Source: an uncultured Planctomycetota bacterium (GTDB lineage: Bacteria; Planctomycetota; Phycisphaerae; Sedimentisphaerales; UBA12454). Taken from it: a DNA stretch of 64,000 bases. Position numbers and translations under genes: made by a program. Where the stretch lies: positions 1 through 64,000 of the forward strand of contig CAINDG010000026.1 of NCBI GenBank assembly GCA_903847315.1, read 5' to 3'. The notes beneath the pieces are model-generated. The model did no database searches, was not told the origin of the DNA, and worked only from the letters and a program-made list of their open reading frames with translations. Positions 1 through 64,000 of the stretch are shown in pieces (within the stretch, counting starts at the first letter, position 1; each line of letters opens with the position of its first letter).

Positions 1-1
1 T

Positions 2-256
2 ATCTGTTTTATTTTGACGGCTACAAACATTGCCCTCTTTATTCATCTGGCCGGACATGAGAAATCCGGGCAACACGACAGCAGCCATTGTCCGATTTGT
101 CAGAATTTAATTATAAATAAAAATCCGATTCTTTTATCCTCCCCCGTAATAATCAGCGGATTTGATAAAATTGTCTATACCATCGATTATATTTTTGTTA
201 TTTCACCACCAACTATTCAATTCCAATCGCCTTATTTAAGAGCGCCTCCTCTTTAA
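2..256 (+). CDS. Small His/Cys protein, 5' end outside window
   Basis: The reading frame is open to the left edge, so the start and probably a signal or membrane segment lie outside. The visible part has a hydrophobic stretch, then a short motif HDSSHCPICQ (two His, two Cys spaced CxxC) and ends in LRAPPL. This pattern resembles small DUF2946-like proteins often seen near metal transport genes. The zinc/manganese importer begins about 100 bases downstream on the same strand, which fits a metal-related role. No function can be assigned from sequence. The family link is a recollection of motif style rather than an alignment. Confidence 0.55.
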   Translation: MCFILTATNIALFIHLAGHEKSGQHDSSHCPICQNLIINKNPILLSSPVIISGFDKIVYTIDYIFVISPPTIQFQSPYLRAPPL

Positions 257-361
257 TCCCCGCTTACATCTCCAGAAAAAATTATTTCATCGTGTACCTA
301 TCGAAGATGTTTTGCAGAAGTCCAATTTATTACTTTATTTATTATATTGGAGTGTAATATT

Positions 362-1267
362 ATGAAAAGAAACATTATGAAAAAAATGCGGCTATATTTC
401 TTAATAGCGATATTTACAGCACTGCCCTTGAACTACGGATGGTGTGATGGGAAAAGCGGTGCCGCGCAGAGCCGAATACTTGCGTCATTTTATCCTATGT
501 ACATTATGGCGATTAATGTCGCAAAGGACGTGCCAGGTGTTACCGTGGCGAATCTAACTGGGCCGCTTACCGGCTGCCTGCATGATTACGCGTTAACCAC
601 CAACGATATGAAAAAGTTTGTCGATGCAAATATTTTTATCGCAAATGGCGCAGGCATGGAGTCCTTTCTGGACAGAGTAACGGCTCAGTATCCTCATTTA
701 AAAGTTGTCCAATTATCAGAGGGCATTCCTTTAATAAAAGGCCAGGGGGATGAAGGCGATAATCCTCACGTATGGGTGAGTATTTCCAATGCAATTACAC
801 AAGTTAAAAATCTTTGCAAGGATTTACAGGAATTTGACCCGGCGCACAAAGATATGTATCAAAAGAATACAGATGAGTATGTATCGCGATTGGAAGCACT
901 TCGCCAAAAAATGCATACTGCGTTGGCACCATATAAAGGTAAGAAAATTGTGACATTCCATGAGGCATTTCCTTATTTTGCGCAAGAGTTTGGATTGGAA
1001 ATCGCCGCGGTAGTGGAAAGAGAGCCGGGCAGTGAACCAAGTGCGCAGGAACTGGCCAAGACGATAGATTTAGTTAAAAAATCAGGCATCAAAGCTTTAT
1101 TTGCCGAACCGCAATATCCTGCTAAAGCCGCAAAGGCCATTGCCAAAGAGACCGGGGCCAAAGTTTATATTCTGGACCCCGCGGTGACCGGCCCTCAAAA
1201 GCCTGATGCATACATTAAAATAATGGAAGCGAACTTAGCAACACTTAAAGAGGCACTTAAAGATTAA
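362..1267 (+). CDS. Zinc/manganese ABC transporter substrate-binding protein (ZnuA/TroA family)
   Basis: Extracytoplasmic metal-binding component of an ABC importer. I chose the ATG at 362 because GGAG at 349-352 sits nine bases ahead; an earlier TTG in frame overlaps that site. Residues 8-28 form a signal peptide. The family's metal ligands are visible: H74 (CLHDY), H136 (NPHVW), H200 (TFHEAF), with D272 a candidate fourth ligand. The His-rich loop common in ZnuA is absent; there is only a short acidic GDEGDN stretch. The mature length of about 275 residues is normal. The next gene starts one base after the stop, so it is the first clear gene of an operon. Zn versus Mn cannot be decided from sequence. 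Confidence 0.93.
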   Translation: MKRNIMKKMRLYFLIAIFTALPLNYGWCDGKSGAAQSRILASFYPMYIMAINVAKDVPGVTVANLTGPLTGCLHDYALTTNDMKKFVDANIFIANGAGMESFLDRVTAQYPHLKVVQLSEGIPLIKGQGDEGDNPHVWVSISNAITQVKNLCKDLQEFDPAHKDMYQKNTDEYVSRLEALRQKMHTALAPYKGKKIVTFHEAFPYFAQEFGLEIAAVVEREPGSEPSAQELAKTIDLVKKSGIKALFAEPQYPAKAAKAIAKETGAKVYILDPAVTGPQKPDAYIKIMEANLATLKEALKD

Positions 1268-1268
1268 T

Positions 1269-2042
1269 ATGGAACAATCATGCGAGCACTGTTGTGTCAA
1301 GATTGAGAATTTGAACGTCAAGATTGACGGTAATTCGATACTTAAAAATGTCCGTCTGCATACGGACTGCAAGGAAATCCTGTCGATTGTCGGGCCTAAT
1401 GGGGCTGGTAAAACCACATTGCTAAAGGCGATACTGGGCGATATTTCCTATTCAGGGGATATTCAGTTTCAGGTGAGGGGCTCGATAACTAAGAAACCCA
1501 AAATAGGTTATGTGCCGCAAACGCTGAGTTTTGATCACGGTGCCCCTGTAAGTGTCCAGGATTTGATTGCTTCATCTCTAACTGCTATCCCTGTCTGGTG
1601 CGGCATAGGAGGAAATGTTAAAAAAAAGATAAAAGCCGCTCTTGAAAAATTTTCCGTGACACATCTTTTGAATCATACCATAGGGTCATTGTCAGGCGGA
1701 GAACTGCAGCGAGTGCTTCTTGCTATGGCGATGATACCAATTCCTGATTTACTTTTGCTTGATGAGCCGGCCTCAGCTATTGACGTAAAAGGACTCTCTT
1801 TATTTTATGAGATCATAACGCAGCTGAAAAAAGAATACGATATTTCGATTATTATGATTACTCATGATTTGGCGGGAATTGCTGCTTATGCCGACAGGAT
1901 GATTCTTCTTAACCGTTCAATTCTCGCGGAAGGCTCGCCGTGTCAGATTCTCTCAGACAGGAAACTCGTTGAGGCGTTTCAGTTGGACCTGCTGAGTGTA
2001 TCCCGTTTGTCGATTCCCACAGGGACAAAAAACTATGAATGA
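1269..2042 (+). CDS. Metal ABC transporter ATP-binding protein (ZnuC-like)
   Basis: ATPase subunit that drives metal import with the preceding binding protein and following permease. Walker A GPNGAGKTT lies at residues 42-50, the signature LSGGE around 140, and Walker B LLLLDEP shortly after, followed by the H-loop (MITHD). The length of 257 residues is standard. The N-terminus carries an unusual CEHCC cluster at residues 5-9, not a usual part of the fold, which might bind metal. The start follows the previous stop by one base and the end overlaps the permease by eight bases, implying translational coupling. Confidence 0.93.
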   Translation: MEQSCEHCCVKIENLNVKIDGNSILKNVRLHTDCKEILSIVGPNGAGKTTLLKAILGDISYSGDIQFQVRGSITKKPKIGYVPQTLSFDHGAPVSVQDLIASSLTAIPVWCGIGGNVKKKIKAALEKFSVTHLLNHTIGSLSGGELQRVLLAMAMIPIPDLLLLDEPASAIDVKGLSLFYEIITQLKKEYDISIIMITHDLAGIAAYADRMILLNRSILAEGSPCQILSDRKLVEAFQLDLLSVSRLSIPTGTKNYE

Positions 2043-2883
2043 ATTTTATTACCATATTAGTACATTGTTTTACTTCAACTGGATGCAATATGATTTTATG
2101 TGGAACGCGTTACTGGCGATTCTTTTCGTAAGTCCGTTATTTGCGCTGTTAGGCACGGTGGTAGTCAACAACCGTATGGCCTTTTTCTCCGATGTGCTTG
2201 GACATTCCGCATTAACCGGTATAGCGCTGGGTGTTATGCTTGGTGTGGCTGACCCTCTTTGGGCACTGGTAATTTTTACAGTTATCCTCGCTGTTGCCGT
2301 TAATTATTTTAAAGGTGTAACCGGAGCTTCATCAGACACAACGCTGGGTGTATTTTTTGCTATGGTAGTCGCACTTGGGGTAGTTATTTTGAGCAGGAAC
2401 GGCGGTTTTAGTAAATATACGACATATCTCATAGGCGATATTCTGGCTATTTCCGGCGACGAGATTAAGTTGTTGATAACCGCATTTTTATTTGTGACAG
2501 GATATTGGTGTATATTCAGCAACAGTCTTTTACTGCTGAGCATTAACCCGAGTCTTGCGCGCAGCCGGGGCATAAAAGTTTTTTGGGTAGAGACGAGTTT
2601 TGTAATTGTATTGGCAATAATCGTAGCAATTTCAATACGATTAGTCGGCATTTTGATTATTAACTCACTTTTAATTCTTCCGGCAGCGACTTCTCGCCTG
2701 ATGGCTCGTAATACCGCGAAGTATACTTTTTACAGCGTCGGGATCAGCCTTGTCTGCGGAGTAAGCGGTCTTATTGCCTCGTATTATTGGAACACCGCTT
2801 CCGGGGCGACGATCGTGCTGCTGTGCGCGTTTATGTATGTGGTTGTAACTTTTATTACAAGATTTTTACCAAAAAAAGCATAA
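2035..2883 (+). CDS. Metal ABC transporter permease (ZnuB, ABC-3 family)
   Basis: Membrane channel subunit of the importer. It is a hydrophobic protein of 282 residues with about eight predicted membrane helices and the ABC-3 family hallmarks DVLGHSALTGIALG near residues 50-63 and LVGILIINSLLILPAATSRL near 205-224. I start at ATG 2035, overlapping the ATPase end, rather than at an upstream in-frame codon buried in the ATPase gene. The small CPCC protein follows after 12 bases, so transcription probably continues. Confidence 0.92.
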   Translation: MNEFYYHISTLFYFNWMQYDFMWNALLAILFVSPLFALLGTVVVNNRMAFFSDVLGHSALTGIALGVMLGVADPLWALVIFTVILAVAVNYFKGVTGASSDTTLGVFFAMVVALGVVILSRNGGFSKYTTYLIGDILAISGDEIKLLITAFLFVTGYWCIFSNSLLLLSINPSLARSRGIKVFWVETSFVIVLAIIVAISIRLVGILIINSLLILPAATSRLMARNTAKYTFYSVGISLVCGVSGLIASYYWNTASGATIVLLCAFMYVVVTFITRFLPKKA

Positions 2884-2895
2884 AGGGAAAAATGG

Positions 2896-3144
2896 ATGTG
2901 GATAGGTAATACATTAAAAAAGATATGCCGCTCTTCCTTTTTGCGATGGTGGTTTATGATTAGCGCATTATATTCAGTATCTTCTGTCTGCCCCTGCTGC
3001 GGCAAACCTGCGTGTCCTGTTGGATTTGGGGTAGGCGCATTTATAGGATTTATATTTGTTTCACTCTCGACGATGTGTAGAGCTATTTGGCTGAGGATTA
3101 CGAGTTTTTTATCGTTGGCAAAGAGTAAGGAAAAAACAAAATGA
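2896..3144 (+). CDS. Small membrane protein with CPCCGKPACPVG motif
   Basis: An 82-residue protein with an N-terminal basic segment, a hydrophobic stretch, a cysteine cluster CPCCGKPACPVG at residues 32-43, a second membrane helix and a basic tail. The four cysteines could hold a metal ion or act in thiol exchange. It sits between the importer permease and a CcdA-like protein and overlaps the latter by four bases (ATGA), so the two are probably translated together. I do not recognise a named family. The function is unknown; the context suggests metal handling or redox. Confidence 0.7.
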   Translation: MWIGNTLKKICRSSFLRWWFMISALYSVSSVCPCCGKPACPVGFGVGAFIGFIFVSLSTMCRAIWLRITSFLSLAKSKEKTK

Positions 3145-3836
3145 CACAGACGCTTTATAAGGCATTTACGGAAACTCCTATTTTAGCCGTTTTTATTGTT
3201 CTGTTTTCCGGAATAGTTGCTTCTTTGAGCTCTTGCACAATTTTAAGGCTTCCGGTAGTGCTGGGGATTGTGTCAGGAGCAGCTGAATCGAAAAGGAAAG
3301 CATTTTTTCTATCTTTGGCTTTTTCTTTGGGTCTCATGGTAAGTTACACGCTTTTGGGGATAGCCTTTGGTTTGGTAACGAATTTTGCCGGAAAGTTGAT
3401 TACGTGGAGTAAGTATATTTTCTTTGTGTCCGGGATTCTGCTTTTCCTGTTAGGGGTCATTATCGCCGGACTTATAAAAACGAAGTATGCGCAAAAATGC
3501 CGGTCAATCACTAATCGCTTCCAGCGATTTGGTACGGCAGGGATTTTCCTTTTTGGAATGTTGTTTGCTTTATTTGAGATACCCGGATGTCCTTGCTGTG
3601 GCCCGGTTCTTTTAATCATTGCCAGCATAGTTGCGGTAAAGGGTTCGGTATTATATTCATTACTTATTTTTATCAGTTTTGCTGTTGGTCAGAGTTTGCC
3701 TATTCTTTTGGCGGGATACTCTGTTGGCATTATTAAATCCTGGGCGCCTAAAATAGAGAAATACGAAAGTTCAATCCAATTTCTGGCTGGGAATATATTA
3801 CTGGTCTTAGGTATATTTTTCATTTTGATTGCTTGA
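3141..3836 (+). CDS. CcdA/DsbD-like transmembrane thiol-redox protein
   Basis: A 231-residue protein with about six membrane helices. The repeated half-structure of the CcdA family is visible: a first-half SSCTILRLPVVLGIVSG near residues 29-45 and a second-half GCPCCGPVLLIIAS near residue 148. These place cysteines at the start of paired helices, as in transporters that pass electrons from thioredoxin to extracytoplasmic partners. Here the second motif has CPCC rather than a single Cys. Lying behind a metal importer and a cysteine-rich small protein, it may keep a metal-binding thiol partner reduced. That role is inference. Confidence 0.75.
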   Translation: MTQTLYKAFTETPILAVFIVLFSGIVASLSSCTILRLPVVLGIVSGAAESKRKAFFLSLAFSLGLMVSYTLLGIAFGLVTNFAGKLITWSKYIFFVSGILLFLLGVIIAGLIKTKYAQKCRSITNRFQRFGTAGIFLFGMLFALFEIPGCPCCGPVLLIIASIVAVKGSVLYSLLIFISFAVGQSLPILLAGYSVGIIKSWAPKIEKYESSIQFLAGNILLVLGIFFILIA

Positions 3837-3843
3837 GGGAAAC

Positions 3844-4470
3844 ATGGCTAATCATAATCACAACACTCCGTGTGAATGTGAGGAACATCGCCATCTGCAA
3901 GATAGCGGCCGGCAAAGGAGTTTTTACCTGAAATGGTTGTTTAGCATTCTGTTTGTTTTTGTTTCGTTCTATATCCTCAAACCATTTTTAGTCAAGCAAC
4001 TTGTTAACAGGGGTGCAACTTACATGTCGTATTCAATGTACGATGAGGCTATAAGGCAATATAAAAAAGCGATTTTCTTCGATAAAGAAAATAGCGATAT
4101 ACATACGTTTTTGGCGTATGCCTACCGAAGTAAAAATGATATTGTGCAGGCAAAACTTGCGTATCAAAAAGCGATAAAATTAAATCCGAAGAATAAACTC
4201 GCTCTGCTTGATTTGGGAATAATGTATTTCAAGGAGAAGAATTATAAGGTAGCGATAGAATATTTTAATTCTATCATAGAATTAGGACCTGAGGATCAGA
4301 AGGAAATGACTTTTAATCTAATTTCCTATCATCGTTCTGCGTTGTACATGCTGGCGGTGTGTCATAAAAGTCTAAATCATATAGTTGAGGAGAAGATGAC
4401 CTTGCAAAAATTACTTCGCTTCTATCCGGATGATCAAGATGCGAAAAAGCGATTAAGCGAATTAGAATAA
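3844..4470 (+). CDS. Membrane-anchored TPR protein with His/Cys-rich N-terminus
   Basis: I start at ATG 3844, preceded by GAGGGA. The first 20 residues are rich in His and Cys (HNHN, CECEEHRH), a likely metal-binding segment on the cytoplasmic side. A membrane helix follows at about residues 29-46, then at least three TPR repeats (DEAIRQYKKAI, AKLAYQKAIKLNP, KVAIEYFNSIIELGP). It is probably a scaffold protein. It is the last gene of the metal-uptake operon and overlaps the region just after the CcdA-like stop. Partners are unknown. Confidence 0.75.
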   Translation: MANHNHNTPCECEEHRHLQDSGRQRSFYLKWLFSILFVFVSFYILKPFLVKQLVNRGATYMSYSMYDEAIRQYKKAIFFDKENSDIHTFLAYAYRSKNDIVQAKLAYQKAIKLNPKNKLALLDLGIMYFKEKNYKVAIEYFNSIIELGPEDQKEMTFNLISYHRSALYMLAVCHKSLNHIVEEKMTLQKLLRFYPDDQDAKKRLSELE

Positions 4471-4622
4471 AGAGGGAAAGCTCTTAAAATATAAAATAAG
4501 AAATCCGGGATTACGGCAAAGGGGCTAAATAACTTTAAACTATGAGCCCTGCCCCCGCATTCGCGAGGTTAAACTCTGTGATGGCAGGGTTAACAAAATA
4601 AATCCGAATCTTGCAATGACAA

Positions 4623-5816
4623 TTAGAGGATTTCAAGGACGATGAGGGTGATGTCGTCTGGTTCAGCCAAATCTCTGTTTTGCCGAACGAGGGATTCAAA
4701 TTCCGATTTCATCTGCGAGGCGGGCAGATTCGCGATTTCCAGGAAACGACTTTCAAAAGCAAATGACTGGTTTTCCTGGGTGATGCCTATGAAAGGCTCT
4801 GCGCCGTCGGAATATAAAAGGAGCTTATCGCCTGCGATGAGCTGGATTGAATTTTGTTCGAAATGAGCGTTATCAAAAACGCCGAGCAGCGAACCTCTTG
4901 TCTGAAGCTGCTGCGGGTTTTGATTTTTTCTTATCAGGATTGGATACGGATGGCCTGCCCTGCAATAAGACAAATTCAAAGTCTGCGTATTCAGCAGGCA
5001 ATAGCAGCAGGTAACGAACTGGCAGCCGCTGAGATGCTGGGCGAACATTTTCTGGTTGAGACTGTCGATGACATTCAACGGCGAAAAGATTTTATATTCG
5101 TTGCCGATGGTTTGACGCATCTGGATAGCCTGTTTGAGGAACATCGTCAGCAGGGCGGCGGGCATAGAATGGCCGACAGCATCGGCAAGATAAAAGCCCG
5201 TGTTATGCTCATCCAGTCTCGCGACATCGTAGATATCGCCTGAGACCCAGTCTGCGGGCATAAACGCGACAGACCAATTGATTTTATCGCTGTCGGGCAG
5301 GGTCTGGGGCAGGAAATCGCGCTGGACGGAACCGGCCATTTTTAACTGTGTTTCGAGCTGCTGGGCGTGGTTGTCTTTGGCTGAGGCGTCGGTGTTATTA
5401 TTTTTGGTCTCGATGATGTATTTCCGATAGACGTTGCTTATTTTGATTACGGGAATAATCTGCCGGGCAGATGTCTTTTCGATTATGTTCAGCATTTTGA
5501 AATTTTCTATGTTGATTTTATTAGTGTTTCCATAAAGGATGGTGGGGATGTTTACCCTGTCGAGCAGCCTGATAATATCGAGCCATTTCTTCTGGTTGTC
5601 TGCCGTTACGAATTCGGCATCTATTACTACAGTGCCGATAGTTTCGGGGTCAAATTCTGTTTCGAGGAATTTATCGAAGTCCACGATTTGCCAGTTGAAG
5701 TCTCCATAGTCGATGATTTTTCGCATTTCAGGCCGAACGTAATCGCCGGCGAAGATGAGCAGGGCATCAACGAAAGCTGTCGTGTTTTTTACTGGTTTTG
5801 TAAGGGTTTCGACCAT
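4623..5816 (-). CDS. PP2C/SpoIIE-type serine phosphatase (RsbU-like)
   Basis: A 397-residue signalling phosphatase. The C-terminal half carries the SpoIIE/RsbU pattern: FLPQTLP, then ADWVSGDIYDVARL, FYLADAVGHSMPAALL, YCRAGHPYPILI and LLLYSDGAEPFIG, with aspartates in the metal positions. Residues 1-130 look like a receiver-fold domain, but it lacks a clear phosphoacceptor set, so it is probably a degenerate receiver. Such proteins usually dephosphorylate anti-sigma antagonists. No partner-switch kinase or antagonist is nearby. It stands alone on the minus strand. Confidence 0.85.
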   Translation of the reverse strand: MVETLTKPVKNTTAFVDALLIFAGDYVRPEMRKIIDYGDFNWQIVDFDKFLETEFDPETIGTVVIDAEFVTADNQKKWLDIIRLLDRVNIPTILYGNTNKINIENFKMLNIIEKTSARQIIPVIKISNVYRKYIIETKNNNTDASAKDNHAQQLETQLKMAGSVQRDFLPQTLPDSDKINWSVAFMPADWVSGDIYDVARLDEHNTGFYLADAVGHSMPAALLTMFLKQAIQMRQTIGNEYKIFSPLNVIDSLNQKMFAQHLSGCQFVTCCYCLLNTQTLNLSYCRAGHPYPILIRKNQNPQQLQTRGSLLGVFDNAHFEQNSIQLIAGDKLLLYSDGAEPFIGITQENQSFAFESRFLEIANLPASQMKSEFESLVRQNRDLAEPDDITLIVLEIL

Positions 5817-5956
5817 TTTTCCAATCGCGATTTATTTAGTACAAGAGTATTTCGGCGGTTTATGTTCAGGACTTATGGAGGTTAGTTTCTATTGACAATT
5901 TGCAGGGGGTATATTAGGATTTTATCGGTCTTTGATTTTATTTGAGAGGGTTAAAT

Positions 5957-6196
5957 ATGCTTTCATGTGTAGGGCCTGAAGCGATAGCGGCGCCGTTTAT
6001 GGTACTTTTTTTTATTCTGCTGGTCTTTTTTATTATTTTGCCTGCGTTTCTGCTAAAGCTTTTTCTGTGGTGGCGGGTTTTTTCCAAGGCAGGATACAGC
6101 GGGGCGTTTAGTCTGTTGATATTAGCGCCGTTCGGCACATTGATAATGCTTTGCATTCTGGCGTTTTCTCAGTGGCCGACAGCAAAGAAGCCTTAA
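5957..6196 (+). CDS. Small two-helix membrane protein
   Basis: A 79-residue protein with GAGAGGG as ribosome site at 5944-5950 and ATG at 5957. It contains two hydrophobic helices (about residues 10-35 and 49-72) joined by a short segment WWRVFSKAGYSGAF, and ends in SQWPTAKKP. The pattern of a basic linker plus GYSG before a Pro-containing second helix is common in small uncharacterised bacterial membrane proteins. The opposite strand is also open here but encodes nothing recognisable. Function unknown. Confidence 0.7.
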   Translation: MLSCVGPEAIAAPFMVLFFILLVFFIILPAFLLKLFLWWRVFSKAGYSGAFSLLILAPFGTLIMLCILAFSQWPTAKKP

Positions 6197-6212
6197 TATA
6201 GACGCCAGGCTA

Positions 6213-6923
6213 TCAGGCAAATATCGCTGAGCCGATACGCAGGATTGTGGCGCCGTATTCGATGGCGATTTCATAATCCTGACTCATACCCATACTGAGA
6301 TGTCTGAAATCATGGCCTCCGATTTTTTCGCCTTGAATTTCCTCGAATAATTCCCTCGTGCGGGCGAAACAGGCCTTTACGATGTCCTTGTTGAGCGTAA
6401 GAGGAGCCATAGTCATAAGGCCGATGAGTTTGATGTTCGGCATAGTAACAATCTGCTCGGCAAGATGAATAGCAGCGCCGACCGGAACGCCGTATTTCTG
6501 GGGCTCTTCGGAGCAGTTTACCTGCATTAAAATTTTGGGACAGATATCGAGTTTTTCTGCGCCTTTACTTATTTCCTCGGCGAGCCGGAGCGTATCAACG
6601 GAATGAATGATATCTGTGGTTCTCAAAAGCTGGCGGACTTTGTTTCTCTGGAGATGTCCTATCATATGCCAACTGATTTTTTGCGGCAGGGCGGGGTCGG
6701 ATTTCAGAAAAAGCTCAAGATCATCTGCGGTGAGTTTGAGGTGCTGTACCCTGTTTTCGCCAAGCTCGACGCAGCCGAGGCGGACAACCTGTTTTATCGC
6801 ATCGAGGTTGGCCGATTTTGTTACAACGACGAGCGTTACTTCGGAGTTGCTGCGTTTGCAATGTGCGCAGGCGGAAGCGATGTTGTCGTGAACTTTTTTC
6901 AGATTGTCGGCTAATTTATTCAT
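6213..6923 (-). CDS. yggS: YggS-family PLP-binding protein
   Basis: Pyridoxal-phosphate homeostasis protein of 236 residues, the usual length. The PLP lysine is K36 in VVVTKSANLD. Family blocks are clear: GENRVQHL, WHMIGHLQRNK, ILMQVNCSEEPQKYG, GLMTMAP and LSMGMSQDYEIAIEYGATILRIGSAIF, which ends with the phosphate-binding region. It buffers free PLP in the cytoplasm and has no known catalytic activity. It lies 11 bases downstream of the Topo VI A gene on the same strand and may be cotranscribed. Confidence 0.95.
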   Translation of the reverse strand: MNKLADNLKKVHDNIASACAHCKRSNSEVTLVVVTKSANLDAIKQVVRLGCVELGENRVQHLKLTADDLELFLKSDPALPQKISWHMIGHLQRNKVRQLLRTTDIIHSVDTLRLAEEISKGAEKLDICPKILMQVNCSEEPQKYGVPVGAAIHLAEQIVTMPNIKLIGLMTMAPLTLNKDIVKACFARTRELFEEIQGEKIGGHDFRHLSMGMSQDYEIAIEYGATILRIGSAIFA

Positions 6924-6934
6924 CTGATATTTTT

Positions 6935-8029
6935 TTACGGCAGGAATTTCGCCGTATTTTTAAGTTTGCGAGGCAGATAATCTTTTACAACAAAATCTAG
7001 GCCGTGCTTGGCGAAGGCCTGCTGTTCGACACGAACGCCCATATTCAGCATTTGATTTATCGCTGCCTGCCAGGGTTTGTGATGTTTTACGAAGGGGTCG
7101 TTTTTCAGGGCGTCCTTTGCACGCTTTATATCCACGTCTTTTAATGGGTGCGTAGGCAGCTTATAATCGATAATATCCTGTGGAGTTACGCCGAGGAATC
7201 TTGACTTCGGGACGCAGAAGAATTCGTTTAAGTGAGCGGAATTGCCGGAACCGACCTTCAGCGTTCTGTAAATGTTAAAGTAGCCGTAAGGGTCGCCATC
7301 GACAAACGCGTAAACTGGAATCCTGAGTTTGTCGGATAGTCTGCGGATAAATCTTCTGCATGCGCGGGTAGGAACGCCGCCCATACTGATAAGGATGCAA
7401 TTGTTTTTTTCCCAGTAGTCGTACTTGACGAGTCTTTGAAAGGCGCCTGCTGTTTCAATGGCGAGAATGAATTTGGCGTCGCTTGAAAAGTCGAGGTCCT
7501 CAACGTCAATCGGAATGGAATACGCCCCGGAGCCGAAGCGTGTGCAGTCGATTTTGAGTTTGTTTCCCTTTGAATCGGAGTCGATGACGATGAGCCTGCC
7601 GGCGACTTCGCCGCCTTTTTCTTCCGGGATGAATTTTAACTGCTCACGGTTTACGCCGAACATCGCTTCGATATCGTCCATTATCGTGTCCGATTCGGGC
7701 TGCTCGGCAAAGCCCGCCTTGCCCCAGTTTTTCGAGATGTAATATGCCTCCCTCTTCGTGGCCATATTGTTTGCTTCAATAAGCTCCTTCGAGAGCGACA
7801 TCATCTTAAGAGTCTGGGCGAAACTCTTTACGGTGCTTACAGTTAAGGTCCTGACTTTGTTTTTGCCGAGGATTTCGAAATGCCCGTCGTCAGAGTGATA
7901 TTTGACATTGCTGAGCGAACGGACAGGAGTGGACATAGTCGGCTTCTGCTTTTTCAAAATCTTGTCCTGAATGGACCTGGCGGTGTTTTTGATTTTTTCC
8001 GCGACGGCTACATCAGTCTTTTTGGTCAT
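6935..8029 (-). CDS. DNA topoisomerase VI subunit A (Spo11-like)
   Basis: Catalytic DNA-cleaving subunit of type IIB topoisomerase, 364 residues. The 5Y-CAP domain shows the tandem tyrosines of TKREAYYISK, Y96/Y97, one of which should form the DNA link. The Toprim metal site is visible as glutamate in LAIETAGAF and the DGDPYG motif. The C-terminal PHPL-like segment (THPLKDVDI) also fits. Type IIB enzymes are typical of archaea and plants but occur in some bacteria, including planctomycetes. The ATPase subunit B, normally adjacent, is not seen in this window: the 600 bases upstream hold an RNA gene and repeats. Confidence 0.93.
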   Translation of the reverse strand: MTKKTDVAVAEKIKNTARSIQDKILKKQKPTMSTPVRSLSNVKYHSDDGHFEILGKNKVRTLTVSTVKSFAQTLKMMSLSKELIEANNMATKREAYYISKNWGKAGFAEQPESDTIMDDIEAMFGVNREQLKFIPEEKGGEVAGRLIVIDSDSKGNKLKIDCTRFGSGAYSIPIDVEDLDFSSDAKFILAIETAGAFQRLVKYDYWEKNNCILISMGGVPTRACRRFIRRLSDKLRIPVYAFVDGDPYGYFNIYRTLKVGSGNSAHLNEFFCVPKSRFLGVTPQDIIDYKLPTHPLKDVDIKRAKDALKNDPFVKHHKPWQAAINQMLNMGVRVEQQAFAKHGLDFVVKDYLPRKLKNTAKFLP

Positions 8030-8201
8030 TTATTACGACTCCCTGAAAATATAAGGGGAAATTTTCCATAACTTAACATACATAATCTAAGGCGTAAAAA
8101 AATGTAATTCAAGCTTAAAGTTTTTCTATTTTTCGCTAAAAATGGCTTGACAGGGCTTTTAAACTTTGATTTTATAGGATGTGTGGGTAATGTAAATTAC
8201 A

Positions 8202-8230
8202 TTGACTTTGTTCCTTAAAATTGATATAAT
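8202..8230 (+). promoter_or_regulatory. Strong sigma70-type promoter for small RNA
   Basis: TTGACT at 8202-8207 and a perfect TATAAT at 8225-8230 are separated by exactly 17 bases. Transcription should start near 8237. There is no open reading frame downstream on this strand, which points to a non-coding transcript. Confidence 0.8.
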
Positions 8231-8236
8231 GCTAAA

Positions 8237-8489
8237 GTTGTAAAACGGCTGCATAAAGCAGTTTAAACGAAAACCTCGGCGAGGCTGTGTCAAAACAGTG
8301 GTTTCCCCCCAGCCACTTTGACCGTCTCGCCATTTTTAAAGTTCCTTAGGGGACTTTATAAGAGTCGGCGAGAGTTTTCATAAATGACGGGGCTCCCCAG
8401 CCGCGTCACTATCTCGCTGAAAAAACCTCGGCGAGGCAGGTGCAATAGGTGGTTTCCCCCCAAGCCACGTTGTCCTGCTTGCCTTTTTT
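8237..8489 (+). ncRNA. Candidate small RNA with three C-rich hairpin loops
   Basis: A predicted transcript of about 250 nt. After a short 5' hairpin (CTGC 8249-8252 with GCAG 8258-8261) come three related stem-loops. Hairpin 1, 8278-8331: GGCGAG/CTCGCC outer, GTCAAA/TTTGAC middle, GTGG/CCAC inner, loop with six C. Hairpin 2, 8365-8420: a 9-bp outer stem, TGACG/CGTCA inner, GGC/GCC top, loop TCCCCA. Hairpin 3, 8430-8483: long outer stem, GTGG/CCAC inner, loop with six C, followed by six T. A small 8-bp hairpin lies between the first two (8338-8357). I see no resemblance to tmRNA, SRP RNA, RNase P or 6S RNA. C-rich loops could pair with G-rich ribosome binding sites or bind a protein. Confidence 0.75.
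8430..8489 (+). terminator. Intrinsic terminator formed by third sRNA hairpin
   Basis: The outer stem pairs 8430-8440 with 8474-8483 (about ten pairs with one G bulge) and is followed at once by TTTTTT at 8484-8489. This marks the 3' end of the small RNA. Confidence 0.75.
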
Positions 8490-8506
8490 ATGCGCAGAAT
8501 GAAAAA

Positions 8507-8630
8507 ATCCTAAATCCTAATACCTAAACCCTAAACAAATCCGAATGACCCAAATTCAAATGGTTTTGAAAATTTGAGAATTAGAAGTTTGAATTTGTTT
8601 AGAATTTAGGATTTGGTGCTTAGGGTTTTT
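8507..8630. repeat. Imperfect AT-rich palindrome between sRNA and yjbQ
   Basis: The left arm has repeated units such as CCTAAATCCTAA and CCTAAACCCTAAACAAAT. The right arm carries their complements (TTTGTTTAGAATTTAGGA, GGTGCTTAGGG), around a centre near 8563. The whole can fold as one long imperfect hairpin. It looks like a degenerate MITE-like or extragenic palindromic element and may act as a two-way terminator. Confidence 0.55.
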
Positions 8631-8632
8631 AT

Positions 8633-9043
8633 TTACTGGCCGGTTATCCGGACGTTGACGGTTCTTTTCCTGGGGCCGTCGAATTCGCAAAAATAAATTC
8701 CCTGCCAGGTGCCGAGCTGCATTTGGCCGCCGGTTATTATTACTGTTTCGCTGCAGCCGACGATGGAGCTTTTGACGTGAGCGTCCGAATTGCCTTCGGA
8801 GTGCTTGTAGCCGTCCCTGTTTTGCGGCACAAGTTCGGAAAGCGTAAGCAAAATATCGTGTACGACATCCGGGTCGGCATTTTCATTAATGGTAATAGCC
8901 GCGGTTGTGTGCGGACAATAAATTATAACTTCGCCGTCGGATATGCCTGAATCGGCAAGGGCTTTTTCAACTTTACCCGTAATATCGACCATGTCGCAGC
9001 GTTTGTTTGTGCTGACTGTAAATGAGTTATTAAAAATCTTCAT
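8633..9043 (-). CDS. yjbQ: YjbQ/UPF0047 family protein
   Basis: A 136-residue protein matching the YjbQ family along its full length. The conserved IYCPHTTAAITINENADPDV near residues 43-62 and the late GTWQGIYFCEFDGPRKR near 112-128 are both clear. Members form trimers with a His-rich active site and have been reported to have a secondary thiamine-phosphate synthase activity; the true cellular role is unclear. It lies eight bases downstream of argS and is probably cotranscribed with it. Confidence 0.93.
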   Translation of the reverse strand: MKIFNNSFTVSTNKRCDMVDITGKVEKALADSGISDGEVIIYCPHTTAAITINENADPDVVHDILLTLSELVPQNRDGYKHSEGNSDAHVKSSIVGCSETVIITGGQMQLGTWQGIYFCEFDGPRKRTVNVRITGQ

Positions 9044-9051
9044 ATTTTTTC

Positions 9052-10851
9052 TTACATCCTCTCGATAGTTTTTATGCCGAGCAGATTTTCAAGGCCATGG
9101 CGGATTATTTTCGCGGTTAAATCGCAAAGAAGCAGTCTCGACGGCCGAATTTTAGGCTCAGCATCGAGAACGGGGCAGGCATTATAAAACGAGCTGAATT
9201 TTTGAGCCAGTTCGTAAAGATAAGCCGTAAGAAAATTAGGCTTGAAGTCGGCGATTGCGGAATTGAAGGCCTCGCCGTACCTGATAAGCTGTTTTGCAAG
9301 TTCCAACTCGGTGTTATTCTCAAGATAAATTTCTTTTATCCCTTTTAATTCTTTTTCTGTATCAATTCCTTTTTCCTGTCCCTTTCTGCCGATGGATTTA
9401 ATCCGAGCGTAAGCATACTGCATATAAGGGGCGGTGTTGCCGTCCATCGCGAGCATCTTATCGAAACTGAAAATATAATCGCTTGTGCGGTTGTTTGAAT
9501 AATCGGCGTATTTAACGGCGCCGATGCCGACGGCGTTTGCGATTTTTTCTTTTTCGCTGTCTGCCAAATCAGGATTTTTTTCCTGAACAACCGACTTTGC
9601 TCTTTTGACGGCTTCGTCGAGCAATTCTTTTAGTTTTACATTTTCGCCTGAACGTGTTTTTAAAGGTTTTCCATCTTCGCCGAGGACGCTTCCGAAAGTG
9701 ATATGAATAAGTTCTGTATTTTTCACCCAGCCGGCCATTTCCGCCACCTTGAAAAGCATTTCAAAGTGCAGTTTCTGTCTGGCATCGGTAACGTAAATTA
9801 TTCTGTCAGCCTTTAATTCGTTTATTCTGTATCTGATTGCCGCCAAATCTGTCGTAGCGTATAAATACGCGCCGTCAGACTTTTGAATAATCACCGGCAT
9901 AGGCTCATCGTCTTTTGTTTTAAAGCCTTCAGGGAAGACACAAACAGCACCTTCCGATTCAACGGCCAATCCTTGTTTTTTTAAATCAGTTACAACATCT
10001 GCTAATTTATCTCTATAAAAACTTTCGCCTCGTTCATTGCTTTCGTTTAAATTGATTCCAAGTGTGTCATAAATTGGTTGGTAATGCTTGCGAGATGCTC
10101 TTACAAACTCTTCCCACACTCGAAGTGTATCTTTATCGTTATTGTGTAATTTTACCACTTCTCTGCGGGCAGATTCCGCAAATCCAGGGTCTCTATCGCA
10201 CCAAGCCTGAGCATCTTTATAATATTGGTCTAAATCATTTATTGAAACAGAACCTGGTTTTTGGAGTTTTTCTTTATGTGTAATTTGTAAATAGGCAATT
10301 AGCACTCCGAATTGTTTACCCCAATCACCGCGGTGGCTTTGACGAATAACTTTATCGCCTGCAAGTTCGAGCGTTCTGCAGATACAATCGCCGATGATTG
10401 TGCTTCTTAAATGACCGACATGCATCTGCTTTGCGATGTTCGGGCCGGAGAAGTCAACGACGACAGTTTGGGACTTTTTTATTTTTTCTATGCCAAGTCT
10501 GTCTTTGTCGGAAACTATTTCACGCAGATTTTCAGCGACAAATTCAGGGTTTAATCTTAAATTTATAAAGCCGGCACCTGCGATTTCTGGCTTTTGGCAG
10601 ATATCATCAATTTTCAGTTCAGCGATGATTTTTTCAGCAAGCTGTCTTGGACTCATGCTACGTAGCGAATCGCTACTTCGCAGAGTAGTATTTGCCTTTA
10701 ACTGTTTCGCAAGGGCGAGGGCGTTATTGCATTGGTAGTCGCCGAATTTCGGGTCGGTTGCGCCTGTTATAATTGCGGGGACATTTTGGCCTGTTGCCTT
10801 TTGAATGGCCTGGCTGATTCTTTCAGAGATTAATTGGATAGCTGATTTCAT
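9052..10851 (-). CDS. argS: Arginyl-tRNA synthetase
   Basis: Class I aminoacyl-tRNA synthetase of 599 residues that charges tRNA-Arg. The N-terminal additional domain is followed by the HIGH-type signature GPNIAKQMHVGHLRSTIIGD, the KMSKS-equivalent region KPLKTRSGENVKLKELL, and the DALR anticodon-binding domain ending LGIKTIERM. An in-frame insertion of about 13 residues (55-67), rich in Ser and Arg, interrupts the usual KANPRQLAEKI continuity and is encoded by a short palindromic DNA segment. rsfS lies upstream and yjbQ downstream on the same strand. Confidence 0.97.
   Translation of the reverse strand: MKSAIQLISERISQAIQKATGQNVPAIITGATDPKFGDYQCNNALALAKQLKANTTLRSSDSLRSMSPRQLAEKIIAELKIDDICQKPEIAGAGFINLRLNPEFVAENLREIVSDKDRLGIEKIKKSQTVVVDFSGPNIAKQMHVGHLRSTIIGDCICRTLELAGDKVIRQSHRGDWGKQFGVLIAYLQITHKEKLQKPGSVSINDLDQYYKDAQAWCDRDPGFAESARREVVKLHNNDKDTLRVWEEFVRASRKHYQPIYDTLGINLNESNERGESFYRDKLADVVTDLKKQGLAVESEGAVCVFPEGFKTKDDEPMPVIIQKSDGAYLYATTDLAAIRYRINELKADRIIYVTDARQKLHFEMLFKVAEMAGWVKNTELIHITFGSVLGEDGKPLKTRSGENVKLKELLDEAVKRAKSVVQEKNPDLADSEKEKIANAVGIGAVKYADYSNNRTSDYIFSFDKMLAMDGNTAPYMQYAYARIKSIGRKGQEKGIDTEKELKGIKEIYLENNTELELAKQLIRYGEAFNSAIADFKPNFLTAYLYELAQKFSSFYNACPVLDAEPKIRPSRLLLCDLTAKIIRHGLENLLGIKTIERM
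10651..10689. repeat. In-frame palindromic insertion within argS
   Basis: A 39-bp in-frame segment codes for residues 55-67. Its core GTAGCGA-A-TCGCTAC (10662-10676) is a perfect inverted repeat, flanked by further CTAC/GTAG elements. Removing it restores the normal family sequence, so it looks like a palindromic element inserted into an N-terminal surface loop. Confidence 0.6.
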
Positions 10852-10908
10852 AAGAAATAAAAAGGTTCATCTGCCGAAGGCAGAATCCACAATTTTTAAT
10901 TTTTACTT

Positions 10909-11262
10909 TTAAATTTTTAGCTTCTTGGCGTCGCCCCAGAGCAATTCCAAATCATAATATTCTCTGAATTCCTCATCGAAGAGATGGACGACCACATCAA
11001 CGAAATCCAATAATACCCATTTGCCCTGTTCGTAGCCTGCCCTGCCGAAGATTCTAAAGCCGCGTCCTCTGCCTAATTGCGTAATTTCATCCGCGACGGT
11101 GCGAGTCTGACGGTTGCTTGTGCCGGTGGCGATGAGGAAATAATCGGTAGCGGGGCTTTTGCCTTTAAGGTCGAGTACGACCACGTTGGTGCAGTGCCTT
11201 TCGAGAGCGATTTTGGCCGCCTCGACAGCGAATTTTTTTGCGGTTAAAGGTTTTTTTGCCAG
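10909..11262 (-). CDS. rsfS: Ribosomal silencing factor RsfS, apparent CTG start
   Basis: Iojap/RsfS family: binds ribosomal protein L14 and blocks subunit joining when nutrients are low. The family blocks VVVLDLKGKSPATDYFLIAT, GRAGYEQGKWVLLDFVDVVVHLF and YYDLELLWGDA are visible. The only standard start, a GTG at 11184, would remove the conserved first helix. In-frame codons upstream encode FAVEAAKIALERHCTN, which matches that helix, back to a stop at 11274. The likely start is CTG at 11262, six bases after AGGA; no ATG, GTG or TTG lies in this stretch. A sequencing error is the alternative. Length with CTG is 117 residues, normal for the family. Confidence 0.88.
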   Translation of the reverse strand: MAKKPLTAKKFAVEAAKIALERHCTNVVVLDLKGKSPATDYFLIATGTSNRQTRTVADEITQLGRGRGFRIFGRAGYEQGKWVLLDFVDVVVHLFDEEFREYYDLELLWGDAKKLKI

Positions 11263-11365
11263 GTTTTGTCCTTATTTTAGATTTAAGAAGCGGCAGGGCC
11301 GATCCGCGCCGCTGCCGACAAGTTATAGAAAATCGCAAAGTTTGTCAACCGTGATATTATAAAAC

Positions 11366-11398
11366 AAAAAGGGGATTTGCAAAACCACAAATCCCCTT
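11366..11398 (-). terminator. Terminator after hppA
   Basis: A perfect 11-bp stem, AAGGGGATTTG (11369-11379) with CAAATCCCCTT (11388-11398), ends on the minus strand in a run of T. It lies about 20 bases beyond the hppA stop and may also insulate the rsfS promoter region. Confidence 0.8.
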
Positions 11399-11419
11399 AT
11401 CTTTTAATGGTCGGCAGTA

Positions 11420-13813
11420 TTAATCTGCTTCTTTGATTCTCATACCGTAAAATGAACGTGCGACGAAGAAGGCAGAGATGATAAAGAAGACAATCGCCAG
11501 GGTGATGTTGACTTTCCTGCTCAATACAAGAGCAAGCTCGATAGCCAAAACGCCGAACAGGGTGCTGAACTTGATGATGGGGTTCATAGATACTGAAGAG
11601 GTATCCTTGAACGGGTCGCCGACTGTATCGCCAATAACGGTTGCGGCGTGCAGCGGAGTGCCCTTTTCCCTGAGGTCAACTTCGACATATTTCTTGGCGT
11701 TGTCCCATGCGCCGCCGGCGTTTGCCATAAAGATGGCCTGATACAAGCCGAACAGGGCGATGGAAATCAGGTAGCCGATAAAGAAATACGGGTCAAGACA
11801 GGCGAAGGCGAGCGTGCTGAAGAATATGACTAAGAACAGGTTTATCATACCCTTCTGGGCGAACTTAGTGCAAATCTCGACGACTTTGTTACTGTCCTCG
11901 CTGGATGCCTTGGTCGCGCCTTCGAGCTTGATATTTTCTTTTATGAACTTCACGGCATGATAAGCGCCGGTCGATACGGCCTGCGTGGAGGCGGCCGTGA
12001 ACCAGTAGATGATTGCGCCGCCGGCCATCAGGCCAAGCAGGAACGGCGGATGTAAAATCGACAGGTTTGCCAGAAGCTCGGGTTTGAGACCCTGGGTGAG
12101 AATAATGATGATTGAGAAAATCATCGTGGTCGCACCGACGACCGCGGTGCCGATAAGCACTGGCTTTGCGGTTGCTTTGAAGGTATTGCCTGCACCGTCT
12201 GCTTCTTCGAGAAATCTCTTGGCTTTGTCGAAATTCGGCTCGAATCCGAATTCCTTTTTGATTTCCGCCTTAATGTTTGGAACGCTCTCGATCAATGAAA
12301 GCTCATAAACGGACTGTGCGTTATCCGCCACAGGCCCGAATGAGTCAACGGCGATTGTTACAGGCCCCATACTGAGGAAGCCGAACGCCACAAGGCCGAA
12401 CGCGAAGACCGAAGGAGCAATCATCATTACGTCCAGGCCGGCCGTGCTTACGCCATAGGCGATTGCCATCAGGCCCATAATGCTCAGGCCCATCCAGTAT
12501 GCGCTGAAATTGCCGGTGCAGAAACCAGCGAGAATTGTCAGCGGTGCTCCACCCTTGCGTGAAGCGTTGACTATATTCTGAACATAAGCCGATTTGACGG
12601 CTGTGAACATATTGACTAATTCAGGAATCAATGCTCCTGCGATTGTGCCGCAGGTGATAATCGACGCGAATTTCCACCATATTGTGCCGTCGCCGAGATT
12701 CGGCAGGACAAGCCAGGAAACGAAGTAGGTCAGGCCGATTGAGACAAACGAGGTCAGCCAGACAAGCGACAGCAGCGGTTTCTCGAAATCCATTTTATCA
12801 ACGTTTTCGAACCGGGCTTTTGCTATGGCGGCGTTGATCCAGTAGGAAGCGCTGCTTGCGAAAATCATTACAAGCCGCATAACGAAAATCCAGACAAGGA
12901 GCTGAACCTGAATAACCGGCTCTTTAACGGCCAGTAGTATGAACGAAATCAGCGCGACGCCTGTAACGCCGTAGGTCTCGAAACCGTCAGCGGTCGGGCC
13001 AACTGAGTCACCCGCGTTATCGCCCGCGCAGTCGGCTATGACACCCGGGTTGCGTGCGTCGTCTTCCTTGATATTGAAAACGATTTTCATAAGGTCGGAA
13101 CCGATGTCGGCGATTTTGGTGAAAACGCCACCGGCGATTCTAAGCACTGATGCGCCGAGTGACTCTCCGATTGCAAAACCGATAAAGCAGGAGCCGGCGT
13201 ATTTGGGGTTGATAAACAGAAGGATGCAGAGCATAACGAACAACTCGATACTAATTAGGAGCATACCAATGCTCATGCCTGACTTAAGAGGAATTTCGTA
13301 AACCGGAAATGGTTTGCCTTTCAAGCTTGCGAAAGCCGAGCGTGAATTTGCGAACGTGTTAATTCTCATTCCAAACCACGCTACGGTGTAACTGCCGGCG
13401 ATACCTATCAAGCTGCATACGAGGATTATAGCAACCGTGGCATTCGGCATTTCACGCAGCAGGTGGAAATAAACCCATATAATTGCTGCGACGAGTGCCC
13501 ACAGGACGATAATGAATTTGCCCTGGGTTAACAGGTATGTCTTGCAGGTGCCGTAGATAAGCTCAGAGATTTCGAGCATCGACTTGTGCACCTTCATTTT
13601 CTTAATTTGGGAGTACTGCACCATTCCGAAAATCATACCGAAGACGCATATCGCCAGCCCCCCAATTAACAACGACCAGCCGTCAATCCTGTCTCCGAAG
13701 AATTTGACTGACCTGAGGTCGGGCAATATCAGATCGGCTTCGCTGGCAGAGGCGCCGCCGGCACAACACAAAATCGGCATTGTTAAACCAATAACTCTGC
13801 ATAATAGTTTCAC
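11420..13813 (-). CDS. hppA: Membrane-bound ion-pumping pyrophosphatase
   Basis: A 797-residue integral membrane enzyme that couples pyrophosphate hydrolysis to H+ (or Na+) pumping. Substrate-site motifs are clear: FTKIADIGSDL near 231-241, EDDARNPGVIADCAGDNAGD around 250-269 and GPTADGFETYGV following. The family position that distinguishes potassium dependence reads GNTFKATAK (542-550): a lysine at 546 where K+-dependent enzymes have alanine. This suggests the K+-independent subclass. An N-terminal signal-like helix and about 16 membrane segments are present. It is followed by its own terminator and appears monocistronic. Confidence 0.95.
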   Translation of the reverse strand: MKLLCRVIGLTMPILCCAGGASASEADLILPDLRSVKFFGDRIDGWSLLIGGLAICVFGMIFGMVQYSQIKKMKVHKSMLEISELIYGTCKTYLLTQGKFIIVLWALVAAIIWVYFHLLREMPNATVAIILVCSLIGIAGSYTVAWFGMRINTFANSRSAFASLKGKPFPVYEIPLKSGMSIGMLLISIELFVMLCILLFINPKYAGSCFIGFAIGESLGASVLRIAGGVFTKIADIGSDLMKIVFNIKEDDARNPGVIADCAGDNAGDSVGPTADGFETYGVTGVALISFILLAVKEPVIQVQLLVWIFVMRLVMIFASSASYWINAAIAKARFENVDKMDFEKPLLSLVWLTSFVSIGLTYFVSWLVLPNLGDGTIWWKFASIITCGTIAGALIPELVNMFTAVKSAYVQNIVNASRKGGAPLTILAGFCTGNFSAYWMGLSIMGLMAIAYGVSTAGLDVMMIAPSVFAFGLVAFGFLSMGPVTIAVDSFGPVADNAQSVYELSLIESVPNIKAEIKKEFGFEPNFDKAKRFLEEADGAGNTFKATAKPVLIGTAVVGATTMIFSIIIILTQGLKPELLANLSILHPPFLLGLMAGGAIIYWFTAASTQAVSTGAYHAVKFIKENIKLEGATKASSEDSNKVVEICTKFAQKGMINLFLVIFFSTLAFACLDPYFFIGYLISIALFGLYQAIFMANAGGAWDNAKKYVEVDLREKGTPLHAATVIGDTVGDPFKDTSSVSMNPIIKFSTLFGVLAIELALVLSRKVNITLAIVFFIISAFFVARSFYGMRIKEAD

Positions 13814-13933
13814 TTTTTAGACTCCTTAAAAATTACTTTAATAATACCGTTATTTGGACTTGGTGTAAAATTAGCGACAGTGTATATAACGGCAGTTTTT
13901 TTGCAAGTAAATTAACGCTAAAAACCCAAAAAT

Positions 13934-13952
13934 TGGTCTATAATTTAGACCA
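13934..13952. promoter_or_regulatory. Palindrome overlapping a TATAAT box
   Basis: TGGTCTA-TAATT-TAGACCA is a 7-bp inverted repeat with TATAAT (13939-13944) inside it. It lies about 120 bases upstream of hppA, in the gap between hppA and the Sel1 protease gene. It could be an operator, but no regulator is linked to it. Confidence 0.35.
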
Positions 13953-14059
13953 GAAAGAACAGTCATTTATGATTATGGGCCAATAGCTTTAGTCCTTTTA
14001 TGATAAGTAGTTATGTTGTATTAAAGCGGAATTGGTTGTGTTTTTAGCAAAGGGGGGAA

Positions 14060-15721
14060 TTATCTGTGAGCAATAATCAATACAACCGATTTTTTTGCCC
14101 TTTCAATGGCGACAGACCTGTCTTTTGCGGTGCCGGCAATTTTGATTTTTTGCGAAAGGTCGGGAACGGAATCGATAAACGACAAAACAAATGAACTTTT
14201 CAGAGCATAGTTGACGTTCTGCGGTACGGAGCCGGATGTCAACAGAGAGGTAACATCGTTTAGCTTTGCGACAATTAAACCGATGACTTCGCCTTTTTTG
14301 TTGACTAGCGGACCGCCGGAATTTCCCGGCTGGACAGGAACACTGATTTGAAAATAGTGAGGATTGTCGGCGATGCCCGAAAGAGAACTGATGGAACCTT
14401 CGGTAAATTTTGGTTCTGTGCCCTGAAGCGAAACCTGCGGATAGCCCATAGTAAATACCGTGTCGCCTGTCCTGGCATCTGCGCTCGAGGTTATCGGCAG
14501 ATAAGGCAGGTCGTTACCGTCGATTTTAATAACCGCAGCGTCGATAGATTCGTCTTTTAAGATTACCTTTGCGGTGTATTGTTTTTGATTGTAGGTGACC
14601 TCTACATTTTCAGTTTTCCCGACAGAATGACAGGCGGTCAGAATAAAACCATCCGGAGTTATCAAAAATCCGGTTGACGTGCTTTCTATATTTTCCGCAG
14701 GTTGCTCATTGTTTTTGGAGCCGTTTGTTTCAGCCAGAAATCCCTTTATCTTTATTACCCTGTTTAATCTCTGTTGGGCTTCTTCTATTTGCTGGGGCGT
14801 CATTCTCTCGTGAAGGTCTTTTTTGAGCAATTGGGCATTTTTGTCGCCGTTCATCGCGGCCAGGAGCATCCATTTATAACTCTCGACATAATCTTCCGGG
14901 ACACCCTTGCCGTTCCAATAGCAGGCAGCCAGGACGAGCTGTGCCTCTGCAAGTCCCTGTGAGGCGGCCTTTGTGAGCCATCTTGCCGCCGTTTTGTAAT
15001 CCTGCTCAACGCCGTCGCCTCTGCAGTACATCATACCGAGAACATACTGAGCTTTTGCTTCTCCCTGCGCAGCGGCTTTTGTAAACCATTTTGCGGCCTC
15101 TTTGTAATCCTGTAGGACTTCTTCATCTTTATTTTTACAATACATCGTACCAAGAAGATACTGAGCCTTTGCGTTTCCCAGAGTGGCGGCTTTTGTGAAC
15201 CATTTAATCGCTTCTTTGGAATCCTGCCGAACCTCCTGGCCTTTATTGTACATCAGTCCCAGGTCAAACTGGGCATCGGTATTTCCCTGCTCGGCGGCTT
15301 TTGTAAACCACTTGATAGTCTCTTCGTAATCCTGCCCGACACCGTGTCCTTTGTTGTACATCAGGCCAAGACTGTGCATCGCCTTTGCGTTTCCCTGCTC
15401 AGCGGCTTTTGCGTACCATTTAATCGCCTCGTTATAATTTTGCGAGACGCCCTGACCGTTATCGTACATTGTGCCCAACTCGTACTGGGCTTTAGCATAA
15501 TTTTGGTCGGCGGCTTTTGCGTACCATTTGGCCGCTTCGTCGTAATCCTGTACAACCCCCTGACCTATGTAATACTTTTTGGCAAGGATAAACTGACTGT
15601 TCACATCGCCACTGTCAGCCTGCCTAAGTAATTTTTCGATAGATGCCGAATCGGCTTTGCATATCCCTGAGAACAAAAAAACTGCAGAGCAAATGACAAT
15701 CACAGACGATTTTGTTCTCAC
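14060..15721 (-). CDS. Sel1-repeat protein with HtrA-like trypsin domain
   Basis: I choose GTG at 15721, preceded by GGAGAAATAT, which gives a clean signal peptide (VICSAVFLFSGICKA). Residues about 28-290 are seven Sel1/TPR-like repeats of about 36 residues (pattern AxxGxxxAQYxLGxMYxxGxGVxQDYxEAxKWxxKA). A trypsin-like S1C domain follows, with His in LTACHSVGK, Asp in ESIDAAVIKID and Ser in QPGNSGGPLV. The protein should be secreted or periplasmic, with the repeats recruiting partners and the protease acting in quality control. No PDZ domain is seen. The repeats give regular 108-base periodicity in the DNA. Confidence 0.88.
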   Translation of the reverse strand: MRTKSSVIVICSAVFLFSGICKADSASIEKLLRQADSGDVNSQFILAKKYYIGQGVVQDYDEAAKWYAKAADQNYAKAQYELGTMYDNGQGVSQNYNEAIKWYAKAAEQGNAKAMHSLGLMYNKGHGVGQDYEETIKWFTKAAEQGNTDAQFDLGLMYNKGQEVRQDSKEAIKWFTKAATLGNAKAQYLLGTMYCKNKDEEVLQDYKEAAKWFTKAAAQGEAKAQYVLGMMYCRGDGVEQDYKTAARWLTKAASQGLAEAQLVLAACYWNGKGVPEDYVESYKWMLLAAMNGDKNAQLLKKDLHERMTPQQIEEAQQRLNRVIKIKGFLAETNGSKNNEQPAENIESTSTGFLITPDGFILTACHSVGKTENVEVTYNQKQYTAKVILKDESIDAAVIKIDGNDLPYLPITSSADARTGDTVFTMGYPQVSLQGTEPKFTEGSISSLSGIADNPHYFQISVPVQPGNSGGPLVNKKGEVIGLIVAKLNDVTSLLTSGSVPQNVNYALKSSFVLSFIDSVPDLSQKIKIAGTAKDRSVAIERAKKSVVLIIAHR

Positions 15722-15817
15722 ATATTTCTCCGGTAAAAAGCTTTCCTCTATTATACAAAACCGGGTCATTTTAAACAAGGCGGCAAAAAGTGTCGCAAGT
15801 CCTGATTTTATAACCTC

Positions 15818-17020
15818 TTATGTATGATAGTCGGCATTAATGGTTACATAACCTTTGCTTAAATCGCAGCCGAAGCAGAAATCGCTGAATTTTCCCGCCC
15901 CTAAATTTATCGTAATTGTATGTTCTTTCTGCGTTATGATTTTAGAGACTTTTTTCGGGTTGAATTTTACAGGCTGGCCGTTTTTGAATACGGTTATGTT
16001 TCCAATGGCACAGGTTAGTTTGTTTGGATTTAGTTTTACTCCGCAGCTTCCGACCGCGCAGATAATTCTGCCCCAGTTCGGGTCGCCGCCGTGAATAGCG
16101 CATTTTACAAGGTCGTAATTTGCAACCGCTCTCGCGGCTTTTGCCGCATCTGTTTTTGAAACAGCGCCATTTACGACAACAGTAAACATTCTTGTGGCGC
16201 CTTCGGCATCGAGGGCCATTTGTTTTGCTAAATCCGTGGCAAGCTGCGAAAGTGCGGCAGCGAATTTTTTGTATCGCGCATCTTCTTTTGTTATTGGTTT
16301 ATTTCCTGCAAGGCCGGAAGCCAGAATAATCGCGGTATCATTTGTGCTCTGGTGTCCGTCAACGGTAAGTTTATTTAAAGAATTGCCGACAGCATCCTTT
16401 AATGCTTTTTGCAATAATGGTTTTGTAATTGCGGCATCGGTTGTGATAAAGCAAAGAGTTGTAGCCATATTCGGGCCAATCATTCCTGCACCTTTGGCGG
16501 TACCTGCGATTGTGATTTTCGCGCCGCCGATATCGATGGCTTTAATTGCCTGTTTGCAGCGGAGGTCTGTTGTCATTATGGCCTGCGCAAAATCATTTCC
16601 GGCTTGTGGACTGCTCGATAATTTCGCTGCCGCCAGAATAATTCCTCTGCTGATTTTATCCATCGGCAATTGATGGCCGATGATGCCGGTTGAGGCGACG
16701 AGAACCTGATTTGCCTTTGCGTCAATTAGTTGGGCGGCTGTTTTGCACATTTTTATCGCGTCTTCGAGACCTTTGTTGCCTGTGCAGGTGTTTGCGTTTC
16801 CTGAATTGGCCACGATTGCTTCAGTATCGCCGGTCTTTATATGTTTTTTACTGATAGTTACTGCCGCTGAGACGATTTTATTTGTAGTAAAGACGCCGGC
16901 AGCCTTTGCGCCGGTCGGACAGCAGATAATACCTATATCTTTTTTGCCGCTCTTTTTTATTCCGCAGCTGATTCCAGCCGCCAGAAATCCTTTCGGTGCG
17001 GTTACGGTGATGTTTTTCAT
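15818..17020 (-). CDS. argJ: Glutamate N-acetyltransferase / amino-acid acetyltransferase
   Basis: ArgJ transfers acetyl from N-acetylornithine to glutamate, and may also make N-acetylglutamate from acetyl-CoA in arginine synthesis. The start is ATG 17020, with GGAG ahead. The precursor self-cleaves before a Thr; the site here is MATTLCFITTDA near the middle. Other family blocks are GVFTTN, ANSGNANTCTG, TVDGHQSTNDT and IHGGDPNWGRI. Length is 400 residues, as usual. A 27-bp palindromic repeat sits 14 bases upstream of the start, so an insertion may have replaced part of its promoter. argC lies 2.5 kb away on the same strand. Confidence 0.95.
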   Translation of the reverse strand: MKNITVTAPKGFLAAGISCGIKKSGKKDIGIICCPTGAKAAGVFTTNKIVSAAVTISKKHIKTGDTEAIVANSGNANTCTGNKGLEDAIKMCKTAAQLIDAKANQVLVASTGIIGHQLPMDKISRGIILAAAKLSSSPQAGNDFAQAIMTTDLRCKQAIKAIDIGGAKITIAGTAKGAGMIGPNMATTLCFITTDAAITKPLLQKALKDAVGNSLNKLTVDGHQSTNDTAIILASGLAGNKPITKEDARYKKFAAALSQLATDLAKQMALDAEGATRMFTVVVNGAVSKTDAAKAARAVANYDLVKCAIHGGDPNWGRIICAVGSCGVKLNPNKLTCAIGNITVFKNGQPVKFNPKKVSKIITQKEHTITINLGAGKFSDFCFGCDLSKGYVTINADYHT

Positions 17021-17033
17021 TTTTTGCTCCATT

Positions 17034-17060
17034 TGTCATTCCCGCGAAAGCGGGAATCCA
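17034..17060 (+). repeat. Left 27-bp palindromic end repeat
   Basis: Begins TGTCATTCCCGC and ends AATCCA, folding as a 7-bp hairpin. It is the exact reverse complement of 17412-17438. Confidence 0.85.
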
Positions 17061-17061
17061 G

Positions 17062-17358
17062 TTATCCGCTTAAATTGTTATACAAATCTTTCCAGTCCGA
17101 ATTTGTCTTTTCAATCAATTCTATTTTCCATTGCCTGTTCCATTTTTTCAACTGTTTTTCTCTGGTTATTGCACTGGAAGCGTCGTTATGGATTTCGTAA
17201 TAAACAAGGTTGTGAACGTCGTATTTTTTCGTAAAGCCGTCAGCCAGATTATTTTTATGTTCATATACTCTTTTGATTAAATCGTTTGTTATACCGATAT
17301 ATAAAGTACCGTTTTTTTTACTTGCCAGAATATAGACAAAGTATTGTTTTGTTTGCAT
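17062..17358 (-). CDS. GIY-YIG nuclease superfamily protein
   Basis: A 98-residue single-domain protein of the UvrC/Slx1-like GIY-YIG fold. It opens with YFVYILASKKNGTLYIGITN, holding both hallmark segments (YVYIL, YIGIT). The catalytic Arg follows in LIKRVYEHKN, and Tyr and Glu appear in VHNLVYYEIHNDASSAITREKQLK; this is the usual small YhbQ-type layout. Members of this small family are widespread and uncharacterised. Here it is bounded by perfect inverted repeats, hinting at a mobile or repeat-processing role. Confidence 0.88.
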   Translation of the reverse strand: MQTKQYFVYILASKKNGTLYIGITNDLIKRVYEHKNNLADGFTKKYDVHNLVYYEIHNDASSAITREKQLKKWNRQWKIELIEKTNSDWKDLYNNLSG

Positions 17359-17411
17359 TTTAGGAAATTATACCAGATTCTTAAGGGTTTTCCAGAATAT
17401 CCAAAAGAAAA

Positions 17412-17438
17412 TGGATTCCCGCTTTCGCGGGAATGACA
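17412..17438 (-). repeat. Right 27-bp palindromic end repeat
   Basis: Exact reverse complement of 17034-17060, lying about 50 bases before the GIY-YIG start on the minus strand. Confidence 0.85.
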
Positions 17439-17475
17439 CAGACGAAACAAACCTTTCGATTATTTATTGTTGGAG

Positions 17476-18042
17476 TTAATCAGTTTCTTCTTCTATGGTT
17501 TTCGAAAAAATATCATCGATATCTTTTTTCAAGTTCTGGGCAAAAGATTGTCCCCAAAGATATCGGTCTTTATCTCTGAGTGTCAAATCCTGCGGTGCTT
17601 TGCTGACTACCTTTTTTTTGAACTGGTCATATCCATTCCAGATGTCTTCAAACTTTGGTTTATTTTGGATATTGTCAAACTCACCTAAAATGCTACATAC
17701 ACGAGTGTCGTAAACAGTAAAATCTTTTGGATACAGTACTGTTAGGATAGCAGAAGCCATTGGAAGGCGGAACCCCCATTTTGATATCAAAATTTCCAAT
17801 CTTTGTTTATGGTCCTTTGCATTGTAAAGTGATTGAGTAAGGTCCTCAACAATTTTATTTAAATCTTTCTCTGTTTGGTCTTTTTTTAAGAGTTTGAGGG
17901 CGATTTTTGACTTGGCTCGGTTTGCCTTCCATATTACGATACAGAAAAAATCAAAAGCATTAAGTTTTCCATTCTTGAGAAATTCTTTTTGAACGGTATC
18001 AAAGAGATATTTTTCTAACCAGTATAGTTCCCCGTAATCCAT
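17476..18042 (-). CDS. Uncharacterised protein with HhH-GPD-like signature
   Basis: A 188-residue, mostly helical, charged protein. Residues about 105-135 read GFRLPMASAILTVLYP, then FTVYDTRVC, which resembles the helix-hairpin-helix and following Asp segment of HhH-GPD DNA glycosylase-like folds found in several uncharacterised accessory proteins. The base-excision catalytic Lys is not obvious. The gene is moderately AT-rich and lies beside the GIY-YIG unit, so it may be accessory. Function unknown. Confidence 0.6.
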   Translation of the reverse strand: MDYGELYWLEKYLFDTVQKEFLKNGKLNAFDFFCIVIWKANRAKSKIALKLLKKDQTEKDLNKIVEDLTQSLYNAKDHKQRLEILISKWGFRLPMASAILTVLYPKDFTVYDTRVCSILGEFDNIQNKPKFEDIWNGYDQFKKKVVSKAPQDLTLRDKDRYLWGQSFAQNLKKDIDDIFSKTIEEETD

Positions 18043-18143
18043 ATCATTTCCTTTCTTTCGTCAATCTCTGACCCAATATAGAGCACAAAGCATTTCTGCT
18101 TATTTTTATAAAGTTTCTGGTGATATACACATTTTTCTGCTTT

Positions 18144-19007
18144 TTAAAGAGATCTTGTATCCCTGCTTCGCGGGTCGTCAAGTTGTCCGGGACCGTTTGT
18201 CAAAATTCCCTTCATAGCCAATCCTCTGAATTTTTCGGAAGGGTCATAAAACCCCTGCGTAGTATCGACGGTATTTATCATAATGCCGGGCTTGTTTAAT
18301 TTCAGTTGTTTTACGATTTCGCCGTCGGGCTGGATAAAACAGGATGGATACGGAGCAATCGGCCTGCAGGAATTTGCCAGGCTTACCCAGAAATAATTTG
18401 TCGCGGCGTGGCCCTGCATTGTTTGCCTTATAATATGTTTATGCACGCTTTGTTCTTTCTGGCTGGCGTTGTAGAACGATTGAAAAATGCACTGAATATT
18501 TAATTTTTTCAGTTCTCTATAGAGTTCCGGGAAACGCAAATCGAAACATATAAGCAGGGCGCATTTTACGCCGTTAAGCTCAAAAGTTACGAATCGATTG
18601 CCCGGCGTGTAATAATTCAAGTCACCTTCAGTGCAGAAACGCTTGTCATATCTGTCAGCGATTTGGCCCTGCGGATTAATCTGCGGATTAATAAGATAAA
18701 GACAGTTGTGCGGCTTATTCGGCGCTGTAAGTCTGTGCGCACTGCCGAGGATTACCCATAAATTGAGTTTGGCGGCAAGCTGCATAATTTTTTGAGTTTC
18801 TTTGACAAGGCCCGCCCAGTCATAACCGTCGAGAGAGTTAAAATCCACTCCGCCGTAACCGCTTAATGCGCATTCGGAAAAGTGAACGATGTCAGCGCCG
18901 AGTTTTTTTGCTTTTTTGAGGAATTTTTGAATAAATTTTGAGTTTTTATCAATAAATTCGCTCACAGGAAACTGGCAGGTCGCAATTTTTAAGATTTTTT
19001 CAGCCAC
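18144..19007 (-). CDS. Carbon-nitrogen hydrolase (nitrilase superfamily)
   Basis: A hydrolase of about 287 residues with the nitrilase catalytic triad: E45 in HFSECALSGYGG, Lys in RYDKRFCTEGD and Cys in LICFDLRFPELYR. The substrate is an amide or nitrile that cannot be named. I place the start at GTG 19007 (VAEKILKIATCQF), where family homology begins; a TTG at 19037 would add ten residues without support. It follows a GNAT gene by about 70 bases on the same strand. Confidence 0.85.
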   Translation of the reverse strand: MAEKILKIATCQFPVSEFIDKNSKFIQKFLKKAKKLGADIVHFSECALSGYGGVDFNSLDGYDWAGLVKETQKIMQLAAKLNLWVILGSAHRLTAPNKPHNCLYLINPQINPQGQIADRYDKRFCTEGDLNYYTPGNRFVTFELNGVKCALLICFDLRFPELYRELKKLNIQCIFQSFYNASQKEQSVHKHIIRQTMQGHAATNYFWVSLANSCRPIAPYPSCFIQPDGEIVKQLKLNKPGIMINTVDTTQGFYDPSEKFRGLAMKGILTNGPGQLDDPRSRDTRSL

Positions 19008-19080
19008 AGAGTTCTCTTTTTTCCACAGAAAACACAAAGATTTTTAGATACAGATAAACAAAGAGCAATGGTTGCTAAAA

Positions 19081-19572
19081 TTATTTCAGTATTTTTGCAT
19101 ATAGATAACAATCGTGATATTTATCGTTAATTTTTAAATATTTTTTCATAGTAGCCTCTTTTATGTAACCAGATTTTATAGCTACTTTTTGGCTGGCAAT
19201 ATTTTCTTTGGCCATGCACATTTCGATGCGGACAATGTCGAGATTGTCATTAATAAATTTTTCGAGTAATTTGACAGCCTTTGTTGTGATGCCTTTATTC
19301 CAGTATCGTCTGTCTAAAAAGAAACCTATGTTGCCAACATGCGGCGGATCTTTTATTTTTATGCCAGCTTCACCAACATTTTTTTTGTTTGCTATGATGG
19401 CAAAAGAGTACTCTTTGCCGTCTTTACGTGCCTGTTGTAATTTTTTCAGAAATTCCCGTTCATACTTTATAGAATCAGGCTTGGCAGGAAAGTAATGAAA
19501 ATCCGGGTGGTTAAGTATTTCAAAATACCGTTTAGCGTCTGATAATAAAGTTTTTCTTAATTCTATTTTCAT
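19081..19572 (-). CDS. GNAT family N-acetyltransferase (RimJ/RimL-like)
   Basis: A 163-residue acetyltransferase. The acceptor-side segment IELRKTLLSDAKRYFEI opens the protein. The acetyl-CoA site lies in NIGFFLDRRYWNKGITTKAV, and EMCMAKENIASQKVAIKSGY is the closing RimJ/RimL-type block. The substrate is unknown, possibly a protein N-terminus or small amine. It starts two bases after the argC stop and is therefore probably in an operon with it. Confidence 0.87.
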   Translation of the reverse strand: MKIELRKTLLSDAKRYFEILNHPDFHYFPAKPDSIKYEREFLKKLQQARKDGKEYSFAIIANKKNVGEAGIKIKDPPHVGNIGFFLDRRYWNKGITTKAVKLLEKFINDNLDIVRIEMCMAKENIASQKVAIKSGYIKEATMKKYLKINDKYHDCYLYAKILK

Positions 19573-19574
19573 TT

Positions 19575-20579
19575 TTATAAGAGTCCATCGGTTTCGTCAA
19601 AACCGTACATTATATTCATATTTTGTATCGCCTGGCCTGAGGCGCCTTTTATCAGGTTGTCTATGGCACTGAAAATTACAATCTTGTCTTTGCAGATGAC
19701 AGGATAAATCTGGCAGTAGTTTGTCTTTGCAATATCTTTGAGCATCGGGGCGGCATTAAGCACCTGCACAAAACGCTCATTTGCATAGAAAGACTTATAA
19801 AGCTCGGCCAATTTTTCATTTGTCATTTTTTCTTTGGGCTGACAGTAAATCGTTGACAGAATTCCGAAGTCAAACGGCCCGACGTGCGGCTGGAACAGTA
19901 CATCGATATTCTTACCCGCGATTTCGCCGGCGATTTGTTCCATTTCCGGCTGATGACGGTGCTTGCCGATGCTGTAAGCGAAGAAGTTTTCGTTCATATT
20001 CGGAAAGTGGAAATTTTTCGACGGATTCTTTCCAGCACCGCTTGTGCCTGTAACGGCGTTTACGATTACCGAATGCTCGATGAGTTTATTTTTCAGCAGC
20101 GGGGCAACGCCAAGCATAAATCCTGTCGGAAAACAACCGGGGTTTGCGATGAGTTTGGCGTCCTTGATTTTATCGCGGTATAGTTCGCACAGGCCATAAA
20201 CGGCATGCTTGAGATTTTCCTTGTCGTTGTGCGGCTGATAATATTTTTCATAGACCTTGACGTCCTTGATTCGATAGTCCGCGCTGAAGTCGATAACCTT
20301 CAGGCCCGCCTTGAGCAGGTTGGGCACAAATTCCATCGAAATTTTGTGCGGCAGACAGCACAGGGCGATTTTCGCCTTGTCTATGAGTTTATTCATCTGC
20401 AGTGGTTCGATATCGAGCGAGCAGCGTCCCTTGAATCGCGGAAAGACTTCGGCGACGTTGCCGCACTCTTCCGGCAGTGCGGTAAGGTAGGCAAGCTTGG
20501 CCTGCGGATGATGCAGCAGGATTTCGATAGCTTCGGCGCCTGTGTATCCGCTTGCACCTATAATAGCAACTTGTAACAT
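19575..20579 (-). CDS. argC: N-acetyl-gamma-glutamyl-phosphate reductase
   Basis: NADPH-dependent reductase of the third arginine-synthesis step, 334 residues. The nucleotide-binding IIGASGYTGAE is at the N-terminus; the catalytic cysteine is C149 in ANPGCFPTG. The blocks VTGTSGAGKNP and FQPHVGPFDFGILST also fit. argJ, of the same pathway, lies 2.5 kb downstream on the same strand, separated by the GIY-YIG unit and three other genes. Confidence 0.95.
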   Translation of the reverse strand: MLQVAIIGASGYTGAEAIEILLHHPQAKLAYLTALPEECGNVAEVFPRFKGRCSLDIEPLQMNKLIDKAKIALCCLPHKISMEFVPNLLKAGLKVIDFSADYRIKDVKVYEKYYQPHNDKENLKHAVYGLCELYRDKIKDAKLIANPGCFPTGFMLGVAPLLKNKLIEHSVIVNAVTGTSGAGKNPSKNFHFPNMNENFFAYSIGKHRHQPEMEQIAGEIAGKNIDVLFQPHVGPFDFGILSTIYCQPKEKMTNEKLAELYKSFYANERFVQVLNAAPMLKDIAKTNYCQIYPVICKDKIVIFSAIDNLIKGASGQAIQNMNIMYGFDETDGLL

Positions 20580-20594
20580 TTTAAATCTCCCAAT

Positions 20595-20624
20595 AAAAAA
20601 GGCCGCATAATAAATACCGCGGCC
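20595..20624 (-). terminator. Terminator after rpsI
   Basis: On the minus strand a GGCCGC/GCGGCC hairpin (20601-20606 with 20619-20624) is followed by six T. It separates the ribosomal protein operon from argC. Confidence 0.8.
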
Positions 20625-20653
20625 ATTGTAATAATCCTGAAGGTAATTTGCAA

Positions 20654-21133
20654 TTAACGTTTTGAGAACTGATATCTCCTTCGGGCACCCGACTGGCCGG
20701 GCTTTTTCCGTTCAACCATCCTGCCGTCACGAGTCAGCAGACCTGCGTCTCTGAGCGCCTGTGTCAGCGAAGGGTCGTAAATCTTCAATGCCCTTGCGAT
20801 ACCCAGCATAATTGCGCCGCTTTGACCTGTAATGCCGCCGCCTTTTACATTGACCATTACGTCAATGCTTTTTTCAGTCTTGGTCAACTTCAATGGAGCA
20901 ATCACATTGTTGACATCCTGCGGGCGGGTGAAATATTTGGCAAGCTCTTGTTTATTTATCTTGAGCTCTCCCTTGCCCGGCATAATTCTTACTCTTGCGA
21001 CGGATGTTTTTCTTCTTCCTGTACCCCAGGTAAAGTTGTCTTTGGGGCGTGCCTTTTGCGCAGCTCCTGTGGCCGGCGAGGGCAGCTTTATTCCCGCCAA
21101 TGGGGTATTAGGATTTGCTGGATTTTCTGTCAT
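20654..21133 (-). CDS. rpsI: 30S ribosomal protein S9
   Basis: Small-subunit protein that contacts tRNA in the P site. The family body starts at WGTGRRKTSVARVRI and ends in GARRRYQFSKR, the universal basic tail. The N-terminus has an extra Pro/Ala-rich stretch of about 33 residues (NPANPNTPLAGIK and onward) not found in E. coli S9. It follows rplM after 28 bases, the standard L13-S9 order. Confidence 0.97.
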   Translation of the reverse strand: MTENPANPNTPLAGIKLPSPATGAAQKARPKDNFTWGTGRRKTSVARVRIMPGKGELKINKQELAKYFTRPQDVNNVIAPLKLTKTEKSIDVMVNVKGGGITGQSGAIMLGIARALKIYDPSLTQALRDAGLLTRDGRMVERKKPGQSGARRRYQFSKR

Positions 21134-21161
21134 ACTCTAATTTTCCGTAAATTCAGTTTTT

Positions 21162-21590
21162 TTATAATTCGATTTTTTCAGGCATTTGCGCGACGTGTTT
21201 ATGAGTTTGGCCGCGATATATCTTCAATTTTTTCAGCATACGTTCACCCAGAGCGGTTTTGGGCATCATTCTCTTGACGGCAAGTTCGATAATTTTTTTG
21301 GGGTTTCTTGCCATCATATCATTAAAGCTGACATATTTATGTCCGCCCGGATAGAACGAGTAGCTCTGGTATTCCTTGGCTTCAGTTTTTCTACCGGTAA
21401 GTTTTATTTTTTCAGCGTTAATGACAATGACAAAATCGCCGGTATCGACGCTTGGCGTATAGATTGGCTTGTGTTTGCCCATCAAAATCGGGGCTATTTT
21501 CGCGGCTAATCTGCCCAGAATTGCCCCTTCGGCGTCAACAAGAAGCCATTTTTGCTGTATTTCTTCTTTTTTAGCTAAAAAACTCTTCAT
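21162..21590 (-). CDS. rplM: 50S ribosomal protein L13
   Basis: Early-assembly large-subunit protein, 142 residues, normal length. The family blocks WLLVDAEGAILGRLAAKIA, GDFVIVINAEKIKLTG, SYSFYPGGHK and MLPKTALGERMLKKLKIY-type sequence are all visible. First gene of the L13-S9 operon. Confidence 0.98.
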   Translation of the reverse strand: MKSFLAKKEEIQQKWLLVDAEGAILGRLAAKIAPILMGKHKPIYTPSVDTGDFVIVINAEKIKLTGRKTEAKEYQSYSFYPGGHKYVSFNDMMARNPKKIIELAVKRMMPKTALGERMLKKLKIYRGQTHKHVAQMPEKIEL

Positions 21591-21823
21591 AGAACTCTTT
21601 CTAAATGTATTGAAAACGAAGTATTATAACGGCCTAAAAAGAGGTGTCAATGGTTTTTTAGCCGAACAGCACGAATTTTATACGGATAACCTATTTCAAT
21701 AACAGCAGTTATGTAAATTTTTAAAAATACTTGTCTGATTAAAAAGGTATTGCTATATTGAATGAGCCAACCGTCGGTTTTGCAGGAGAAGTTTACAGGA
21801 GAAATTTGCAGGAGAAAAAAGCT

Positions 21824-22129
21824 ATGTCAAATTCTGCGATAAATGGAACAAATATATTCTCAGATATTGAATGGGCTGAAATTGTTGAAGAGCTTTCTTT
21901 GTCCCCTCGCGAAGGCGAAATTATAAAGGGTCTTTTCGCGGACAAGGCAGACAAAAAGATAGCCATAGACTTGAAAATGTCGATTCCCACGGTAAGAACT
22001 CACATGAGCAGATTGTTTCAAAAGCTTCAGGCAAACGACAGGGGGGATTTAATATTGCATGTTTTCGGAAGATTTCGCCAGAATTGCCGGAAACTGGGCT
22101 GTCCTCGTTTTCGACGACATCAGAAGTGA
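21824..22129 (+). CDS. Small LuxR/GerE-type HTH regulator
   Basis: A 101-residue protein made of little more than a GerE helix-turn-helix (LSPREGEIIKGLFADKADKKIA, then MSIPTVRTHMSRLFQKL). It has no receiver or ligand domain. I choose ATG 21824, which has AGGAG at 21810-21814; the leader repeats CAGGAGAA three times (21783-21816). The PEP-CTERM gene lies 120 bases downstream on the same strand, and this regulator may control it. That link is inference from position only. Confidence 0.8.
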   Translation: MSNSAINGTNIFSDIEWAEIVEELSLSPREGEIIKGLFADKADKKIAIDLKMSIPTVRTHMSRLFQKLQANDRGDLILHVFGRFRQNCRKLGCPRFRRHQK

Positions 22130-22253
22130 CGAATTGTGAATAATTCGTAATTTGGTATAATACCGCCTTTTGCTGGGGTTACGTTATAAACGGAGTGAGT
22201 AAAGAAGTAAAAAACTTGGGAGAAAAAAGGAGAGTAAAACAGGAGATTAAGTT

Positions 22254-22793
22254 ATGAAGAAGTTAATCGCAGTTTGTTTAGTATGTGTTTTAACAACAGC
22301 AGTGTCCCAGGGGATGGTTATCACTTTCGACGAAAATAGCATCGGCAACTGGGTAAACGGAGGTTCTAGTGGAGCGCTCCCATGGGGAGTGGGCACCCCG
22401 TCATTTGGAAGTTGGAGCACCCTGTATTATGTGCTTCCATTTACTTCGGTGATAACAGGAGATGTTGAGGTTTATGAGACTGGGAGCAACACTATGGTTT
22501 GTGACGTCTTGAGATTCGACAATGTTAATAGTCAGGCTCGTGTTTATGTGTACTCGGACATAGGGGACCTTGTCCCGGCGGATACTGGAATTCCCTCGCT
22601 GTGGACTATTTCCGGCGGGGCCAACCAAGACCCGGTTTATGTGTATGAAGTCGGAACAGAGATGAATAACTATTTTGACTATACGCCCGCGGGCCAGAGC
22701 GAAGTCACCTACCACGTCATTAGCGACATTCCCGAACCGGCAACGATGATTCTGCTGGCTGCAGGGTTGCTTGGCATAAGGAGAAAGAGGTAG
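22254..22793 (+). CDS. PEP-CTERM secreted protein
   Basis: A 179-residue protein with an N-terminal signal peptide (LIAVCLVCVLTTAVSQG), a beta-rich body with many Gly, Ser and Tyr, and the sorting signal PEPATMILLAAGLLGIRRKR at the C-terminus. The signal is recognised by an exosortase, not encoded in this window. The body has no recognisable domain. AGGAG lies just ahead of the start. Such proteins are usually exported to the envelope or exopolysaccharide matrix. Confidence 0.88.
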   Translation: MKKLIAVCLVCVLTTAVSQGMVITFDENSIGNWVNGGSSGALPWGVGTPSFGSWSTLYYVLPFTSVITGDVEVYETGSNTMVCDVLRFDNVNSQARVYVYSDIGDLVPADTGIPSLWTISGGANQDPVYVYEVGTEMNNYFDYTPAGQSEVTYHVISDIPEPATMILLAAGLLGIRRKR

Positions 22794-22820
22794 GGAAATT
22801 TACGCAATCAATAGCAAAAA

Positions 22821-22849
22821 AACAGGCTGGTTTTATTCGCCAGCCTGTT
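22821..22849. terminator. Two-way terminator between PEP-CTERM gene and nrdJ
   Basis: A perfect 10-bp stem, AACAGGCTGG (22821-22830) with CCAGCCTGTT (22840-22849), has T-rich sequence on the right and A-rich sequence on the left. It can end both convergent transcripts. Confidence 0.85.
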
Positions 22850-22874
22850 TTGTTTTATAGGTTTTTTTAAATTT

Positions 22875-25800
22875 TCAGCTGCAACCCATTGAGTTCCCGC
22901 AGTTAAAGCACTTATAGCAGGAGCCGTTGCGGACGGTAATAGAGCCGCAAATATCGCAGACCGGGGCATCATCCTGAAAATGCTCGAACTGTGCGTTAAA
23001 CTGCTGCACAGCGGCAGCCTCAGCCTGTACGTCACTGTCGCCTTTTACCATGGAACTTACCATTGCGACTGTCCTGTCAGCTAAATCAGCTAACCTGCTT
23101 TTTTCGTGACGATGCGAAAATGAATCCGAATCGTCGAGCGATTTTACCGGCGGTTTGGGCTGGGTGGCTTTAGCCTCCGCTATTTTTTTGGCGAGGTCTT
23201 TTGTCTTTTCGACAAGAGTCTTCGCGGTAGTTGTGGTCTTATTCTCCGGCGGATTGGATTCGGAACGGTTCGGCGTGTTCTTCTCGGCGTAGCCGGGGAT
23301 AAATTCGCAGCCCATCCAGCAGAAAATATAATCAATCAAACTCTTTGCGAACGGAATATTTTTGTTCGATGTCATACCGGCCGGCTCGAATCTGGCATGT
23401 CTGAACTTATCGACAAGCGTAATCAGCGGTACGCCATACTGCAGGGCCATTGAAACGCAGGTGCCGACAACGTCCATCAGGCCGCCGACAGTACTGCCTT
23501 CCTTTGCCATCGTAATAAACAGTTCGCCCGGCTGACCGTCGTCATAAAGCCCGACCGTCAGATAGCCTTCGTGGCCGGCGACTGAGAATTTATGCGTAAT
23601 GCTCTTTCTGGTCTCCGGCAGTCTTCGCCTGTACGGTTTTGCCGGTGCGGCGACGGTGACGACTTTATTTGAATCTTCTTTTGAATCGGCCGTGTGTTCG
23701 TTGGTCTTTACCGGCTGAAGAAGTTTTGAACCGTCGCGATAAATTGCGACAGCTTTTAAACCAAGTTTCCAGCCTTCGATATATGCCGACTTTATTTCTT
23801 CAGCGGTTGTTTCTTTCGACATATTGATTGTTTTACTGATAGCTCCGCTGATAAACGGCTGAACCGCGGCCATCATTTTTATATGTGCCATATAATGTAT
23901 GCTGCGGGAGCCTTTTTGCGGCCTGAAAGCGCAATCGAATATTGACAAATGCGCCTTGTTGAGTTTTTTACTTGTTTCGATAGAATCGTCTTTATCGATG
24001 TCATCGCAGATATGCTTGATATCTTCAGCGCTGTAGCCGATTCTCTCCAGAGCCATCGGAACAGTTTTGTTAACGATTTTCAAAATTCCGCCGCCGGCAA
24101 GGAGTTTATATTTTACAAGCGCGATGTCCGGCTCGACTCCCGTTGTATCGCAGTCCATCATAAAGCCGATAGTTCCTGTCGGAGCAAGGACGGTGACCTG
24201 AGCGTTTCTGAATCCGAATTTCGTACCGGAATCAAGGGCCTGGTCCCATGCGTCTTTTGCTGCGCTTAGCAGATAATCCGGACAGTTCACTTCGGAGATG
24301 TTTCTGCTGTGCTCTCGGTGCATATTGATTACGTTCAGCATAGCCTGAGAGTTTTGATGATATTTTTCGAATGGGCCTTTTGCCGCGGCGATTTCAGCGC
24401 TGGTTATATATGCTGTTCCTGTAAGAAGTGCGCTTATGGCCGATGCGAGCGTTCTTGCCTGGTCGCTGTCGTAAGCCAGAGCAAGGCTCATAGCGAGACA
24501 GCCGAGATTTGCATAACCCAATCCCAGCGCACGGAAATTATGGCTGTTTTCAGTAATGGCGGCATTTGGATAACTGCCGTTATCGACGAGGATTTCCTGT
24601 GCGATAATATATATTCGTATCGCGGATTTGAATCGTTCCACGTCGAACGAGCCGTCTTCTTTTCTGAATTTCATCAGGTTCAACGAGGCAAGATTGCAGG
24701 CCGAGTCGTCAATGAACATATATTCGCTGCACGGATTGGAAGCGTGTATTTCGCCGGCGTTCGGGCAGGTATGCCATCTGTTGATTGTGGAGTGATATTG
24801 GATGCCCGGATCGCCGCAATACCTTGTCGCTTCAGCAATTAAGTCAAGCAGTTCGTTTGCCTTATATTTTACCGAAGGCTTGCCGGATGTAACCTCATAG
24901 GTTGTCCAGACCTCGTCTTTTTCGACAGCTTCCATAAACTGGTCGGTAACTCTTACCGATAAATTTGAGTTTTGGAACATAACGCTGTTATACGCATCGC
25001 TGTTGAATGGTCCGCCGTATCCTTCTCTTATTAGAGCGCGGGCTTTTTTCTCTTCTTCCAGTTTGCAGGTGATAAATTCCCTGATATCCGGATGAGTAAT
25101 CATCAGCGACTGCATTTTAGCGGCGCGTCTTGTCTTGCCGCCGGATTTTACTACCGCCGCAATCTGGTCATAGACCCGCATAAAGCTCAGCGGCCCGGAC
25201 GGTTTTCCGCCGCCGGCAAGTTTCTCTTTGCTGCTGCGAAGAGTAGAAAGGTCTGTGCCTGTGCCGGAACCGTGCTTGAAAAGCATCGCTTCGTTTGCGG
25301 CAAGTTTCATTATATCTTCCATCGTATCTTTTACAGACTGGATGAAACATGCCGACGCCTGCGGATACTCGTAACTGCTCTTGCACGGCGCAGGTTTATT
25401 TTGTTTGGTGTCCCAGTGCCAGTTGTGTTCGCTGCCTTCTATGCCGTAAACGTCTTTAAGGCCTACGTTGAACCATACCGGAGAATTGAATGAGCCATAT
25501 TGATTGACGCACAGCCAGACCAGTTCATTGTAAAAGTTTTCAGTATCTGTCTGGGTGGCGAAGTATCCATCTTTGTGTCCTCTGTCGGCGATTGTTCTGC
25601 AGACGCGGTGAATAAGCTGCTTGACGGAATTTTCGCGATGACCTGAGTCCATATCGCCATAGAAATATTTGCTTACGACGACTTTTGTGGCAAGTTGACT
25701 CCACGAGGCGGGGACTTCAACGTCATTTTGCTCGAAGACTACTTCGCCGCCGTCGCCTGTGATTTTCGCCTGTCTTATTTCCCATTCAATCTGGTCGAAT

Positions 25801-25934
25801 GGATGCACCGCAGGTGTAGAAAAGAACTGATTTATTTTAAGTCCTTTTGGTCTCGCTCCGGGACTTTGCCAGTTCTTCAGACCACTCTTGTCGTTTCTTT
25901 CCATAAAACCATTCGAATTGCTGTTCGTGGCCAT
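22875..25934 (-). CDS. nrdJ: Class II (B12-dependent) ribonucleotide reductase
   Basis: Adenosylcobalamin-dependent reductase that makes deoxyribonucleotides without oxygen, 1019 residues. Diagnostic blocks: ASACFIQSVKDTMEDI, HGSGTGTDLSTLRSS, NPCSEYMFIDDSACNLASLN with active-site Cys, and APTGTIGFMMDCDTTGVEPD. The C-terminal tail carries paired CxxC motifs (CDICGS, CYKCFNCG), a likely zinc or redox site. Two NrdR-type boxes lie upstream, so expression should respond to nucleotide levels. It suits an anaerobic or variable-oxygen organism with B12 supply. Confidence 0.97.
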   Translation of the reverse strand: MATNSNSNGFMERNDKSGLKNWQSPGARPKGLKINQFFSTPAVHPFDQIEWEIRQAKITGDGGEVVFEQNDVEVPASWSQLATKVVVSKYFYGDMDSGHRENSVKQLIHRVCRTIADRGHKDGYFATQTDTENFYNELVWLCVNQYGSFNSPVWFNVGLKDVYGIEGSEHNWHWDTKQNKPAPCKSSYEYPQASACFIQSVKDTMEDIMKLAANEAMLFKHGSGTGTDLSTLRSSKEKLAGGGKPSGPLSFMRVYDQIAAVVKSGGKTRRAAKMQSLMITHPDIREFITCKLEEEKKARALIREGYGGPFNSDAYNSVMFQNSNLSVRVTDQFMEAVEKDEVWTTYEVTSGKPSVKYKANELLDLIAEATRYCGDPGIQYHSTINRWHTCPNAGEIHASNPCSEYMFIDDSACNLASLNLMKFRKEDGSFDVERFKSAIRIYIIAQEILVDNGSYPNAAITENSHNFRALGLGYANLGCLAMSLALAYDSDQARTLASAISALLTGTAYITSAEIAAAKGPFEKYHQNSQAMLNVINMHREHSRNISEVNCPDYLLSAAKDAWDQALDSGTKFGFRNAQVTVLAPTGTIGFMMDCDTTGVEPDIALVKYKLLAGGGILKIVNKTVPMALERIGYSAEDIKHICDDIDKDDSIETSKKLNKAHLSIFDCAFRPQKGSRSIHYMAHIKMMAAVQPFISGAISKTINMSKETTAEEIKSAYIEGWKLGLKAVAIYRDGSKLLQPVKTNEHTADSKEDSNKVVTVAAPAKPYRRRLPETRKSITHKFSVAGHEGYLTVGLYDDGQPGELFITMAKEGSTVGGLMDVVGTCVSMALQYGVPLITLVDKFRHARFEPAGMTSNKNIPFAKSLIDYIFCWMGCEFIPGYAEKNTPNRSESNPPENKTTTTAKTLVEKTKDLAKKIAEAKATQPKPPVKSLDDSDSFSHRHEKSRLADLADRTVAMVSSMVKGDSDVQAEAAAVQQFNAQFEHFQDDAPVCDICGSITVRNGSCYKCFNCGNSMGCS

Positions 25935-25971
25935 TACGCCTCCCTACAAAAATCGCTTCCTTGCGGCTGAG

Positions 25972-26019
25972 TACACAATATATTGTAAATATTGAGGATA
26001 AACCACAATATATAGGTGG
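25972..26019. promoter_or_regulatory. Pair of NrdR-type operator boxes upstream of nrdJ
   Basis: Two sites share CACAATATAT: ACACAATATATTGT at 25973-25986 and CCACAATATATAGG at 26003-26016, placed 30 bases apart (about three turns). Both match the NrdR box pattern of an AT-rich palindrome with CAATATAT core. Box tandems at this spacing are the usual NrdR arrangement. They lie 40-85 bases upstream of the nrdJ start. Confidence 0.78.
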
Positions 26020-26230
26020 TTACCTATATAAAATATACTACGAACAGAAACCGGCTTTATCAATCGAAAAAAGGAAAAAATTATTAAAATTTTGTTACTC
26101 CTTATGGCTTCTGAACCTGCGATAAAAAATTTTCTGCAAACTGTCTCAGAGTTAGGATGTTAGTTGTTGAAAAGACGATTAAATTGAAAAAGAGTGTCTA
26201 AAAAAGGTCTTGAAGTTTAGAATAGTCGAT

Positions 26231-27571
26231 ATGGCAAAAAACGATTTATCGGACGTTACGGGCAGACTTCGAAGGGAGATAAAAGACTTTCCGGCCGGAC
26301 CCGGCCTGTATTTTATGAAGGACTCGAAAGGAACGGTTCTTTATGTCGGCAAGGCCAAGAATTTGCGGTCGCGCGCCGCGAGTTATTTTCAGCCGTCGGC
26401 AGATATCGAATCGAGCCGCGGACCGAGAATCGTCGAAATGCTCGCAAAGGTCAGAACGGTTGATTTCCTTGAAACCAAAAGCGAAGTTGACGCGGTACTG
26501 CAGGAAGCAAGGCTGATAAAAGACATCCGTCCGCCTTATAATGCGGATTTAACCGACGACAAGACATTTCCATATCTTGAAATAACGATTCGCGATGAAT
26601 ATCCGGCTGTCTATATAACAAGAAAGCCGCAAACCGGCAGCAGACTGTTCGGTCCGTTCGCAAACGTCGGCGATTTAAGAGGAGCGATGGTCGTTCTCCA
26701 GAAGATATTTAAGTTTCGCACCTGCCGGCTTGAGATTTCAGAATCTGACGACAAACGAAAGTTCTTCAGGCCCTGTATTCTTTACAGTATAAAACAATGT
26801 ACCGCCCCCTGCGCCGACAAGATAAGCAAAGCCGATTATCGCAAAGTTATTAAAGATTTGACAACTTTTCTTAACTCCAAGCGGTCAATAGTGTTACGGC
26901 AGTTAAAAAAGCAGATGGCCGAATCTGCCGGCTCGCGGGATTATGAAAAAGCGGCAATGTATCGTGACAGAATTCGCCTGATAGAAAATCTGGACAAACG
27001 AGGCTCTGTCGCCGAAGATGTCCAGCCGGAAGTTTTCGCGGTCGAGCCGACCGATGCCCTTGAAAAATTGCAAAAACTTCTTGGCAGTACAAATCCTGTC
27101 CGTGTAATCGAAGGTTTTGATATTGCCCATATCAGCGGTTCAGAAACTGTTGGTTCTCTTGTGCGGTTTATCGACGGCAGACCTTTTAAGGCAGGCTTCA
27201 GGCGGTACAAAATCAAAACGGTCAGAGGAATAGATGATTATGCCTGTTTGAAAGAGGTTTTGCTTCGCCGTTTCCGTCACGCCGCGGCAGGGGAGGAACT
27301 TTGGCCGGATTTGGTATTAGTCGATGGCGGTATCGGTCAGCTTCACGCCGCAGAAGATGCGTTTAAAGAATTAAATGTTGCAAGACCGCTTCTTGTTTCA
27401 ATTGCAAAAAGAGAGGAAATTATTTATATTGCCGGAAAAGATGAATCGTTAAAATTGTCTGCTACCAATCCTGCGAAAAAGCTGTTACAATATGTCCGTG
27501 ACGAAGCGCATCGTTTTGCTCAGCACTATCATCATATTTTGAGAAGTAAAAAAATGCTTAATAAGTCATAA
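26231..27571 (+). CDS. uvrC: UvrC-type excinuclease subunit lacking the C-terminal HhH
   Basis: A nucleotide-excision repair nuclease that cuts both sides of a lesion with UvrB. The order is GIY-YIG domain (GPGLYFMKDSKGTVLYVGKA), cysteine-containing region (CRLEISE to CTAPC), a UVR segment (SRDYEKAAMYRDRI) for UvrB contact, and the RNase H-like nuclease (EGFDIAHISGSETVGSLVRF, DLVLVDGGIGQLHAA, RDEAHRFAQHYH). The protein stops just after this block at about 446 residues, whereas full UvrC is near 600 and ends in a tandem helix-hairpin-helix. I start at ATG 26231. The stop is followed directly by the next gene's ribosome site, so truncation looks stable. Confidence 0.88.
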   Translation: MAKNDLSDVTGRLRREIKDFPAGPGLYFMKDSKGTVLYVGKAKNLRSRAASYFQPSADIESSRGPRIVEMLAKVRTVDFLETKSEVDAVLQEARLIKDIRPPYNADLTDDKTFPYLEITIRDEYPAVYITRKPQTGSRLFGPFANVGDLRGAMVVLQKIFKFRTCRLEISESDDKRKFFRPCILYSIKQCTAPCADKISKADYRKVIKDLTTFLNSKRSIVLRQLKKQMAESAGSRDYEKAAMYRDRIRLIENLDKRGSVAEDVQPEVFAVEPTDALEKLQKLLGSTNPVRVIEGFDIAHISGSETVGSLVRFIDGRPFKAGFRRYKIKTVRGIDDYACLKEVLLRRFRHAAAGEELWPDLVLVDGGIGQLHAAEDAFKELNVARPLLVSIAKREEIIYIAGKDESLKLSATNPAKKLLQYVRDEAHRFAQHYHHILRSKKMLNKS

Positions 27572-27600
27572 CCTGTAAATTGTGTTTTAAGGAGAAAATT

Positions 27601-28098
27601 ATGACTGTCAGAACTTATATCAAATCAACATTGATTGCCGGGCTCCTGGTTATGTCCATTGGAGGTTTGTTATTGCATTCCAGGATTCATCCTGTCAAAG
27701 CGAATTATTCAAACCTTGTTCCGGCCATCGCGGGCATTCTGGGCATTTTGGCTGTTCCTCTTCTTTTTTGCTTCAAGAGAACGATTGCCTACGGCTATGT
27801 TTTAAATGGATTTTTGGTCATTATAGGCACTATTACAATGGCTCATTTTTCAATTGCTCATTGGCCCAATCCGACAACGCTGCAGGCGATTATGCTGAAT
27901 ACGACATTAGCTGATATATTGATTTTGTGGGGCAAATTTTTTATCGGAAAATCTCTTTTCGATTTGGAATTCCTGGGCTATGACGCGGCAAGGGAGAAAA
28001 AGGGCAAGACTTTTCGTTATCCCAATATGGGCTGGTGGTTTATCCACCTTGCCGCGGTAAGCCTTATATATTATATCGGGTTTATGTTGTGGAGATAA
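27601..28098 (+). CDS. Four-helix membrane protein of unknown function
   Basis: A 165-residue protein starting at ATG 27601 after a good AAGGAG site. Hydrophobic helices lie near residues 9-30, 43-62, 66-90 and 143-162, with a conserved-looking cytoplasmic GYDAAREKKGKTFRYPNMG before the last. The last helix begins GWWFIHLAAVSLIYYIGF, a pattern repeated in the small protein that follows two bases later. It belongs to no family I recognise. Confidence 0.75.
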   Translation: MTVRTYIKSTLIAGLLVMSIGGLLLHSRIHPVKANYSNLVPAIAGILGILAVPLLFCFKRTIAYGYVLNGFLVIIGTITMAHFSIAHWPNPTTLQAIMLNTTLADILILWGKFFIGKSLFDLEFLGYDAAREKKGKTFRYPNMGWWFIHLAAVSLIYYIGFMLWR

Positions 28099-28100
28099 AT

Positions 28101-28196
28101 ATGAGTCAGTTTAAAATGTTTACATTGAATTGGTGGATACTTCACATATTGGCGATAGCATTTTTTCTCTACCTCGGCCATTCGGTTCACTTTTGA
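28101..28196 (+). CDS. 31-residue membrane microprotein
   Basis: ATG at 28101 lies two bases after the stop of the preceding membrane protein. The 31 residues form one helix (NWWILHILAIAFFLYLGHSV). This matches the neighbour's final helix in layout: WW, then His three residues later, then Ala/aromatic positions and a Tyr-x-Gly. The likeness and coupling argue it is a real gene derived from, or paired with, that helix. Function unknown. Confidence 0.55.
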   Translation: MSQFKMFTLNWWILHILAIAFFLYLGHSVHF

Positions 28197-28204
28197 TTTG
28201 TGGC

Positions 28205-29134
28205 CTATCGGACAAACCATGAGCCGATGCGGAGCAGAAATTTTTTGCCGAGTCCGTTAATTGCGTAGGAAGTCAATCTCATCGTTTCGCCGACAGTTTG
28301 CAAAACGCCTTTTTCCCCGCCGGAGAAACGCATTGTATTTGAGACATTTCTTTTTTCGTCGAACTGGTAATCGTATCCTCTTATTATCGTAACGGGAATG
28401 CCCGCGTCTGTTTGCCCGAATAGTAAAGCTGAAGCCGCGGTGATTTCCTGCCCGACCAAATCAACGCCGCCGAATTTCGGTTTGCCGAACTTGTCCTTTT
28501 TGCCGAACATTATCGAGCAGGGATTTATGCCCGACGAGCCGACAGCGGTATCAATTGTGCCGTAGAAAGTTAATTCCGTATCGGCAAGGATTACAGCGAT
28601 TTTTCTGCCGGAAATTTTTTCGATTTCTTTTCTTATTTTTAAGGCCTCGCCGTCCGGATTTTCCGGAAACAGGCTGACGATTCCTTCCGGATGATTTGAG
28701 CCGTCGATTCCCGCGTCGCAGGTATGAATGCTGCCGGAGGGACTTTTGGTTATAAAAAGGCATTTTTCGTTATCGCATAATTTCTGAGTTGTTTCAGTAT
28801 TTGTTGAGCCGTCGACGATGTATTTTCCTATTACGCCGCCAAGCGGCAGAACGGCGACGACCTGATGGCCCACATCGAAAATCATCTGGACCCATATCGG
28901 GTCTTTGCCGGTCTTTTTGGAAATTTTCAGGGCTTTTTCGCTTATTTTTACATCTGATTTTTTTCTTGTCAAACCAAGCGCCTTCGAGACGATTTTACTT
29001 GTCAGTACGATTATATCTTTATCGTTTATGCCTGTGTTTTCGCTTTTTGCGCAATCACAGATAATTTGAGCGAGCCTGTCGCCCGCTTTGATTTCCGGTA
29101 TCGTCTGCAAACCCAGCACCTCAATTTTTTTCAT
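28205..29134 (-). CDS. CofE-like F420-0:glutamate ligase family protein
   Basis: A 309-residue protein of the F420:gamma-glutamyl ligase fold (PF01996 type). Family blocks: VLGLQTIPEIKAGDRLAQII, DKDIIVLTSKIVSKA, GGVIGKYIVDGS-type Gly-rich region, DAGIDGSNHPEG, ILADTELTFYG and GSSGINP. In F420 makers it adds glutamates to F420-0. Bacterial homologues outside F420 producers have unknown roles, and no other F420 gene is visible here. It overlaps ribD by four bases, so it is coupled to riboflavin synthesis, which shares a precursor with F420. Confidence 0.85.
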   Translation of the reverse strand: MKKIEVLGLQTIPEIKAGDRLAQIICDCAKSENTGINDKDIIVLTSKIVSKALGLTRKKSDVKISEKALKISKKTGKDPIWVQMIFDVGHQVVAVLPLGGVIGKYIVDGSTNTETTQKLCDNEKCLFITKSPSGSIHTCDAGIDGSNHPEGIVSLFPENPDGEALKIRKEIEKISGRKIAVILADTELTFYGTIDTAVGSSGINPCSIMFGKKDKFGKPKFGGVDLVGQEITAASALLFGQTDAGIPVTIIRGYDYQFDEKRNVSNTMRFSGGEKGVLQTVGETMRLTSYAINGLGKKFLLRIGSWFVR

Positions 29135-30231
29135 TTTATAAGTTCCGTCAATCGTATGTTTTTGTCGAATAATTTTTTGTCTTCGTAATTATTTTTGAGC
29201 TGACTGTAAAATTTTCTCATTATTTGTGACCCTTTTACTTTGCCGTTTCTGCCGAGTTTTTCATTTGAAGTATAAATAATGATTTCATCGGCGAGTCTCT
29301 GTTTCAAAAACGATGTAATGACTTTTTCCCCGCCTTCGACGAGTAATTGCTGAATATTTCTTTTGCCAAGCTCCGCGAGTACTGCTTTAAGATTTATTTC
29401 GCCTTTATATTTTCCGGCTTTTACTATTTCGACGCCTTCAATACTGTCATTTCGAGCGGAGGCCGCTTTGCGGCCGGAGTCGAGAAATCTTTTGTTTGTC
29501 GTAAAGATGCAGACAGGCGTTTTTTTTGCTGTTTTGATTAAATTGCAGTTTCGTGGGATTTTTAACTGGCTGTCTAAGACAAATCTTAACGGCCCTCTGC
29601 CGGTATCCGGCCTTGCGGTCAGCATCGGGTTATCTTCCAGAACGGTATTTATACCGACGAGGATTGCCTGGACTTTTTTCCGCAGTTTATGAGAGTCTTT
29701 TCTGCTTTTTGAATTTGTTATCCATCGTTTTTTATCGGTTCGGCCTAAAAAACCATCTTTGCTTTGTGCCCATTTGGTAATTACCCAGGGGTTTCCTGTT
29801 TTTGCGAATTTAAAGAATGGAGCATTTAAAATTTCAGCTTCTTTTTTACAAATACCCGTTTTAATTTCGACCCCGGCCTGTTTTAAGATTTTAAAGCCTT
29901 TGCCGCTGACCTTTTTTGTCGGGTCTCCAGCGGCCGCGACGACTTTTTTGATACCTGCTTTGATAATTGCGATTGTGCAGGGCGGCGTTTTGCCGAAATG
30001 ACAGCAAGGCTCAAGCGTTACATACATTGTTGCCCCGGCAGGGGACTTTTTGCAGCTTTTTAACGCGTTTATTTCTGCGTGAGGAGCACCGAATTTTTTA
30101 TGAAATCCTTTCCCGAGGATTTTATCGTTTTTTACTATAACGCATCCAACGGCAGGATTGGGCTCAACATTGTCGAGGCCTTTTTTGGCAAGTTCAAGAG
30201 CCAGTTTCATATATTTGATTTCTCTGCTCAC
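29131..30231 (-). CDS. ribD: Bifunctional riboflavin deaminase/reductase
   Basis: Catalyses the deamination and then the NADPH-dependent side-chain reduction in riboflavin synthesis, 366 residues. The N-terminal deaminase has zinc ligands in HAEINAL (51-57) and PCCHFGKTPPC (75-85). The C-terminal reductase begins near ITKWAQSKDGF and includes GINTVLEDNPMLTAR and LLVEGGEKVITSFL. It follows ligA by two bases and overlaps the CofE-like gene at its end, giving a tight three-gene set. Confidence 0.96.
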   Translation of the reverse strand: MSREIKYMKLALELAKKGLDNVEPNPAVGCVIVKNDKILGKGFHKKFGAPHAEINALKSCKKSPAGATMYVTLEPCCHFGKTPPCTIAIIKAGIKKVVAAAGDPTKKVSGKGFKILKQAGVEIKTGICKKEAEILNAPFFKFAKTGNPWVITKWAQSKDGFLGRTDKKRWITNSKSRKDSHKLRKKVQAILVGINTVLEDNPMLTARPDTGRGPLRFVLDSQLKIPRNCNLIKTAKKTPVCIFTTNKRFLDSGRKAASARNDSIEGVEIVKAGKYKGEINLKAVLAELGKRNIQQLLVEGGEKVITSFLKQRLADEIIIYTSNEKLGRNGKVKGSQIMRKFYSQLKNNYEDKKLFDKNIRLTELIK

Positions 30232-30233
30232 AG

Positions 30234-32730
<2,497 letters not shown>

Positions 32731-32745
32731 CGGTTTTCGAGATGC

Positions 32746-33537
32746 TTATTTAGCCGTTATTCCTGCAGGCACAAGATATATTTCAACTCGCCTGTTTTTC
32801 GGATTACCTTTATGGCCTTCTTCATTTGCTTCAAAAGGTCTGTATTCGCCATATCCTTTTACGCTCAACCGCGTCGGCTTTACGCCATTGGATTCCATAA
32901 GTTTTTCAACTGCGATAGCCCTGTGTACCGACAGGTGCCAGTTTGTCGGGTGCATAGTTATTGTGTCGGATTTTCTAATGGGGATATCGTCCGTATGGCC
33001 TACGATGGTTACGTCAAAACCTTCAGCAGAATGCGAATTGATTATTGTGCTCAGTTTCCTCATCAAATCAACTGCCTGTGGAGCCACAACATCGCTGCCC
33101 TTTTCGAACAGCAGGTCGCTTTTAAATTTAACCATTCCGCTTGCCTCGTCGAAGGTAATTATATCGCTGTTTTCGGCGGCGAATTTTTCAAGGTCGCTTG
33201 CAAGCTCCGGCGGAAGGACAGAACCTCCCAGTGCCGACTGCATTCTCTTAATCAATTCTTCTTTCTTCGCGATATCACTCTGTAATGCCTCGACTTTTTT
33301 GCTCAAAGCGTTAGTATCGGCAGCGCAGGCTTCCTGTGCCTCAGCCAATAGCTTTTCAGTTTGCGTAAGTTTTAATTTCGCCACGTTAAATTGGCTTTCG
33401 AGTTCGTCTATTCTCTGCTGCTGACTGCGGTTTCGCAGTTTCAAATCGTCATATTGCTGCTGAGAGTTACAGCCGCTTACAAAAAGGGCGGCCGACAATG
33501 AAATGACCACAAAACCGATTAAATTCTTGACCTGCAT
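32746..33537 (-). CDS. OmpA/Pal-family lipoprotein with coiled coil
   Basis: I choose ATG 33537, preceded by AAGGA. The signal ends in a lipobox, ALFVSGC, so it is probably lipidated at the outer or inner membrane. Residues about 30-100 are a coiled coil (SQQQRIDELESQ to KKEELIKRMQSA). The C-terminal third is an OmpA-like peptidoglycan-binding domain (VTIVGHTDDIPIRKS, NWHLSVHRAIAVEKLMESNG, RLSVKGYGEYRPFEANEEGH, NRRVEIYL). It should tie the envelope to the cell wall, or act as a MotB-like anchor. It lies 15 bases ahead of ndk. Confidence 0.9.
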   Translation of the reverse strand: MQVKNLIGFVVISLSAALFVSGCNSQQQYDDLKLRNRSQQQRIDELESQFNVAKLKLTQTEKLLAEAQEACAADTNALSKKVEALQSDIAKKEELIKRMQSALGGSVLPPELASDLEKFAAENSDIITFDEASGMVKFKSDLLFEKGSDVVAPQAVDLMRKLSTIINSHSAEGFDVTIVGHTDDIPIRKSDTITMHPTNWHLSVHRAIAVEKLMESNGVKPTRLSVKGYGEYRPFEANEEGHKGNPKNRRVEIYLVPAGITAK

Positions 33538-33688
33538 TTTCTTGTCCTTTCCTGACAAAACTTGTCCGCCTTTGGCGAGACAATTAATCCTTTTTATTTA
33601 TTGCAATTAGACAGGGACTAAAATTTATCACAAGCAGATATAAATGCCAGAAAAAAATCAGCCGAAAAAACGGATTTAACCTTATGAT

Positions 33689-34939
33689 TTACCCCTGGGC
33701 AGGAGGCGTTTCAGCGCCTTTTTTACCCTTTTTTTCCTTTGGCGGCTTGACTTTTTTTACTTTCGGCGGTTTGGGAGCTTTCGGGGCTTTAGGTTTTTTG
33801 GGACCGCCCGATACCGAGCCGATAAGAACTGCCACGATAACGAGCGCCGCGGCGCCGGCTGCGACATACCAGATAATCGGCTCAACGGCAGACAATATCG
33901 GGAAATTTGATATAGGCCTATAGCCGGAGACCACAATAATGGTTGTGTATATCATGGCGACAAGCGGTACAAAAAGAATAAGACCAAAAATATTACTGCC
34001 GGCATCTGCCGACGGTTCGAAGGTTGCTGCAGCGGCAGTCGGAACCAGTACTTCCTGCGGGATAACTTCTTCGGGCATTGCTCCCGGAGCGGATTCGGAT
34101 GGTTCGAGCATTTTGTCCGCGTCGTCAGTTACCGCGGCGCCTTCTGCTGCCGGCGCTGGTTCGGCAGGTGATGCGGCATTAGGACTTTCAGGATAAATAT
34201 CGTCAAGCACAGCGCCAAGCGAAGTATCGTCTGCCTGCAGCGAAAGGTCCAATAGTCCCGAGCCGCTTCCGCCGGCGTCGAGATTTACATCTTCGTCGAG
34301 TCTTCCGGCATCGCCGCCTTTGTCATCGAGGGCCTTGGCGCCTTTTGCGACCATTTTCGTCTTGCCGCTGCTGTCTTCGCTTATCTTAAATTCGGAATCC
34401 GATTCGTTAAGCACATTGATTGAATCTCCGCTTAAGGAGATTTTTGTATCGCCGCTGGATACATCATCTTGCGATTCCTGTTGAGCACTGTCGGCCGCGA
34501 TTGAAATACTGTCCGATGGAGCTTTGGTGCCGTCAGCGGCTGGAGCAAGCGGAACTTCATCCTCTTGCGGTTTGGCGCTTTTATTTTTGGAACTGCCTCC
34601 CAGCGATTCTTCGGCAAGGAGTTGTCCTGTTTCGTCAAGCTTGAATTTCGAGTCCTGAGCTTTGTTTTCTTTTTCCGTTCCCATCAATGCGTCGAGTTCT
34701 TCAGGAGCCAGAGATACATCGGCGTTTTCATCTATGGAAATCTGAAGCGAATCGTCGAGTACCGCCGTATCGCCCTTGGCGGAACCAACGAGTGCGTCGA
34801 CGTCTTCGGTTTTGTAAAGCTGCTTTGCGCCGTCGCGAAATTCGCGGAGCTTGCCTTCCTTTACGAGGACCTTAATTTCAGCTTCGTTTTTGCCAAGTTT
34901 TTGAATTACTTCCTGCAATGAATAGAACATTCCAGCCAT
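33689..34939 (-). CDS. HTH-motif protein with acidic middle, membrane helices and Lys-rich tail
   Basis: A 416-residue protein in four parts. Residues 1-53 match a MerR/excisionase-type helix-turn-helix (YSLQEVIQKLGKNEAEIKVL, then LREFRDGAKQLYKTEDVDAL). Residues 54-290 are acidic, low in complexity and rich in Asp, Glu and Ser. Two membrane helices follow near 317-340 and 350-375. The tail is a run of Pro/Lys-Ala repeats (KAPKAPKPPKVKK). A DNA-binding-like head fused to a membrane anchor is unusual. I do not know its function. Confidence 0.72.
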   Translation of the reverse strand: MAGMFYSLQEVIQKLGKNEAEIKVLVKEGKLREFRDGAKQLYKTEDVDALVGSAKGDTAVLDDSLQISIDENADVSLAPEELDALMGTEKENKAQDSKFKLDETGQLLAEESLGGSSKNKSAKPQEDEVPLAPAADGTKAPSDSISIAADSAQQESQDDVSSGDTKISLSGDSINVLNESDSEFKISEDSSGKTKMVAKGAKALDDKGGDAGRLDEDVNLDAGGSGSGLLDLSLQADDTSLGAVLDDIYPESPNAASPAEPAPAAEGAAVTDDADKMLEPSESAPGAMPEEVIPQEVLVPTAAAATFEPSADAGSNIFGLILFVPLVAMIYTTIIVVSGYRPISNFPILSAVEPIIWYVAAGAAALVIVAVLIGSVSGGPKKPKAPKAPKPPKVKKVKPPKEKKGKKGAETPPAQG

Positions 34940-35201
34940 TGTGAATTCCTGAATGAAACAATTATTTCAAATACAAGTCACCTATATTAGCATGATTATA
35001 CGAATAATGCAATGTTGTTCAAGTTATTTATTCAAGCAGTTTTAAGTCGTGTTTTGAGGTTCAAAATCAAAATTTACGGAAAAATGTTCCTAATTAGCCC
35101 AAAGACATAGTATCAAAACGTTACTTTATGCTTTTATAAAATCGAATGATTTGTTATAATATCTTTCATATTTTTTAATTTTTAGAAGGAGGAAGATTAA
35201 G

Positions 35202-38200
35202 ATGGGCAAAGGAGCAAACCTAAAGGTTTGGGGGCTAATATCGTTATTTCTTATCGTGATATGCTGCGGTTGGGCTGTTGGAAAAACCATTTACGTTGAT
35301 GCCAATACTCCCGACAGTAACGATGGGTCGAGTTGGGCCAAGGCCTGCGCTGAACTGCAGTCCGCATTAGGTGCGGCATTATATGGCGACCAGATACGAG
35401 TAGCCAATGGCACATATCTGCCTGACTATAGCGTAATAACTAAAACGCACACCGGTGACCGAACAGCTACATTCGGACTTGTTAGCGGTGTAGCTATTTA
35501 TGGTGGATATGCCGGCTTCGGCGCACCAGATCCTAATGTTCGCAACCCAAATACATATCCGACTATTCTTAGCGGTGATTTAGCCGGTAATGATGCGACT
35601 GTCAGCGACCCCTGTCAATTACTAACAGAACCAACAAGAGCCGAGAACAGCTACCACGTATTAACAGGCAGCGGAACCGATTCCAACGCGATTCTCGATG
35701 GTTTTACCATCACCGCCGGCAACGCCGGCGAAGATTCATGGCCGAACAGCGATGGAGCCGGGATGTTCAATGAGTTCGACAGCAGTCTAAGGTTAATCAA
35801 TTGTAGTTTCTTTAAAAACTCAGCTATGCAAAGCGGCGGCGGAATGAAAAACGACAATAGCAGCCCTGTGCTGACAGACTGCACATTCAGTAATAATTCC
35901 GCAGGCTGGGGTGGTGGAATGAATAATGGCAGCAGCAGTCCTGAATTAACCAACTGTATATTCACCAATAACACAGCAAACAGCGATGGTGGCGGAATAG
36001 ACAATTACAATAACAGTGATCCTAATATTACCAACTGCACATTCAACGGCAACTCAGCCGGTGCTAATGGCGGTGCAATACTAAACTATGAAGCCAATCC
36101 GACATTGACTATGTGTTCATTCAACGGCAATACTGCTGTTTACACCGGCGGCGCAATCCACGACAATAACAGTAACACCACAATAACGGCCTGTAATTTT
36201 ACCGGCAATTCAGCTGGCACCGGCGGAGGAATATTCAACTTCGTTAGAAGCAATTCTGTTATTGAGGATTGTAATTTTATCAGTAATGCCGCAACTGATA
36301 ATGGCGGCGGAATATACAATGACAACAGCAACCCCGTCGTAACAAATTGCACATTCAGCAGCAACTCGGCAAGTTATGGTGGTGGAATGAACAACTATCA
36401 AAGCAGCCCAAGCCTGAACAGTTGTTCATTCACTTCAAACACAGCACAAAGCGGCGGCGGAATAGGTAACTTTGAGAATTGCAGCCCAACGATAACCGAC
36501 TGTACTTTCAACAATAACAGCGCCGCCTACGGCGGAGGAATGAATAACAACAATAGCAGTCCGACACTGACCAACTGTACATTAAGCAACAACGATGCAA
36601 ACAACACAGGTGGCGGCATATTCAATGACAACAGCAGCAGCCCTGCCATAACTAACTGTATTCTCTGGGCAAACTCGGGGCAGATAAGCGGCGGTACACC
36701 TGTTGTTAGTTACAGTTGTGTTCAGGATAATGACTCCAATGATGCCAGTGTTTATCCAGGTATTGGTAATATTGATGATGACCCATTATTTGCTGATGCT
36801 AATGGGCCGGATAATATCGTCGGCACCAAAGATGATAATCTGCGGCTAAAACCCGGGTCACCGTGTCTTGATGCCGGGACGAACATTACAACTCCGCCGC
36901 TGCCGCCTACCGACCTTGACGGCAAGCCGCGAATTCAAAATGGCATCGTGGATATGGGTGCTTACGAGGGCCCGGCACAGGTGTTTGTCATAGAAGGTGC
37001 ACCGGTGACGGTACCAGAAGGCGATATCGAATGGTTCCATGTATCTCTTGCTTTGGAGCCAAACGGCCCGGTCGAGGTTACAGTTGCTTACTACTCGGGT
37101 GATACCGATATTAGTGTACTCTACGGCTCAACACTAAACTTTAATTCCAGTAACTATTCAACGCCGCAAGCAGTTATTCTGAAAGCCGCTGAAGATGTTG
37201 ATTTCCTCAATGAAACAACAATTATCCGTGTCAGCGGAATTGGTATTGCTCCTGCTTATGTAACTGCCGTTGAAGCTGACAATGACCCTGTCCCGCCGGT
37301 AATATATGTCGATGATGACGCAAATGGATTAAATAATGGCTCAAGCTGGAAAAATGCTTTTAATTATTTACAAGATGCCCTGGACACCGTGGCAAACACA
37401 GGCGGCAAGGTCAACGATATCTGGGTTGCCCAGGGAACATATAGACCCGACCAGGGAGAGCACCAAACGCCCGGCGATCGTTACGCCTCATTCCATTTAC
37501 TATCCGGCGTAAAAATCTATGGCGGCTTTGCAGGTTTTGGCGCACCTAATCCCGACGCTCGTGACTACAAAAAGTATAAAACAATTCTTAGCGGCGACCT
37601 TAACAAAAATGACGGACCTAATTTTGTTAACAACGCCGAGAACAGCTACAATATAGTTACCGGTTCTGGCACTGATTCTACTGCTGTAATCGACGGCTTC
37701 ACTATAACTGCCGGCAATGCCAATGGTGCCGAGTCAACAACAACACGCGGCGGCGGAATGCTTAACTATCCTGGCAGCCCAACAGTAACCAACTGCGTAT
37801 TTAGTGGTAACTCTGGTGGAGGTAATGGGGGCGCGGTGTACAACCGGAGCGGCGGCAGCCCGACGATGACCAATTGCACTTTTGTCGGCAATCGGGCGAA
37901 TGGCGGCGCCGCGATTTGGAATAGTAAGAGCCATCCGATATTAACGAACTGCACATTCATCGATAATTTTGTAACTGGTAACGGCGGTGCAATATACAAT
38001 CACCCGGGCACAGAGGCAGAACTCGGAAGTAACCCGGTGTTAATCAATTGTGTATTTACTAATAACACGGCAGGAGGTAACGGCGGGGCAATGTACAATC
38101 GTAACGGTAAACAAACATTAACCAACTGCACCTTTAACGGCAACTCAGCATATAGTGGCGGCGGGATGTCTAACTACGAGGCCAGCAGTCCGACAGTAAC

Positions 38201-39011
38201 TAACTGTACTTTTAGCAACAACTCGGCATCATATATTGGCGGCGGAGTGTATAACTACAACGGCAGCAGTCTGAAAGTAACTAACTGTATCTTCAGCGAT
38301 AACTTCGGCCGATATGGTGGCGGACTATGTAACTTGAATGAAGCAGCAGTTACCAACTGCACAATTACGTCAAATTCAGCATCAAATGTAGGCGGCGGAA
38401 TATACAATGGAGGCAATATAACGCTGACAAACAATATAATTTGGGACAACAATGATAGTAGTGGTACCGGCGAATCAGCACAAGTTCTTCACAATGGTAG
38501 TTTTGAGATCAATTATAACTGCATACAAGGTCTTACCGGCACTTTAGGCGGCATTGGTAATATTAATGCTGACCCGTGTTTTGTTGACCCTGCTAAGAAT
38601 GATTATCATTTAAAGAGCCAAGGCTGGAGTTGGGATATTAAACGTAATCGCTGGACGTATGATGATGTTACAAGCCGATGTATTGACGCCGGCAATCCCG
38701 GCTCACCGCTTGGCGATGAACCGATAACAATACCGGATGACCCCGACAATGAATGGGGCGAGAATCTGCGAATCGATATGGGAGCCTATGGCGGAACTGC
38801 CGAAGCTTCTATGCCGCCTTACGATTGGACACTGTTAGCGGATTTGACAAATGATGGTATTGTTAACTTAGAAGATTTTGCAGGCCAGGCCATGGATTGG
38901 CGGGAAACCAAAAGTAAACAGCCTGGCGACTTAGATAGAGACGGCACCGTTAACATAAACGACCTTGCGATATTTGTGGAGGACTGGCTTAAAGTTACAA
39001 GCTGGAATTAA
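35202..39011 (+). CDS. Large secreted beta-helix protein with C-terminal dockerin domain
   Basis: A 1269-residue secreted protein with GGAGG at the ribosome site and a signal peptide. It has two parallel modules, each starting IYVDxD/NxxxxxNxGSSW (residues about 28 and 702) and each followed by a run of polymorphic-type repeats of about 23-25 residues (pattern NCTFxxNSAxxGGGxxN), typical of right-handed beta-helix proteins. A Calx-beta-like segment (PVTVPEGDIEWFHVSLALEP) links them. The end is a type I dockerin with two Ca-binding repeats (LTNDGIVNLEDFAGQAMDW and DRDGTVNINDLAIFVEDWL). It could bind cohesin-bearing partners or polysaccharide; no cohesin is seen here. Confidence 0.9.
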   Translation: MGKGANLKVWGLISLFLIVICCGWAVGKTIYVDANTPDSNDGSSWAKACAELQSALGAALYGDQIRVANGTYLPDYSVITKTHTGDRTATFGLVSGVAIYGGYAGFGAPDPNVRNPNTYPTILSGDLAGNDATVSDPCQLLTEPTRAENSYHVLTGSGTDSNAILDGFTITAGNAGEDSWPNSDGAGMFNEFDSSLRLINCSFFKNSAMQSGGGMKNDNSSPVLTDCTFSNNSAGWGGGMNNGSSSPELTNCIFTNNTANSDGGGIDNYNNSDPNITNCTFNGNSAGANGGAILNYEANPTLTMCSFNGNTAVYTGGAIHDNNSNTTITACNFTGNSAGTGGGIFNFVRSNSVIEDCNFISNAATDNGGGIYNDNSNPVVTNCTFSSNSASYGGGMNNYQSSPSLNSCSFTSNTAQSGGGIGNFENCSPTITDCTFNNNSAAYGGGMNNNNSSPTLTNCTLSNNDANNTGGGIFNDNSSSPAITNCILWANSGQISGGTPVVSYSCVQDNDSNDASVYPGIGNIDDDPLFADANGPDNIVGTKDDNLRLKPGSPCLDAGTNITTPPLPPTDLDGKPRIQNGIVDMGAYEGPAQVFVIEGAPVTVPEGDIEWFHVSLALEPNGPVEVTVAYYSGDTDISVLYGSTLNFNSSNYSTPQAVILKAAEDVDFLNETTIIRVSGIGIAPAYVTAVEADNDPVPPVIYVDDDANGLNNGSSWKNAFNYLQDALDTVANTGGKVNDIWVAQGTYRPDQGEHQTPGDRYASFHLLSGVKIYGGFAGFGAPNPDARDYKKYKTILSGDLNKNDGPNFVNNAENSYNIVTGSGTDSTAVIDGFTITAGNANGAESTTTRGGGMLNYPGSPTVTNCVFSGNSGGGNGGAVYNRSGGSPTMTNCTFVGNRANGGAAIWNSKSHPILTNCTFIDNFVTGNGGAIYNHPGTEAELGSNPVLINCVFTNNTAGGNGGAMYNRNGKQTLTNCTFNGNSAYSGGGMSNYEASSPTVTNCTFSNNSASYIGGGVYNYNGSSLKVTNCIFSDNFGRYGGGLCNLNEAAVTNCTITSNSASNVGGGIYNGGNITLTNNIIWDNNDSSGTGESAQVLHNGSFEINYNCIQGLTGTLGGIGNINADPCFVDPAKNDYHLKSQGWSWDIKRNRWTYDDVTSRCIDAGNPGSPLGDEPITIPDDPDNEWGENLRIDMGAYGGTAEASMPPYDWTLLADLTNDGIVNLEDFAGQAMDWRETKSKQPGDLDRDGTVNINDLAIFVEDWLKVTSWN

Positions 39012-39070
39012 AATACTTTTTTGCCGTTTTTGCGATTTCAGGAATCTTAATCCGCCGGGGGCGGGTAAAT

Positions 39071-39337
39071 CTATGGGCCATTCGGTTCGTTCGGGTCGCT
39101 TTCAAAAATTAAGTTTTTTTGCGGCCAGGCGGCAAGGTCGATAAGATGACTCGTTGCAGACAACTTGGTCGTTGTCTGCAATGTTATATGATTGGCATCA
39201 ATACGATACGCCTGAATTTTATACCCGTCGTGCGAGCTTATGACAAAAACAGATTTGTTGGAAGCGTAAGAAATTTGCGTTGATATGACCAGATAAATAG
39301 ACAGAATAACTGCTGTGGAATACTTTTTGCAATACAT
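39071..39337 (-). pseudogene. Truncated secreted beta-propeller-like fragment
   Basis: An 88-residue product with a signal peptide (residues about 6-26) then SNKSVFVISSHDGYKIQAYR and a following blade-like segment, as at the start of lactonase or YVTN-type beta-propeller proteins. Such proteins normally run to 350 residues or more, but this frame ends at NEPNGP and only 60 bases remain before the beta-helix gene end. It is probably a remnant of a longer gene. A real short protein is possible. Confidence 0.5.
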
Positions 39338-39373
39338 CGTATATCCTCCTTGACAAAAGTTTTTTATCTTTGG

Positions 39374-40087
39374 TTAACTGCTTTTTCTTCTCAATCCTGA
39401 AATAATCGGGACACCAATACCGAATAGTAAGAGTGTTGCTGGTTCCGGTATTAAATTAATTGCTGAATAGGCACCAGAGTAGTTGAGGTTAATAGTGAAT
39501 GCCGAACCACTCTGCCAAAAACCTGTAACCTGGCCATAACCATACGTTCCGCCGGTAATTGTTTTGGCAAGGTCGTAACCAAAGATGTTAATTGTTGCTG
39601 AAGAACCGGCACTAATGTATGTATACAATCCCCCTCTGAGGTTAAAAATGGACGATTCATCTGCAATTAATCCGCCACCAATGTAACCGATAGTGCCTTC
39701 ATATATATTGACCGTGGAGGAACCAGAGCCGTCTAATTGGCGAATTGTACCGCCATAAACATTAAGAGTGCTAGAGTTGCCTGCGCCTGCTGATAATGAG
39801 ACATTAGCGTTATTTGAAATATTAATCATTGCATTATCATACGACGACAAAAAACTTATCCATCCACCTGATATGTTGATAGTACTGGCGTTATAAGCAT
39901 CTATCGAACCTACATTTCCGCCGGTCATATTCACTGTCGTATGATTTGGCGGAGTGTCGTGAACAATTACGCCATTCCAATTATCGCCTGCCTGTATGTT
40001 AGCATCGCTGGTGAATGTAATAGCTTGCGCATAGAATGAAAATGCAAACAGAATTGCAAAAACCACTCCTGCTAACTTCTTCTCCAT
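39374..40087 (-). CDS. PEP-CTERM protein with solenoid-like repeats
   Basis: A 237-residue exported protein. After the signal peptide (VVFAILFAFSFYAQA) come short repeats such as INISGGWISFLSSYDNAM and LNVYGGTIRQLDGSGSSTVN with period about 20, suggesting a beta-solenoid. The C-terminus is the sorting signal PEPATLLLFGIGVPIISGLRRK. It has an AGGAGG ribosome site at the minus-strand start. Cell-surface or matrix location is expected through an exosortase encoded elsewhere. Confidence 0.85.
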   Translation of the reverse strand: MEKKLAGVVFAILFAFSFYAQAITFTSDANIQAGDNWNGVIVHDTPPNHTTVNMTGGNVGSIDAYNASTINISGGWISFLSSYDNAMINISNNANVSLSAGAGNSSTLNVYGGTIRQLDGSGSSTVNIYEGTIGYIGGGLIADESSIFNLRGGLYTYISAGSSATINIFGYDLAKTITGGTYGYGQVTGFWQSGSAFTINLNYSGAYSAINLIPEPATLLLFGIGVPIISGLRRKSS

Positions 40088-40191
40088 AATATTACCTCCT
40101 TAAAAATCGCATCCTTACTTCTTAATTATACTGGATTTACGGTGCGAAAATCAAGTCCTAAATGCCTCGTTTTTTAACTAAAAAGCGGATT

Positions 40192-40773
40192 TCAGGGCAG
40201 AGTAAGCTTTTTCATCATTTTCTCGAATAATTCCATACTGAAGCCCATTACATTTGTTTCGCTGCCTTCGATGCGATTGATGAATTTATCGCCGCCTTCC
40301 TGGATTGCGTAAGCGCCGGCCTTATCTTTCCAGATGCCTGAAGTTATGTGTTCTTTGATTTGTTTTTCGCTCATTTTTATCGGATAAACGATTGTTGTAT
40401 CATATTCGGCAAGTTCAAGGCTGATATCTTTTTTAACTATTACTATGGCAGTTATAATTTTATGAGGACCGCTGAAAAGTTTTCTTGTTATAGCCTCGGC
40501 CTGTTCGGCAGATTCGGCTTTGCCGATAATTTCCCCGTTAAAATCGGCGACGGTATCGGAGGCGACGATAATTTTGTCAGGAAATTTTTTTGCAACGTCG
40601 TATGCCTTTGCGATTGCCGCCTTGCAGGCGAATTGTGCGGGGGTCAGTCCCTGCGCTGAGATTTTTGATTCGTCGATATTCGAAACGACTATATCGAAAC
40701 TATAACCTGCGCGAGTCAGGAGCTCTTTTCTGCGAGGCGATGCCGATGCGAGTATGAAGCGATATTTTTCCAT
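40192..40773 (-). CDS. maf: Maf-family nucleotide pyrophosphatase
   Basis: A 193-residue house-cleaning pyrophosphatase that removes non-canonical nucleotides such as dTTP/UTP analogues or m7GTP. Family motifs: LASASPRRKELL, VASDTVADFNGEIIGKA and AYAIQEGGDKFINRIEGSETNVMG-type C-terminal block. Length is normal. It follows the metallopeptidase gene by five bases and is part of a four-gene set with overlapping ends. Confidence 0.94.
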   Translation of the reverse strand: MEKYRFILASASPRRKELLTRAGYSFDIVVSNIDESKISAQGLTPAQFACKAAIAKAYDVAKKFPDKIIVASDTVADFNGEIIGKAESAEQAEAITRKLFSGPHKIITAIVIVKKDISLELAEYDTTIVYPIKMSEKQIKEHITSGIWKDKAGAYAIQEGGDKFINRIEGSETNVMGFSMELFEKMMKKLTLP

Positions 40774-40778
40774 CGGAA

Positions 40779-41825
40779 TTACTTTACGCTGATATAGTAG
40801 GTGATTTTAGCGCAGAACCGCAGGTATTCAGGTTCGATTTTTTCTTCTATATCCTGACCTATATAAATGCTGAACAGTTTTTGTGCGAGATAGCTGTTCC
40901 ATTGCGCCGTAACCGGGGCGTTTTTGTCGGAAGCTATTTTAGTCTCTGCCGCGTCAAGCGGCCAGGTACCGTTAAGCGCACCAAGCAGCATTTGATGATA
41001 ATTGGCAAGTCTTTTGCCGTAATTGTCCTCCCGCAGAAAACGCACAAGGGCGTAGGACTGGGCGTAAAACGCCATTACCGCCGAATCAGCCTGTTCCCAG
41101 AGCACGACTTCGCCGGGGTTTAGCAAGATGAGATTTCGCAGCGGAATCATCCGGTTGCCCTGCATAGTCAATTTCAAAGCGCCGAGCTTGGCGTAATTTT
41201 TCGCAGGCTGGAAAACAAACTGGCCGTTCCCAAACTCGCTCTGTTCGGAAAGCTGGGCGATGCCTTCATCCAGCCAACTCGGCAGGCGGTATTTGAAAAA
41301 TCTATGGCAGAACTGATGCCATCCTTCGTGTCCGATTACGCTGAAAGTTCGGCTTCTTCCGATATTATAAGCGACGCAGGTATCGTTAAGAAAATACGCG
41401 CCTTTTTTAATCTTCATATACATAGGCCACTGGGCGCCGGTGAATTCTTTCGAGAACTGCTCCCACTGCAAACGGTCCTTGAAGATATACAGAACGAACG
41501 GCTCTCCGCTTTCAACCGGCACAGGAAGCTGGCTCTCGTATTGCCGCCAGGCGGCTTCGACAAACGCCGGAATCTGCCTGAGCATCAGCGGCTCAAGCAG
41601 CGTTGTGTGAATTTTGTAATGCTGCGTATTTATCGTCAGTCCCTGTCCGTATGGACTGTCCCATCTTTCAGCGCTTCGCACGGAAGGCAGGGGGGTGACA
41701 TATTTAATTATGCCGTCAACGGTCGATAACTTTGCGACAGAACCGTTGGAAACAGTTGTTGTCTTATTGCTTTCGTTGCAGCCGCAGATGAAAAGCAGCA
41801 GCGATATTAAAATAATTTTTTTCAT
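40779..41825 (-). CDS. Lipoprotein with gluzincin-type HEGWH metallopeptidase motif
   Basis: A 348-residue protein with a lipobox (LLLFICGC). The zinc motif HEGWHQFCHR fits HExxH, and DEGIAQL about 15 residues later supplies the third-ligand glutamate, as in peptidase MA/DUF1570-like proteins. It should be a cell-envelope zinc protease or a non-peptidase relative; substrate unknown. Its stop and the next gene's start overlap by a few bases: the ATG at 41825 shares its position with the amrA-like stop. Confidence 0.82.
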   Translation of the reverse strand: MKKIILISLLLFICGCNESNKTTTVSNGSVAKLSTVDGIIKYVTPLPSVRSAERWDSPYGQGLTINTQHYKIHTTLLEPLMLRQIPAFVEAAWRQYESQLPVPVESGEPFVLYIFKDRLQWEQFSKEFTGAQWPMYMKIKKGAYFLNDTCVAYNIGRSRTFSVIGHEGWHQFCHRFFKYRLPSWLDEGIAQLSEQSEFGNGQFVFQPAKNYAKLGALKLTMQGNRMIPLRNLILLNPGEVVLWEQADSAVMAFYAQSYALVRFLREDNYGKRLANYHQMLLGALNGTWPLDAAETKIASDKNAPVTAQWNSYLAQKLFSIYIGQDIEEKIEPEYLRFCAKITYYISVK

Positions 41826-42379
41826 TATCTCTCAGTTTCTTCAATAATTTCCGCAGTGAACAAATACACTTCCGTATCTTTATCTTTCCACGCATCCGGT
41901 TTCAGTCCCGCCTTATGAGCGCAGCAATAGGAAAGAAATTCTTCCCTGCTCCAGCCGGTCTCGGTTGCGACCTGCGGCAGGAAACAGCCGTTTGCGTAGC
42001 CTTTTTTTATGTATATGCCGTCAGTTCCGAGTCGCAGACTCAACGGGTCATTGGTTTTTTTCAGCGGCGAAAGAACGGAAATTTCGATATCAAGGCCTTT
42101 TACCTCGTCCGGCCTGATACGGTCGTCGAAAAATCTCGGGTCGCCTGTCGCCGCCGCCACTGCCATATCGCTTACTAATTTGATTAACGGCTCATTCGCG
42201 ACAAATTGTCCGATGCAGCCCCGAAGTTCATCTTTGTTTTTCAGAGTTACAAAGCAGCCGCAGTGTGTGTTCAGAACAGGGTCGTCAGATGATATTTTCG
42301 GCGCCCTTTTACCGTTGATAACCGCCTCGACAGTATCGCGTGCGATTTTCAGGAGCGTATGTTTCTGGGCGTCATTCAT
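41825..42379 (-). CDS. amrA: AMMECR1/AmrA family protein
   Basis: A 184-residue protein of the AMMECR1 family, found in the MEMO/radical SAM context. Conserved GCFVTLKNKDELRGCIGQF near residues 41-59, the acidic D-I-E-I-S-V-L-S block and the late GTDGIYIKKGYANGCFLPQVA all match. The usual partner AmrB/MEMO and radical SAM genes are not in this window. It overlaps both neighbours by one base, which implies coupled translation with DedA and the peptidase. Confidence 0.93.
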   Translation of the reverse strand: MNDAQKHTLLKIARDTVEAVINGKRAPKISSDDPVLNTHCGCFVTLKNKDELRGCIGQFVANEPLIKLVSDMAVAAATGDPRFFDDRIRPDEVKGLDIEISVLSPLKKTNDPLSLRLGTDGIYIKKGYANGCFLPQVATETGWSREEFLSYCCAHKAGLKPDAWKDKDTEVYLFTAEIIEETER

Positions 42380-43029
42380 TAATTTGTCGGCTTTCGCCTT
42401 TTTTCTCTTATAACCTCAATTACAGCCGGCATAATTGATATTATGATAATAGCAAAGATAACGAGTGTGAAATTCTTTTTGATAACAGGGATATTTCCGA
42501 AGAAGAATCCGCCGAAGACAAAAATTGAAATCCAAAGAAGTCCTCCCATTATATCGTAAGGCAGGAACCGCCGCAGGTATGTCATTTCGCCGACACCTGC
42601 GACAAACGGCGAAAAAGTCCGCACTATCGGTACGAACCTGGCCAGTATGATAGTTTTGGTTCCATATTTTTCATAGAATCTGTGAGTTTTGTCGATGTGT
42701 TCCTTTTTCAGAAACCATTTGCCCTGATGCTTTAAGATTATTGAGCCGAAATATCTTCCTATGGCATAATTTGTATTGTCGCCCAATATAGCCGCCGTCA
42801 GGAGAGCGGCAAACAGCCATCCTATATTGAGTGAGCCGCTGGCCGCCAGCGCACCGAGCGCAAAAAGCAAAGAATCTCCCGGAAGAAACGGCGTTACTAC
42901 TAATCCTGTCTCACAGAAGATAATAGCGAAGAAAATCAGGTAGGACCAGATTCCCCAGACTTCTATAACAGAATTAAGATGCTTGTCGAGATGAAGAACA
43001 AATTCGATAAAATTATTTATCAGTTCCAT
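42379..43029 (-). CDS. DedA-family membrane protein
   Basis: A 216-residue inner-membrane protein of the DedA/VTT superfamily, which moves phospholipid carriers or lipids. The conserved PFLPGDSLLFALGALAASG sits near residues 47-65, AILGDNTNYAIGRYFG follows, and RFVPIVRTFSPFVAGVGEM is the second hallmark. The length and helix count are normal. It heads a set with amrA, the peptidase and maf. Confidence 0.93.
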   Translation of the reverse strand: MELINNFIEFVLHLDKHLNSVIEVWGIWSYLIFFAIIFCETGLVVTPFLPGDSLLFALGALAASGSLNIGWLFAALLTAAILGDNTNYAIGRYFGSIILKHQGKWFLKKEHIDKTHRFYEKYGTKTIILARFVPIVRTFSPFVAGVGEMTYLRRFLPYDIMGGLLWISIFVFGGFFFGNIPVIKKNFTLVIFAIIIISIMPAVIEVIREKRRKPTN

Positions 43030-43074
43030 TGGCCTTGGATATTAACGATTAAATGCTATTGGCTAACGACAAAA

Positions 43075-43147
43075 TGAGGGCGCAGGGATTCGAACCCTGG
43101 ACCTACGCATTAAAAGTGCGTTGCTCTACCAACTGAGCTACGCCCTC
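43075..43147 (-). tRNA. tRNA-Lys (anticodon TTT)
   Basis: On the minus strand a full cloverleaf: 7-bp acceptor GAGGGCG/CGCCCTC, D arm with AGTTGGTAGA, anticodon stem ACGCA/TGCGT with loop CTTTTAA (anticodon TTT), and TTCGAAT T-loop. Discriminator A. CCA is not encoded. Confidence 0.96.
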
Positions 43148-43256
43148 AAATTATTATCTGACAGCAGGTTATGTCGCTGATTAACCTAAAGTCGAAACAG
43201 CGATTATACCGAAGTTTGGGATACTTTACAAATAGTAGTCTGTTTTTGCAAGAAGA

Positions 43257-44234
43257 TTAAGGGGTTGATGATGGGCTATTTTTTGCCAGTTCACGCAGAA
43301 TCGGAAGTTTGCCGCGGATTTCATCGGCCATTTTGCTATTGGGGAACTCCCTGATAATCTCTTGACCGCTGATTAGAGCATCGGCCCACTGCTTATCGCT
43401 TACGGCAAGGGAGAACTGCACTCCGAGATTGTGGAGTTTGTTTTTGAAAAGTTCGCTGGCCGCTTCCTGAAGAGCCAGACCTTCACTCGGGGTAAGATAC
43501 ATATCAAGCTCTTGAAGTACCGTAAGACTCCTGTCGGTATCTTCTCTTTTGACTGCTGCGTCCCAGTCGGCCATAAGCTGCCGCTTGCGATGCTCTTTTT
43601 TCTCGGCAAGTCTGTGCGGCATAGATTTCGCCTTTTCCGAATCCGGGTATTTCTTTACGAAGCTTTCAATCTGGATACTGGCGGTTGTCCATTGACATTG
43701 GTCGAGCAGCTGTTCGATATAGTTTACTATCTGATCGAGTCTTTCCTGCTCCGTCGCGTCCTTATAATTGTCGGCGACCACCTTGAGCGCTTCGGCCAGT
43801 GTTCGATATTCGATTTTGCGCGCGAGGTCCTCAATCATTGCATAAGTCGATTTAAAATCCTGCTGATGAAGTTTTTCCATCACTATTGTGCGGAGGTGAT
43901 GACGGTCTATTTCCCGATAGGCGATTGTTTTTGCCGTTTCGCTTAACTTGACTCCCTGGCTTATCTGTTCAAGCAGAGTTTTGCCGGCGCTCAGAGCCTC
44001 GTTCATCTGCTCAATCTGCTCTCGTTGTTCCATCAGGATTCGTACTATGTACCGAAGCATCAAAACCACGGCGAATACCGCAGTACCCGCTGCGAAAAAC
44101 AGCAGCATAAAAAAACTGCCCTTGAAAACCGGAAATACCTCCGCCAGTACCCATACTGCCGCTGTTACTAATGCCAGACCGGCGAAAAGCACTTCCCACT
44201 TTATAAGAAGTTTTTGAGGCAGCTTTTCCCTCAT
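43257..44234 (-). CDS. Membrane protein with cytoplasmic helical-repeat domain
   Basis: A 325-residue protein with two membrane helices (residues about 13-32 and 38-60) and a long helical region of TPR-like pairs (YAMIEDLARKIEYRTLAEAL, ASIQIESFVKKYPDSEKAKS, ADALISGQEIIREFPNSKMA). The repeat style with NPxS/YPDSxKA resembles tetratricopeptide scaffolds. No enzyme motif. Function unknown; it stands alone on the minus strand between tRNA-Lys and the esterase. Confidence 0.75.
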   Translation of the reverse strand: MREKLPQKLLIKWEVLFAGLALVTAAVWVLAEVFPVFKGSFFMLLFFAAGTAVFAVVLMLRYIVRILMEQREQIEQMNEALSAGKTLLEQISQGVKLSETAKTIAYREIDRHHLRTIVMEKLHQQDFKSTYAMIEDLARKIEYRTLAEALKVVADNYKDATEQERLDQIVNYIEQLLDQCQWTTASIQIESFVKKYPDSEKAKSMPHRLAEKKEHRKRQLMADWDAAVKREDTDRSLTVLQELDMYLTPSEGLALQEAASELFKNKLHNLGVQFSLAVSDKQWADALISGQEIIREFPNSKMADEIRGKLPILRELAKNSPSSTP

Positions 44235-44344
44235 AACTGTTTCTCCATAAATTTTCTATAAGCAAACTGTATCGTTAATAATACAAACTTCCGGCTTTTT
44301 CTGCAAGTATAACCTGCCGCCGCCATTAAAAATTGCAGGCCGTT

Positions 44345-45097
44345 CTATTTTGTTTTCTTTAAATATTTACTCAAAGCCGGCACTTTTTTGCCGATTTCGT
44401 CAACAACCAGTTTCGTTATCGACTTTGCCCCTTCCTTTGTAAAATGCGTACGGTCCGGCTTGACGGTCGGGTTCATATAACTGCATCCTTTTTCGCCCAG
44501 CGACTCATAAAGTTTAACGCTTCTCGTGTACAAATCAATCACCGGTACATTTTCTTTTTTGCCGACTTTTTTCATAGCATCCGCGTATTTAGTCAGCGTC
44601 GTTTTTATTTTCCCTTTCTCATCGAAGTTCCTTCGTTCCACCGATGTTACCAGTATCGGTTCGGCTCCCGCCTTTCGGCTGTCTTTTATGTATTTAAGAA
44701 GATATTCCTGATAATCGCTGTTGGGGTCTGTTGTTCTGTCCCCCCCCTTGCCCGGGCAGTCGTTATGGCCGAACTGAATCATAACGTAATCCGCCTTGGT
44801 CTCCATCGCCTTGTCCCACAGTCCTTCTTTTATAAAGCTCTTGGAGCTTCTGCCGTTCCTGGCGCAATTCTTTATCGTGACCTTATCGTTAAAATATTCC
44901 GGTATTATTTGTCCCCATCCGCGCAGTTCGTTTTCCAAAGCGTAATCAGCCACCGTGGAATCGCCCACCAGTACAATCACAATCGGTTTCAATGAAATCT
45001 TATTATCTTTATTTATCTTGGCATTCTCCGCAAGACAGCCGTTAAAACAAAATAGCGCAGCAACACACGAAAAGGCAAAAATTATTCGTCTAATCAT
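44345..45097 (-). CDS. GDSL/SGNH esterase, rhamnogalacturonan acetylesterase-like
   Basis: A 250-residue lipoprotein or secreted esterase; I start at ATG 45097, just after AAAGGAA, giving lipobox CFNGC. Blocks match CE12-type acetylesterases: Ser in VLVGDSTVADY, Gly in NCARNGRSSKSF, Asn in MIQFGHNDCPG, and the C-terminal DRTHFTKEGA with Asp and His. It should remove acetyl groups from pectic or similar polysaccharide outside the cytoplasm, fitting a polysaccharide-degrading lifestyle. Confidence 0.88.
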   Translation of the reverse strand: MIRRIIFAFSCVAALFCFNGCLAENAKINKDNKISLKPIVIVLVGDSTVADYALENELRGWGQIIPEYFNDKVTIKNCARNGRSSKSFIKEGLWDKAMETKADYVMIQFGHNDCPGKGGDRTTDPNSDYQEYLLKYIKDSRKAGAEPILVTSVERRNFDEKGKIKTTLTKYADAMKKVGKKENVPVIDLYTRSVKLYESLGEKGCSYMNPTVKPDRTHFTKEGAKSITKLVVDEIGKKVPALSKYLKKTK

Positions 45098-45433
45098 AAT
45101 AATTCCTTTCATATAAACAATACAGGCCAAATACTATCAGAACTCTGCTCGTTTGTCACCTGTCAGATGTCGAATTTCAGCTCACCTGCCGCCGTCAGCG
45201 ACGGCGGATGTCTATTTTCCGCAACACCTCTGCAAATTTCGCAAAGAACGCAATCTCAATGTCTTCAGCGAAAATTCAGCCCCTCGAACCCAAATAGCGG
45301 TTTTTTCAAGCCCCCGGCCGGCAAAAATTCGATTAACCCCCAATGGCACATACTTTGCACCTGTTTTTTTACAAGGATAGACTGTAATCGCAGGAAGCTA
45401 AAAGAAGAAGAAAACAATAGATAGGGCGCTAAA
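45098..45433. other. Gene-free stretch upstream of esterase
   Basis: It holds the esterase leader on the left and a compositionally mixed stretch with no reading frame that looks real. A short GC-rich segment near 45190-45206 (CGCCGTCAGCGACGGCGG) can fold as a hairpin. I see nothing else. Confidence 0.5.
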
Positions 45434-45691
45434 ATGGATATTTCTGCTTTTGAAGCCAAACTGAACAGACTCCTCAACGAAATTTCAGACATACCCGCCG
45501 ACCAGGGCAAAAAACTTTTACTGCTCACCAAAAAGATAAAACCCGTCGACCCCAAAACCAGGGATACCCAGACCATTGACGAGTCGCTCGACCATCTCGG
45601 CCTGATTGTCAAGTATCTGCTTTTTGATGTGGAGGCCACCCGTCGGGAAAACTTATACCTCCGCAGAATGCTCGAAAGCCGCGAAGATTAA
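45434..45691 (+). CDS. Small helical protein of unknown function
   Basis: An 85-residue, charged, helix-rich protein (MDISAFEAKLNRLLNEISDI, then LLLLTKKIKPVDPKTRD and a C-terminal coiled segment ATRRENLYLRRMLESRED). It has no Cys, no membrane helix and no motif I recognise. The heptad-like spacing in the tail suggests dimerisation. The GGCGCT leader has no strong ribosome site, but codon use and lack of a competing frame favour a real gene. Confidence 0.6.
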   Translation: MDISAFEAKLNRLLNEISDIPADQGKKLLLLTKKIKPVDPKTRDTQTIDESLDHLGLIVKYLLFDVEATRRENLYLRRMLESRED

Positions 45692-45763
45692 TATTTTTCT
45701 CTGTGAGTTCTGTGTTCTCTGTGGCTAAAATTGAACTCGTGTCTTAGTGCCTTAGTGGCTGTT

Positions 45764-46342
45764 TTATTCAAAGTTCAGCACAGCGAATTTACCCCGATAA
45801 AGTTTTGCCGCCGCATCGTATGCCTTCGCCGCTTCTATTTCGTTATCGAAATATCCCAGATGAATTTTACGTCCTTTATGCGGCAGTCTTGCGCAATATT
45901 TATTATTATGTATTGTAACGCCTTTATATTTACTCACGCCTTCGTCAAATCCCTGCCTGTTATTCCAGTTATTCTCCTGTACGGTAACGATTCTCAGGTT
46001 TGCCTTGCGGTTATCTAATCCGTCTCCATTTTCATGGTCAACGACAAAGCCTGTTGGCGGGGGCATTATTTGCCGGTGCAGGAACATAATCCTCTTCTTT
46101 CCGTTTTGATTTGAGGCTCGTCCCGCGTAGTATTTCTTTTTATTCTTGATAGCGTACCATGGATATTGGCTCAGTTTCTCGTAATCTTCAACGTCAACGA
46201 TTGCGTATTGGCCCTGCGTAAGTTTTATCTTGCGAAAGGCATATCCGTATTTCCATTTTCTGTAGCGCAGCAGAAAATATACGAAAATGATTTCGATAAA
46301 CGTTGGATAGTGAAAATTAAAATTGACATTGATTTTGGACAT
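45764..46342 (-). CDS. HNH endonuclease with AP2 DNA-binding domain
   Basis: A 192-residue protein. The N-terminal part (GQYAIVDVEDYEKLSQYPWY) is the NUMOD-like segment of HNH homing endonucleases; the HNH core lies in LHRQIMPPPTGFVVDHENGD and DNRKANLRIVT. The C-terminal AP2 domain reads KYKGVTIHNNKYCARLPHKG and YFDNEIEAAKAYDAAA. Such HNH-AP2 proteins are mobile DNA endonucleases. It sits next to, and points away from, the ubiquitin-like operon, so it may mark an island edge. Confidence 0.9.
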   Translation of the reverse strand: MSKINVNFNFHYPTFIEIIFVYFLLRYRKWKYGYAFRKIKLTQGQYAIVDVEDYEKLSQYPWYAIKNKKKYYAGRASNQNGKKRIMFLHRQIMPPPTGFVVDHENGDGLDNRKANLRIVTVQENNWNNRQGFDEGVSKYKGVTIHNNKYCARLPHKGRKIHLGYFDNEIEAAKAYDAAAKLYRGKFAVLNFE

Positions 46343-46745
46343 AGAATTTCCTCGTATAAAATTGCGGATTTAAAATTTGGGAATTGGATTAAAAACTCAA
46401 CAGAGCCCCGAATGTAAATGAGGGGTATTCTGTTTTATTTATTTATAATTTTTCCGGGTTTCCAGTTTATAGGTACTGATAACCGTTAACTCATATTGTT
46501 AATTTTTTACTTAACAATATGCGTATTTTACCATATTTTTAATAAAAGTCAAGGATTTTTTGCCTGTTTTTCAAAATGCGTCAGTTTCTACTTACGTTTT
46601 TGTCCATATACAGACATTTTATATCTGAAATTGTGAGGCAAAAAATTTTAAATTTAAAAATAATTTCGCTTGACTAAATAGAAAGAGTGTCATAAGCTGC
46701 ACAATTGTATTAATTGTATAATTAAAATGTTTAAGGAACTAATAT
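46343..46745. promoter_or_regulatory. AT-rich promoter region of the ubiquitin-like operon
   Basis: The 400 bases between the HNH gene and the operon are clearly AT-rich and carry no gene. An 11-bp inverted repeat, CATATTGTTAA (46492-46502) with TTAACAATATG (46511-46521), may be an operator or a terminator stem. A TATAAT box at 46717-46722 lies 24 bases ahead of the first ATG and is the likeliest -10; its -35 is weak. TTGACT at 46670-46675 has a poor -10 partner. Confidence 0.45.
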
Positions 46746-46928
46746 ATGGCACAAAAACCAACAATCGCAGAATTGGAAGCAATTTTGGATCGGGAAGAAG
46801 AAATCCCAATTGAAATACTTCCTAATGGTGAAATTCGGGCAAAAGGCCAAACGAGTACCGATGAGCTGGGTGGAAAGAAGCCGTTAACGATGCGTGAGAA
46901 TCTTGGCGGCGAATATTATAGGAGATAA
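46746..46928 (+). CDS. 60-residue acidic protein heading ubiquitin-like operon
   Basis: A short protein with AAGGA nine bases ahead of its ATG. The first half is acidic and helical (IAELEAILDREEE), the centre has a likely beta-hairpin (IPIEILPNGEIRAKG), and the end reads TMRENLGGEYYRR, with a Gly-Gly six residues from the C-terminus. The stop lies two bases before the first E2. It could be a modifier, a substrate peptide or an adaptor; at this size it is too short for a complete beta-grasp fold. No family is recognised. Confidence 0.7.
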   Translation: MAQKPTIAELEAILDREEEIPIEILPNGEIRAKGQTSTDELGGKKPLTMRENLGGEYYRR

Positions 46929-46930
46929 TC

Positions 46931-47308
46931 ATGGATATTTCTCGTATTAATTCTGAATTTTATCAAGCACGAGAGCATTTCTCCTACGTTGAGCTTCATC
47001 CGACAACAGAGGGAAAAGTTTATGTCAAGACGGTGTTACAACCTTCCTCTCAACAATATTATAGTGTTGAGATTCATTTTCCCGATAGCTACCCAAATGA
47101 AATGCCAAAAGTATATATTATTAAACCAGAGATTAATTCATCGCCTCATCGTTATGAGGCCGGTAACATTTGCTATTTACATCCAAGTATGTGGAACCCA
47201 GGAATTCATAACCTTCTATTTGTAATTCAGCGTGCAACTAAATGGCTTGCTAAATATGAAGTTTGGAAGCGGAATTATAATTGGCCAGGAGCACAAATAA
47301 AACACTAA
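46931..47308 (+). CDS. E2-like (UBC-fold) conjugating protein, first copy
   Basis: A 125-residue single-domain protein with the bacterial E2 pattern: a beta-sheet core, then FPDSYPNEMPKVYII, then SPHRYEAGNICYLHPSMWNPG with the candidate catalytic C81 and H73, and a closing helix QRATKWLAKYEVW. This is the UBC arrangement of a P-rich strand, His, active Cys and Trp. It shares the PHRxxxGxxC and WNPGxHN blocks with the second E2 in the operon. It should accept an activated modifier from the E1. No E3 is encoded nearby. Confidence 0.8.
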   Translation: MDISRINSEFYQAREHFSYVELHPTTEGKVYVKTVLQPSSQQYYSVEIHFPDSYPNEMPKVYIIKPEINSSPHRYEAGNICYLHPSMWNPGIHNLLFVIQRATKWLAKYEVWKRNYNWPGAQIKH

Positions 47309-47318
47309 AGGAAATCCT

Positions 47319-47861
47319 ATGGAGTTAGATTTTAAAACTTTGACAATGATGGAATTACGTAGTTCGCCCGGAGAAATTCTTGATAAGGTATACAAAAATG
47401 GCGAGTCATTTATTATTGAAAGAAATGGTTGCCAAAAAGCATGCTTAGTTCCGATATGGTTTTTTTTACCCGATATACCAAAGGATATAGTATATAAAGT
47501 TAATGAAGAGTTAGACCAATTACGTCAAATAGGAGAAAAACCATTATTGACATTTTCTAATAGAAACGAATTGGAGATACTGTTTAAAGAAGCTGTTGAT
47601 AAATATGAAATTACACTTAAAATAGTACTCCCCCATGGATATCCAAATAACGCTCCTAAAATCTACGCTTCGCCTATTATCGACGATGCGCCTCATCGAT
47701 GGCAAGATGGAGCACTTTGCATTTTTGGCGCCATGGCAAATTGGAATCCCGGTAAACATAATATTACTTCTGTGCTAGCGTTAGCCAGAAAGTGGCTTAC
47801 TGGCTATGGTGAATGGCGAGAAAAAGGAAGTTGGCCAAATAAAGTTGAAGGTAATAAATGA
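47319..47861 (+). CDS. Phd/YefM-like domain fused to E2-like domain
   Basis: A 180-residue two-domain protein. Residues 8-46 (MMELRSSPGEILDKVYKNGE, then SFIIERNGCQKACLVPI) match the DNA-binding antitoxin domain of Phd/YefM. Residues about 55-175 form an E2 like the preceding gene: LPHGYPNNAPKIYA, APHRWQDGALCIFG with C134 and H126, NWNPGKHN and a final WLTGYGEW. An antitoxin head on a UBC domain could let the E2 bind its own promoter, or couple conjugation to regulation. It overlaps the E1 gene by four bases. Confidence 0.8.
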   Translation: MELDFKTLTMMELRSSPGEILDKVYKNGESFIIERNGCQKACLVPIWFFLPDIPKDIVYKVNEELDQLRQIGEKPLLTFSNRNELEILFKEAVDKYEITLKIVLPHGYPNNAPKIYASPIIDDAPHRWQDGALCIFGAMANWNPGKHNITSVLALARKWLTGYGEWREKGSWPNKVEGNK

Positions 47862-48703
47862 GCGAAGAAAAAATATTTACACGAATAGAAAAATTATTTG
47901 ATGTCGGACTATTAAGCGATACTCGGGTTCTTATCGTTGGGTGTGGTTCAGGTGGTGGTAATCTTGCTCTGCAGTTGGCTATGTCAGGTATTCGTAATTT
48001 TACTCTTATAGATAAGGATGCTCTCGAGTTAGAAAATGTTATTAGGCATGTTTGTGGGCGTAAGTTTATAGGTAAGAAGAAAGTCGATGCCGTCGAGGAG
48101 GTATTGTTAGACAGAAACCCCGCGATTAATGTAAGAAAACTTGACGTAGATATAATGCACTATGATAATCTTGAATTCGAGATAAAAAATCATACAGTAA
48201 TCGCTTTAGCCACTGATAATGAACCTTCCCGTTATTTAGTTAATGAGATTTGTGTACGTAACAAGATTCCGTTTGTAGTAGCTCGTGTCTTTACTCGCGG
48301 TATTGGGGGAGAAGTTTTTAGCTATCGTCCAAGCTTAGGTGGCTGTTTGGCATGCCTAGAACGCATTCTTGAAAGAACTGAATATCGCCATGGGATAAGA
48401 GAAATAGATTTGGTTTCTGAAAAAGAGAGGGAATTAATGTATGGAATGGAAATATCTGAAATAAAGGATTCTCCTGGGCTCAACGTGGATATATCTTTTA
48501 TCACAGCTTTCCATGCTAGATTTCTCCTTGATGCAATTGCTGCGACATTACCAGAACGTCCGAAATATATGCAACCAATTCCTGATAATTATATTATTTG
48601 GGGAAATCGCCCCACTCATCCATTCACCAAACATTTTCAAATTCAGCGTATTACTCTGGATCCACAGGAAGGATGTCAAGTATGTTCAAAAGAAAAAAAA
48701 TAG
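47858..48703 (+). CDS. ThiF/E1-like adenylating enzyme
   Basis: A 281-residue enzyme that should adenylate the C-terminus of a ubiquitin-like protein. The nucleotide loop is GCGSGGG (28-34), followed by FTLIDKDALELENVIRH and GKKKVDAVEEVL, and ALATDNEPSRYLVNE, all typical of E1/ThiF/MoeB. Two CxxC pairs (CLAC 163-166, CQVC near the C-terminus) can form the structural zinc site. No separate catalytic-cysteine domain is seen. It overlaps the JAB gene by 22 bases. Confidence 0.9.
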   Translation: MSEEKIFTRIEKLFDVGLLSDTRVLIVGCGSGGGNLALQLAMSGIRNFTLIDKDALELENVIRHVCGRKFIGKKKVDAVEEVLLDRNPAINVRKLDVDIMHYDNLEFEIKNHTVIALATDNEPSRYLVNEICVRNKIPFVVARVFTRGIGGEVFSYRPSLGGCLACLERILERTEYRHGIREIDLVSEKERELMYGMEISEIKDSPGLNVDISFITAFHARFLLDAIAATLPERPKYMQPIPDNYIIWGNRPTHPFTKHFQIQRITLDPQEGCQVCSKEKK

Positions 48704-49620
48704 AAGGCTTCCAAGTCAAAATTTCTATTTGCAAAGATGTATTAGAAGCTATTTTTGATGAGTGCGATACAAATGACATAGATGAGACCGGCGGGCGCAT
48801 TGTTGGATATTATCATCAGAGCGGAAATAAATTAAATATAAAAGTCTGCGGTTTAATTGGTCCTGGGCACAATGCACGTAGATCGCCAACAAGTTTTTTT
48901 CAAGATGGTGCATATCAAGAAGCAGTTTTCCGTAAGATTGAAGCTGAACATCCAGAGATTGAACATCTCGGGAATTGGCATACCCACCATGTTAATGGTC
49001 TAGATACACTAAGTTCAGGAGACGTTGAGACGTATGAAAGGATTGTGAACCATGAGAAACATAATACCGATTTTTTCTATGCTCTTTTAGTTGTGGCTAA
49101 GGGCCGTACTTTTTACAATAGAGAAAGATATTTAGTGAAACATTTTTTGCTTAAAAGGGGAGAGTCTTTGGTCCATGAGATTCCAAGTGCACAGGTTAAG
49201 ATTATAAAAGAGGCTGCTGTATTTATAGATAAAGCAAAAGCTATTGAAGGAGTTTCTATAAAAGAAACTTTAACTGATTTAATCTCTAGTCAGCCAATGC
49301 TAGATCATATTCGTGCAAGAGATAAAGAATTTATTTCTGAAATGTATACAGAATTAAAACCTTTTCTTTCAAAACAAACAAAGAGTCTTTACTGGAGAGG
49401 CAACCTTAATCTTATCGATAATTCATCTGTTGAGGTTTTTGTATTGGAATCAATCAATAAAAGAAAGCCATCGTACTCCATAACCTTATCTGCTTCAAGC
49501 AGGCACCTCTTCCAATGCTCTCAGTTATATCTTAAACGAATTTTTGATTCAGCTTGGAAAGCAGTATATTTGTTTGAGCGCGATTTGAATAATGAGATAT
49601 TCGAAAAGATAAAAAAATGA
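48682..49620 (+). CDS. JAB/JAMM metalloprotease with C-terminal extension
   Basis: Start at ATG 48682, with GGAAGG just upstream; an earlier start would lie deep inside the E1. The protein has 312 residues. JAMM ligands are visible: E35 (ETGGRIVGYY), H100 and H102 (GNWHTHHVNG) and D114 (SSGDVETY), with spacing one residue longer than in the classic motif. JAB proteases remove or process ubiquitin-like modifiers. The last 160 residues are an unassigned domain with a coiled segment (FIDKAKAIEGVSI) and beta-rich end. It may process the small first protein at its Gly-Gly. Confidence 0.85.
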   Translation: MFKRKKIEGFQVKISICKDVLEAIFDECDTNDIDETGGRIVGYYHQSGNKLNIKVCGLIGPGHNARRSPTSFFQDGAYQEAVFRKIEAEHPEIEHLGNWHTHHVNGLDTLSSGDVETYERIVNHEKHNTDFFYALLVVAKGRTFYNRERYLVKHFLLKRGESLVHEIPSAQVKIIKEAAVFIDKAKAIEGVSIKETLTDLISSQPMLDHIRARDKEFISEMYTELKPFLSKQTKSLYWRGNLNLIDNSSVEVFVLESINKRKPSYSITLSASSRHLFQCSQLYLKRIFDSAWKAVYLFERDLNNEIFEKIKK

Positions 49621-49647
49621 TTACCTTTTAGTTTATTAAGGGGAAAA

Positions 49648-50481
49648 ATGGATATAATTACAGTTAATGTTGGTCAAGGGGCACTTGCTATTGTTCGCCA
49701 CGAGAATGATGCTATTATTGTGGACTCTTATATCCCACCATCCGGAGATGATACGGTTACTTATGTCAAAGGTATGTTAGCGTCCTTTTTGAAGAATTAT
49801 TTTGTCCGTGGCCTAATTTTAACAGGATTTGACGAAGATCACTCTGATGTTTCTGGGGTTGGGTTAGTTCTTAAAAAATATAGACCTGATTGGGTTATGT
49901 ATCCCAAATATTTTAAAGATACGGAGACAGCAAAAAAAGTTTTTCAGATCATAGATCAGCAAGAAAAAGAAAGAGAGAGCTCTGATCACCCTCTTAAAAG
50001 AATTTCTGTGCGACTTGACAAGGTGGGGTCTCGAATGCTCAAAGGTTTATCTCAATATTTCGACTTTGAATTATTTTCTCCGCATCCTGAAGATATGAAT
50101 AATTCGAATAATTCAGGTATTGTGCTTCGCTTGCAAGGTAAGGGTGAAGGTGGGTTTTCTTACCTGATTACTGGCGATACTGAAAGTGAGCGTTGGGATA
50201 CAATCAACCGATTATTTGGGAAAGCGTTGCGGTCAGATATAATGGCTGCCCCTCATCATGGATCAAAAACAGGAGCAAATGCCCAAACTTTTCTTCTTGT
50301 CGAGCCTAATACTATATTAATTAGTGCTGGCGTTGATAATCAATATGGGCATCCTGATTCCCAAGCAGTTGCTGTATATAGTAAGACTGCCAAACATGTT
50401 TTTTCTACAAATGTAAAAGGCGGTGTTTCGCTCTTTACTTCTCTTGGTACGAATGATTTCGAAACTAAGCTTATTAAATGA
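49648..50481 (+). CDS. Metallo-beta-lactamase-fold protein, ComEC/Rec2-like
   Basis: A 277-residue hydrolase-like protein with AAGGGGAAAA before the ATG. The first half starts DIITVNVGQGALAIVRHE, a ComEC-type opening. The metal motif normally HxHxDH reads GFDEDH (LTGFDEDHSDVSG), so the first His is Gly and the second Asp as in ComEC-type enzymes. The later LITGDTES and AAPHHGSKTGA are kept. It may therefore hold fewer metal ions, or none. MBL-fold proteins are known companions of E1/E2/JAB gene clusters. Substrate unknown. Confidence 0.82.
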   Translation: MDIITVNVGQGALAIVRHENDAIIVDSYIPPSGDDTVTYVKGMLASFLKNYFVRGLILTGFDEDHSDVSGVGLVLKKYRPDWVMYPKYFKDTETAKKVFQIIDQQEKERESSDHPLKRISVRLDKVGSRMLKGLSQYFDFELFSPHPEDMNNSNNSGIVLRLQGKGEGGFSYLITGDTESERWDTINRLFGKALRSDIMAAPHHGSKTGANAQTFLLVEPNTILISAGVDNQYGHPDSQAVAVYSKTAKHVFSTNVKGGVSLFTSLGTNDFETKLIK

Positions 50482-50574
50482 TAGTCCCATTACCTTGTTA
50501 AGTATGACGCTCCCTCTCCAGGAGTGCTTGAAGGTTAAAGGGTTATTATTTTAGAAGTAAGCAAGGAGTGCTTT

Positions 50575-51267
50575 ATGACAAAGTTTAACACATATACAAT
50601 TTATGCTCGGTTCTTTCCTTGTATTATATCAGCTTTGCCGCTTTTTGTCCTTTGGTTCTTTCTATCAGATAATATACAGCTTAAAGAATTAGGAGCTTAT
50701 CTTTTAGGTTTGAAGTTCTATGGCGGCATAACATTATCCATTATATTTCTTTATTTTTATGCTCAGGTGTTACGTATAACTTCCAAAGTTATAGAAAAAA
50801 AACTTTTTCAAAACAAATCCGGATTTCCAACAACATATCTAATGACGTATGCTGATAATACAATTTCAAAAAGCTATAAAGATAAATTCAGGCAGCTTGT
50901 GAAAAAACAATTTGATATTGATTTATTGAATGAAAGCGAAGAAGCCGCTGATATTACAGAGGCAAGAAAACGTTTGAACGAAGCTACCCAATCAATTAGG
51001 CTCAAAATTAAAAAGGGCTATTTAGTTTTGGAGCAAAATATCTGGTACGGCTTCATGAGAAATGTAATTGGCGGAGCGGTATACTCTATAATTTTTTGTA
51101 TTATGAATATAATATTAGGCTCTATATGGTATAAAAATCCCATTCTTATTATTTCATCAATCATTTTACTTATTGTTTATGCAATTGTGTTATTACTTCA
51201 TAAGCAAATCCTCATACAAAACGCTGAAGCTTATGCGAAACAGTTAATCGCCGAATTTATGACCTAA
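50575..51267 (+). CDS. Membrane protein, possible island effector
   Basis: A 230-residue protein with membrane helices near residues 10-30, 42-65, 163-186 and 190-212 and a charged cytoplasmic stretch between (residues 75-155). The two-plus-two layout with a soluble middle recalls the small multi-helix effectors of nucleotide-signalling defence systems, but no motif proves it. It shares orientation and AT-rich composition with the ubiquitin-like operon and follows it after 93 bases. It may be the system's membrane effector or an unrelated neighbour. Confidence 0.6.
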   Translation: MTKFNTYTIYARFFPCIISALPLFVLWFFLSDNIQLKELGAYLLGLKFYGGITLSIIFLYFYAQVLRITSKVIEKKLFQNKSGFPTTYLMTYADNTISKSYKDKFRQLVKKQFDIDLLNESEEAADITEARKRLNEATQSIRLKIKKGYLVLEQNIWYGFMRNVIGGAVYSIIFCIMNIILGSIWYKNPILIISSIILLIVYAIVLLLHKQILIQNAEAYAKQLIAEFMT

Positions 51268-51326
51268 AACTCTAACTCAAAACTGAAAAACCCTCGCCGC
51301 ATAAAAACCACCCTTATTTTGCGCAT

Positions 51327-51365
51327 AAAAAAAACCAGCACTTAAAATTCTTTAAGTGCTGGTTT
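51327..51365 (-). terminator. Strong minus-strand terminator
   Basis: A perfect 15-bp stem (51332-51346 with 51351-51365, ATTC loop). On the minus strand it ends in eight T. It closes a possible minus-strand transcript arising from the right, and could also slow read-through from the membrane protein gene. Confidence 0.8.
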
Positions 51366-51528
51366 CCTCATTTTTTATCTTTTATTTCGCGTCAGCGTCT
51401 CGGCGAAGCCCTCTTGTCCGTTCGTAGTCCCTGAGGGACGAAGACGGATTAAATCTTCAATTACAATAACCCCTTACGTAAAAAACCCTCGCCGCAAAAA
51501 ATCTCTAATGCAAAAAACTACGAAGTAT

Positions 51529-51564
51529 CTATACTCGTATGCAGTATACTACATAGGAGTATAG
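51529..51564. promoter_or_regulatory. PadR-type operator palindrome, copy 1
   Basis: CTATACTCGTATG (51529-51541) pairs with CATAGGAGTATAG (51552-51564), 12 of 13 matching. The centre reads ATGC-AGTATACT-ACAT, one base off the PadR consensus ATGT-N8-ACAT. Confidence 0.6.
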
Positions 51565-51670
51565 TGACAAAACAGATGTTAAATGCGTATCAGTGTATCT
51601 TTTTTGTTTTTGCACTGCCTTAAAGCAATATTGCCTCTGTGCGTTCTGTGAGCGGCGCCTGCCCTGCCTG

Positions 51671-51762
51671 CCCCGTTAGATGTTTACCCCGTGGGATGCC
51701 CGTAGCTATCCCATCGGGGCGTCAATTAGCTTCTTGAAGATACTTTAGCTATCTAACTGGGG
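51671..51762 (+). repeat. Structured 92-nt repeat, copy A
   Basis: Outer stem CCCCGTTAGAT (51671-51681) with ATCTAACTGGGG (51751-51762) encloses an inner stem CCCCGTGGGAT (51687-51697) with ATCCCATCGGGG (51708-51719). The repeat recurs at 52116-52209 with paired base changes that keep the inner stem. Confidence 0.65.
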
Positions 51763-52018
51763 TGTTCTCCAAAAATATTATCTTATCGGGGTCCGCCGCC
51801 TTGCCTGCCCTCCATAGTCCGTCTTAAGGGACGAAGGATGGGAGGCGGCGTTCAGTTCTCAAATATGAAATTTCAAATCTTAAATCTTCAATTTTCAATC
51901 CGCGTAGCGTCTCGTCATAGTCCGAAGGACGAAGACGGATTAAATCTTCAATTACAATAACCCCTTACGTAAAAAACCCTTATGCAAAAAATCCCTAATG
52001 TAAAAAACTACGAAGTAT

Positions 52019-52054
52019 CTATACTCGTATGTAGTATACTACATAGGAGCATAG
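52019..52054. promoter_or_regulatory. PadR-type operator palindrome, copy 2
   Basis: CTATACTCGTATG (52019-52031) with CATAGGAGCATAG (52042-52054). The centre is exactly ATGT-AGTATACT-ACAT, a perfect PadR box. Confidence 0.65.
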
Positions 52055-52115
52055 TGACAAAACACCTAAAACTTCCACCTGAAAAATTCTCTGTGGTCTC
52101 GGTGAGCGGCGTTTA

Positions 52116-52209
52116 CCCCGTTAGATGTTTACCCTGTGAGATGCCGCTTCGGCTATCTCATCGGGGCGTCAATTAGCTTCTTGAAGATACTTTAGCTATC
52201 TAACTGGGG
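52116..52209 (+). repeat. Structured 94-nt repeat, copy B
   Basis: Same outer stem as copy A, and an inner stem in which GGGAT/ATCCC has become GAGAT/ATCTC, a paired change. Its tip is CCGCTTCGG-like, a stable tetraloop form. It ends 30 bases before the padR stop. Confidence 0.65.
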
Positions 52210-52238
52210 TGATTTCATCCCGCATCTGTTATTGGCTT

Positions 52239-52577
52239 TTATTTGATTCTTCTTTTTTGCACTGTTTCAATACTTTCTTTTACCCCATCCCAGTGATCGT
52301 TCATCTTCTCTAAAACATTTCGGCCTTCTTTTGTCAGCTCGAAATATATTCTCGGCGGACCGCCTTCCGTGCCTTCTTCGCTGCTTTTAACAATCCCATC
52401 TATTCGAAGTCTTATTAAAATCCTGTAAATATTACCTTCACGCATTTTAAGGCCGTTTAACTGTTTGAATTTCTGTACTATTTCATACCCATGAATTTTC
52501 CTGTTCTGCAGAAGATTAATTACCGCCATTTCCAGCAGCCCCTTGCGAAGTTGTGTTATCCAGTTATTAAAATCCAT
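52239..52577 (-). CDS. PadR-family transcriptional regulator
   Basis: A 112-residue winged-helix repressor of the PadR type. It opens WITQLRKGLLEMAVINLLQN and carries IHGYEIVQKFKQLNG (recognition region), then REGNIYRILIRLRIDGIVKS, and the wing PPRIYFELTKEGRN. No C-terminal dimer domain beyond a short helix is visible. A near-perfect palindrome lies about 70 bases upstream of its start, with the centre ATGT-N8-GCAT, so autoregulation is likely. The signal it senses is unknown. Confidence 0.9.
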   Translation of the reverse strand: MDFNNWITQLRKGLLEMAVINLLQNRKIHGYEIVQKFKQLNGLKMREGNIYRILIRLRIDGIVKSSEEGTEGGPPRIYFELTKEGRNVLEKMNDHWDGVKESIETVQKRRIK

Positions 52578-52645
52578 ATAATAACTCCTTCATTTTTAAC
52601 CTTATATCTTATATCAAAATCCACCAATCCCATATCAATCAGTAT

Positions 52646-52681
52646 CTATACTCGTATGTAGTATACTGCATACGAGTATAG
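52646..52681. promoter_or_regulatory. PadR-type operator palindrome, copy 3, upstream of padR
   Basis: CTATACTCGTATG (52646-52658) and CATACGAGTATAG (52669-52681) are a perfect 13-bp inverted repeat with TAGTATACTG between. The position 69 bases upstream of padR suits autorepression. Two further copies occur at 51529 and 52019. Confidence 0.72.
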
Positions 52682-52827
52682 TGCCTGCCGGAAACAAATC
52701 AAGCTTTTTTAGGAATAATAGGGAATAAAGGAAATCATAGAGAATACCTGTGGTGAAAGTTAAAAATCCGCGTAGTCCGCGAAACTTGTCCGCCGGAGGC
52801 GGATCCGTGGTTAAAAAATAGCGCAAT

Positions 52828-52863
52828 AAAAAACCCCAGCCTGTGCCACACCAAACCGGGGTT
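52828..52863 (-). terminator. Terminator after clpC
   Basis: On the minus strand AACCCC (52858-52863) pairs with GGGGTT (52832-52837), ending in six T (52828-52833). It lies 73 bases beyond the clpC stop, with an upstream AT-rich tract also present in the 51.3-kb gap. Confidence 0.65.
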
Positions 52864-52935
52864 AAATATTAATAGGTCTCGCCCAACGGGCGTTCCTCAT
52901 TTTTTATCTTTTATTTTTGATTTTTTATTTTATTT

Positions 52936-55461
52936 TTATGTTCCTTCAGTCGGACTGTCTCCGGGTACGGCAGCGACGGGCGCGGCCTGTGGTTTTGGTC
53001 TTTCTTCCTGCAGACCTTCGAATTTCAGGGTATTTTCGTCCTGCACGTCGATTTTGATGACATTTTTATTTTTGAATTCACCTCTGAGTATATTTTCGCT
53101 CAGGGCATCTTCGATATATCTTTCTATCGCTCGGCGTAATGGCCGGGCGCCGAATTCGCTATTATAGCCTTTTTCAATAAGGAATTCCTTGGCCGGTGCG
53201 CTGACATCAAGCCGATATCCCTGTTTGATAAGGCGTTTGAAGACTTTGTTGAGTTCGTATTCGACAATAGTAGTGAGGTCTTCGCGTGTCAGGGCATGGA
53301 ACACGATAACATCATCGAGTCTGTTAATGAATTCCGGCCTGAAATGGCGGTCGACTTCTTTTTGGAGCATTTCCTTCATTTTTTCATAGTTTGCTTCTGC
53401 GGTGCGTTTGCCGAACCCGAAGCCTGACTGGTTTCTGATAAGGTCTGCTCCGATATTGCTGGTCATAATAAGGATAACGTTTTTGAAATCTATATGTCTG
53501 CCGAAGCTGTCGGTCAGTCTGCCTTCTTCCATAATTTGCAGCAGCATATTATAGACATCCGAATGTGCCTTCTCAATTTCGTCCAGCAGCAGCACCGCAT
53601 ACGGCCTGCGTCTGATTCTTTCCGTCAGCTGTCCGCCCTCTTCATAACCAACATAGCCGGGTGGTGCCCCGACGAGGCGGCTGACGTTGTGCTTCTCCAT
53701 ATATTCGCTCATATCAATCTGGACAAGGGCGTCCTCGTCGCCGAACATAAATTCGGCGAGGGCGCGGGCGAGCAGGGTCTTGCCGACGCCGCTGGGACCA
53801 ATGAAAATAAACGAGCCCATCGGACGATTTGGGTCTTTTAATCCGCTTCTGCTCCTGCGGACTGATTTGGCGACTGCGTTAACGGCCTCTTCCTGACTGA
53901 CTACCCTTTTGTGCAGCTCAAGCTCAAGCTCCAAAAGCCTCTGCGTCTCGTGCTTCTCCAAACGAGTAAGCGGCACGCCAGTCATCTTGCTGACAACCTC
54001 GGCAATAATCTCGATATCGACTGTGCCGGTGCTGTCCTTGTTCTGGTCGTACCACTGCTGCTGAGTCTGAGATTTTTCGTCCAAAAGCTTCTGGCACTGG
54101 TCGCGAAGAGAGGCGGCCTTTTCATAGTCGGCGTTCTTTACGGCCTCGTCTTTTTCCATCTGCATTTTTTCTATCTGCTTTTCAATCTCAGCCATATTCG
54201 GCGGAGCTGTCATATTCTTCAGTCTGACACAGGCGCCGGCCTCGTCAATAACATCTATTGCCTTGTCCGGCAGACATCTGCCTGTTATGTACCTGCTGGA
54301 AAGCTCAACGGCCTGGTCGAGTGCGTCATCGGTGAAAGTTACGCGATGATGGGCCTCGTAACGGTCGCGCAAACCTTTGAGAATTTCCAGTGTTTCTTCT
54401 TTGTTCGGCGGCTCAACGATAATCGTCTGGAACCTGCGCTCCAAAGCCGCGTCCTTTTCGACATATTTGCGGTATTCATCGAATGTCGTAGCGCCGATGC
54501 ACTGCACTTCGCCTCGTGAAAGAGCGGGTTTCAAAACATTGGACGCGTCAATCGCGCCTTCCGCGCCGCCTGCTCCGACAAGAGTATGAAGCTCATCGAT
54601 AAACAGCACGACGTTCTTGGCTCGTTTGACTTCGTTGATAACCGCCTTGATTCTCTCCTCGAATTGGCCGCGGTATTTCGTGCCGGCAACCATCATCGCA
54701 AGGTCGAGCGATACTATTCTTTTATCGCGGAGCAGTTCGGGCACCTTCTTATTGGTGATCATCTGGGCAAGACCTTCCACAATCGCTGTTTTTCCAACGC
54801 CCGCTTCGCCGATAAGTACCGGATTATTTTTCGTTCTCCTGCAGAGGATTTGAATGACTCTTTCAATTTCAGTTTTTCTGCCGATGACAGGGTCGAGTTC
54901 GCCTTCGGTCGCCAGAGATGTAAGGTCTCTGCCGAAACTATCGAGGGCAGGTGTTCGGCTTTTCTGCTTGGCTGCCGACATCGGGTCCATTTTCATATCG
55001 AGCGATGGCATACTGTTTTCAACGCCTGCGCCGAGAAGATTCAAAACTTCCTGACGGACGTCTTCGAGCTTTAAGCCCAGATTCATAAGAACCTGCGCTG
55101 CGACGCCCTCGGATTCACGGAGCAATCCCAAAAGCAGATGCTCTGTGCCGATGTAATTGTGGTTTAGCGAGCGAGCCTCTTCGATTGCGAATTCGATGAC
55201 TTTTTTGGCGCGGGGCGTGTGAGGCAGTTTGCCCATCGTAACCATATCGGGGCCGCTCTTGACGAGCTTTTCGACTTCCAGCCGAAGCTTTTTAATATCG
55301 ACGTCGAGATTCTTGAGGACATTTGCGCCGACGCCGGAGCCTTCCTTGACAAGGCCGAGCAATATGTGCTCTGTTCCGATATATTCGTGGTTGAACCGCT
55401 GGGCCTCCTGATTGGCAAGGGCCATTACTTTTCTTGCTCTATCTGTAAACCGTTCAAACAT
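52936..55461 (-). CDS. clpC: ATP-dependent Clp protease ATP-binding subunit ClpC
   Basis: An 841-residue AAA+ unfoldase that feeds ClpP. It has two Clp-N repeats (residues about 4-75 and 80-150), the first AAA module with Walker [11 protein letters not shown] and Walker [13 protein letters not shown], a UVR-type middle segment ([14 protein letters not shown]), and the second AAA with [20 protein letters not shown] and [14 protein letters not shown]. The C-terminal tail is Pro/Ala-rich. It is a housekeeping gene inside an otherwise accessory region and may have served as an anchor for island insertion nearby. Confidence 0.97.
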
Positions 55462-56221
55462 AGTTACCTCTGCTTAATATTGAGTATCTGGTATTCTATA
55501 TCAAATAGCGAAATTAACACTTAAAAACAGCAATCAAATTTCTTTTATCTATTCTTATATGCTTTTGGCGGAAAAATGTTCAATTCCGCCTTCGGCGAGA
55601 CTGAAGTTATCGGGCGTAAACCTTCTCCGCAGAAGGTTTACCTTGTTTTATCGACAAAAAGGGGGAGTAACTTTTGAGACAAAAAGAGAAAAAAACGCTT
55701 TTTTTAAGCATCAGAGAACATTTTTTTAGACACGGATTAACACGGTTTTTCACCACCGAGCCACCCCGATGAGATAGCCGAAGCGTCATCTCACGGGGCA
55801 GGCGCCGAACACAGAGCAACACAGAGGCGATATTGCTTTAAGACGTCCCTTGGGGACTGTAAAATTCAAAGCTGAACCCTTGCTTGAAGTAAACTTCAGC
55901 CGGGTTTGCACTTTAAATTTTTGCCGGCTGCGCCAACGGCCTTAAAGCAAACGAACGTTGTCGTACCGACAACGGCTAAACGCAGGGTTTCAAAATCTGA
56001 ATTTTTGCCGATTATATCAGCAAAGTTGAAGCAATAAATCTACTGCGCAGTTTTGCCTTAAAGATTAGAAACATCGCCCTAATCCGCCTTCGCTAAGGCT
56101 TCGGACGGACAAGATGGCGACGGCTAAATGTTTTTTTTCGTTGAGTTTAAAAAGAAGTCATGATATAATCTTAAAAAATATTGAGGAATTGCAACGGCAG
56201 AATATTAAAAATAGACTTTGG
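55462..56221. other. Gene-free region upstream of clpC
   Basis: About 760 bases with no credible gene. It carries a perfect 9-bp hairpin AAACCTTCT/AGAAGGTTT (55618-55639), an inverted partial copy of the structured repeat at 55764-55798 with related flanks to 55846, and scattered GC-rich fragments resembling other repeats in this window. The clpC promoter should lie in its first 100 bases, but I cannot pick a clear pair of boxes. Confidence 0.5.
55764..55798 (-). repeat. Inverted partial copy C of the structured repeat
   Basis: Read on the minus strand it gives CCCCGTGAGATG, a CGCTTCGG tip and ATCTCATCGGGG, that is, the inner hairpin of copy B. The outer stem is missing. Flanking text to 55846 (TTAAAGCAATAT and neighbours) also matches the left flank of copy A near 51617. 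Confidence 0.6.
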
Positions 56222-58717
56222 TTAAAAATTTAGTTTTAACTGAGGGTCAACTTTTCTTTTCTTGTTAAATCCTAAATTTGTGATTTCCTCTATTAACGTT
56301 TCATTGTTCTTTTTGCTCCATGCTTGATATAATTGTTCAAACAATATAAATTTCCAATTATCACTTTTAAATCTTTCATGAAACATAGGCGTCTTCATCT
56401 TTCGTTCATACTGTCGATATCTGTCCGATGGGAAAAGCATGACTTTTGATACTGAACTTTCAATGTTTGATCCTCTTAATAAAGCACTCGTCATAGAGGT
56501 TGTTGCTTCAATCTCAAATACATATTCAATGTTATGGTTTTTTATCCATAACAAATCAATATCTTCAACAATATCAATGTTTTCGATATTTTTTATTCGG
56601 CTTAAGTCAGGGTAATCAAGGTAATCCTTAAGAAATTTTTTATGTATCATGAAGGAATCAATTTTGTGGGATTGCTCCACCTTGCCTATATATATTTTAT
56701 AACCATGCTTTCTGCCTATCTCTGCCAATAATGCGATAATTGTTGAGTGCTCTTTTTCTATAACATTTGGCTGAAAATTTTGTTTAATCATCCAATTCCC
56801 ACCGGCTACAGGTCTAGCATAGTCTTCTAATGCGCTTTTTATGCTTGTTTGGTCGGAAGTCAATGAGTTAGGGAAGGCAATACTCACCGCCTCCCAAATA
56901 TCTGTAAAAGTAACACTTCCTTTTGATTGCAATTGCCGCAAGACAGTTTGCTCAACTCTTTCCGATAAGGGTATTTTTTCCAGATGTGGAACAATATTAG
57001 GATCAGTAAACCACCATAATTTTCCAGTAGTTGCGGCTATTTTGCCTTCAATAAGAGAAAACTCCCTATCTAAATGCTTCTTTAGAACATCTTCAGAATC
57101 TAGTCCTGTTTCAAGTTCTGAGAAATATCCTTGCTTAGCAAGCTCTGGGTCAATAGCATTTATGATAATAGTATATGGCGTTGGTTCTCCTCTTTCAGCT
57201 AATACCTTAGTAGTAGTATCTACTACAATTTTCTCAAATCGCTTTTCATCGATTAATTCTGGCTTATAACCCCCTTTACATAAATCAGGCTTATAAAACC
57301 TTAGATAGAAATCACCTTGTGCTGAACCAAAAGGTTGCAATAATGATTTTGGTGAAGAATGGGCTAGCTCTTGATGATGAATTTTTTGAAGTTCAAATCC
57401 TGCTAAAACCCCTATCCGCATAGTTGCGTTTCTGACCTTAAAAGTGGGATTATGGAATGTAAGAGTTAAATACTTATCTGCTTTTAAAACATTGAACATG
57501 CCTTGGAAGCTATTTCTTAAAAGCGATGTATATACAGTAAAATCTTTGTTTTGCTTTTCATTATGAATAATTTCTTTACTATCAATCGTCTCGAGATAAT
57601 TCTTATCTTTCTTAATCCATGTAACCCAAATGTAGGATAATTCCCCATATTGAATTGATGAATCATAAGGGGGGTCAGTAAAAATATAATCAACACAACC
57701 ATTATCACCAAACTTTTTATTCATCCTATCCATTAATTCGATACAATCTCCATTATATATAAATACATTAGCATCGCCTTCAATTACATCCTCTATCTTT
57801 CTTGCAAATTTGATTTTTCCATAATACCTGTTCGATTCTTCTTTGGCTTTTATTAATCCCTGTTTGCCTATAATTGCGCTTTCAAATTTTTCCCATACAT
57901 TTTGTTCCATGAATTCATTTGCGCTCCAATAACTATGTTGGGTCCAGGCTGAACTCATAGGACGTGTTGGTCGAACAGGTGTCATTTTGCTACAAAGGTG
58001 TAGCATTGAAGTAAACCCAATAATTAAAAAGTCTTTTATATCTCTGTTTTCCTCCTTTTCAATTGCATCCATTAAGATAGCAAGCGCATAGAGATTTCGC
58101 TTTGTGAATAAATCATTAATTTGCTCATAATGTTGCTTTTCTTTAAATGGATTTCCGTTAATATGGTAGAGTTTGTTTGTTGGATACCACTCCTTAATTT
58201 TATGCTTATCAATCTCATTAATTTTTCTTAAATCGTAATCGATCACAGGATTATTTGATATTTTTTGTTCCCCACAAGATGAACAATTATAATATCTTAT
58301 TTCAACACATTTGTTTTTCTTCCATATCGCACAATTAAATGAGAATTCATTTCCACACTTGCGACATTTAGTTTTATATAAATCTAAGATTTTATTTTTT
58401 ACCAATTTTTCTATTGCCACAAAAGCTTCGTGAAGCTTATTTAAATCTATAGGCTTTAAAGTTAAACGAGTAATTTCAGTTGCGATTGGGTTCAAATCAG
58501 AGACAATAGCTTTTCTGCCTCTTTTAAGTGCTTCCATCGCAACAATACCACTACCCACAAAAGGATCGAAAACAATACCACCTTTAGGACAATATGTTTC
58601 AATGAATTGACCAACGACATTCCATGTTTTACGAGCCCAATATTTATGAAAGTTATACATCGGTGTATGGGCTTCGGGTGCCAATTGTCGATTTAGGTGA
58701 TTTAAATCATGTTTCAT
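56222..58717 (-). CDS. Large DNA methyltransferase with zinc finger and nuclease-like tail
   Basis: An 831-residue protein. N-terminal AdoMet motif FDPFVGSGIVAMEALKRG (50-67), with SDLNPIATEI; a four-cysteine zinc site (C118, C121, C145, C148); catalytic motif TDPPYDSSIQYGELSY starting at 347. This order (FGxG before DPPY, with large insert) fits N6-adenine or N4-cytosine methylases of the beta-like or DUF1156-type. The last 110 residues include LLWIKNHNIEYVFEIEATTS (735-738 core EIEA), like a degenerate PD-(D/E)xK nuclease. A single-protein restriction-modification or an orphan methylase are both possible. It is AT-rich. Confidence 0.85.
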   Translation of the reverse strand: MKHDLNHLNRQLAPEAHTPMYNFHKYWARKTWNVVGQFIETYCPKGGIVFDPFVGSGIVAMEALKRGRKAIVSDLNPIATEITRLTLKPIDLNKLHEAFVAIEKLVKNKILDLYKTKCRKCGNEFSFNCAIWKKNKCVEIRYYNCSSCGEQKISNNPVIDYDLRKINEIDKHKIKEWYPTNKLYHINGNPFKEKQHYEQINDLFTKRNLYALAILMDAIEKEENRDIKDFLIIGFTSMLHLCSKMTPVRPTRPMSSAWTQHSYWSANEFMEQNVWEKFESAIIGKQGLIKAKEESNRYYGKIKFARKIEDVIEGDANVFIYNGDCIELMDRMNKKFGDNGCVDYIFTDPPYDSSIQYGELSYIWVTWIKKDKNYLETIDSKEIIHNEKQNKDFTVYTSLLRNSFQGMFNVLKADKYLTLTFHNPTFKVRNATMRIGVLAGFELQKIHHQELAHSSPKSLLQPFGSAQGDFYLRFYKPDLCKGGYKPELIDEKRFEKIVVDTTTKVLAERGEPTPYTIIINAIDPELAKQGYFSELETGLDSEDVLKKHLDREFSLIEGKIAATTGKLWWFTDPNIVPHLEKIPLSERVEQTVLRQLQSKGSVTFTDIWEAVSIAFPNSLTSDQTSIKSALEDYARPVAGGNWMIKQNFQPNVIEKEHSTIIALLAEIGRKHGYKIYIGKVEQSHKIDSFMIHKKFLKDYLDYPDLSRIKNIENIDIVEDIDLLWIKNHNIEYVFEIEATTSMTSALLRGSNIESSVSKVMLFPSDRYRQYERKMKTPMFHERFKSDNWKFILFEQLYQAWSKKNNETLIEEITNLGFNKKRKVDPQLKLNF

Positions 58718-59188
58718 AAGGGTTTTTCTTCATCCTCAGGTTCTTTTAATCCGTAATTGATAATATGAAAAAATGGGAGTATTTTTTATCATTTCTTTCA
58801 TTTTCGCCATACACATTACCCAAAATCCATCGTTCTGTCAATAATCGCTTTTTCACTGCCCCACTAAATTGAGGTTCAGAATGACGCCTTGTCCGAAATG
58901 AATTTAATATTTGAAATTTGAAATTTCAGAGATTTCTCGACTGCGCTCGAAATGACGGAACGAGATTGCCGCGGCCTACGGCCCGCCAGTCCGCCTGAGG
59001 CGGATAAAAGGCGGGTAAGCCTCGCAATGACAACGAACCCCCAGTGCAACTGGGGGCTAAACATGTAAATATTACGCCGCGATTTAATTACCCATCGCTT
59101 ACGCTCAGGGCTCTGACCCGCCGAGTAAATCGGCGGGCTTTTGGAATTTATGGATTCCCGTTTTCACGGGAATGACAAGATTAACTAT
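58718..59188. other. Repeat-rich gap between methylase and cardiolipin synthase gene
   Basis: A 470-base gap with no gene. It has a perfect CCCCCAGT-GCA-ACTGGGGG hairpin (59038-59056), another CCCGCCGA/TCGGCGGG stem (59117-59137), and a copy of the 27-bp palindromic repeat (59151-59177). The texture is of layered extragenic repeats. Confidence 0.55.
59151..59177 (-). repeat. Solo 27-bp palindromic repeat
   Basis: Matches the right end repeat of the GIY-YIG unit at all but two positions. The two differences (C to T, G to A) face each other in the hairpin, so pairing is kept. Confidence 0.75.
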
Positions 59189-60586
59189 TTACAGCCAATA
59201 GACGAATAGGTGCGCGAATCCTTCACTGATGCGGGAGAAGAAGGGACGTTTTTTCCAGTCTTCCAATTTAATCTGGTCTGACTGCTCGATGTACTTTGCA
59301 AACAGCGCTTCCATTTCAGAGGCGAATTGGCGATCCATGATGACGGCGTTGACCTCATCATTACTTAAAAAGCTCCAGTAGTCCATATTGGTTGAGCCGA
59401 CAGTTGACCAGATGCCGTCAATTACGGCGGTCTTGGCGTGCAGAACGGTTTTGCGGTATTCGTATATCTTTACACCCGCCTTCAAAAGCCTGGAATAATA
59501 AGACCGGCCGGCAGCTACGGACATCGGGGAATCGCTGACAGAGGGGAGAACTATCTTTACGTCGATACCGCGTTTGGCGGCATCTGTTAAGGCTTTGGTT
59601 ATCTGGCTGTCGGGGACGAAATATGCGGTAGTCAGATGCACGGAATGGCGGGCAAAGGTGACGGCAGAGACATACATAACATAAGTCTTCCTTCTACGCT
59701 CGCCGGGTGAGTTGGCGACGATTCGAACAAGAACGTTCCCTTCTGTTTTCAGCGGGGGGAGATAGCTTCGCTGGGCGAGTTTATTTCCGCCTCGCTGCTG
59801 CCAGGTGTTGATAAAGAGATTTTGAAGCTGGGCGACAGCAGGGCCTTCAATCTGAACGTCGGTATCACGCCAGGTTACCGATGCATCCTTGCCTTTTTTC
59901 TTTTTCCCTTCAGGAACCTGGAGCGAGTAACCCTGACTGATGTTGATGCCTCCCGTGATTGCCAGATTGCCATCGACAATCAGAATCTTGCGGTGGTCGA
60001 AACGCAATTGCAGCCATGGCCCCGAAGTACCGGGCGGACTTGTCGAATGGAATTCGATTACGTTAATCCCGGTGTCCCGCAGGTTTTTGAAAAAGGAAGC
60101 GGGAGTTTTGCTGCTGCCCAGGCTGTCGTAGATGATATTAACCTGGACGCCCTGCGCCTGTTTTTGGCGCAAGAGTTCCGAAAATTTATGGCCAACATCG
60201 TCATCTTCAATGAAAAAGGTTTCAATATTAATATTGTCTTTAGCATTCTGTATCGCTTTGAACATTGCGGCGTAGGCGGTATCCTCATCGCCCAGGAGCG
60301 TGACCTTGTTGCCGTTTGTCAGAGGCGATTTGCTCCATGCATCCATGACCGCCAAATAGCCGGTCAGAATATCGGTGGGAGGAGCCGTTTGCTTTAACTG
60401 GTCAATAATGACCTGGCTTTCGTTGTCAGACAGCGGTCCGTTGGCCGAGACGATTTGATTCGGTTTGTTCGTGGGCGACACCTCGTGAATCATTTTAGAA
60501 ACATTCGGCAGGGATGCGCATCCGCCGACAAGATTCAGCAGCGAAACCAGCAGAGAGAACGAAATGAAAGGTCTGACCAGTGTCAT
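59189..60586 (-). CDS. Phospholipase D/cardiolipin synthase-like lipoprotein
   Basis: A 465-residue protein with a lipobox (LLNLVGGC). Two HKD catalytic sites are visible: LRFDHRKILIVDGN in the first half and VLHAKTAVIDGIWSTVGSTNMD in the second. Between them lies the usual middle with GGINISQGYS. Cardiolipin synthases are normally membrane-anchored by two helices; here a lipid anchor seems to take that role. It starts directly after the S24 repressor's stop on the same strand and is probably cotranscribed with it. Confidence 0.9.
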   Translation of the reverse strand: MTLVRPFISFSLLVSLLNLVGGCASLPNVSKMIHEVSPTNKPNQIVSANGPLSDNESQVIIDQLKQTAPPTDILTGYLAVMDAWSKSPLTNGNKVTLLGDEDTAYAAMFKAIQNAKDNINIETFFIEDDDVGHKFSELLRQKQAQGVQVNIIYDSLGSSKTPASFFKNLRDTGINVIEFHSTSPPGTSGPWLQLRFDHRKILIVDGNLAITGGINISQGYSLQVPEGKKKKGKDASVTWRDTDVQIEGPAVAQLQNLFINTWQQRGGNKLAQRSYLPPLKTEGNVLVRIVANSPGERRRKTYVMYVSAVTFARHSVHLTTAYFVPDSQITKALTDAAKRGIDVKIVLPSVSDSPMSVAAGRSYYSRLLKAGVKIYEYRKTVLHAKTAVIDGIWSTVGSTNMDYWSFLSNDEVNAVIMDRQFASEMEALFAKYIEQSDQIKLEDWKKRPFFSRISEGFAHLFVYWL

Positions 60587-61363
60587 TTACAATTTTTCGT
60601 ATTTAATGACGGCTTTGTAGAGGCCGTTGATTCGTGAGCCTTCAATTACCATCGGCGAATATTTTTCGTTCCGCGGCTGGAGCCTTACCATATTATCAGC
60701 TTCGAAAAAAATCCGCTTAAACGTCGTTTCGTGCGGCGTGGCTAATCTGACAAAACAGTCGTCGCCGCTTCTTACCTCGACGGCAGGCGAAAAGATTACG
60801 ATATCGCCCTGCACGAATCTCGGCTCCATAGAATCGCCGATAACCCTTACGCCGAATGCGTGCGGGTCGTCGATATCCGGACATCGCACATAATCGTCGG
60901 CAAAACCAGCGGGGTACTGCAGGTCGTCAAAATCGACCGGATAACCCGCCGCGACGCGATTTATAATCGGTATCAATCTGCCGGGCTCGGTTTTGGAAGT
61001 GTTCTTTTCGACATTCAAATCACTTTTTGAGAGCAGGGCGTTGATGTCGTGGCCTGTAACTTTTTTGTCCATCAGGTTCCGCACTAATTTTCGCCATCGC
61101 TGATTTTCCGATTCGTAAGCCTCGAACTGCTGACGCACATCGGCGGGCATCCTGTCGAGATTGGCGGTATGTCTCAAAGTGCCGGGGGCGAACTGCAGGA
61201 CATCTTCGAGCTTGCGGAGAAGCTTGTCGCCGGGCGGATTTTTCACCTTGCCAGTCTCTATCGTCGATAGATAAGGCTTTGAAAAACCGATTTTTGCGCT
61301 CACTTCGTCGAGCGTTATGTTCAATTCGTGCCGTCTTTTTCGAATTATCTGGCCTAATGACAT
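60587..61363 (-). CDS. XRE-HTH repressor with S24/LexA-type peptidase domain
   Basis: A 258-residue phage-repressor-like regulator. Residues 5-60 are an XRE helix-turn-helix (ITLDEVSAKIGFSKPYLSTIETG). The C-terminal S24 domain has the cleavage pair A139-G140 in RVAAGYP, the nucleophile S178 in IGDSMEP and the general base K216 in HETTFKRIFF. It may self-cleave on DNA damage. Its promoter TTGCAA-N17-TATAAT and a palindrome over the start region lie just upstream. It leads into the cardiolipin synthase-like gene. Confidence 0.92.
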   Translation of the reverse strand: MSLGQIIRKRRHELNITLDEVSAKIGFSKPYLSTIETGKVKNPPGDKLLRKLEDVLQFAPGTLRHTANLDRMPADVRQQFEAYESENQRWRKLVRNLMDKKVTGHDINALLSKSDLNVEKNTSKTEPGRLIPIINRVAAGYPVDFDDLQYPAGFADDYVRCPDIDDPHAFGVRVIGDSMEPRFVQGDIVIFSPAVEVRSGDDCFVRLATPHETTFKRIFFEADNMVRLQPRNEKYSPMVIEGSRINGLYKAVIKYEKL

Positions 61364-61388
61364 TTTTGCTTCCTTAAAAACATAATAG

Positions 61389-61433
61389 ACAAATTTGTTC
61401 TTTAATTATATAACTTCTTATAATTATTTGCAA
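61389..61433 (-). promoter_or_regulatory. Promoter and operator of the S24 repressor
   Basis: On the minus strand TTGCAA (61428-61433) and TATAAT (61405-61410) are 17 bases apart. The palindrome ACAAATTTGT (61389-61398) lies over the expected start of transcription, a natural place for autorepression. Confidence 0.55.
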
Positions 61434-61459
61434 GATTCTTTATTATTTCAACATAATTT

Positions 61460-61570
61460 TTACCCCCACACCAATTGTACCATGCAAAAACCCCAAAAAG
61501 GCGGTTCAATGAGTGCCTGTCGAGAAAAATGCTGATATTCAATCACACGGAACAATTGGTGTGGGGGTAA
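61460..61570. repeat. 111-bp element with 19-bp perfect inverted repeats
   Basis: TTACCCCCACACCAATTGT (61460-61478) is repeated as its exact reverse complement at 61552-61570, with 73 bases between. The interior holds no reading frame. It looks like a small MITE or recombination element placed between the repressor promoter and tRNA-Val. Confidence 0.6.
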
Positions 61571-61573
61571 AGC

Positions 61574-61603
61574 TTGACAATGACCCAATAAAGAAGGTTT
61601 AAT
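61574..61603 (+). promoter_or_regulatory. tRNA-Val promoter
   Basis: TTGACA at 61574-61579 and TTTAAT at 61598-61603 are separated by 18 bases. The tRNA begins 20 bases downstream. The -35 box lies four bases after the inverted-repeat element. Confidence 0.65.
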
Positions 61604-61622
61604 AGCCGATGCGAATTGAAAA

Positions 61623-61696
61623 GGGCGATTAGCTCAGCTGGTTAGAGCGCACGGATCACACCCGTGAGGTCACAGGTTCGAATCCTGTACCGCCCA
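61623..61696 (+). tRNA. tRNA-Val (anticodon CAC), acceptor stem with A-C mismatch
   Basis: The cloverleaf has anticodon stem CACGG/CCGTG with loop ATCACAC, giving CAC for valine. The T arm CAGGTTCGAATCCTG is clean. The acceptor reads GGGCGAT against ACCGCCC, leaving A6 opposite C67, a mismatch where most relatives pair A with T. Discriminator A; no encoded CCA. Confidence 0.9.
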
Positions 61697-61698
61697 TT

Positions 61699-61824
61699 TT
61701 TGCCTGTGGGCAAGGTAATGCGCAATTGACTTTCATTAAGAATGATAAAGGTGAAGTAACGGCTGTAATCCACCATCTGGCAGGGTATCCGGATTGCGAG
61801 GGAAAGAAACTTAAAAACGAATGA
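61699..61824 (+). pseudogene. C-terminal remnant of a serine-hydrolase-like gene
   Basis: From just after the tRNA this frame encodes GNAQLTFIKNDKGEVTAVIH, then HLAGYP and a basic tail, ending at 61824. The LTFxKNDKGEV pattern is the closing domain of beta-lactamase-related serine hydrolases. No start codon exists because the 5' part is gone, cut at the tRNA 3' end. Its stop overlaps the next gene's ATG (ATGA), so the two were probably once an operon that inserted or recombined at the tRNA. Confidence 0.55.
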
Positions 61825-62822
61825 TCGCGCCTTTGTCCAAATTGATTGACTGGTCGGCCATTCAGTTCCTGACCACGCTGGGTTCGCGCGACCATGGACG
61901 AAGTCCACGGCTGGAGGAAGCGCTCCAATTCCTGAAAGGGCCGGACTTCATTCCCGCCGAAAGCCAACCGGCGCGGGTTGAGTTCAATCCCGACAAGGCG
62001 GGATTGAACTTTCGCTTTCCCACGCCGCGACCGGGCGACTTTGCGGAGAACAACGTTGTTCATGGCCGGCTCTACCGCTGCGGCGAGAACTGGCAGGAAC
62101 GGCCGGTGATCGTTCTGCTGCATGGTCGGGCTGACTACTTTAATCATTGGTACAAATTTCCATTGATCGCTCGCCGCTGCAATCGGGCTGGATTCAACGC
62201 GGCGACGTTGGTGTTGCCCTGCTACTTTCAACGCCGTCTGCGCAGACCTGCGGCGTTGCGCGGCTCGGATTACATGCAACTGGCGGAGACAACGTCGCAG
62301 GCGATTGCCGAAATACGCGCCCTGACCGGGTGGCTGCTGGGTGAAGGTTGCCCTGCCGTGGCGCTGTGGGGCATTTCGTATGGCGCATGGCTGGCGGGGT
62401 TGGCGGTGTGCCGCGAGGCGCGCCTGACCGCGGCCGTTCTGACCATACCCGGCGTGCGAATGAATCCAGAGTTCGCGGAACTAGTCTTCTTGCGACGCAT
62501 CCGAGAGAAGTTGCAGGGACAGCGCGTGGCATTGGAGGCGTTGAATCTGACCGCTTTGAATCTGGCCACAATCCGGCCAGCCATCCCCAGGGAAAATATA
62601 TTATTGATCGATGCAATCCATGATTTGATGGTTCCCAAAGAAGCCACCAAGGAACTCTGGGAAGCGTGGGGGCGGCCCGACATCTGGCGGTTGCCGCACG
62701 GGCACATCAGCATCACCTGCATGACCGCGCCGGGCTTAACAGGCCGCATCCTTCGCTGGCTGGCGCCGCGCTTGAACCCGCCCGCCGTTAGAACGAGTCA
62801 AACCACAGTTTTGCGCCATTAG
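61821..62822 (+). CDS. Alpha/beta-hydrolase-fold protein
   Basis: A 333-residue hydrolase. It shows an oxyanion HG in IVLLHGRADYF, the nucleophile elbow GISYG, an acid in LIDAIHDLMVP and a final His in RLPHGHISIT, a complete Ser-Asp-His triad. The substrate is unknown. The gene is visibly richer in G and C than its neighbours and sits beside a tRNA, so it is probably acquired. The start ATG overlaps the stop of a gene remnant, supporting transfer with part of a former operon. Confidence 0.85.
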   Translation: MIAPLSKLIDWSAIQFLTTLGSRDHGRSPRLEEALQFLKGPDFIPAESQPARVEFNPDKAGLNFRFPTPRPGDFAENNVVHGRLYRCGENWQERPVIVLLHGRADYFNHWYKFPLIARRCNRAGFNAATLVLPCYFQRRLRRPAALRGSDYMQLAETTSQAIAEIRALTGWLLGEGCPAVALWGISYGAWLAGLAVCREARLTAAVLTIPGVRMNPEFAELVFLRRIREKLQGQRVALEALNLTALNLATIRPAIPRENILLIDAIHDLMVPKEATKELWEAWGRPDIWRLPHGHISITCMTAPGLTGRILRWLAPRLNPPAVRTSQTTVLRH

Positions 62823-62868
62823 CGAGTAGTGAGCGTCAGCCGGATACTTTCACGCCACCCTTTTAGTA

Positions 62869-62898
62869 TTGACAGAGGAATCAACAAATTATTACAAT
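62869..62898 (+). promoter_or_regulatory. tRNA-Arg promoter
   Basis: TTGACA at 62869-62874 and TACAAT at 62893-62898, 18 bases apart; the tRNA starts 21 bases on. Confidence 0.7.
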
Positions 62899-62918
62899 GC
62901 AAGCACTTGTGGTTTTAA

Positions 62919-62992
62919 GCGCCCGTAGCTCAATTGGATAGAGTTGCGGACTTCGAATCCGTAGGTTGCAGGTTCGAGTCCTGCCGGGCGCG
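62919..62992 (+). tRNA. tRNA-Arg (anticodon TCG)
   Basis: Acceptor GCGCCCG/CGGGCGC, D arm AGCTCAATTGGATAGAGT, anticodon stem GCGGA/TCCGT with loop CTTCGAA (anticodon TCG), T arm CAGGTTCGAGTCCTG and discriminator G. CCA is not encoded. Confidence 0.95.
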
Positions 62993-63000
62993 TTTTTACG

Positions 63001-63074
63001 TAGCCACAAAGGCACCAAGACACAAAGTTTTTTTATAAAATTATTTTTTTCGTGCCTTTGTGTCTTAGTGGCTA
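63001..63074. repeat. Inverted repeat between tRNA-Arg and arfB
   Basis: TAGCCAC (63001-63007) with AAGACACAAAG (63017-63027) on the left pair with CTTTGTGTCTT and GTGGCTA on the right, ending at 63074. CACAAAGGCAC also pairs with GTGCCTTTGTG, giving two alternative folds. Similar text occurs near 45690-45765. This is a common kind of extragenic palindrome. Confidence 0.6.
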
Positions 63075-63096
63075 TTTTTAATGGGAAACGCAGTAA

Positions 63097-63507
63097 GTGG
63101 CCAATCATAAAATTCAAATACCTCAGGACGAGCTTATATTCAAGGCCAGCAGGAGTTCAGGCCCCGGCGGGCAGAATGTAAATAAACTCAATACAAAAGT
63201 TGCCGTTGTGTTCGATGTTGAAAACAGCGGGATTTTAAACAGTCAGCAAAAAGAAATTATTATAAGAAAACTTGCGTCTCGATTAACAAAAGACAATAGG
63301 TTGATTGTGGAAAGCCAGAGGTTCAGAAGTCAAAGGGCCAACCGCGATTTTGCCGTTGAGAAATTAACTAATATTTTAGAAGGCGCACTGAAGAGGCCGA
63401 AAATAAGAAGGCCGACAAGGCCTACCCACACTGCGGTTGAAAAAAGATTAAAACAGAAAAAATCGAGGAGCCTGCTTAAACAGCAGAGAAGAGGATTAGA
63501 GGATTAA
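63097..63507 (+). CDS. arfB: ArfB-like peptidyl-tRNA hydrolase (ribosome rescue)
   Basis: A 136-residue release-factor-like protein without codon-recognition domain. The catalytic GGQ lies in RSSGPGGQNVNKLNTKVAV, near residues 19-37. The basic C-terminal tail (RRPTRPTHTAVEKRLKQKKS) is the segment that enters the empty mRNA channel in ArfB. It frees ribosomes stalled at mRNA ends. I use the GTG at 63097. Confidence 0.92.
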   Translation: MANHKIQIPQDELIFKASRSSGPGGQNVNKLNTKVAVVFDVENSGILNSQQKEIIIRKLASRLTKDNRLIVESQRFRSQRANRDFAVEKLTNILEGALKRPKIRRPTRPTHTAVEKRLKQKKSRSLLKQQRRGLED

Positions 63508-63511
63508 CTGA

Positions 63512-63781
63512 TTAGAACGTTATTCTGAAATCCTTAAGGGAAGAATCGAACGAGGCATCTTCTATTTGAGTGTTCCTGACGCTGAAGGTTTGCTGCAAAT
63601 CCTCTATGCAATCGTTAATATCATCTTCGCTGCCCTGCAGGAACAGTTCGACTTTGCCGTCGGATGTGTTTCGCACAAAGCCGGTCAGTTCGTATCGCTG
63701 GGCGACGCTATGAGCGGTGAATCGAAAGCCGACGCCCTGAACCTGGCCGCTGAAAAGTATATGTTTCGCGATATTCGTCAT
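63512..63781 (-). CDS. Acylphosphatase
   Basis: An 89-residue enzyme that hydrolyses acyl phosphates. The start at ATG 63781 follows GGAAA; a longer frame upstream is unlike the family. The active Arg and Asn are in SGQVQGVGFRF and VRNTSDGKVE. The C-terminal TF ends typically. It is convergent with arfB, with four bases between the stops. Confidence 0.95.
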   Translation of the reverse strand: MTNIAKHILFSGQVQGVGFRFTAHSVAQRYELTGFVRNTSDGKVELFLQGSEDDINDCIEDLQQTFSVRNTQIEDASFDSSLKDFRITF

Positions 63782-63952
63782 TGAATTTTCCTTAAAGATA
63801 AGTATAATTGGAATTATATGTTTTGGCAACTGTGCAGGAAACGTCAATCCCGGGGGTAAAATAGTCCAAAAAATAATAAGATATTCGTAATTCAAAATTG
63901 TTTCAAAATGGTTATAATAAGGCACTTAAATTACCTTAATTAGCAGAATGAT

Positions 63953-64000
63953 ATGAAAAGTCCTGGAAAACTGACAAAAAGAGAAGAACAGATTTATCAG
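63953..64000 (+). CDS. Start of an unknown gene, cut by window edge
   Basis: Sixteen codons (MKSPGKLTKREEQIYQ) run to the end. LTKREEQIY resembles the opening of a GerE-type helix-turn-helix (LTxREEE). A TATAAT box at 63913-63918 is 35 bases ahead. The identity is only a hint. Confidence 0.45.
   Translation, partial: MKSPGKLTKREEQIYQ

Follow-up and report, generated by a model that had tools for sequence, protein, structure and literature searches.

Results

A predicted small RNA between topoisomerase VI subunit A and YjbQ

In the window, i.e. the whole stretch of 64,000 nucleotides that was analysed, a candidate small RNA lies between a gene of topoisomerase VI subunit A and a gene of YjbQ/UPF0047, beyond which follow ArgS, RsfS and an H+-pyrophosphatase (Table 1). 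The original prediction had described this region as gene-free, and indeed no + strand ORF of at least 50 amino acids was found between 8072 and 8722. The promoter, the three hairpins with loops of C6, C4 and C6 and the T6 terminator that it had named were all recovered, the promoter with 11 of 12 consensus matches and an extended TG. The folding energy of the 252-nt stretch was -100.2 kcal/mol as compared with -70.6 +/- 5.1 for shuffled sequences (z -5.8; 0 of 200 as good), and the C residues of each of the three loops were predicted to be unpaired with a probability of 1.00. A coding reading was rejected, as the RNA is devoid of such an ORF and neither the covariation nor the indels seen in relatives agree with it; the longest unbroken ATG-started reading in the transcript has 37 codons and no stop before the sequence read ends.

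Table 1. Features of the predicted RNA locus and its neighbours in the window.
Feature	Position	Strand	Evidence or remark
Topoisomerase VI subunit A (Spo11-type)	6935-8029	-	divergent neighbour of the RNA
Sigma-70-type promoter TTGACT-17-TATAAT	8202-8230	+	TTGAC[A/T]-16..18-TATA-like element ahead of the hairpin in the majority of relatives
5' mini-hairpin GGCTGC-ATAAA-GCAGTT	8247-8263	+	hairpin at the same place in relatives, stem sequence varies
Hairpin 1, conserved family unit, with T5 at 8333-8337 behind it	8278-8331	+	R1 match 8268-8337, 90.5 bits; covariation
C6 apical loop of hairpin 1, presumed pairing seed	8305-8310	+	invariant in alignments; unpaired probability 1.00
Small linker hairpin AAAGTTCC-TTAG-GGGACTTT	8338-8357	+	fold and sequence reading
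Hairpin 2, decayed copy, C4 loop 8395-8398	8366-8419	+	R1 2.5 bits; equivalent C6 copy in G003
Hairpin 3, second good copy, C6 loop 8456-8461	8430-8483	+	R1 match 8420-8489, 69.1 bits
T6 tail of intrinsic terminator made by hairpin 3	8484-8489	+	sequence
ATGCGCA motif just past the terminator	8490-8496	+	TGCGC recurs in members
YjbQ/UPF0047	8633-9043	-	convergent neighbour of the RNA

The gene order YggS, topoisomerase VI subunit A, RNA, YjbQ, ArgS is retained across much of the order Sedimentisphaerales, the RNA pointing away from one neighbour and towards the other. This arrangement bears on whether the element is a cis-acting leader, a riboswitch or an attenuator. Such a reading would agree with a structured RNA that carries compensatory changes, but YjbQ is convergent both in the window and in the arrangement of the order, and no transcript of the hairpin enters a coding region. 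A leader or attenuator is excluded at this locus by the orientation of the two flanking genes, and we give this explanation next to no chance. Topoisomerase VI subunit A is mostly an archaeal and plant enzyme; its gene is a conserved neighbour of the RNA across a large part of the order.

Between the RNA and yjbQ (8500-8630) lies an AT-rich imperfect inverted repeat (AAATCCTAAATCC ... GGATTTGGTGCTTAGGG); similar motifs occupy the same place in two other genomes (G006 and G010), and no second copy was found within the window. In 37 of 60 members, other orders included, TGCGC occurs no more than 14 nt past the T-run; it might serve as a signal for termination or pausing, or be a DNA site.

The hairpin covaries around an invariant C-loop

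Alignments of the unit (A1, A3 and A4) were made with MAFFT and a hand-set structure. Among 50 diverse copies 92.8% of the cells pair and compensatory double changes were found in 12 of the 16 base pairs (114 cells), pair counts that are lowered and not raised by a slight misalignment of the inner stem in some rows of family f1. The covariation score was 0.455, compared with 0.158 +/- 0.012 in shuffled and 0.036-0.113 in slid controls. The outer stem is swapped wholesale between orders (GGCGAGG/CCUCGCC, GGCCAGG/CCUGGCC, GGGCCGG/CCGGCCC). Five consecutive C residues of the loop are invariant in 50/50 copies; the C-run is 6-8 long in nearly all of them and was predicted to be unpaired with a probability of 1.00 in all 26 RNAs folded. 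As all but the loop varies provided that pairing is kept, the loop is likely to be the active part. The wobble pairs, 35 G-U vs 15 A-C, speak for the + strand, and for this reason, and given that promoter and T-run are on the + strand, the minus strand was rejected as the RNA.

In most relatives a sigma-70 promoter lies ~70-95 nt ahead of the unit, and a 5' hairpin of variable sequence precedes it by 10-25 nt; 31 of 52 such hairpins fold better than 95% of their shuffles. The positions of the promoter and the 5' hairpin indicate that the ordinary RNA would be ~100 nt long. Its usual form is thus predicted to be a 5' mini-hairpin followed by one terminator hairpin with a loop of C6-8. The single-stranded leader AACCUC (8270-8276 and its equivalents; ACCAC in family f4) is strongly conserved as well, and may offer ribosome sites of the GAGG type a second place to pair.

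The T-run after the hairpin and the conserved TGCGC motif behind it might suggest an unusually conserved terminator or intergenic DNA element with no function as RNA. However, the upstream gene is divergent and no + strand gene reads into the hairpin, which is equipped with a promoter and a 5' hairpin of its own. Furthermore, terminators require neither invariant loop C residues nor one defined bulged stem, and unlinked copies of the unit retain the same loop. We consider this explanation very unlikely.

Distribution of the unit across planctomycete genomes

A DNA search of 40 relatives detected the element in 16, among them all other genomes of the same genus. Most relatives carry a single hairpin, AACCTCGGCGAGGC-AGTGTCAA-...-GTGG-TTYCCCCCC-AG-CCAC-TTTGAC-CG-TCTCGCC-TTTTT, with a promoter ahead of it and a convergent YjbQ after it. 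The original prediction had proposed a covariance search in planctomycete genomes, and model R1, built from 17 copies, located the homologous structure in 129 of the 161 genomes of the order and in 61 of the 66 of good quality. The match is strong in G033, a closed genome of 4.25 Mb. Family f3 and one further genome (G009) gave only marginal matches, pointing to loss or divergence there. With a wider model (R2) and a model taking in distant members (R3), matches were also obtained in f9 and f23, families that belong to other orders of the same class, Phycisphaerae in general planctomycete taxonomy, with E-values down to ~1e-18, those of R3 being rough owing to a short calibration. Some of the R3 matches are its own training set; those in G227, G237 and G256 (~1e-17) lie outside it. 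Class-wide, the unit was found in 124 of 397 genomes, and nothing convincing was found outside the class in 392 sampled genomes of the phylum. Most of the genomes compared are probably metagenome-assembled. Scanning genome contigs with a 17-base pattern returned mostly chance matches; of 21 loci that were inspected, three proved to belong to the family, and one of these is named Sedimentisphaerales bacterium, by which the order was assigned. Together, the searches delineate a predicted small RNA family that is specific to the class Phycisphaerae and near-universal in Sedimentisphaerales.

The unit is not confined to one locus per genome. Several genomes carry 2-3 unlinked copies (e.g. G349), as is often the case in families f9 and f23, and in some genomes of family f7 a second full unit is found outside the YjbQ context (L203, L204 and L206, in G101, G047 and G102, respectively). 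Such unlinked extra copies fit with action in trans.

Weak hairpin relatives were noted at L199:2808-2872, L202:2477-2540(-), L200:1085-1145, L197:2750-2811 and L198:2394-2455(-). They have shorter C-runs in the loop and a GGCGAGG/CCTCGCC stem, and are positioned directly 3' of a gene ending ...AENI.KFGI, after a small hairpin of the CCACGG type. Possibly they represent a second, 3'UTR-derived sibling family.

The triple-hairpin form arose in few genomes

The three hairpins of the window had been predicted to be related. Hairpins 1 and 3 are indeed homologous copies (90.5 and 69.1 bits with R1), and hairpin 2 is a decayed copy scoring 2.5 bits (E = 1.2). The three-part arrangement is found only in the genome of the window and its close relatives, in full in G003, where the middle copy has retained its C-run, and in part in G011. 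Given that most genomes carry a single hairpin and few the triple, we concluded that the three loops arose by a lineage-specific amplification in tandem; the three-hairpin shape, which had been taken as the hallmark of the RNA, is therefore not that of the family. Hairpin 1, having its own T5, could terminate alone.

The C-loop could equally be the site of a binding protein. In one such scheme, akin to CsrB/RsmZ with C-runs in place of GGA, the RNA binds and either titrates or recruits an RNA-binding protein, the triple form having the higher capacity. The invariance of the loop next to stems that are free in sequence as long as they pair would fit a protein site, and so would the tandem multiplication in some genomes. 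On the other hand, the single loop of most genomes makes a poor sponge, no known bacterial protein that binds C-runs is implicated, and the + strand has no GGA loops for CsrA. Since the family unit is one C-loop hairpin, a multi-loop sponge, as raised in the original prediction, is not the ancestral design. All in all, we regard the protein sponge as unlikely.

The RNA matches no Rfam family

A match to Rfam and the lack of a homologous structure in close relatives were among the outcomes named beforehand as counting against a new small RNA; no such match was found, and the structure recurs in relatives. Rfam 15 detected three tRNAs above the gathering cut-off in the window and nothing else; permissive scans gave only chance-level matches at the RNA of the window (8180-8510), and in 13 diverse members left the RNA without a match. 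SRP RNA and 6S RNA were rejected as identities, the regular SRP and 6S genes of the genome being located elsewhere (C18 and C33, respectively). A new small RNA is thus supported: it has a promoter of its own, a terminator and a structure that covaries, it is widely conserved, and Rfam holds no such family.

Search for G-rich targets

Searching the genome for TGGGGGGRAA revealed five non-self sites, none of which precedes a substantial gene; one lies just 5' of the ATG that opens a very short ORF. G6 at 3-10 nt from an ATG (G6-N3-10-ATG) occurred 27 times vs 7 in the control in G000 and 295 times vs 205 in the reversed control over 12 genomes, an excess that may reflect ordinary Shine-Dalgarno bias only. 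These sites in several genomes of family f1 shared no recurring orthologue save one weak pair (33.8% identity). In the fetched loci, G5 or longer precedes the first ATG in 4 of 310 ORFs of at least 120 codons, and none of these leaders is common to genomes. Runs of this length before starts are rare, so that a C-loop seed would at least be selective. As the first target scan returned no conserved target, the function of the RNA is one that we infer.

Discussion

We propose that the unit specifies a free-standing small RNA of Phycisphaerae, probably transcribed from a sigma-70 promoter, that would act in trans, its C-loop pairing with runs of G in the leaders or ribosome-binding sites of mRNAs; we assign this reading a probability of about 0.6. 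It was chosen because the C-run loops of B11/6C and RepG pair with G-runs. Transcription would yield an RNA of ~100 nt composed of a 5' mini-hairpin, the short single-stranded leader AACCUC and a terminator hairpin, long and interrupted, that displays an unpaired run of 6-8 C. This rigid loop would serve as the seed, and pairing would alter the translation or stability of the mRNAs. In the genome of the window the unit was amplified in tandem to three hairpins, the middle one decayed, with a potential transcript of 250 nt. The triple form might offer two seeds or three; alternatively, termination at the T5 of hairpin 1 would produce a short RNA beside the long one. More tentatively, and with somewhat less than even odds, the family may form a class-wide post-transcriptional regulon of Phycisphaerae, built on a single-seed C-loop small RNA that was multiplied in some lineages to unlinked siblings or tandem forms.

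Our literature searches found no characterised small RNA family of planctomycetes. If the proposal is true, this RNA would be an early defined trans-acting family of these bacteria and would have invented the 6C strategy independently, in parallel with 6C/B11 and RepG. The chemistry of the loop gives a directly testable pairing rule, C6-8 vs G-runs, and the alignment and covariance model already suffice for annotators to add the RNA as a family.

Pairing of C-rich (UCCC) loops with ribosome-binding sites is known from LhrC of Listeria, which occurs in several copies, and from small RNAs of the RsaE/RoxS type; these are known only from Firmicutes and carry short CU-rich motifs, not a pure C6-8 loop. 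They were set apart by their description, and no Rfam family matched the planctomycete RNA. In RepG of Helicobacter pylori, an epsilonproteobacterial RNA, the acting part is a mixed, C/U-rich loop on the terminator hairpin. The planctomycete RNA has a RepG-like feature in its C6-8 loop on a hairpin that bears a T-run; RepG was set apart by its description as well, and a sequence relation is not evident. RepG pairs with the G-repeat in the tlpB leader (PMC8295292).

The 6C RNA of Actinobacteria (RF01066; B11 in mycobacteria) is likewise a free-standing small RNA of ~100 nt with loops of 6-8 unpaired C. In M. abscessus B11/6C represses eccB4 via a G6 tract at the ribosome-binding site, as shown with mutated loops and compensatory mutants (PMC10470900). 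The shared size class and the C6-8 hairpin loops, one of them terminal, might suggest that the planctomycete RNA is a deeply diverged true homologue. Yet RF01066 gave no match at E<=10 in the whole genome of the window, in 8180-8510 of the window or at the RNA in the loci of 13 diverse members, and the RNA is missing from the sampled rest of the phylum. Moreover, 6C RNA has two C-loop hairpins (PMC4046766), whereas the ancestral planctomycete form has one, the terminator hairpin, together with a 5' mini-hairpin that is not C-looped, and differs in sequence and stems; the two good C-loop hairpins of the window arise by tandem duplication. Membership in 6C was rejected on the grounds of the missing match and the single C-loop hairpin, and we judge homology extremely unlikely. 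Most likely, the planctomycete RNA works like 6C/B11 and RepG yet belongs to neither; as judged from sequence, it is a new RNA family, absent from Rfam, of an already known functional kind.

What the first reader, a model, noticed from the sequence alone, without database searches (positions are those of the whole stretch)
46746..50481. Compact bacterial ubiquitin-like conjugation operon with two E2s and no obvious modifier
Six tightly packed genes on one strand encode a 60-residue protein, E2, Phd-E2, E1/ThiF, JAB protease and MBL-fold protein. The starts overlap or nearly touch (ATGA at 47858, 22-base overlap at 48682), so they form one unit. E1+E2+JAB clusters, some with MBL proteins, are known bacterial precursors of ubiquitin systems and some act in phage defence. 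Here there is no polyubiquitin or other beta-grasp gene, and no E3, which makes the modifier an open question. The island is AT-rich and bordered by an HNH endonuclease, as expected for a mobile defence system.
Basis: partly seen in the sequence, partly recalled or inferred. Interest (0 to 1): 0.92.

Follow-up and report, generated by a model that had tools for sequence, protein, structure and literature searches.

The report
Ubiquitin-like operon with phage-like modifier candidate
A bacterial gene cluster resembling the ubiquitin-tagging machinery turns out to carry its own probable tag, a 60-residue protein that is not ubiquitin-shaped and whose closest relatives are encoded by phages, which makes it a testable new form of phage-defence conjugation system.

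Summary
The six-gene operon is real and is a conserved, mobile module. I found six relatives with the same gene order in an Alphaproteobacterial plasmid, Alphaproteobacterial and Omnitrophota MAGs, an unplaced MAG and another genome of the window's phylum. One (G158) lacks the MBL gene. Six of the seven operons end in a variable membrane-acting gene: patatin phospholipase in three, a multi-TM protein in three (window included).

Gene 1 (60 aa) is present in all seven operons (5'-broken in one) and ends in an invariant LGGEY. AlphaFold2 gives a low-confidence helix plus hairpin with an open tail, not a beta-grasp. The same protein, same tail, occurs in 17 phage-type sequences, several overlapping or adjacent to portal, terminase or capsid genes.

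E2a keeps its Cys 7/7. E2b is UBC-fold but has Cys in only 3/7, so it is UEV-like. It carries a Phd domain, and a conserved promoter plus GTGCAATTRTA element precedes six operons, suggesting autorepression. The E1 lacks the canonical catalytic Cys.

Verdict: new variant of bacterial E1-E2-JAB defence-type systems. It fails the curated 6A-MBL cut-offs, while a true 6A-MBL sits beside one copy. Conjugation and defence are inferred, not shown.

The parts
46670..46717 (+). Promoter/operator: -35 TTGAC at 46670; palindrome ACAATT-GTATT-AATTGT at 46701-46717, the window's form of the conserved GTGCAATTRTA element
   Evidence: Conserved in six operons (not in L042, whose 5' end is broken): TTGAC 30-36 nt before CAATTRT. 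Shared 11-mer scores 61 of 66, against a maximum of 54 in 60 first-order Markov resamples
46746..46928 (+). 60-aa small protein, candidate modifier; conserved tail KPLTMRENLGGEY (Gly54-Gly55-Glu56-Tyr57) then YRR
   Evidence: Invariant P26, G28, T48, L53-G54-G55-E56-Y57 in 24 operon and phage copies; synonymous change saturated, pN 0.06-0.31; no Pfam, NCBIfam, PADLOC or PHROG family
46931..47308 (+). E2a, catalytic UBC-fold conjugating enzyme; C81 in GNICYLHPSMWNPG
   Evidence: Pfam and PADLOC E2 matches; C81 and H73 invariant in 7/7
47319..47861 (+). Phd (residues ~1-50) fused to E2b, UEV-like; C134 present here but Ser/Ala in 4 of 7 homologues
   Evidence: Pfam PhdYeFM and RWD; AF2 pLDDT 85; Foldseek UBE2N/UBE2V1; Cys loss; 39% identical to E2a over 77 aa
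47858..48703 (+). E1/ThiF-like adenylating enzyme with CxxC pairs (C163/C166, C273/C276); no Cys at the ThiF C184 position
   Evidence: ThiF 6e-35; nearest solved MccB, MoeB; Cys survey
48682..49620 (+). JAB/JAMM isopeptidase; E35, HTH 100-102, S111, D114, with a ~160-aa C-terminal extension
   Evidence: PADLOC JAB 1.6e-16; motif residues invariant in 7
49648..50481 (+). ComEC-type MBL-fold hydrolase (DEDH 62-65, TGD 175-177, HHGS 203-206, H235)
   Evidence: ComEC_Rec2 5e-24; ligand residues invariant in 6
50575..51267 (+). Multi-TM protein, probable effector of the same module
   Evidence: Homologous to the terminal gene of the L073 operon (28%, E 6e-17) and TM-like segments; the same position is patatin in L005, L041, L043

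Best explanation
This is a laterally acquired, defence-type ubiquitin-like conjugation operon whose modifier is most likely its own first gene, a non-beta-grasp 60-residue protein. Proposed working: JAB trims or recycles the small protein at its LGG|EY tail; the ThiF-like E1 adenylates the exposed C-terminus; E2a accepts it on Cys81 and passes it to a target, helped by the pseudo-E2 (E2b) in the manner of Mms2-Ubc13. E2b's Phd domain binds the GTGCAATTRTA operator and keeps the operon low, so the conjugation state may be read out as de-repression. On phage infection the system fires a variable membrane effector (patatin phospholipase, or a multi-TM protein as here), with the ComEC-type MBL as a second hydrolytic arm. 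Shown here: conserved gene order, domains, active-site residues, invariant tail, conserved operator-like element, variable last gene, phage homology of the small protein. Inferred: conjugation, the cleavage site, E2b as helper and repressor, the trigger, the target and defence itself.
For: Small gene is first in all seven operons, with LGGEY invariant in 24/24 copies; four operon copies (L005, L042, L043, L073) end exactly at GGEY. Among ~1,400 genomes in four groups it was found in seven: six directly upstream of E2a and one among phage packaging genes. E2a Cys81 7/7. JAMM residues invariant. E2b UBC/UEV fold with Cys lost in 4/7. Conserved promoter/operator-like element. Patatin or TM gene at the 3' end. 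Defence neighbours in other copies: CD-NTase, type I MTase and a true 6A-MBL in L041, type IIG RM in L073, HNH-effector-like protein in G158. E2a absent from six same-genus genomes; AT-rich stretch. Precedent: in type II CBASS the conjugated protein, cGAS, is not a beta-grasp protein (PMC10097602).
Against: No biochemistry. The E1 lacks the canonical catalytic Cys, so an E1 thioester route is unproven. The GG is followed by 2-7 residues, so JAB processing is assumed, or the true reactive C-terminus is Tyr. In phages the small protein occurs without any detected E1/E2/JAB of this type, so it has a function of its own. Effectors vary, and G158 lacks the MBL and any effector next door. No phage-resistance data.
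Confidence: 0.55

Rival explanations
1. Bait or sensor: the small protein is a captured copy of a phage head/packaging-cluster protein and acts as mimic rather than modifier. The E1-E2a-JAB enzymes act on the shared LGGEY tail of the incoming phage protein (or of the host mimic), and that event releases the effector.
For: Phage copies share up to 66% identity and the invariant tail; in L024 and L032 the gene overlaps the 3' end of a portal gene, and in L033 a terminase gene; other defence systems sense portal and terminase (PMC11364771).
Against: Only about six of the phage copies lie within a gene or two of virion genes; others are farther off or in replication or lysogeny regions. The function of the phage protein is unknown, and direction of transfer is unresolved (p-AU 0.25 for one operon clade).
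Confidence: 0.22
2. Phage decoy: the small protein is the host modifier, and phages have copied it as a counter-defence sponge that occupies E1/E2a/JAB.
For: Same tail in diverse phages and in different genome positions, partly in early regions.
Against: Phage copies are more diverse than the rare operon copies, and several sit in late morphogenesis clusters.
Confidence: 0.1
3. Peptide-modification pathway rather than protein conjugation: the E1 acts like MccB on a precursor peptide (the small protein), with JAB and MBL as maturation hydrolases.
For: Best solved relative of the E1 is MccB, which adenylates a peptide; E1 lacks the canonical Cys.
Against: E2a keeps a catalytic Cys 7/7, which such pathways do not use; copies sit beside defence genes and end in patatin/TM genes; no transporter gene in the unit.
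Confidence: 0.05

Closest known systems
6A-MBL (Iyer 2006 row 6a; NCBIfam NF058523/NF058524)
   Same: E2, E1, JAB activities with an MBL protein; no beta-grasp gene
   Different: There one fused E2-E1-JAB protein; here separate genes, a second Phd-E2b, a small phage-like protein, a ComEC-like MBL and a membrane effector. Scores 48.7, 42.6 and 37.8 bits vs cut-offs 320, 320 and 220
Type II CBASS (Cap2/Cap3)
   Same: E1-E2 and JAB act on a non-beta-grasp partner; patatin-type effectors known
   Different: No CD-NTase in the operon; E1 and E2 separate; E1 lacks the Cys
Bil (BilABCD)
   Same: Separate modifier, E2, JAB and E1 genes
   Different: BilA is two beta-grasp domains and BilD E1 has a Cys domain (PMC11354881); neither is found here
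Iyer 2006 row 6e polyUbl operons
   Same: An inactive RWD/E2-like protein in the operon
   Different: There a polyUbl and JAB-E1 fusion; here no beta-grasp protein and no fusion
Phd/YefM antitoxins
   Same: N-terminal Phd domain and a palindromic element at the promoter
   Different: No toxin partner; the C-terminal part is a UBC fold

Membership tests
Ubiquitin-like conjugation (E1-E2-JAB) systems | ThiF-like adenylating domain | tested here: met
   PF00899 6e-35
Ubiquitin-like conjugation (E1-E2-JAB) systems | UBC-fold E2 with catalytic Cys | tested here: met
   E2a C81 7/7; E2b Cys only 3/7
Ubiquitin-like conjugation (E1-E2-JAB) systems | E1 catalytic Cys (present in many but not all members) | tested here: not met
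   No Cys at the ThiF C184 / MoeB C187 segment; only C29, C66, C132 and the CxxC pairs are invariant
Ubiquitin-like conjugation (E1-E2-JAB) systems | Beta-grasp modifier (not universal: cGAS in CBASS is an exception) | tested here: not met
   No beta-grasp family match in operon genes; small protein modelled as helix + hairpin + tail, low confidence pLDDT 67
6A-MBL | Passes NF058523 / NF058524 curated cut-offs | tested here: not met
   48.7/42.6 vs 320 and 37.8 vs 220; the true 6A-MBL beside L041 passes with 592.7 and 403.7
6A-MBL | E2-E1-JAB in one polypeptide | tested here: not met
   Separate ORFs
CBASS type II | CD-NTase in the operon | tested here: not met
   None in the operon; one lies about 1.2 kb upstream in L041 only
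Bil | Tandem beta-grasp BilA | tested here: not met
Anti-phage defence system | Protects against phage | not testable with these tools
   Only indirect evidence: island neighbours, effectors, mobility
Bub (Gong 2025, Ye 2026) | Bub gene set and Ubl | not tested
   The defining paper looked up is not held

The most novel reading that the evidence does not exclude
A bacterial E1-E2-JAB cascade whose modifier is a short, non-beta-grasp protein shared with phage head/packaging clusters, activated by a Cys-less E1 and transcriptionally gated by a Phd-fused pseudo-E2 that reads conjugation state. The phage homologue is then trigger, target or decoy of the system.
Probability: 0.35. Interest if true: 0.93.

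Novelty: new variant of a known kind. Interest (0 to 1): 0.8.

Why it matters
Iyer et al. described beta-grasp-less E1/E2/JAB operons in 2006, and for 6A-MBL I found no described modifier. Here is an operon with a concrete, compact candidate. The candidate is not ubiquitin-like in sequence or predicted fold, which would extend the cGAS precedent that a conjugated protein need not be a beta-grasp. Its homology to phage proteins gives a direct handle on the trigger. The Phd-UEV fusion with a conserved operator-like element suggests a way to couple conjugation to transcription. All these points can be tested with short genes in laboratory strains.

Tried and rejected
E1 as query: two scans (viral, genome contigs) found nothing; the E1-alignment scan gave only distant ThiF proteins. 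Small protein vs Pfam, NCBIfam, PADLOC, PHROGs and INPHARED: nothing; a lone Multi_ubiq hit at E 0.16 is chance. I considered the N-terminus of the L064/L065 E2 proteins as a fused small domain (VITPNGELKVKG): not significant (E 1.1). Candidatus Fermentimicrarchaeum hit at E 2: not followed, not counted. L042 first seemed to lack the small gene; it is there but 5'-broken. The empty-site comparison is not clean: in G003 the 85-aa gene and ClpC are 274 bp apart, but ClpC lies in the opposite relative orientation, so the locus was rearranged as well. Tree of small proteins: operon copies cluster (2 changes vs 6.1 shuffled), but origin and direction are unresolved. Full 21-bp operator pattern: no match in the window within 3 mismatches; only the half-site core is shared.

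Full report
OBSERVATION. The six ORFs are exactly where stated, co-directional, with gaps of +2, +10, -4, -22 and +27 nt. Family searches confirm E2, Phd+E2/RWD, ThiF/E1, Prok-JAB and MBL of ComEC type. The 60-aa product matches nothing in Pfam, NCBIfam, PADLOC or PHROGs. A seventh ORF (50575-51267) follows by 93 nt.

RELATIVES. A plasmid search gave Mesorhizobium sp. AR10 (L005) with the same order plus a patatin gene. A phylum search with E2a gave G158. A genome-collection scan with E2a gave three MAGs: L041 (unplaced bacterium), L042 (Alphaproteobacteria) and L043 (Omnitrophota). A search with the small protein gave a second Omnitrophota copy, L073/G1416. So seven operons share small-E2a-PhdE2b-E1-JAB; six also have the MBL; G158 lacks MBL and effector. 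E1 identity to the window is 66-82%, JAB 43-62%. Spread across distant phyla at 60-70% E1/MBL identity indicates lateral transfer.

EFFECTOR SLOT. After MBL come patatins (L005, L041, L043; PF01734 6e-15 to 1e-21) or multi-TM proteins (window, L073, L042; in L073 a second MBL gene comes between). Window and L073 TM proteins are homologous (28%, E 6e-17); L042 is not detectably so. A fixed core with an exchangeable membrane-acting last gene is a usual build of abortive-infection systems; that reading is inference from established knowledge.

ACTIVE SITES. E2a C81 and H73 are invariant. E2b has Cys in three (window, G158, L041), Ser in three and Ala in one. Its model (pLDDT 85) matches UBE2N, UBE2V1 and other UBC/UEV proteins (TM-scores only about 0.4-0.56, the model including the Phd domain). 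JAMM residues E35, H100, H102, S111, D114 are invariant. MBL ligands of ComEC type are invariant. The E1 keeps the nucleotide site and two CxxC pairs but has no Cys where E. coli ThiF has its catalytic one; the fused 6A-like E1 of Paenibacillus (L088) does have a Cys there. C66 is the one odd invariant Cys next to the conserved Arg of the nucleotide site; a role is speculation.

THE SMALL PROTEIN. It is the first gene in all seven operons, though 5'-broken in L042. Synonymous change is saturated while pN is 0.06-0.31, so it is a selected protein. Scans of viral contigs found many relatives; aligning 7 operon and 17 phage-type copies leaves P26, G28, T48 and L53-G54-G55-E56-Y57 invariant. Four operon copies end exactly at GGEY; every phage copy continues with A, G, S or T. 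AF2 gives a helix, a short hairpin and an extended tail at low confidence.

PHAGE CONTEXT. PHROGs confirm portal, terminase or major head proteins next to or near the gene: portal overlapping it in L024 and L032, terminase overlapping it in L033, portal one gene upstream in L034, major head protein two genes upstream in L029, terminase within a few kb in L031, L035, L044, and terminase and portal in L074. Other copies lie near helicase or integrase genes (L049, L051, L055). No close homologue of this E1, E2 or JAB was detected in the viral loci that carry the small protein. In about 1,400 genomes of four groups the gene was found in seven: six directly upstream of E2a, one (G1399/L074) among packaging genes.

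REGULATION. Upstream of six operons lies TTGAC followed 30-36 nt later by CAATTRT within GTGCAATTRTA; the shared 11-mer scores 61 of 66 against a best of 54 in 60 first-order Markov resamples. In L005 it is a perfect palindrome GTGCAATT-N5-AATTGCAC, in the window ACAATT-N5-AATTGT. Phd/YefM domains bind palindromes at their own promoters (established knowledge), so E2b is the likely repressor. That is inference.

MOBILITY. The stretch 46-52 kb is AT-rich, and E2a is absent from six same-genus genomes. In G003 the flanking 85-aa gene and ClpC are 274 bp apart with no operon, although ClpC's relative orientation differs. The HNH/AP2 gene at 45764-46342 is at the left edge of the AT-rich stretch; I saw no homologue of it among the other operons' genes and do not count it as part. 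Neighbours of several other copies are defence genes.

COMPARISON. Iyer 2006 (PMC1779556) lists E2-E1-JAB fusions with an MBL (row 6a) and polyUbl operons with inactive E2s (row 6e). The window is neither. It fails the 6A-MBL cut-offs, while a true 6A-MBL sits right beside the L041 copy, so the two are distinct systems. Type II CBASS shows that a non-beta-grasp protein can be the conjugated partner (PMC10097602). Bil attaches a Ubl to a phage tail fibre (as reported in PMC11364771). The Bub papers were not held, so novelty against them is untested.

VERDICT. A new variant of bacterial ubiquitin-like conjugation systems. The modifier question now has a concrete candidate, and the phage homology of that candidate is the surprising part. 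Conjugation, trigger and defence remain to be shown.

Noticed in passing
L041:12473-15761: A bona fide 6A-MBL system (NF058524 403.7 bits, NF058523 592.7 bits) lies directly beside the L041 copy, with a CD-NTase (SMODS) about 1.2 kb upstream of the operon.
   Followed up: yes
L064:2115-4643, L065:3804-6350: Same-phylum contigs with a Cas2-like gene, an N-terminally extended E2 and a JAB-E1 fusion whose E1 also lacks the canonical Cys: a possible CRISPR-adjacent conjugation system.
   Followed up: partly
L005:9998-10200: The Mesorhizobium E1 is frameshifted just after the nucleotide-binding loop; a real lesion or a sequencing error.
   Followed up: partly
L042:8850-8995: The small-protein gene is broken at its 5' end but keeps the intact tail ...KPLTMRENLGGEY-stop.
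   Followed up: yes
L036, L037, L038, L040, L059, L061: Phage proteins sharing mainly the N-terminal module KPTIAELEAIL...ILPNGEI of the small protein, joined to other C-terminal parts.
   Followed up: no
L087:2981-9351: Bradyrhizobium plasmid cluster with JAB, a 155-aa protein, Cys-less E1, dsDNA nuclease-domain protein and TIR protein; another dispersed E1/JAB defence-like operon.
   Followed up: no
window:45764-46342: HNH_3 + AP2 homing-endonuclease-like gene at the left edge of the AT-rich stretch.
   Followed up: no
window:56000-58000: A second AT-rich stretch (34% GC) beyond ClpC; ClpC orientation relative to its neighbours differs from the same-genus genome G003.
   Followed up: no
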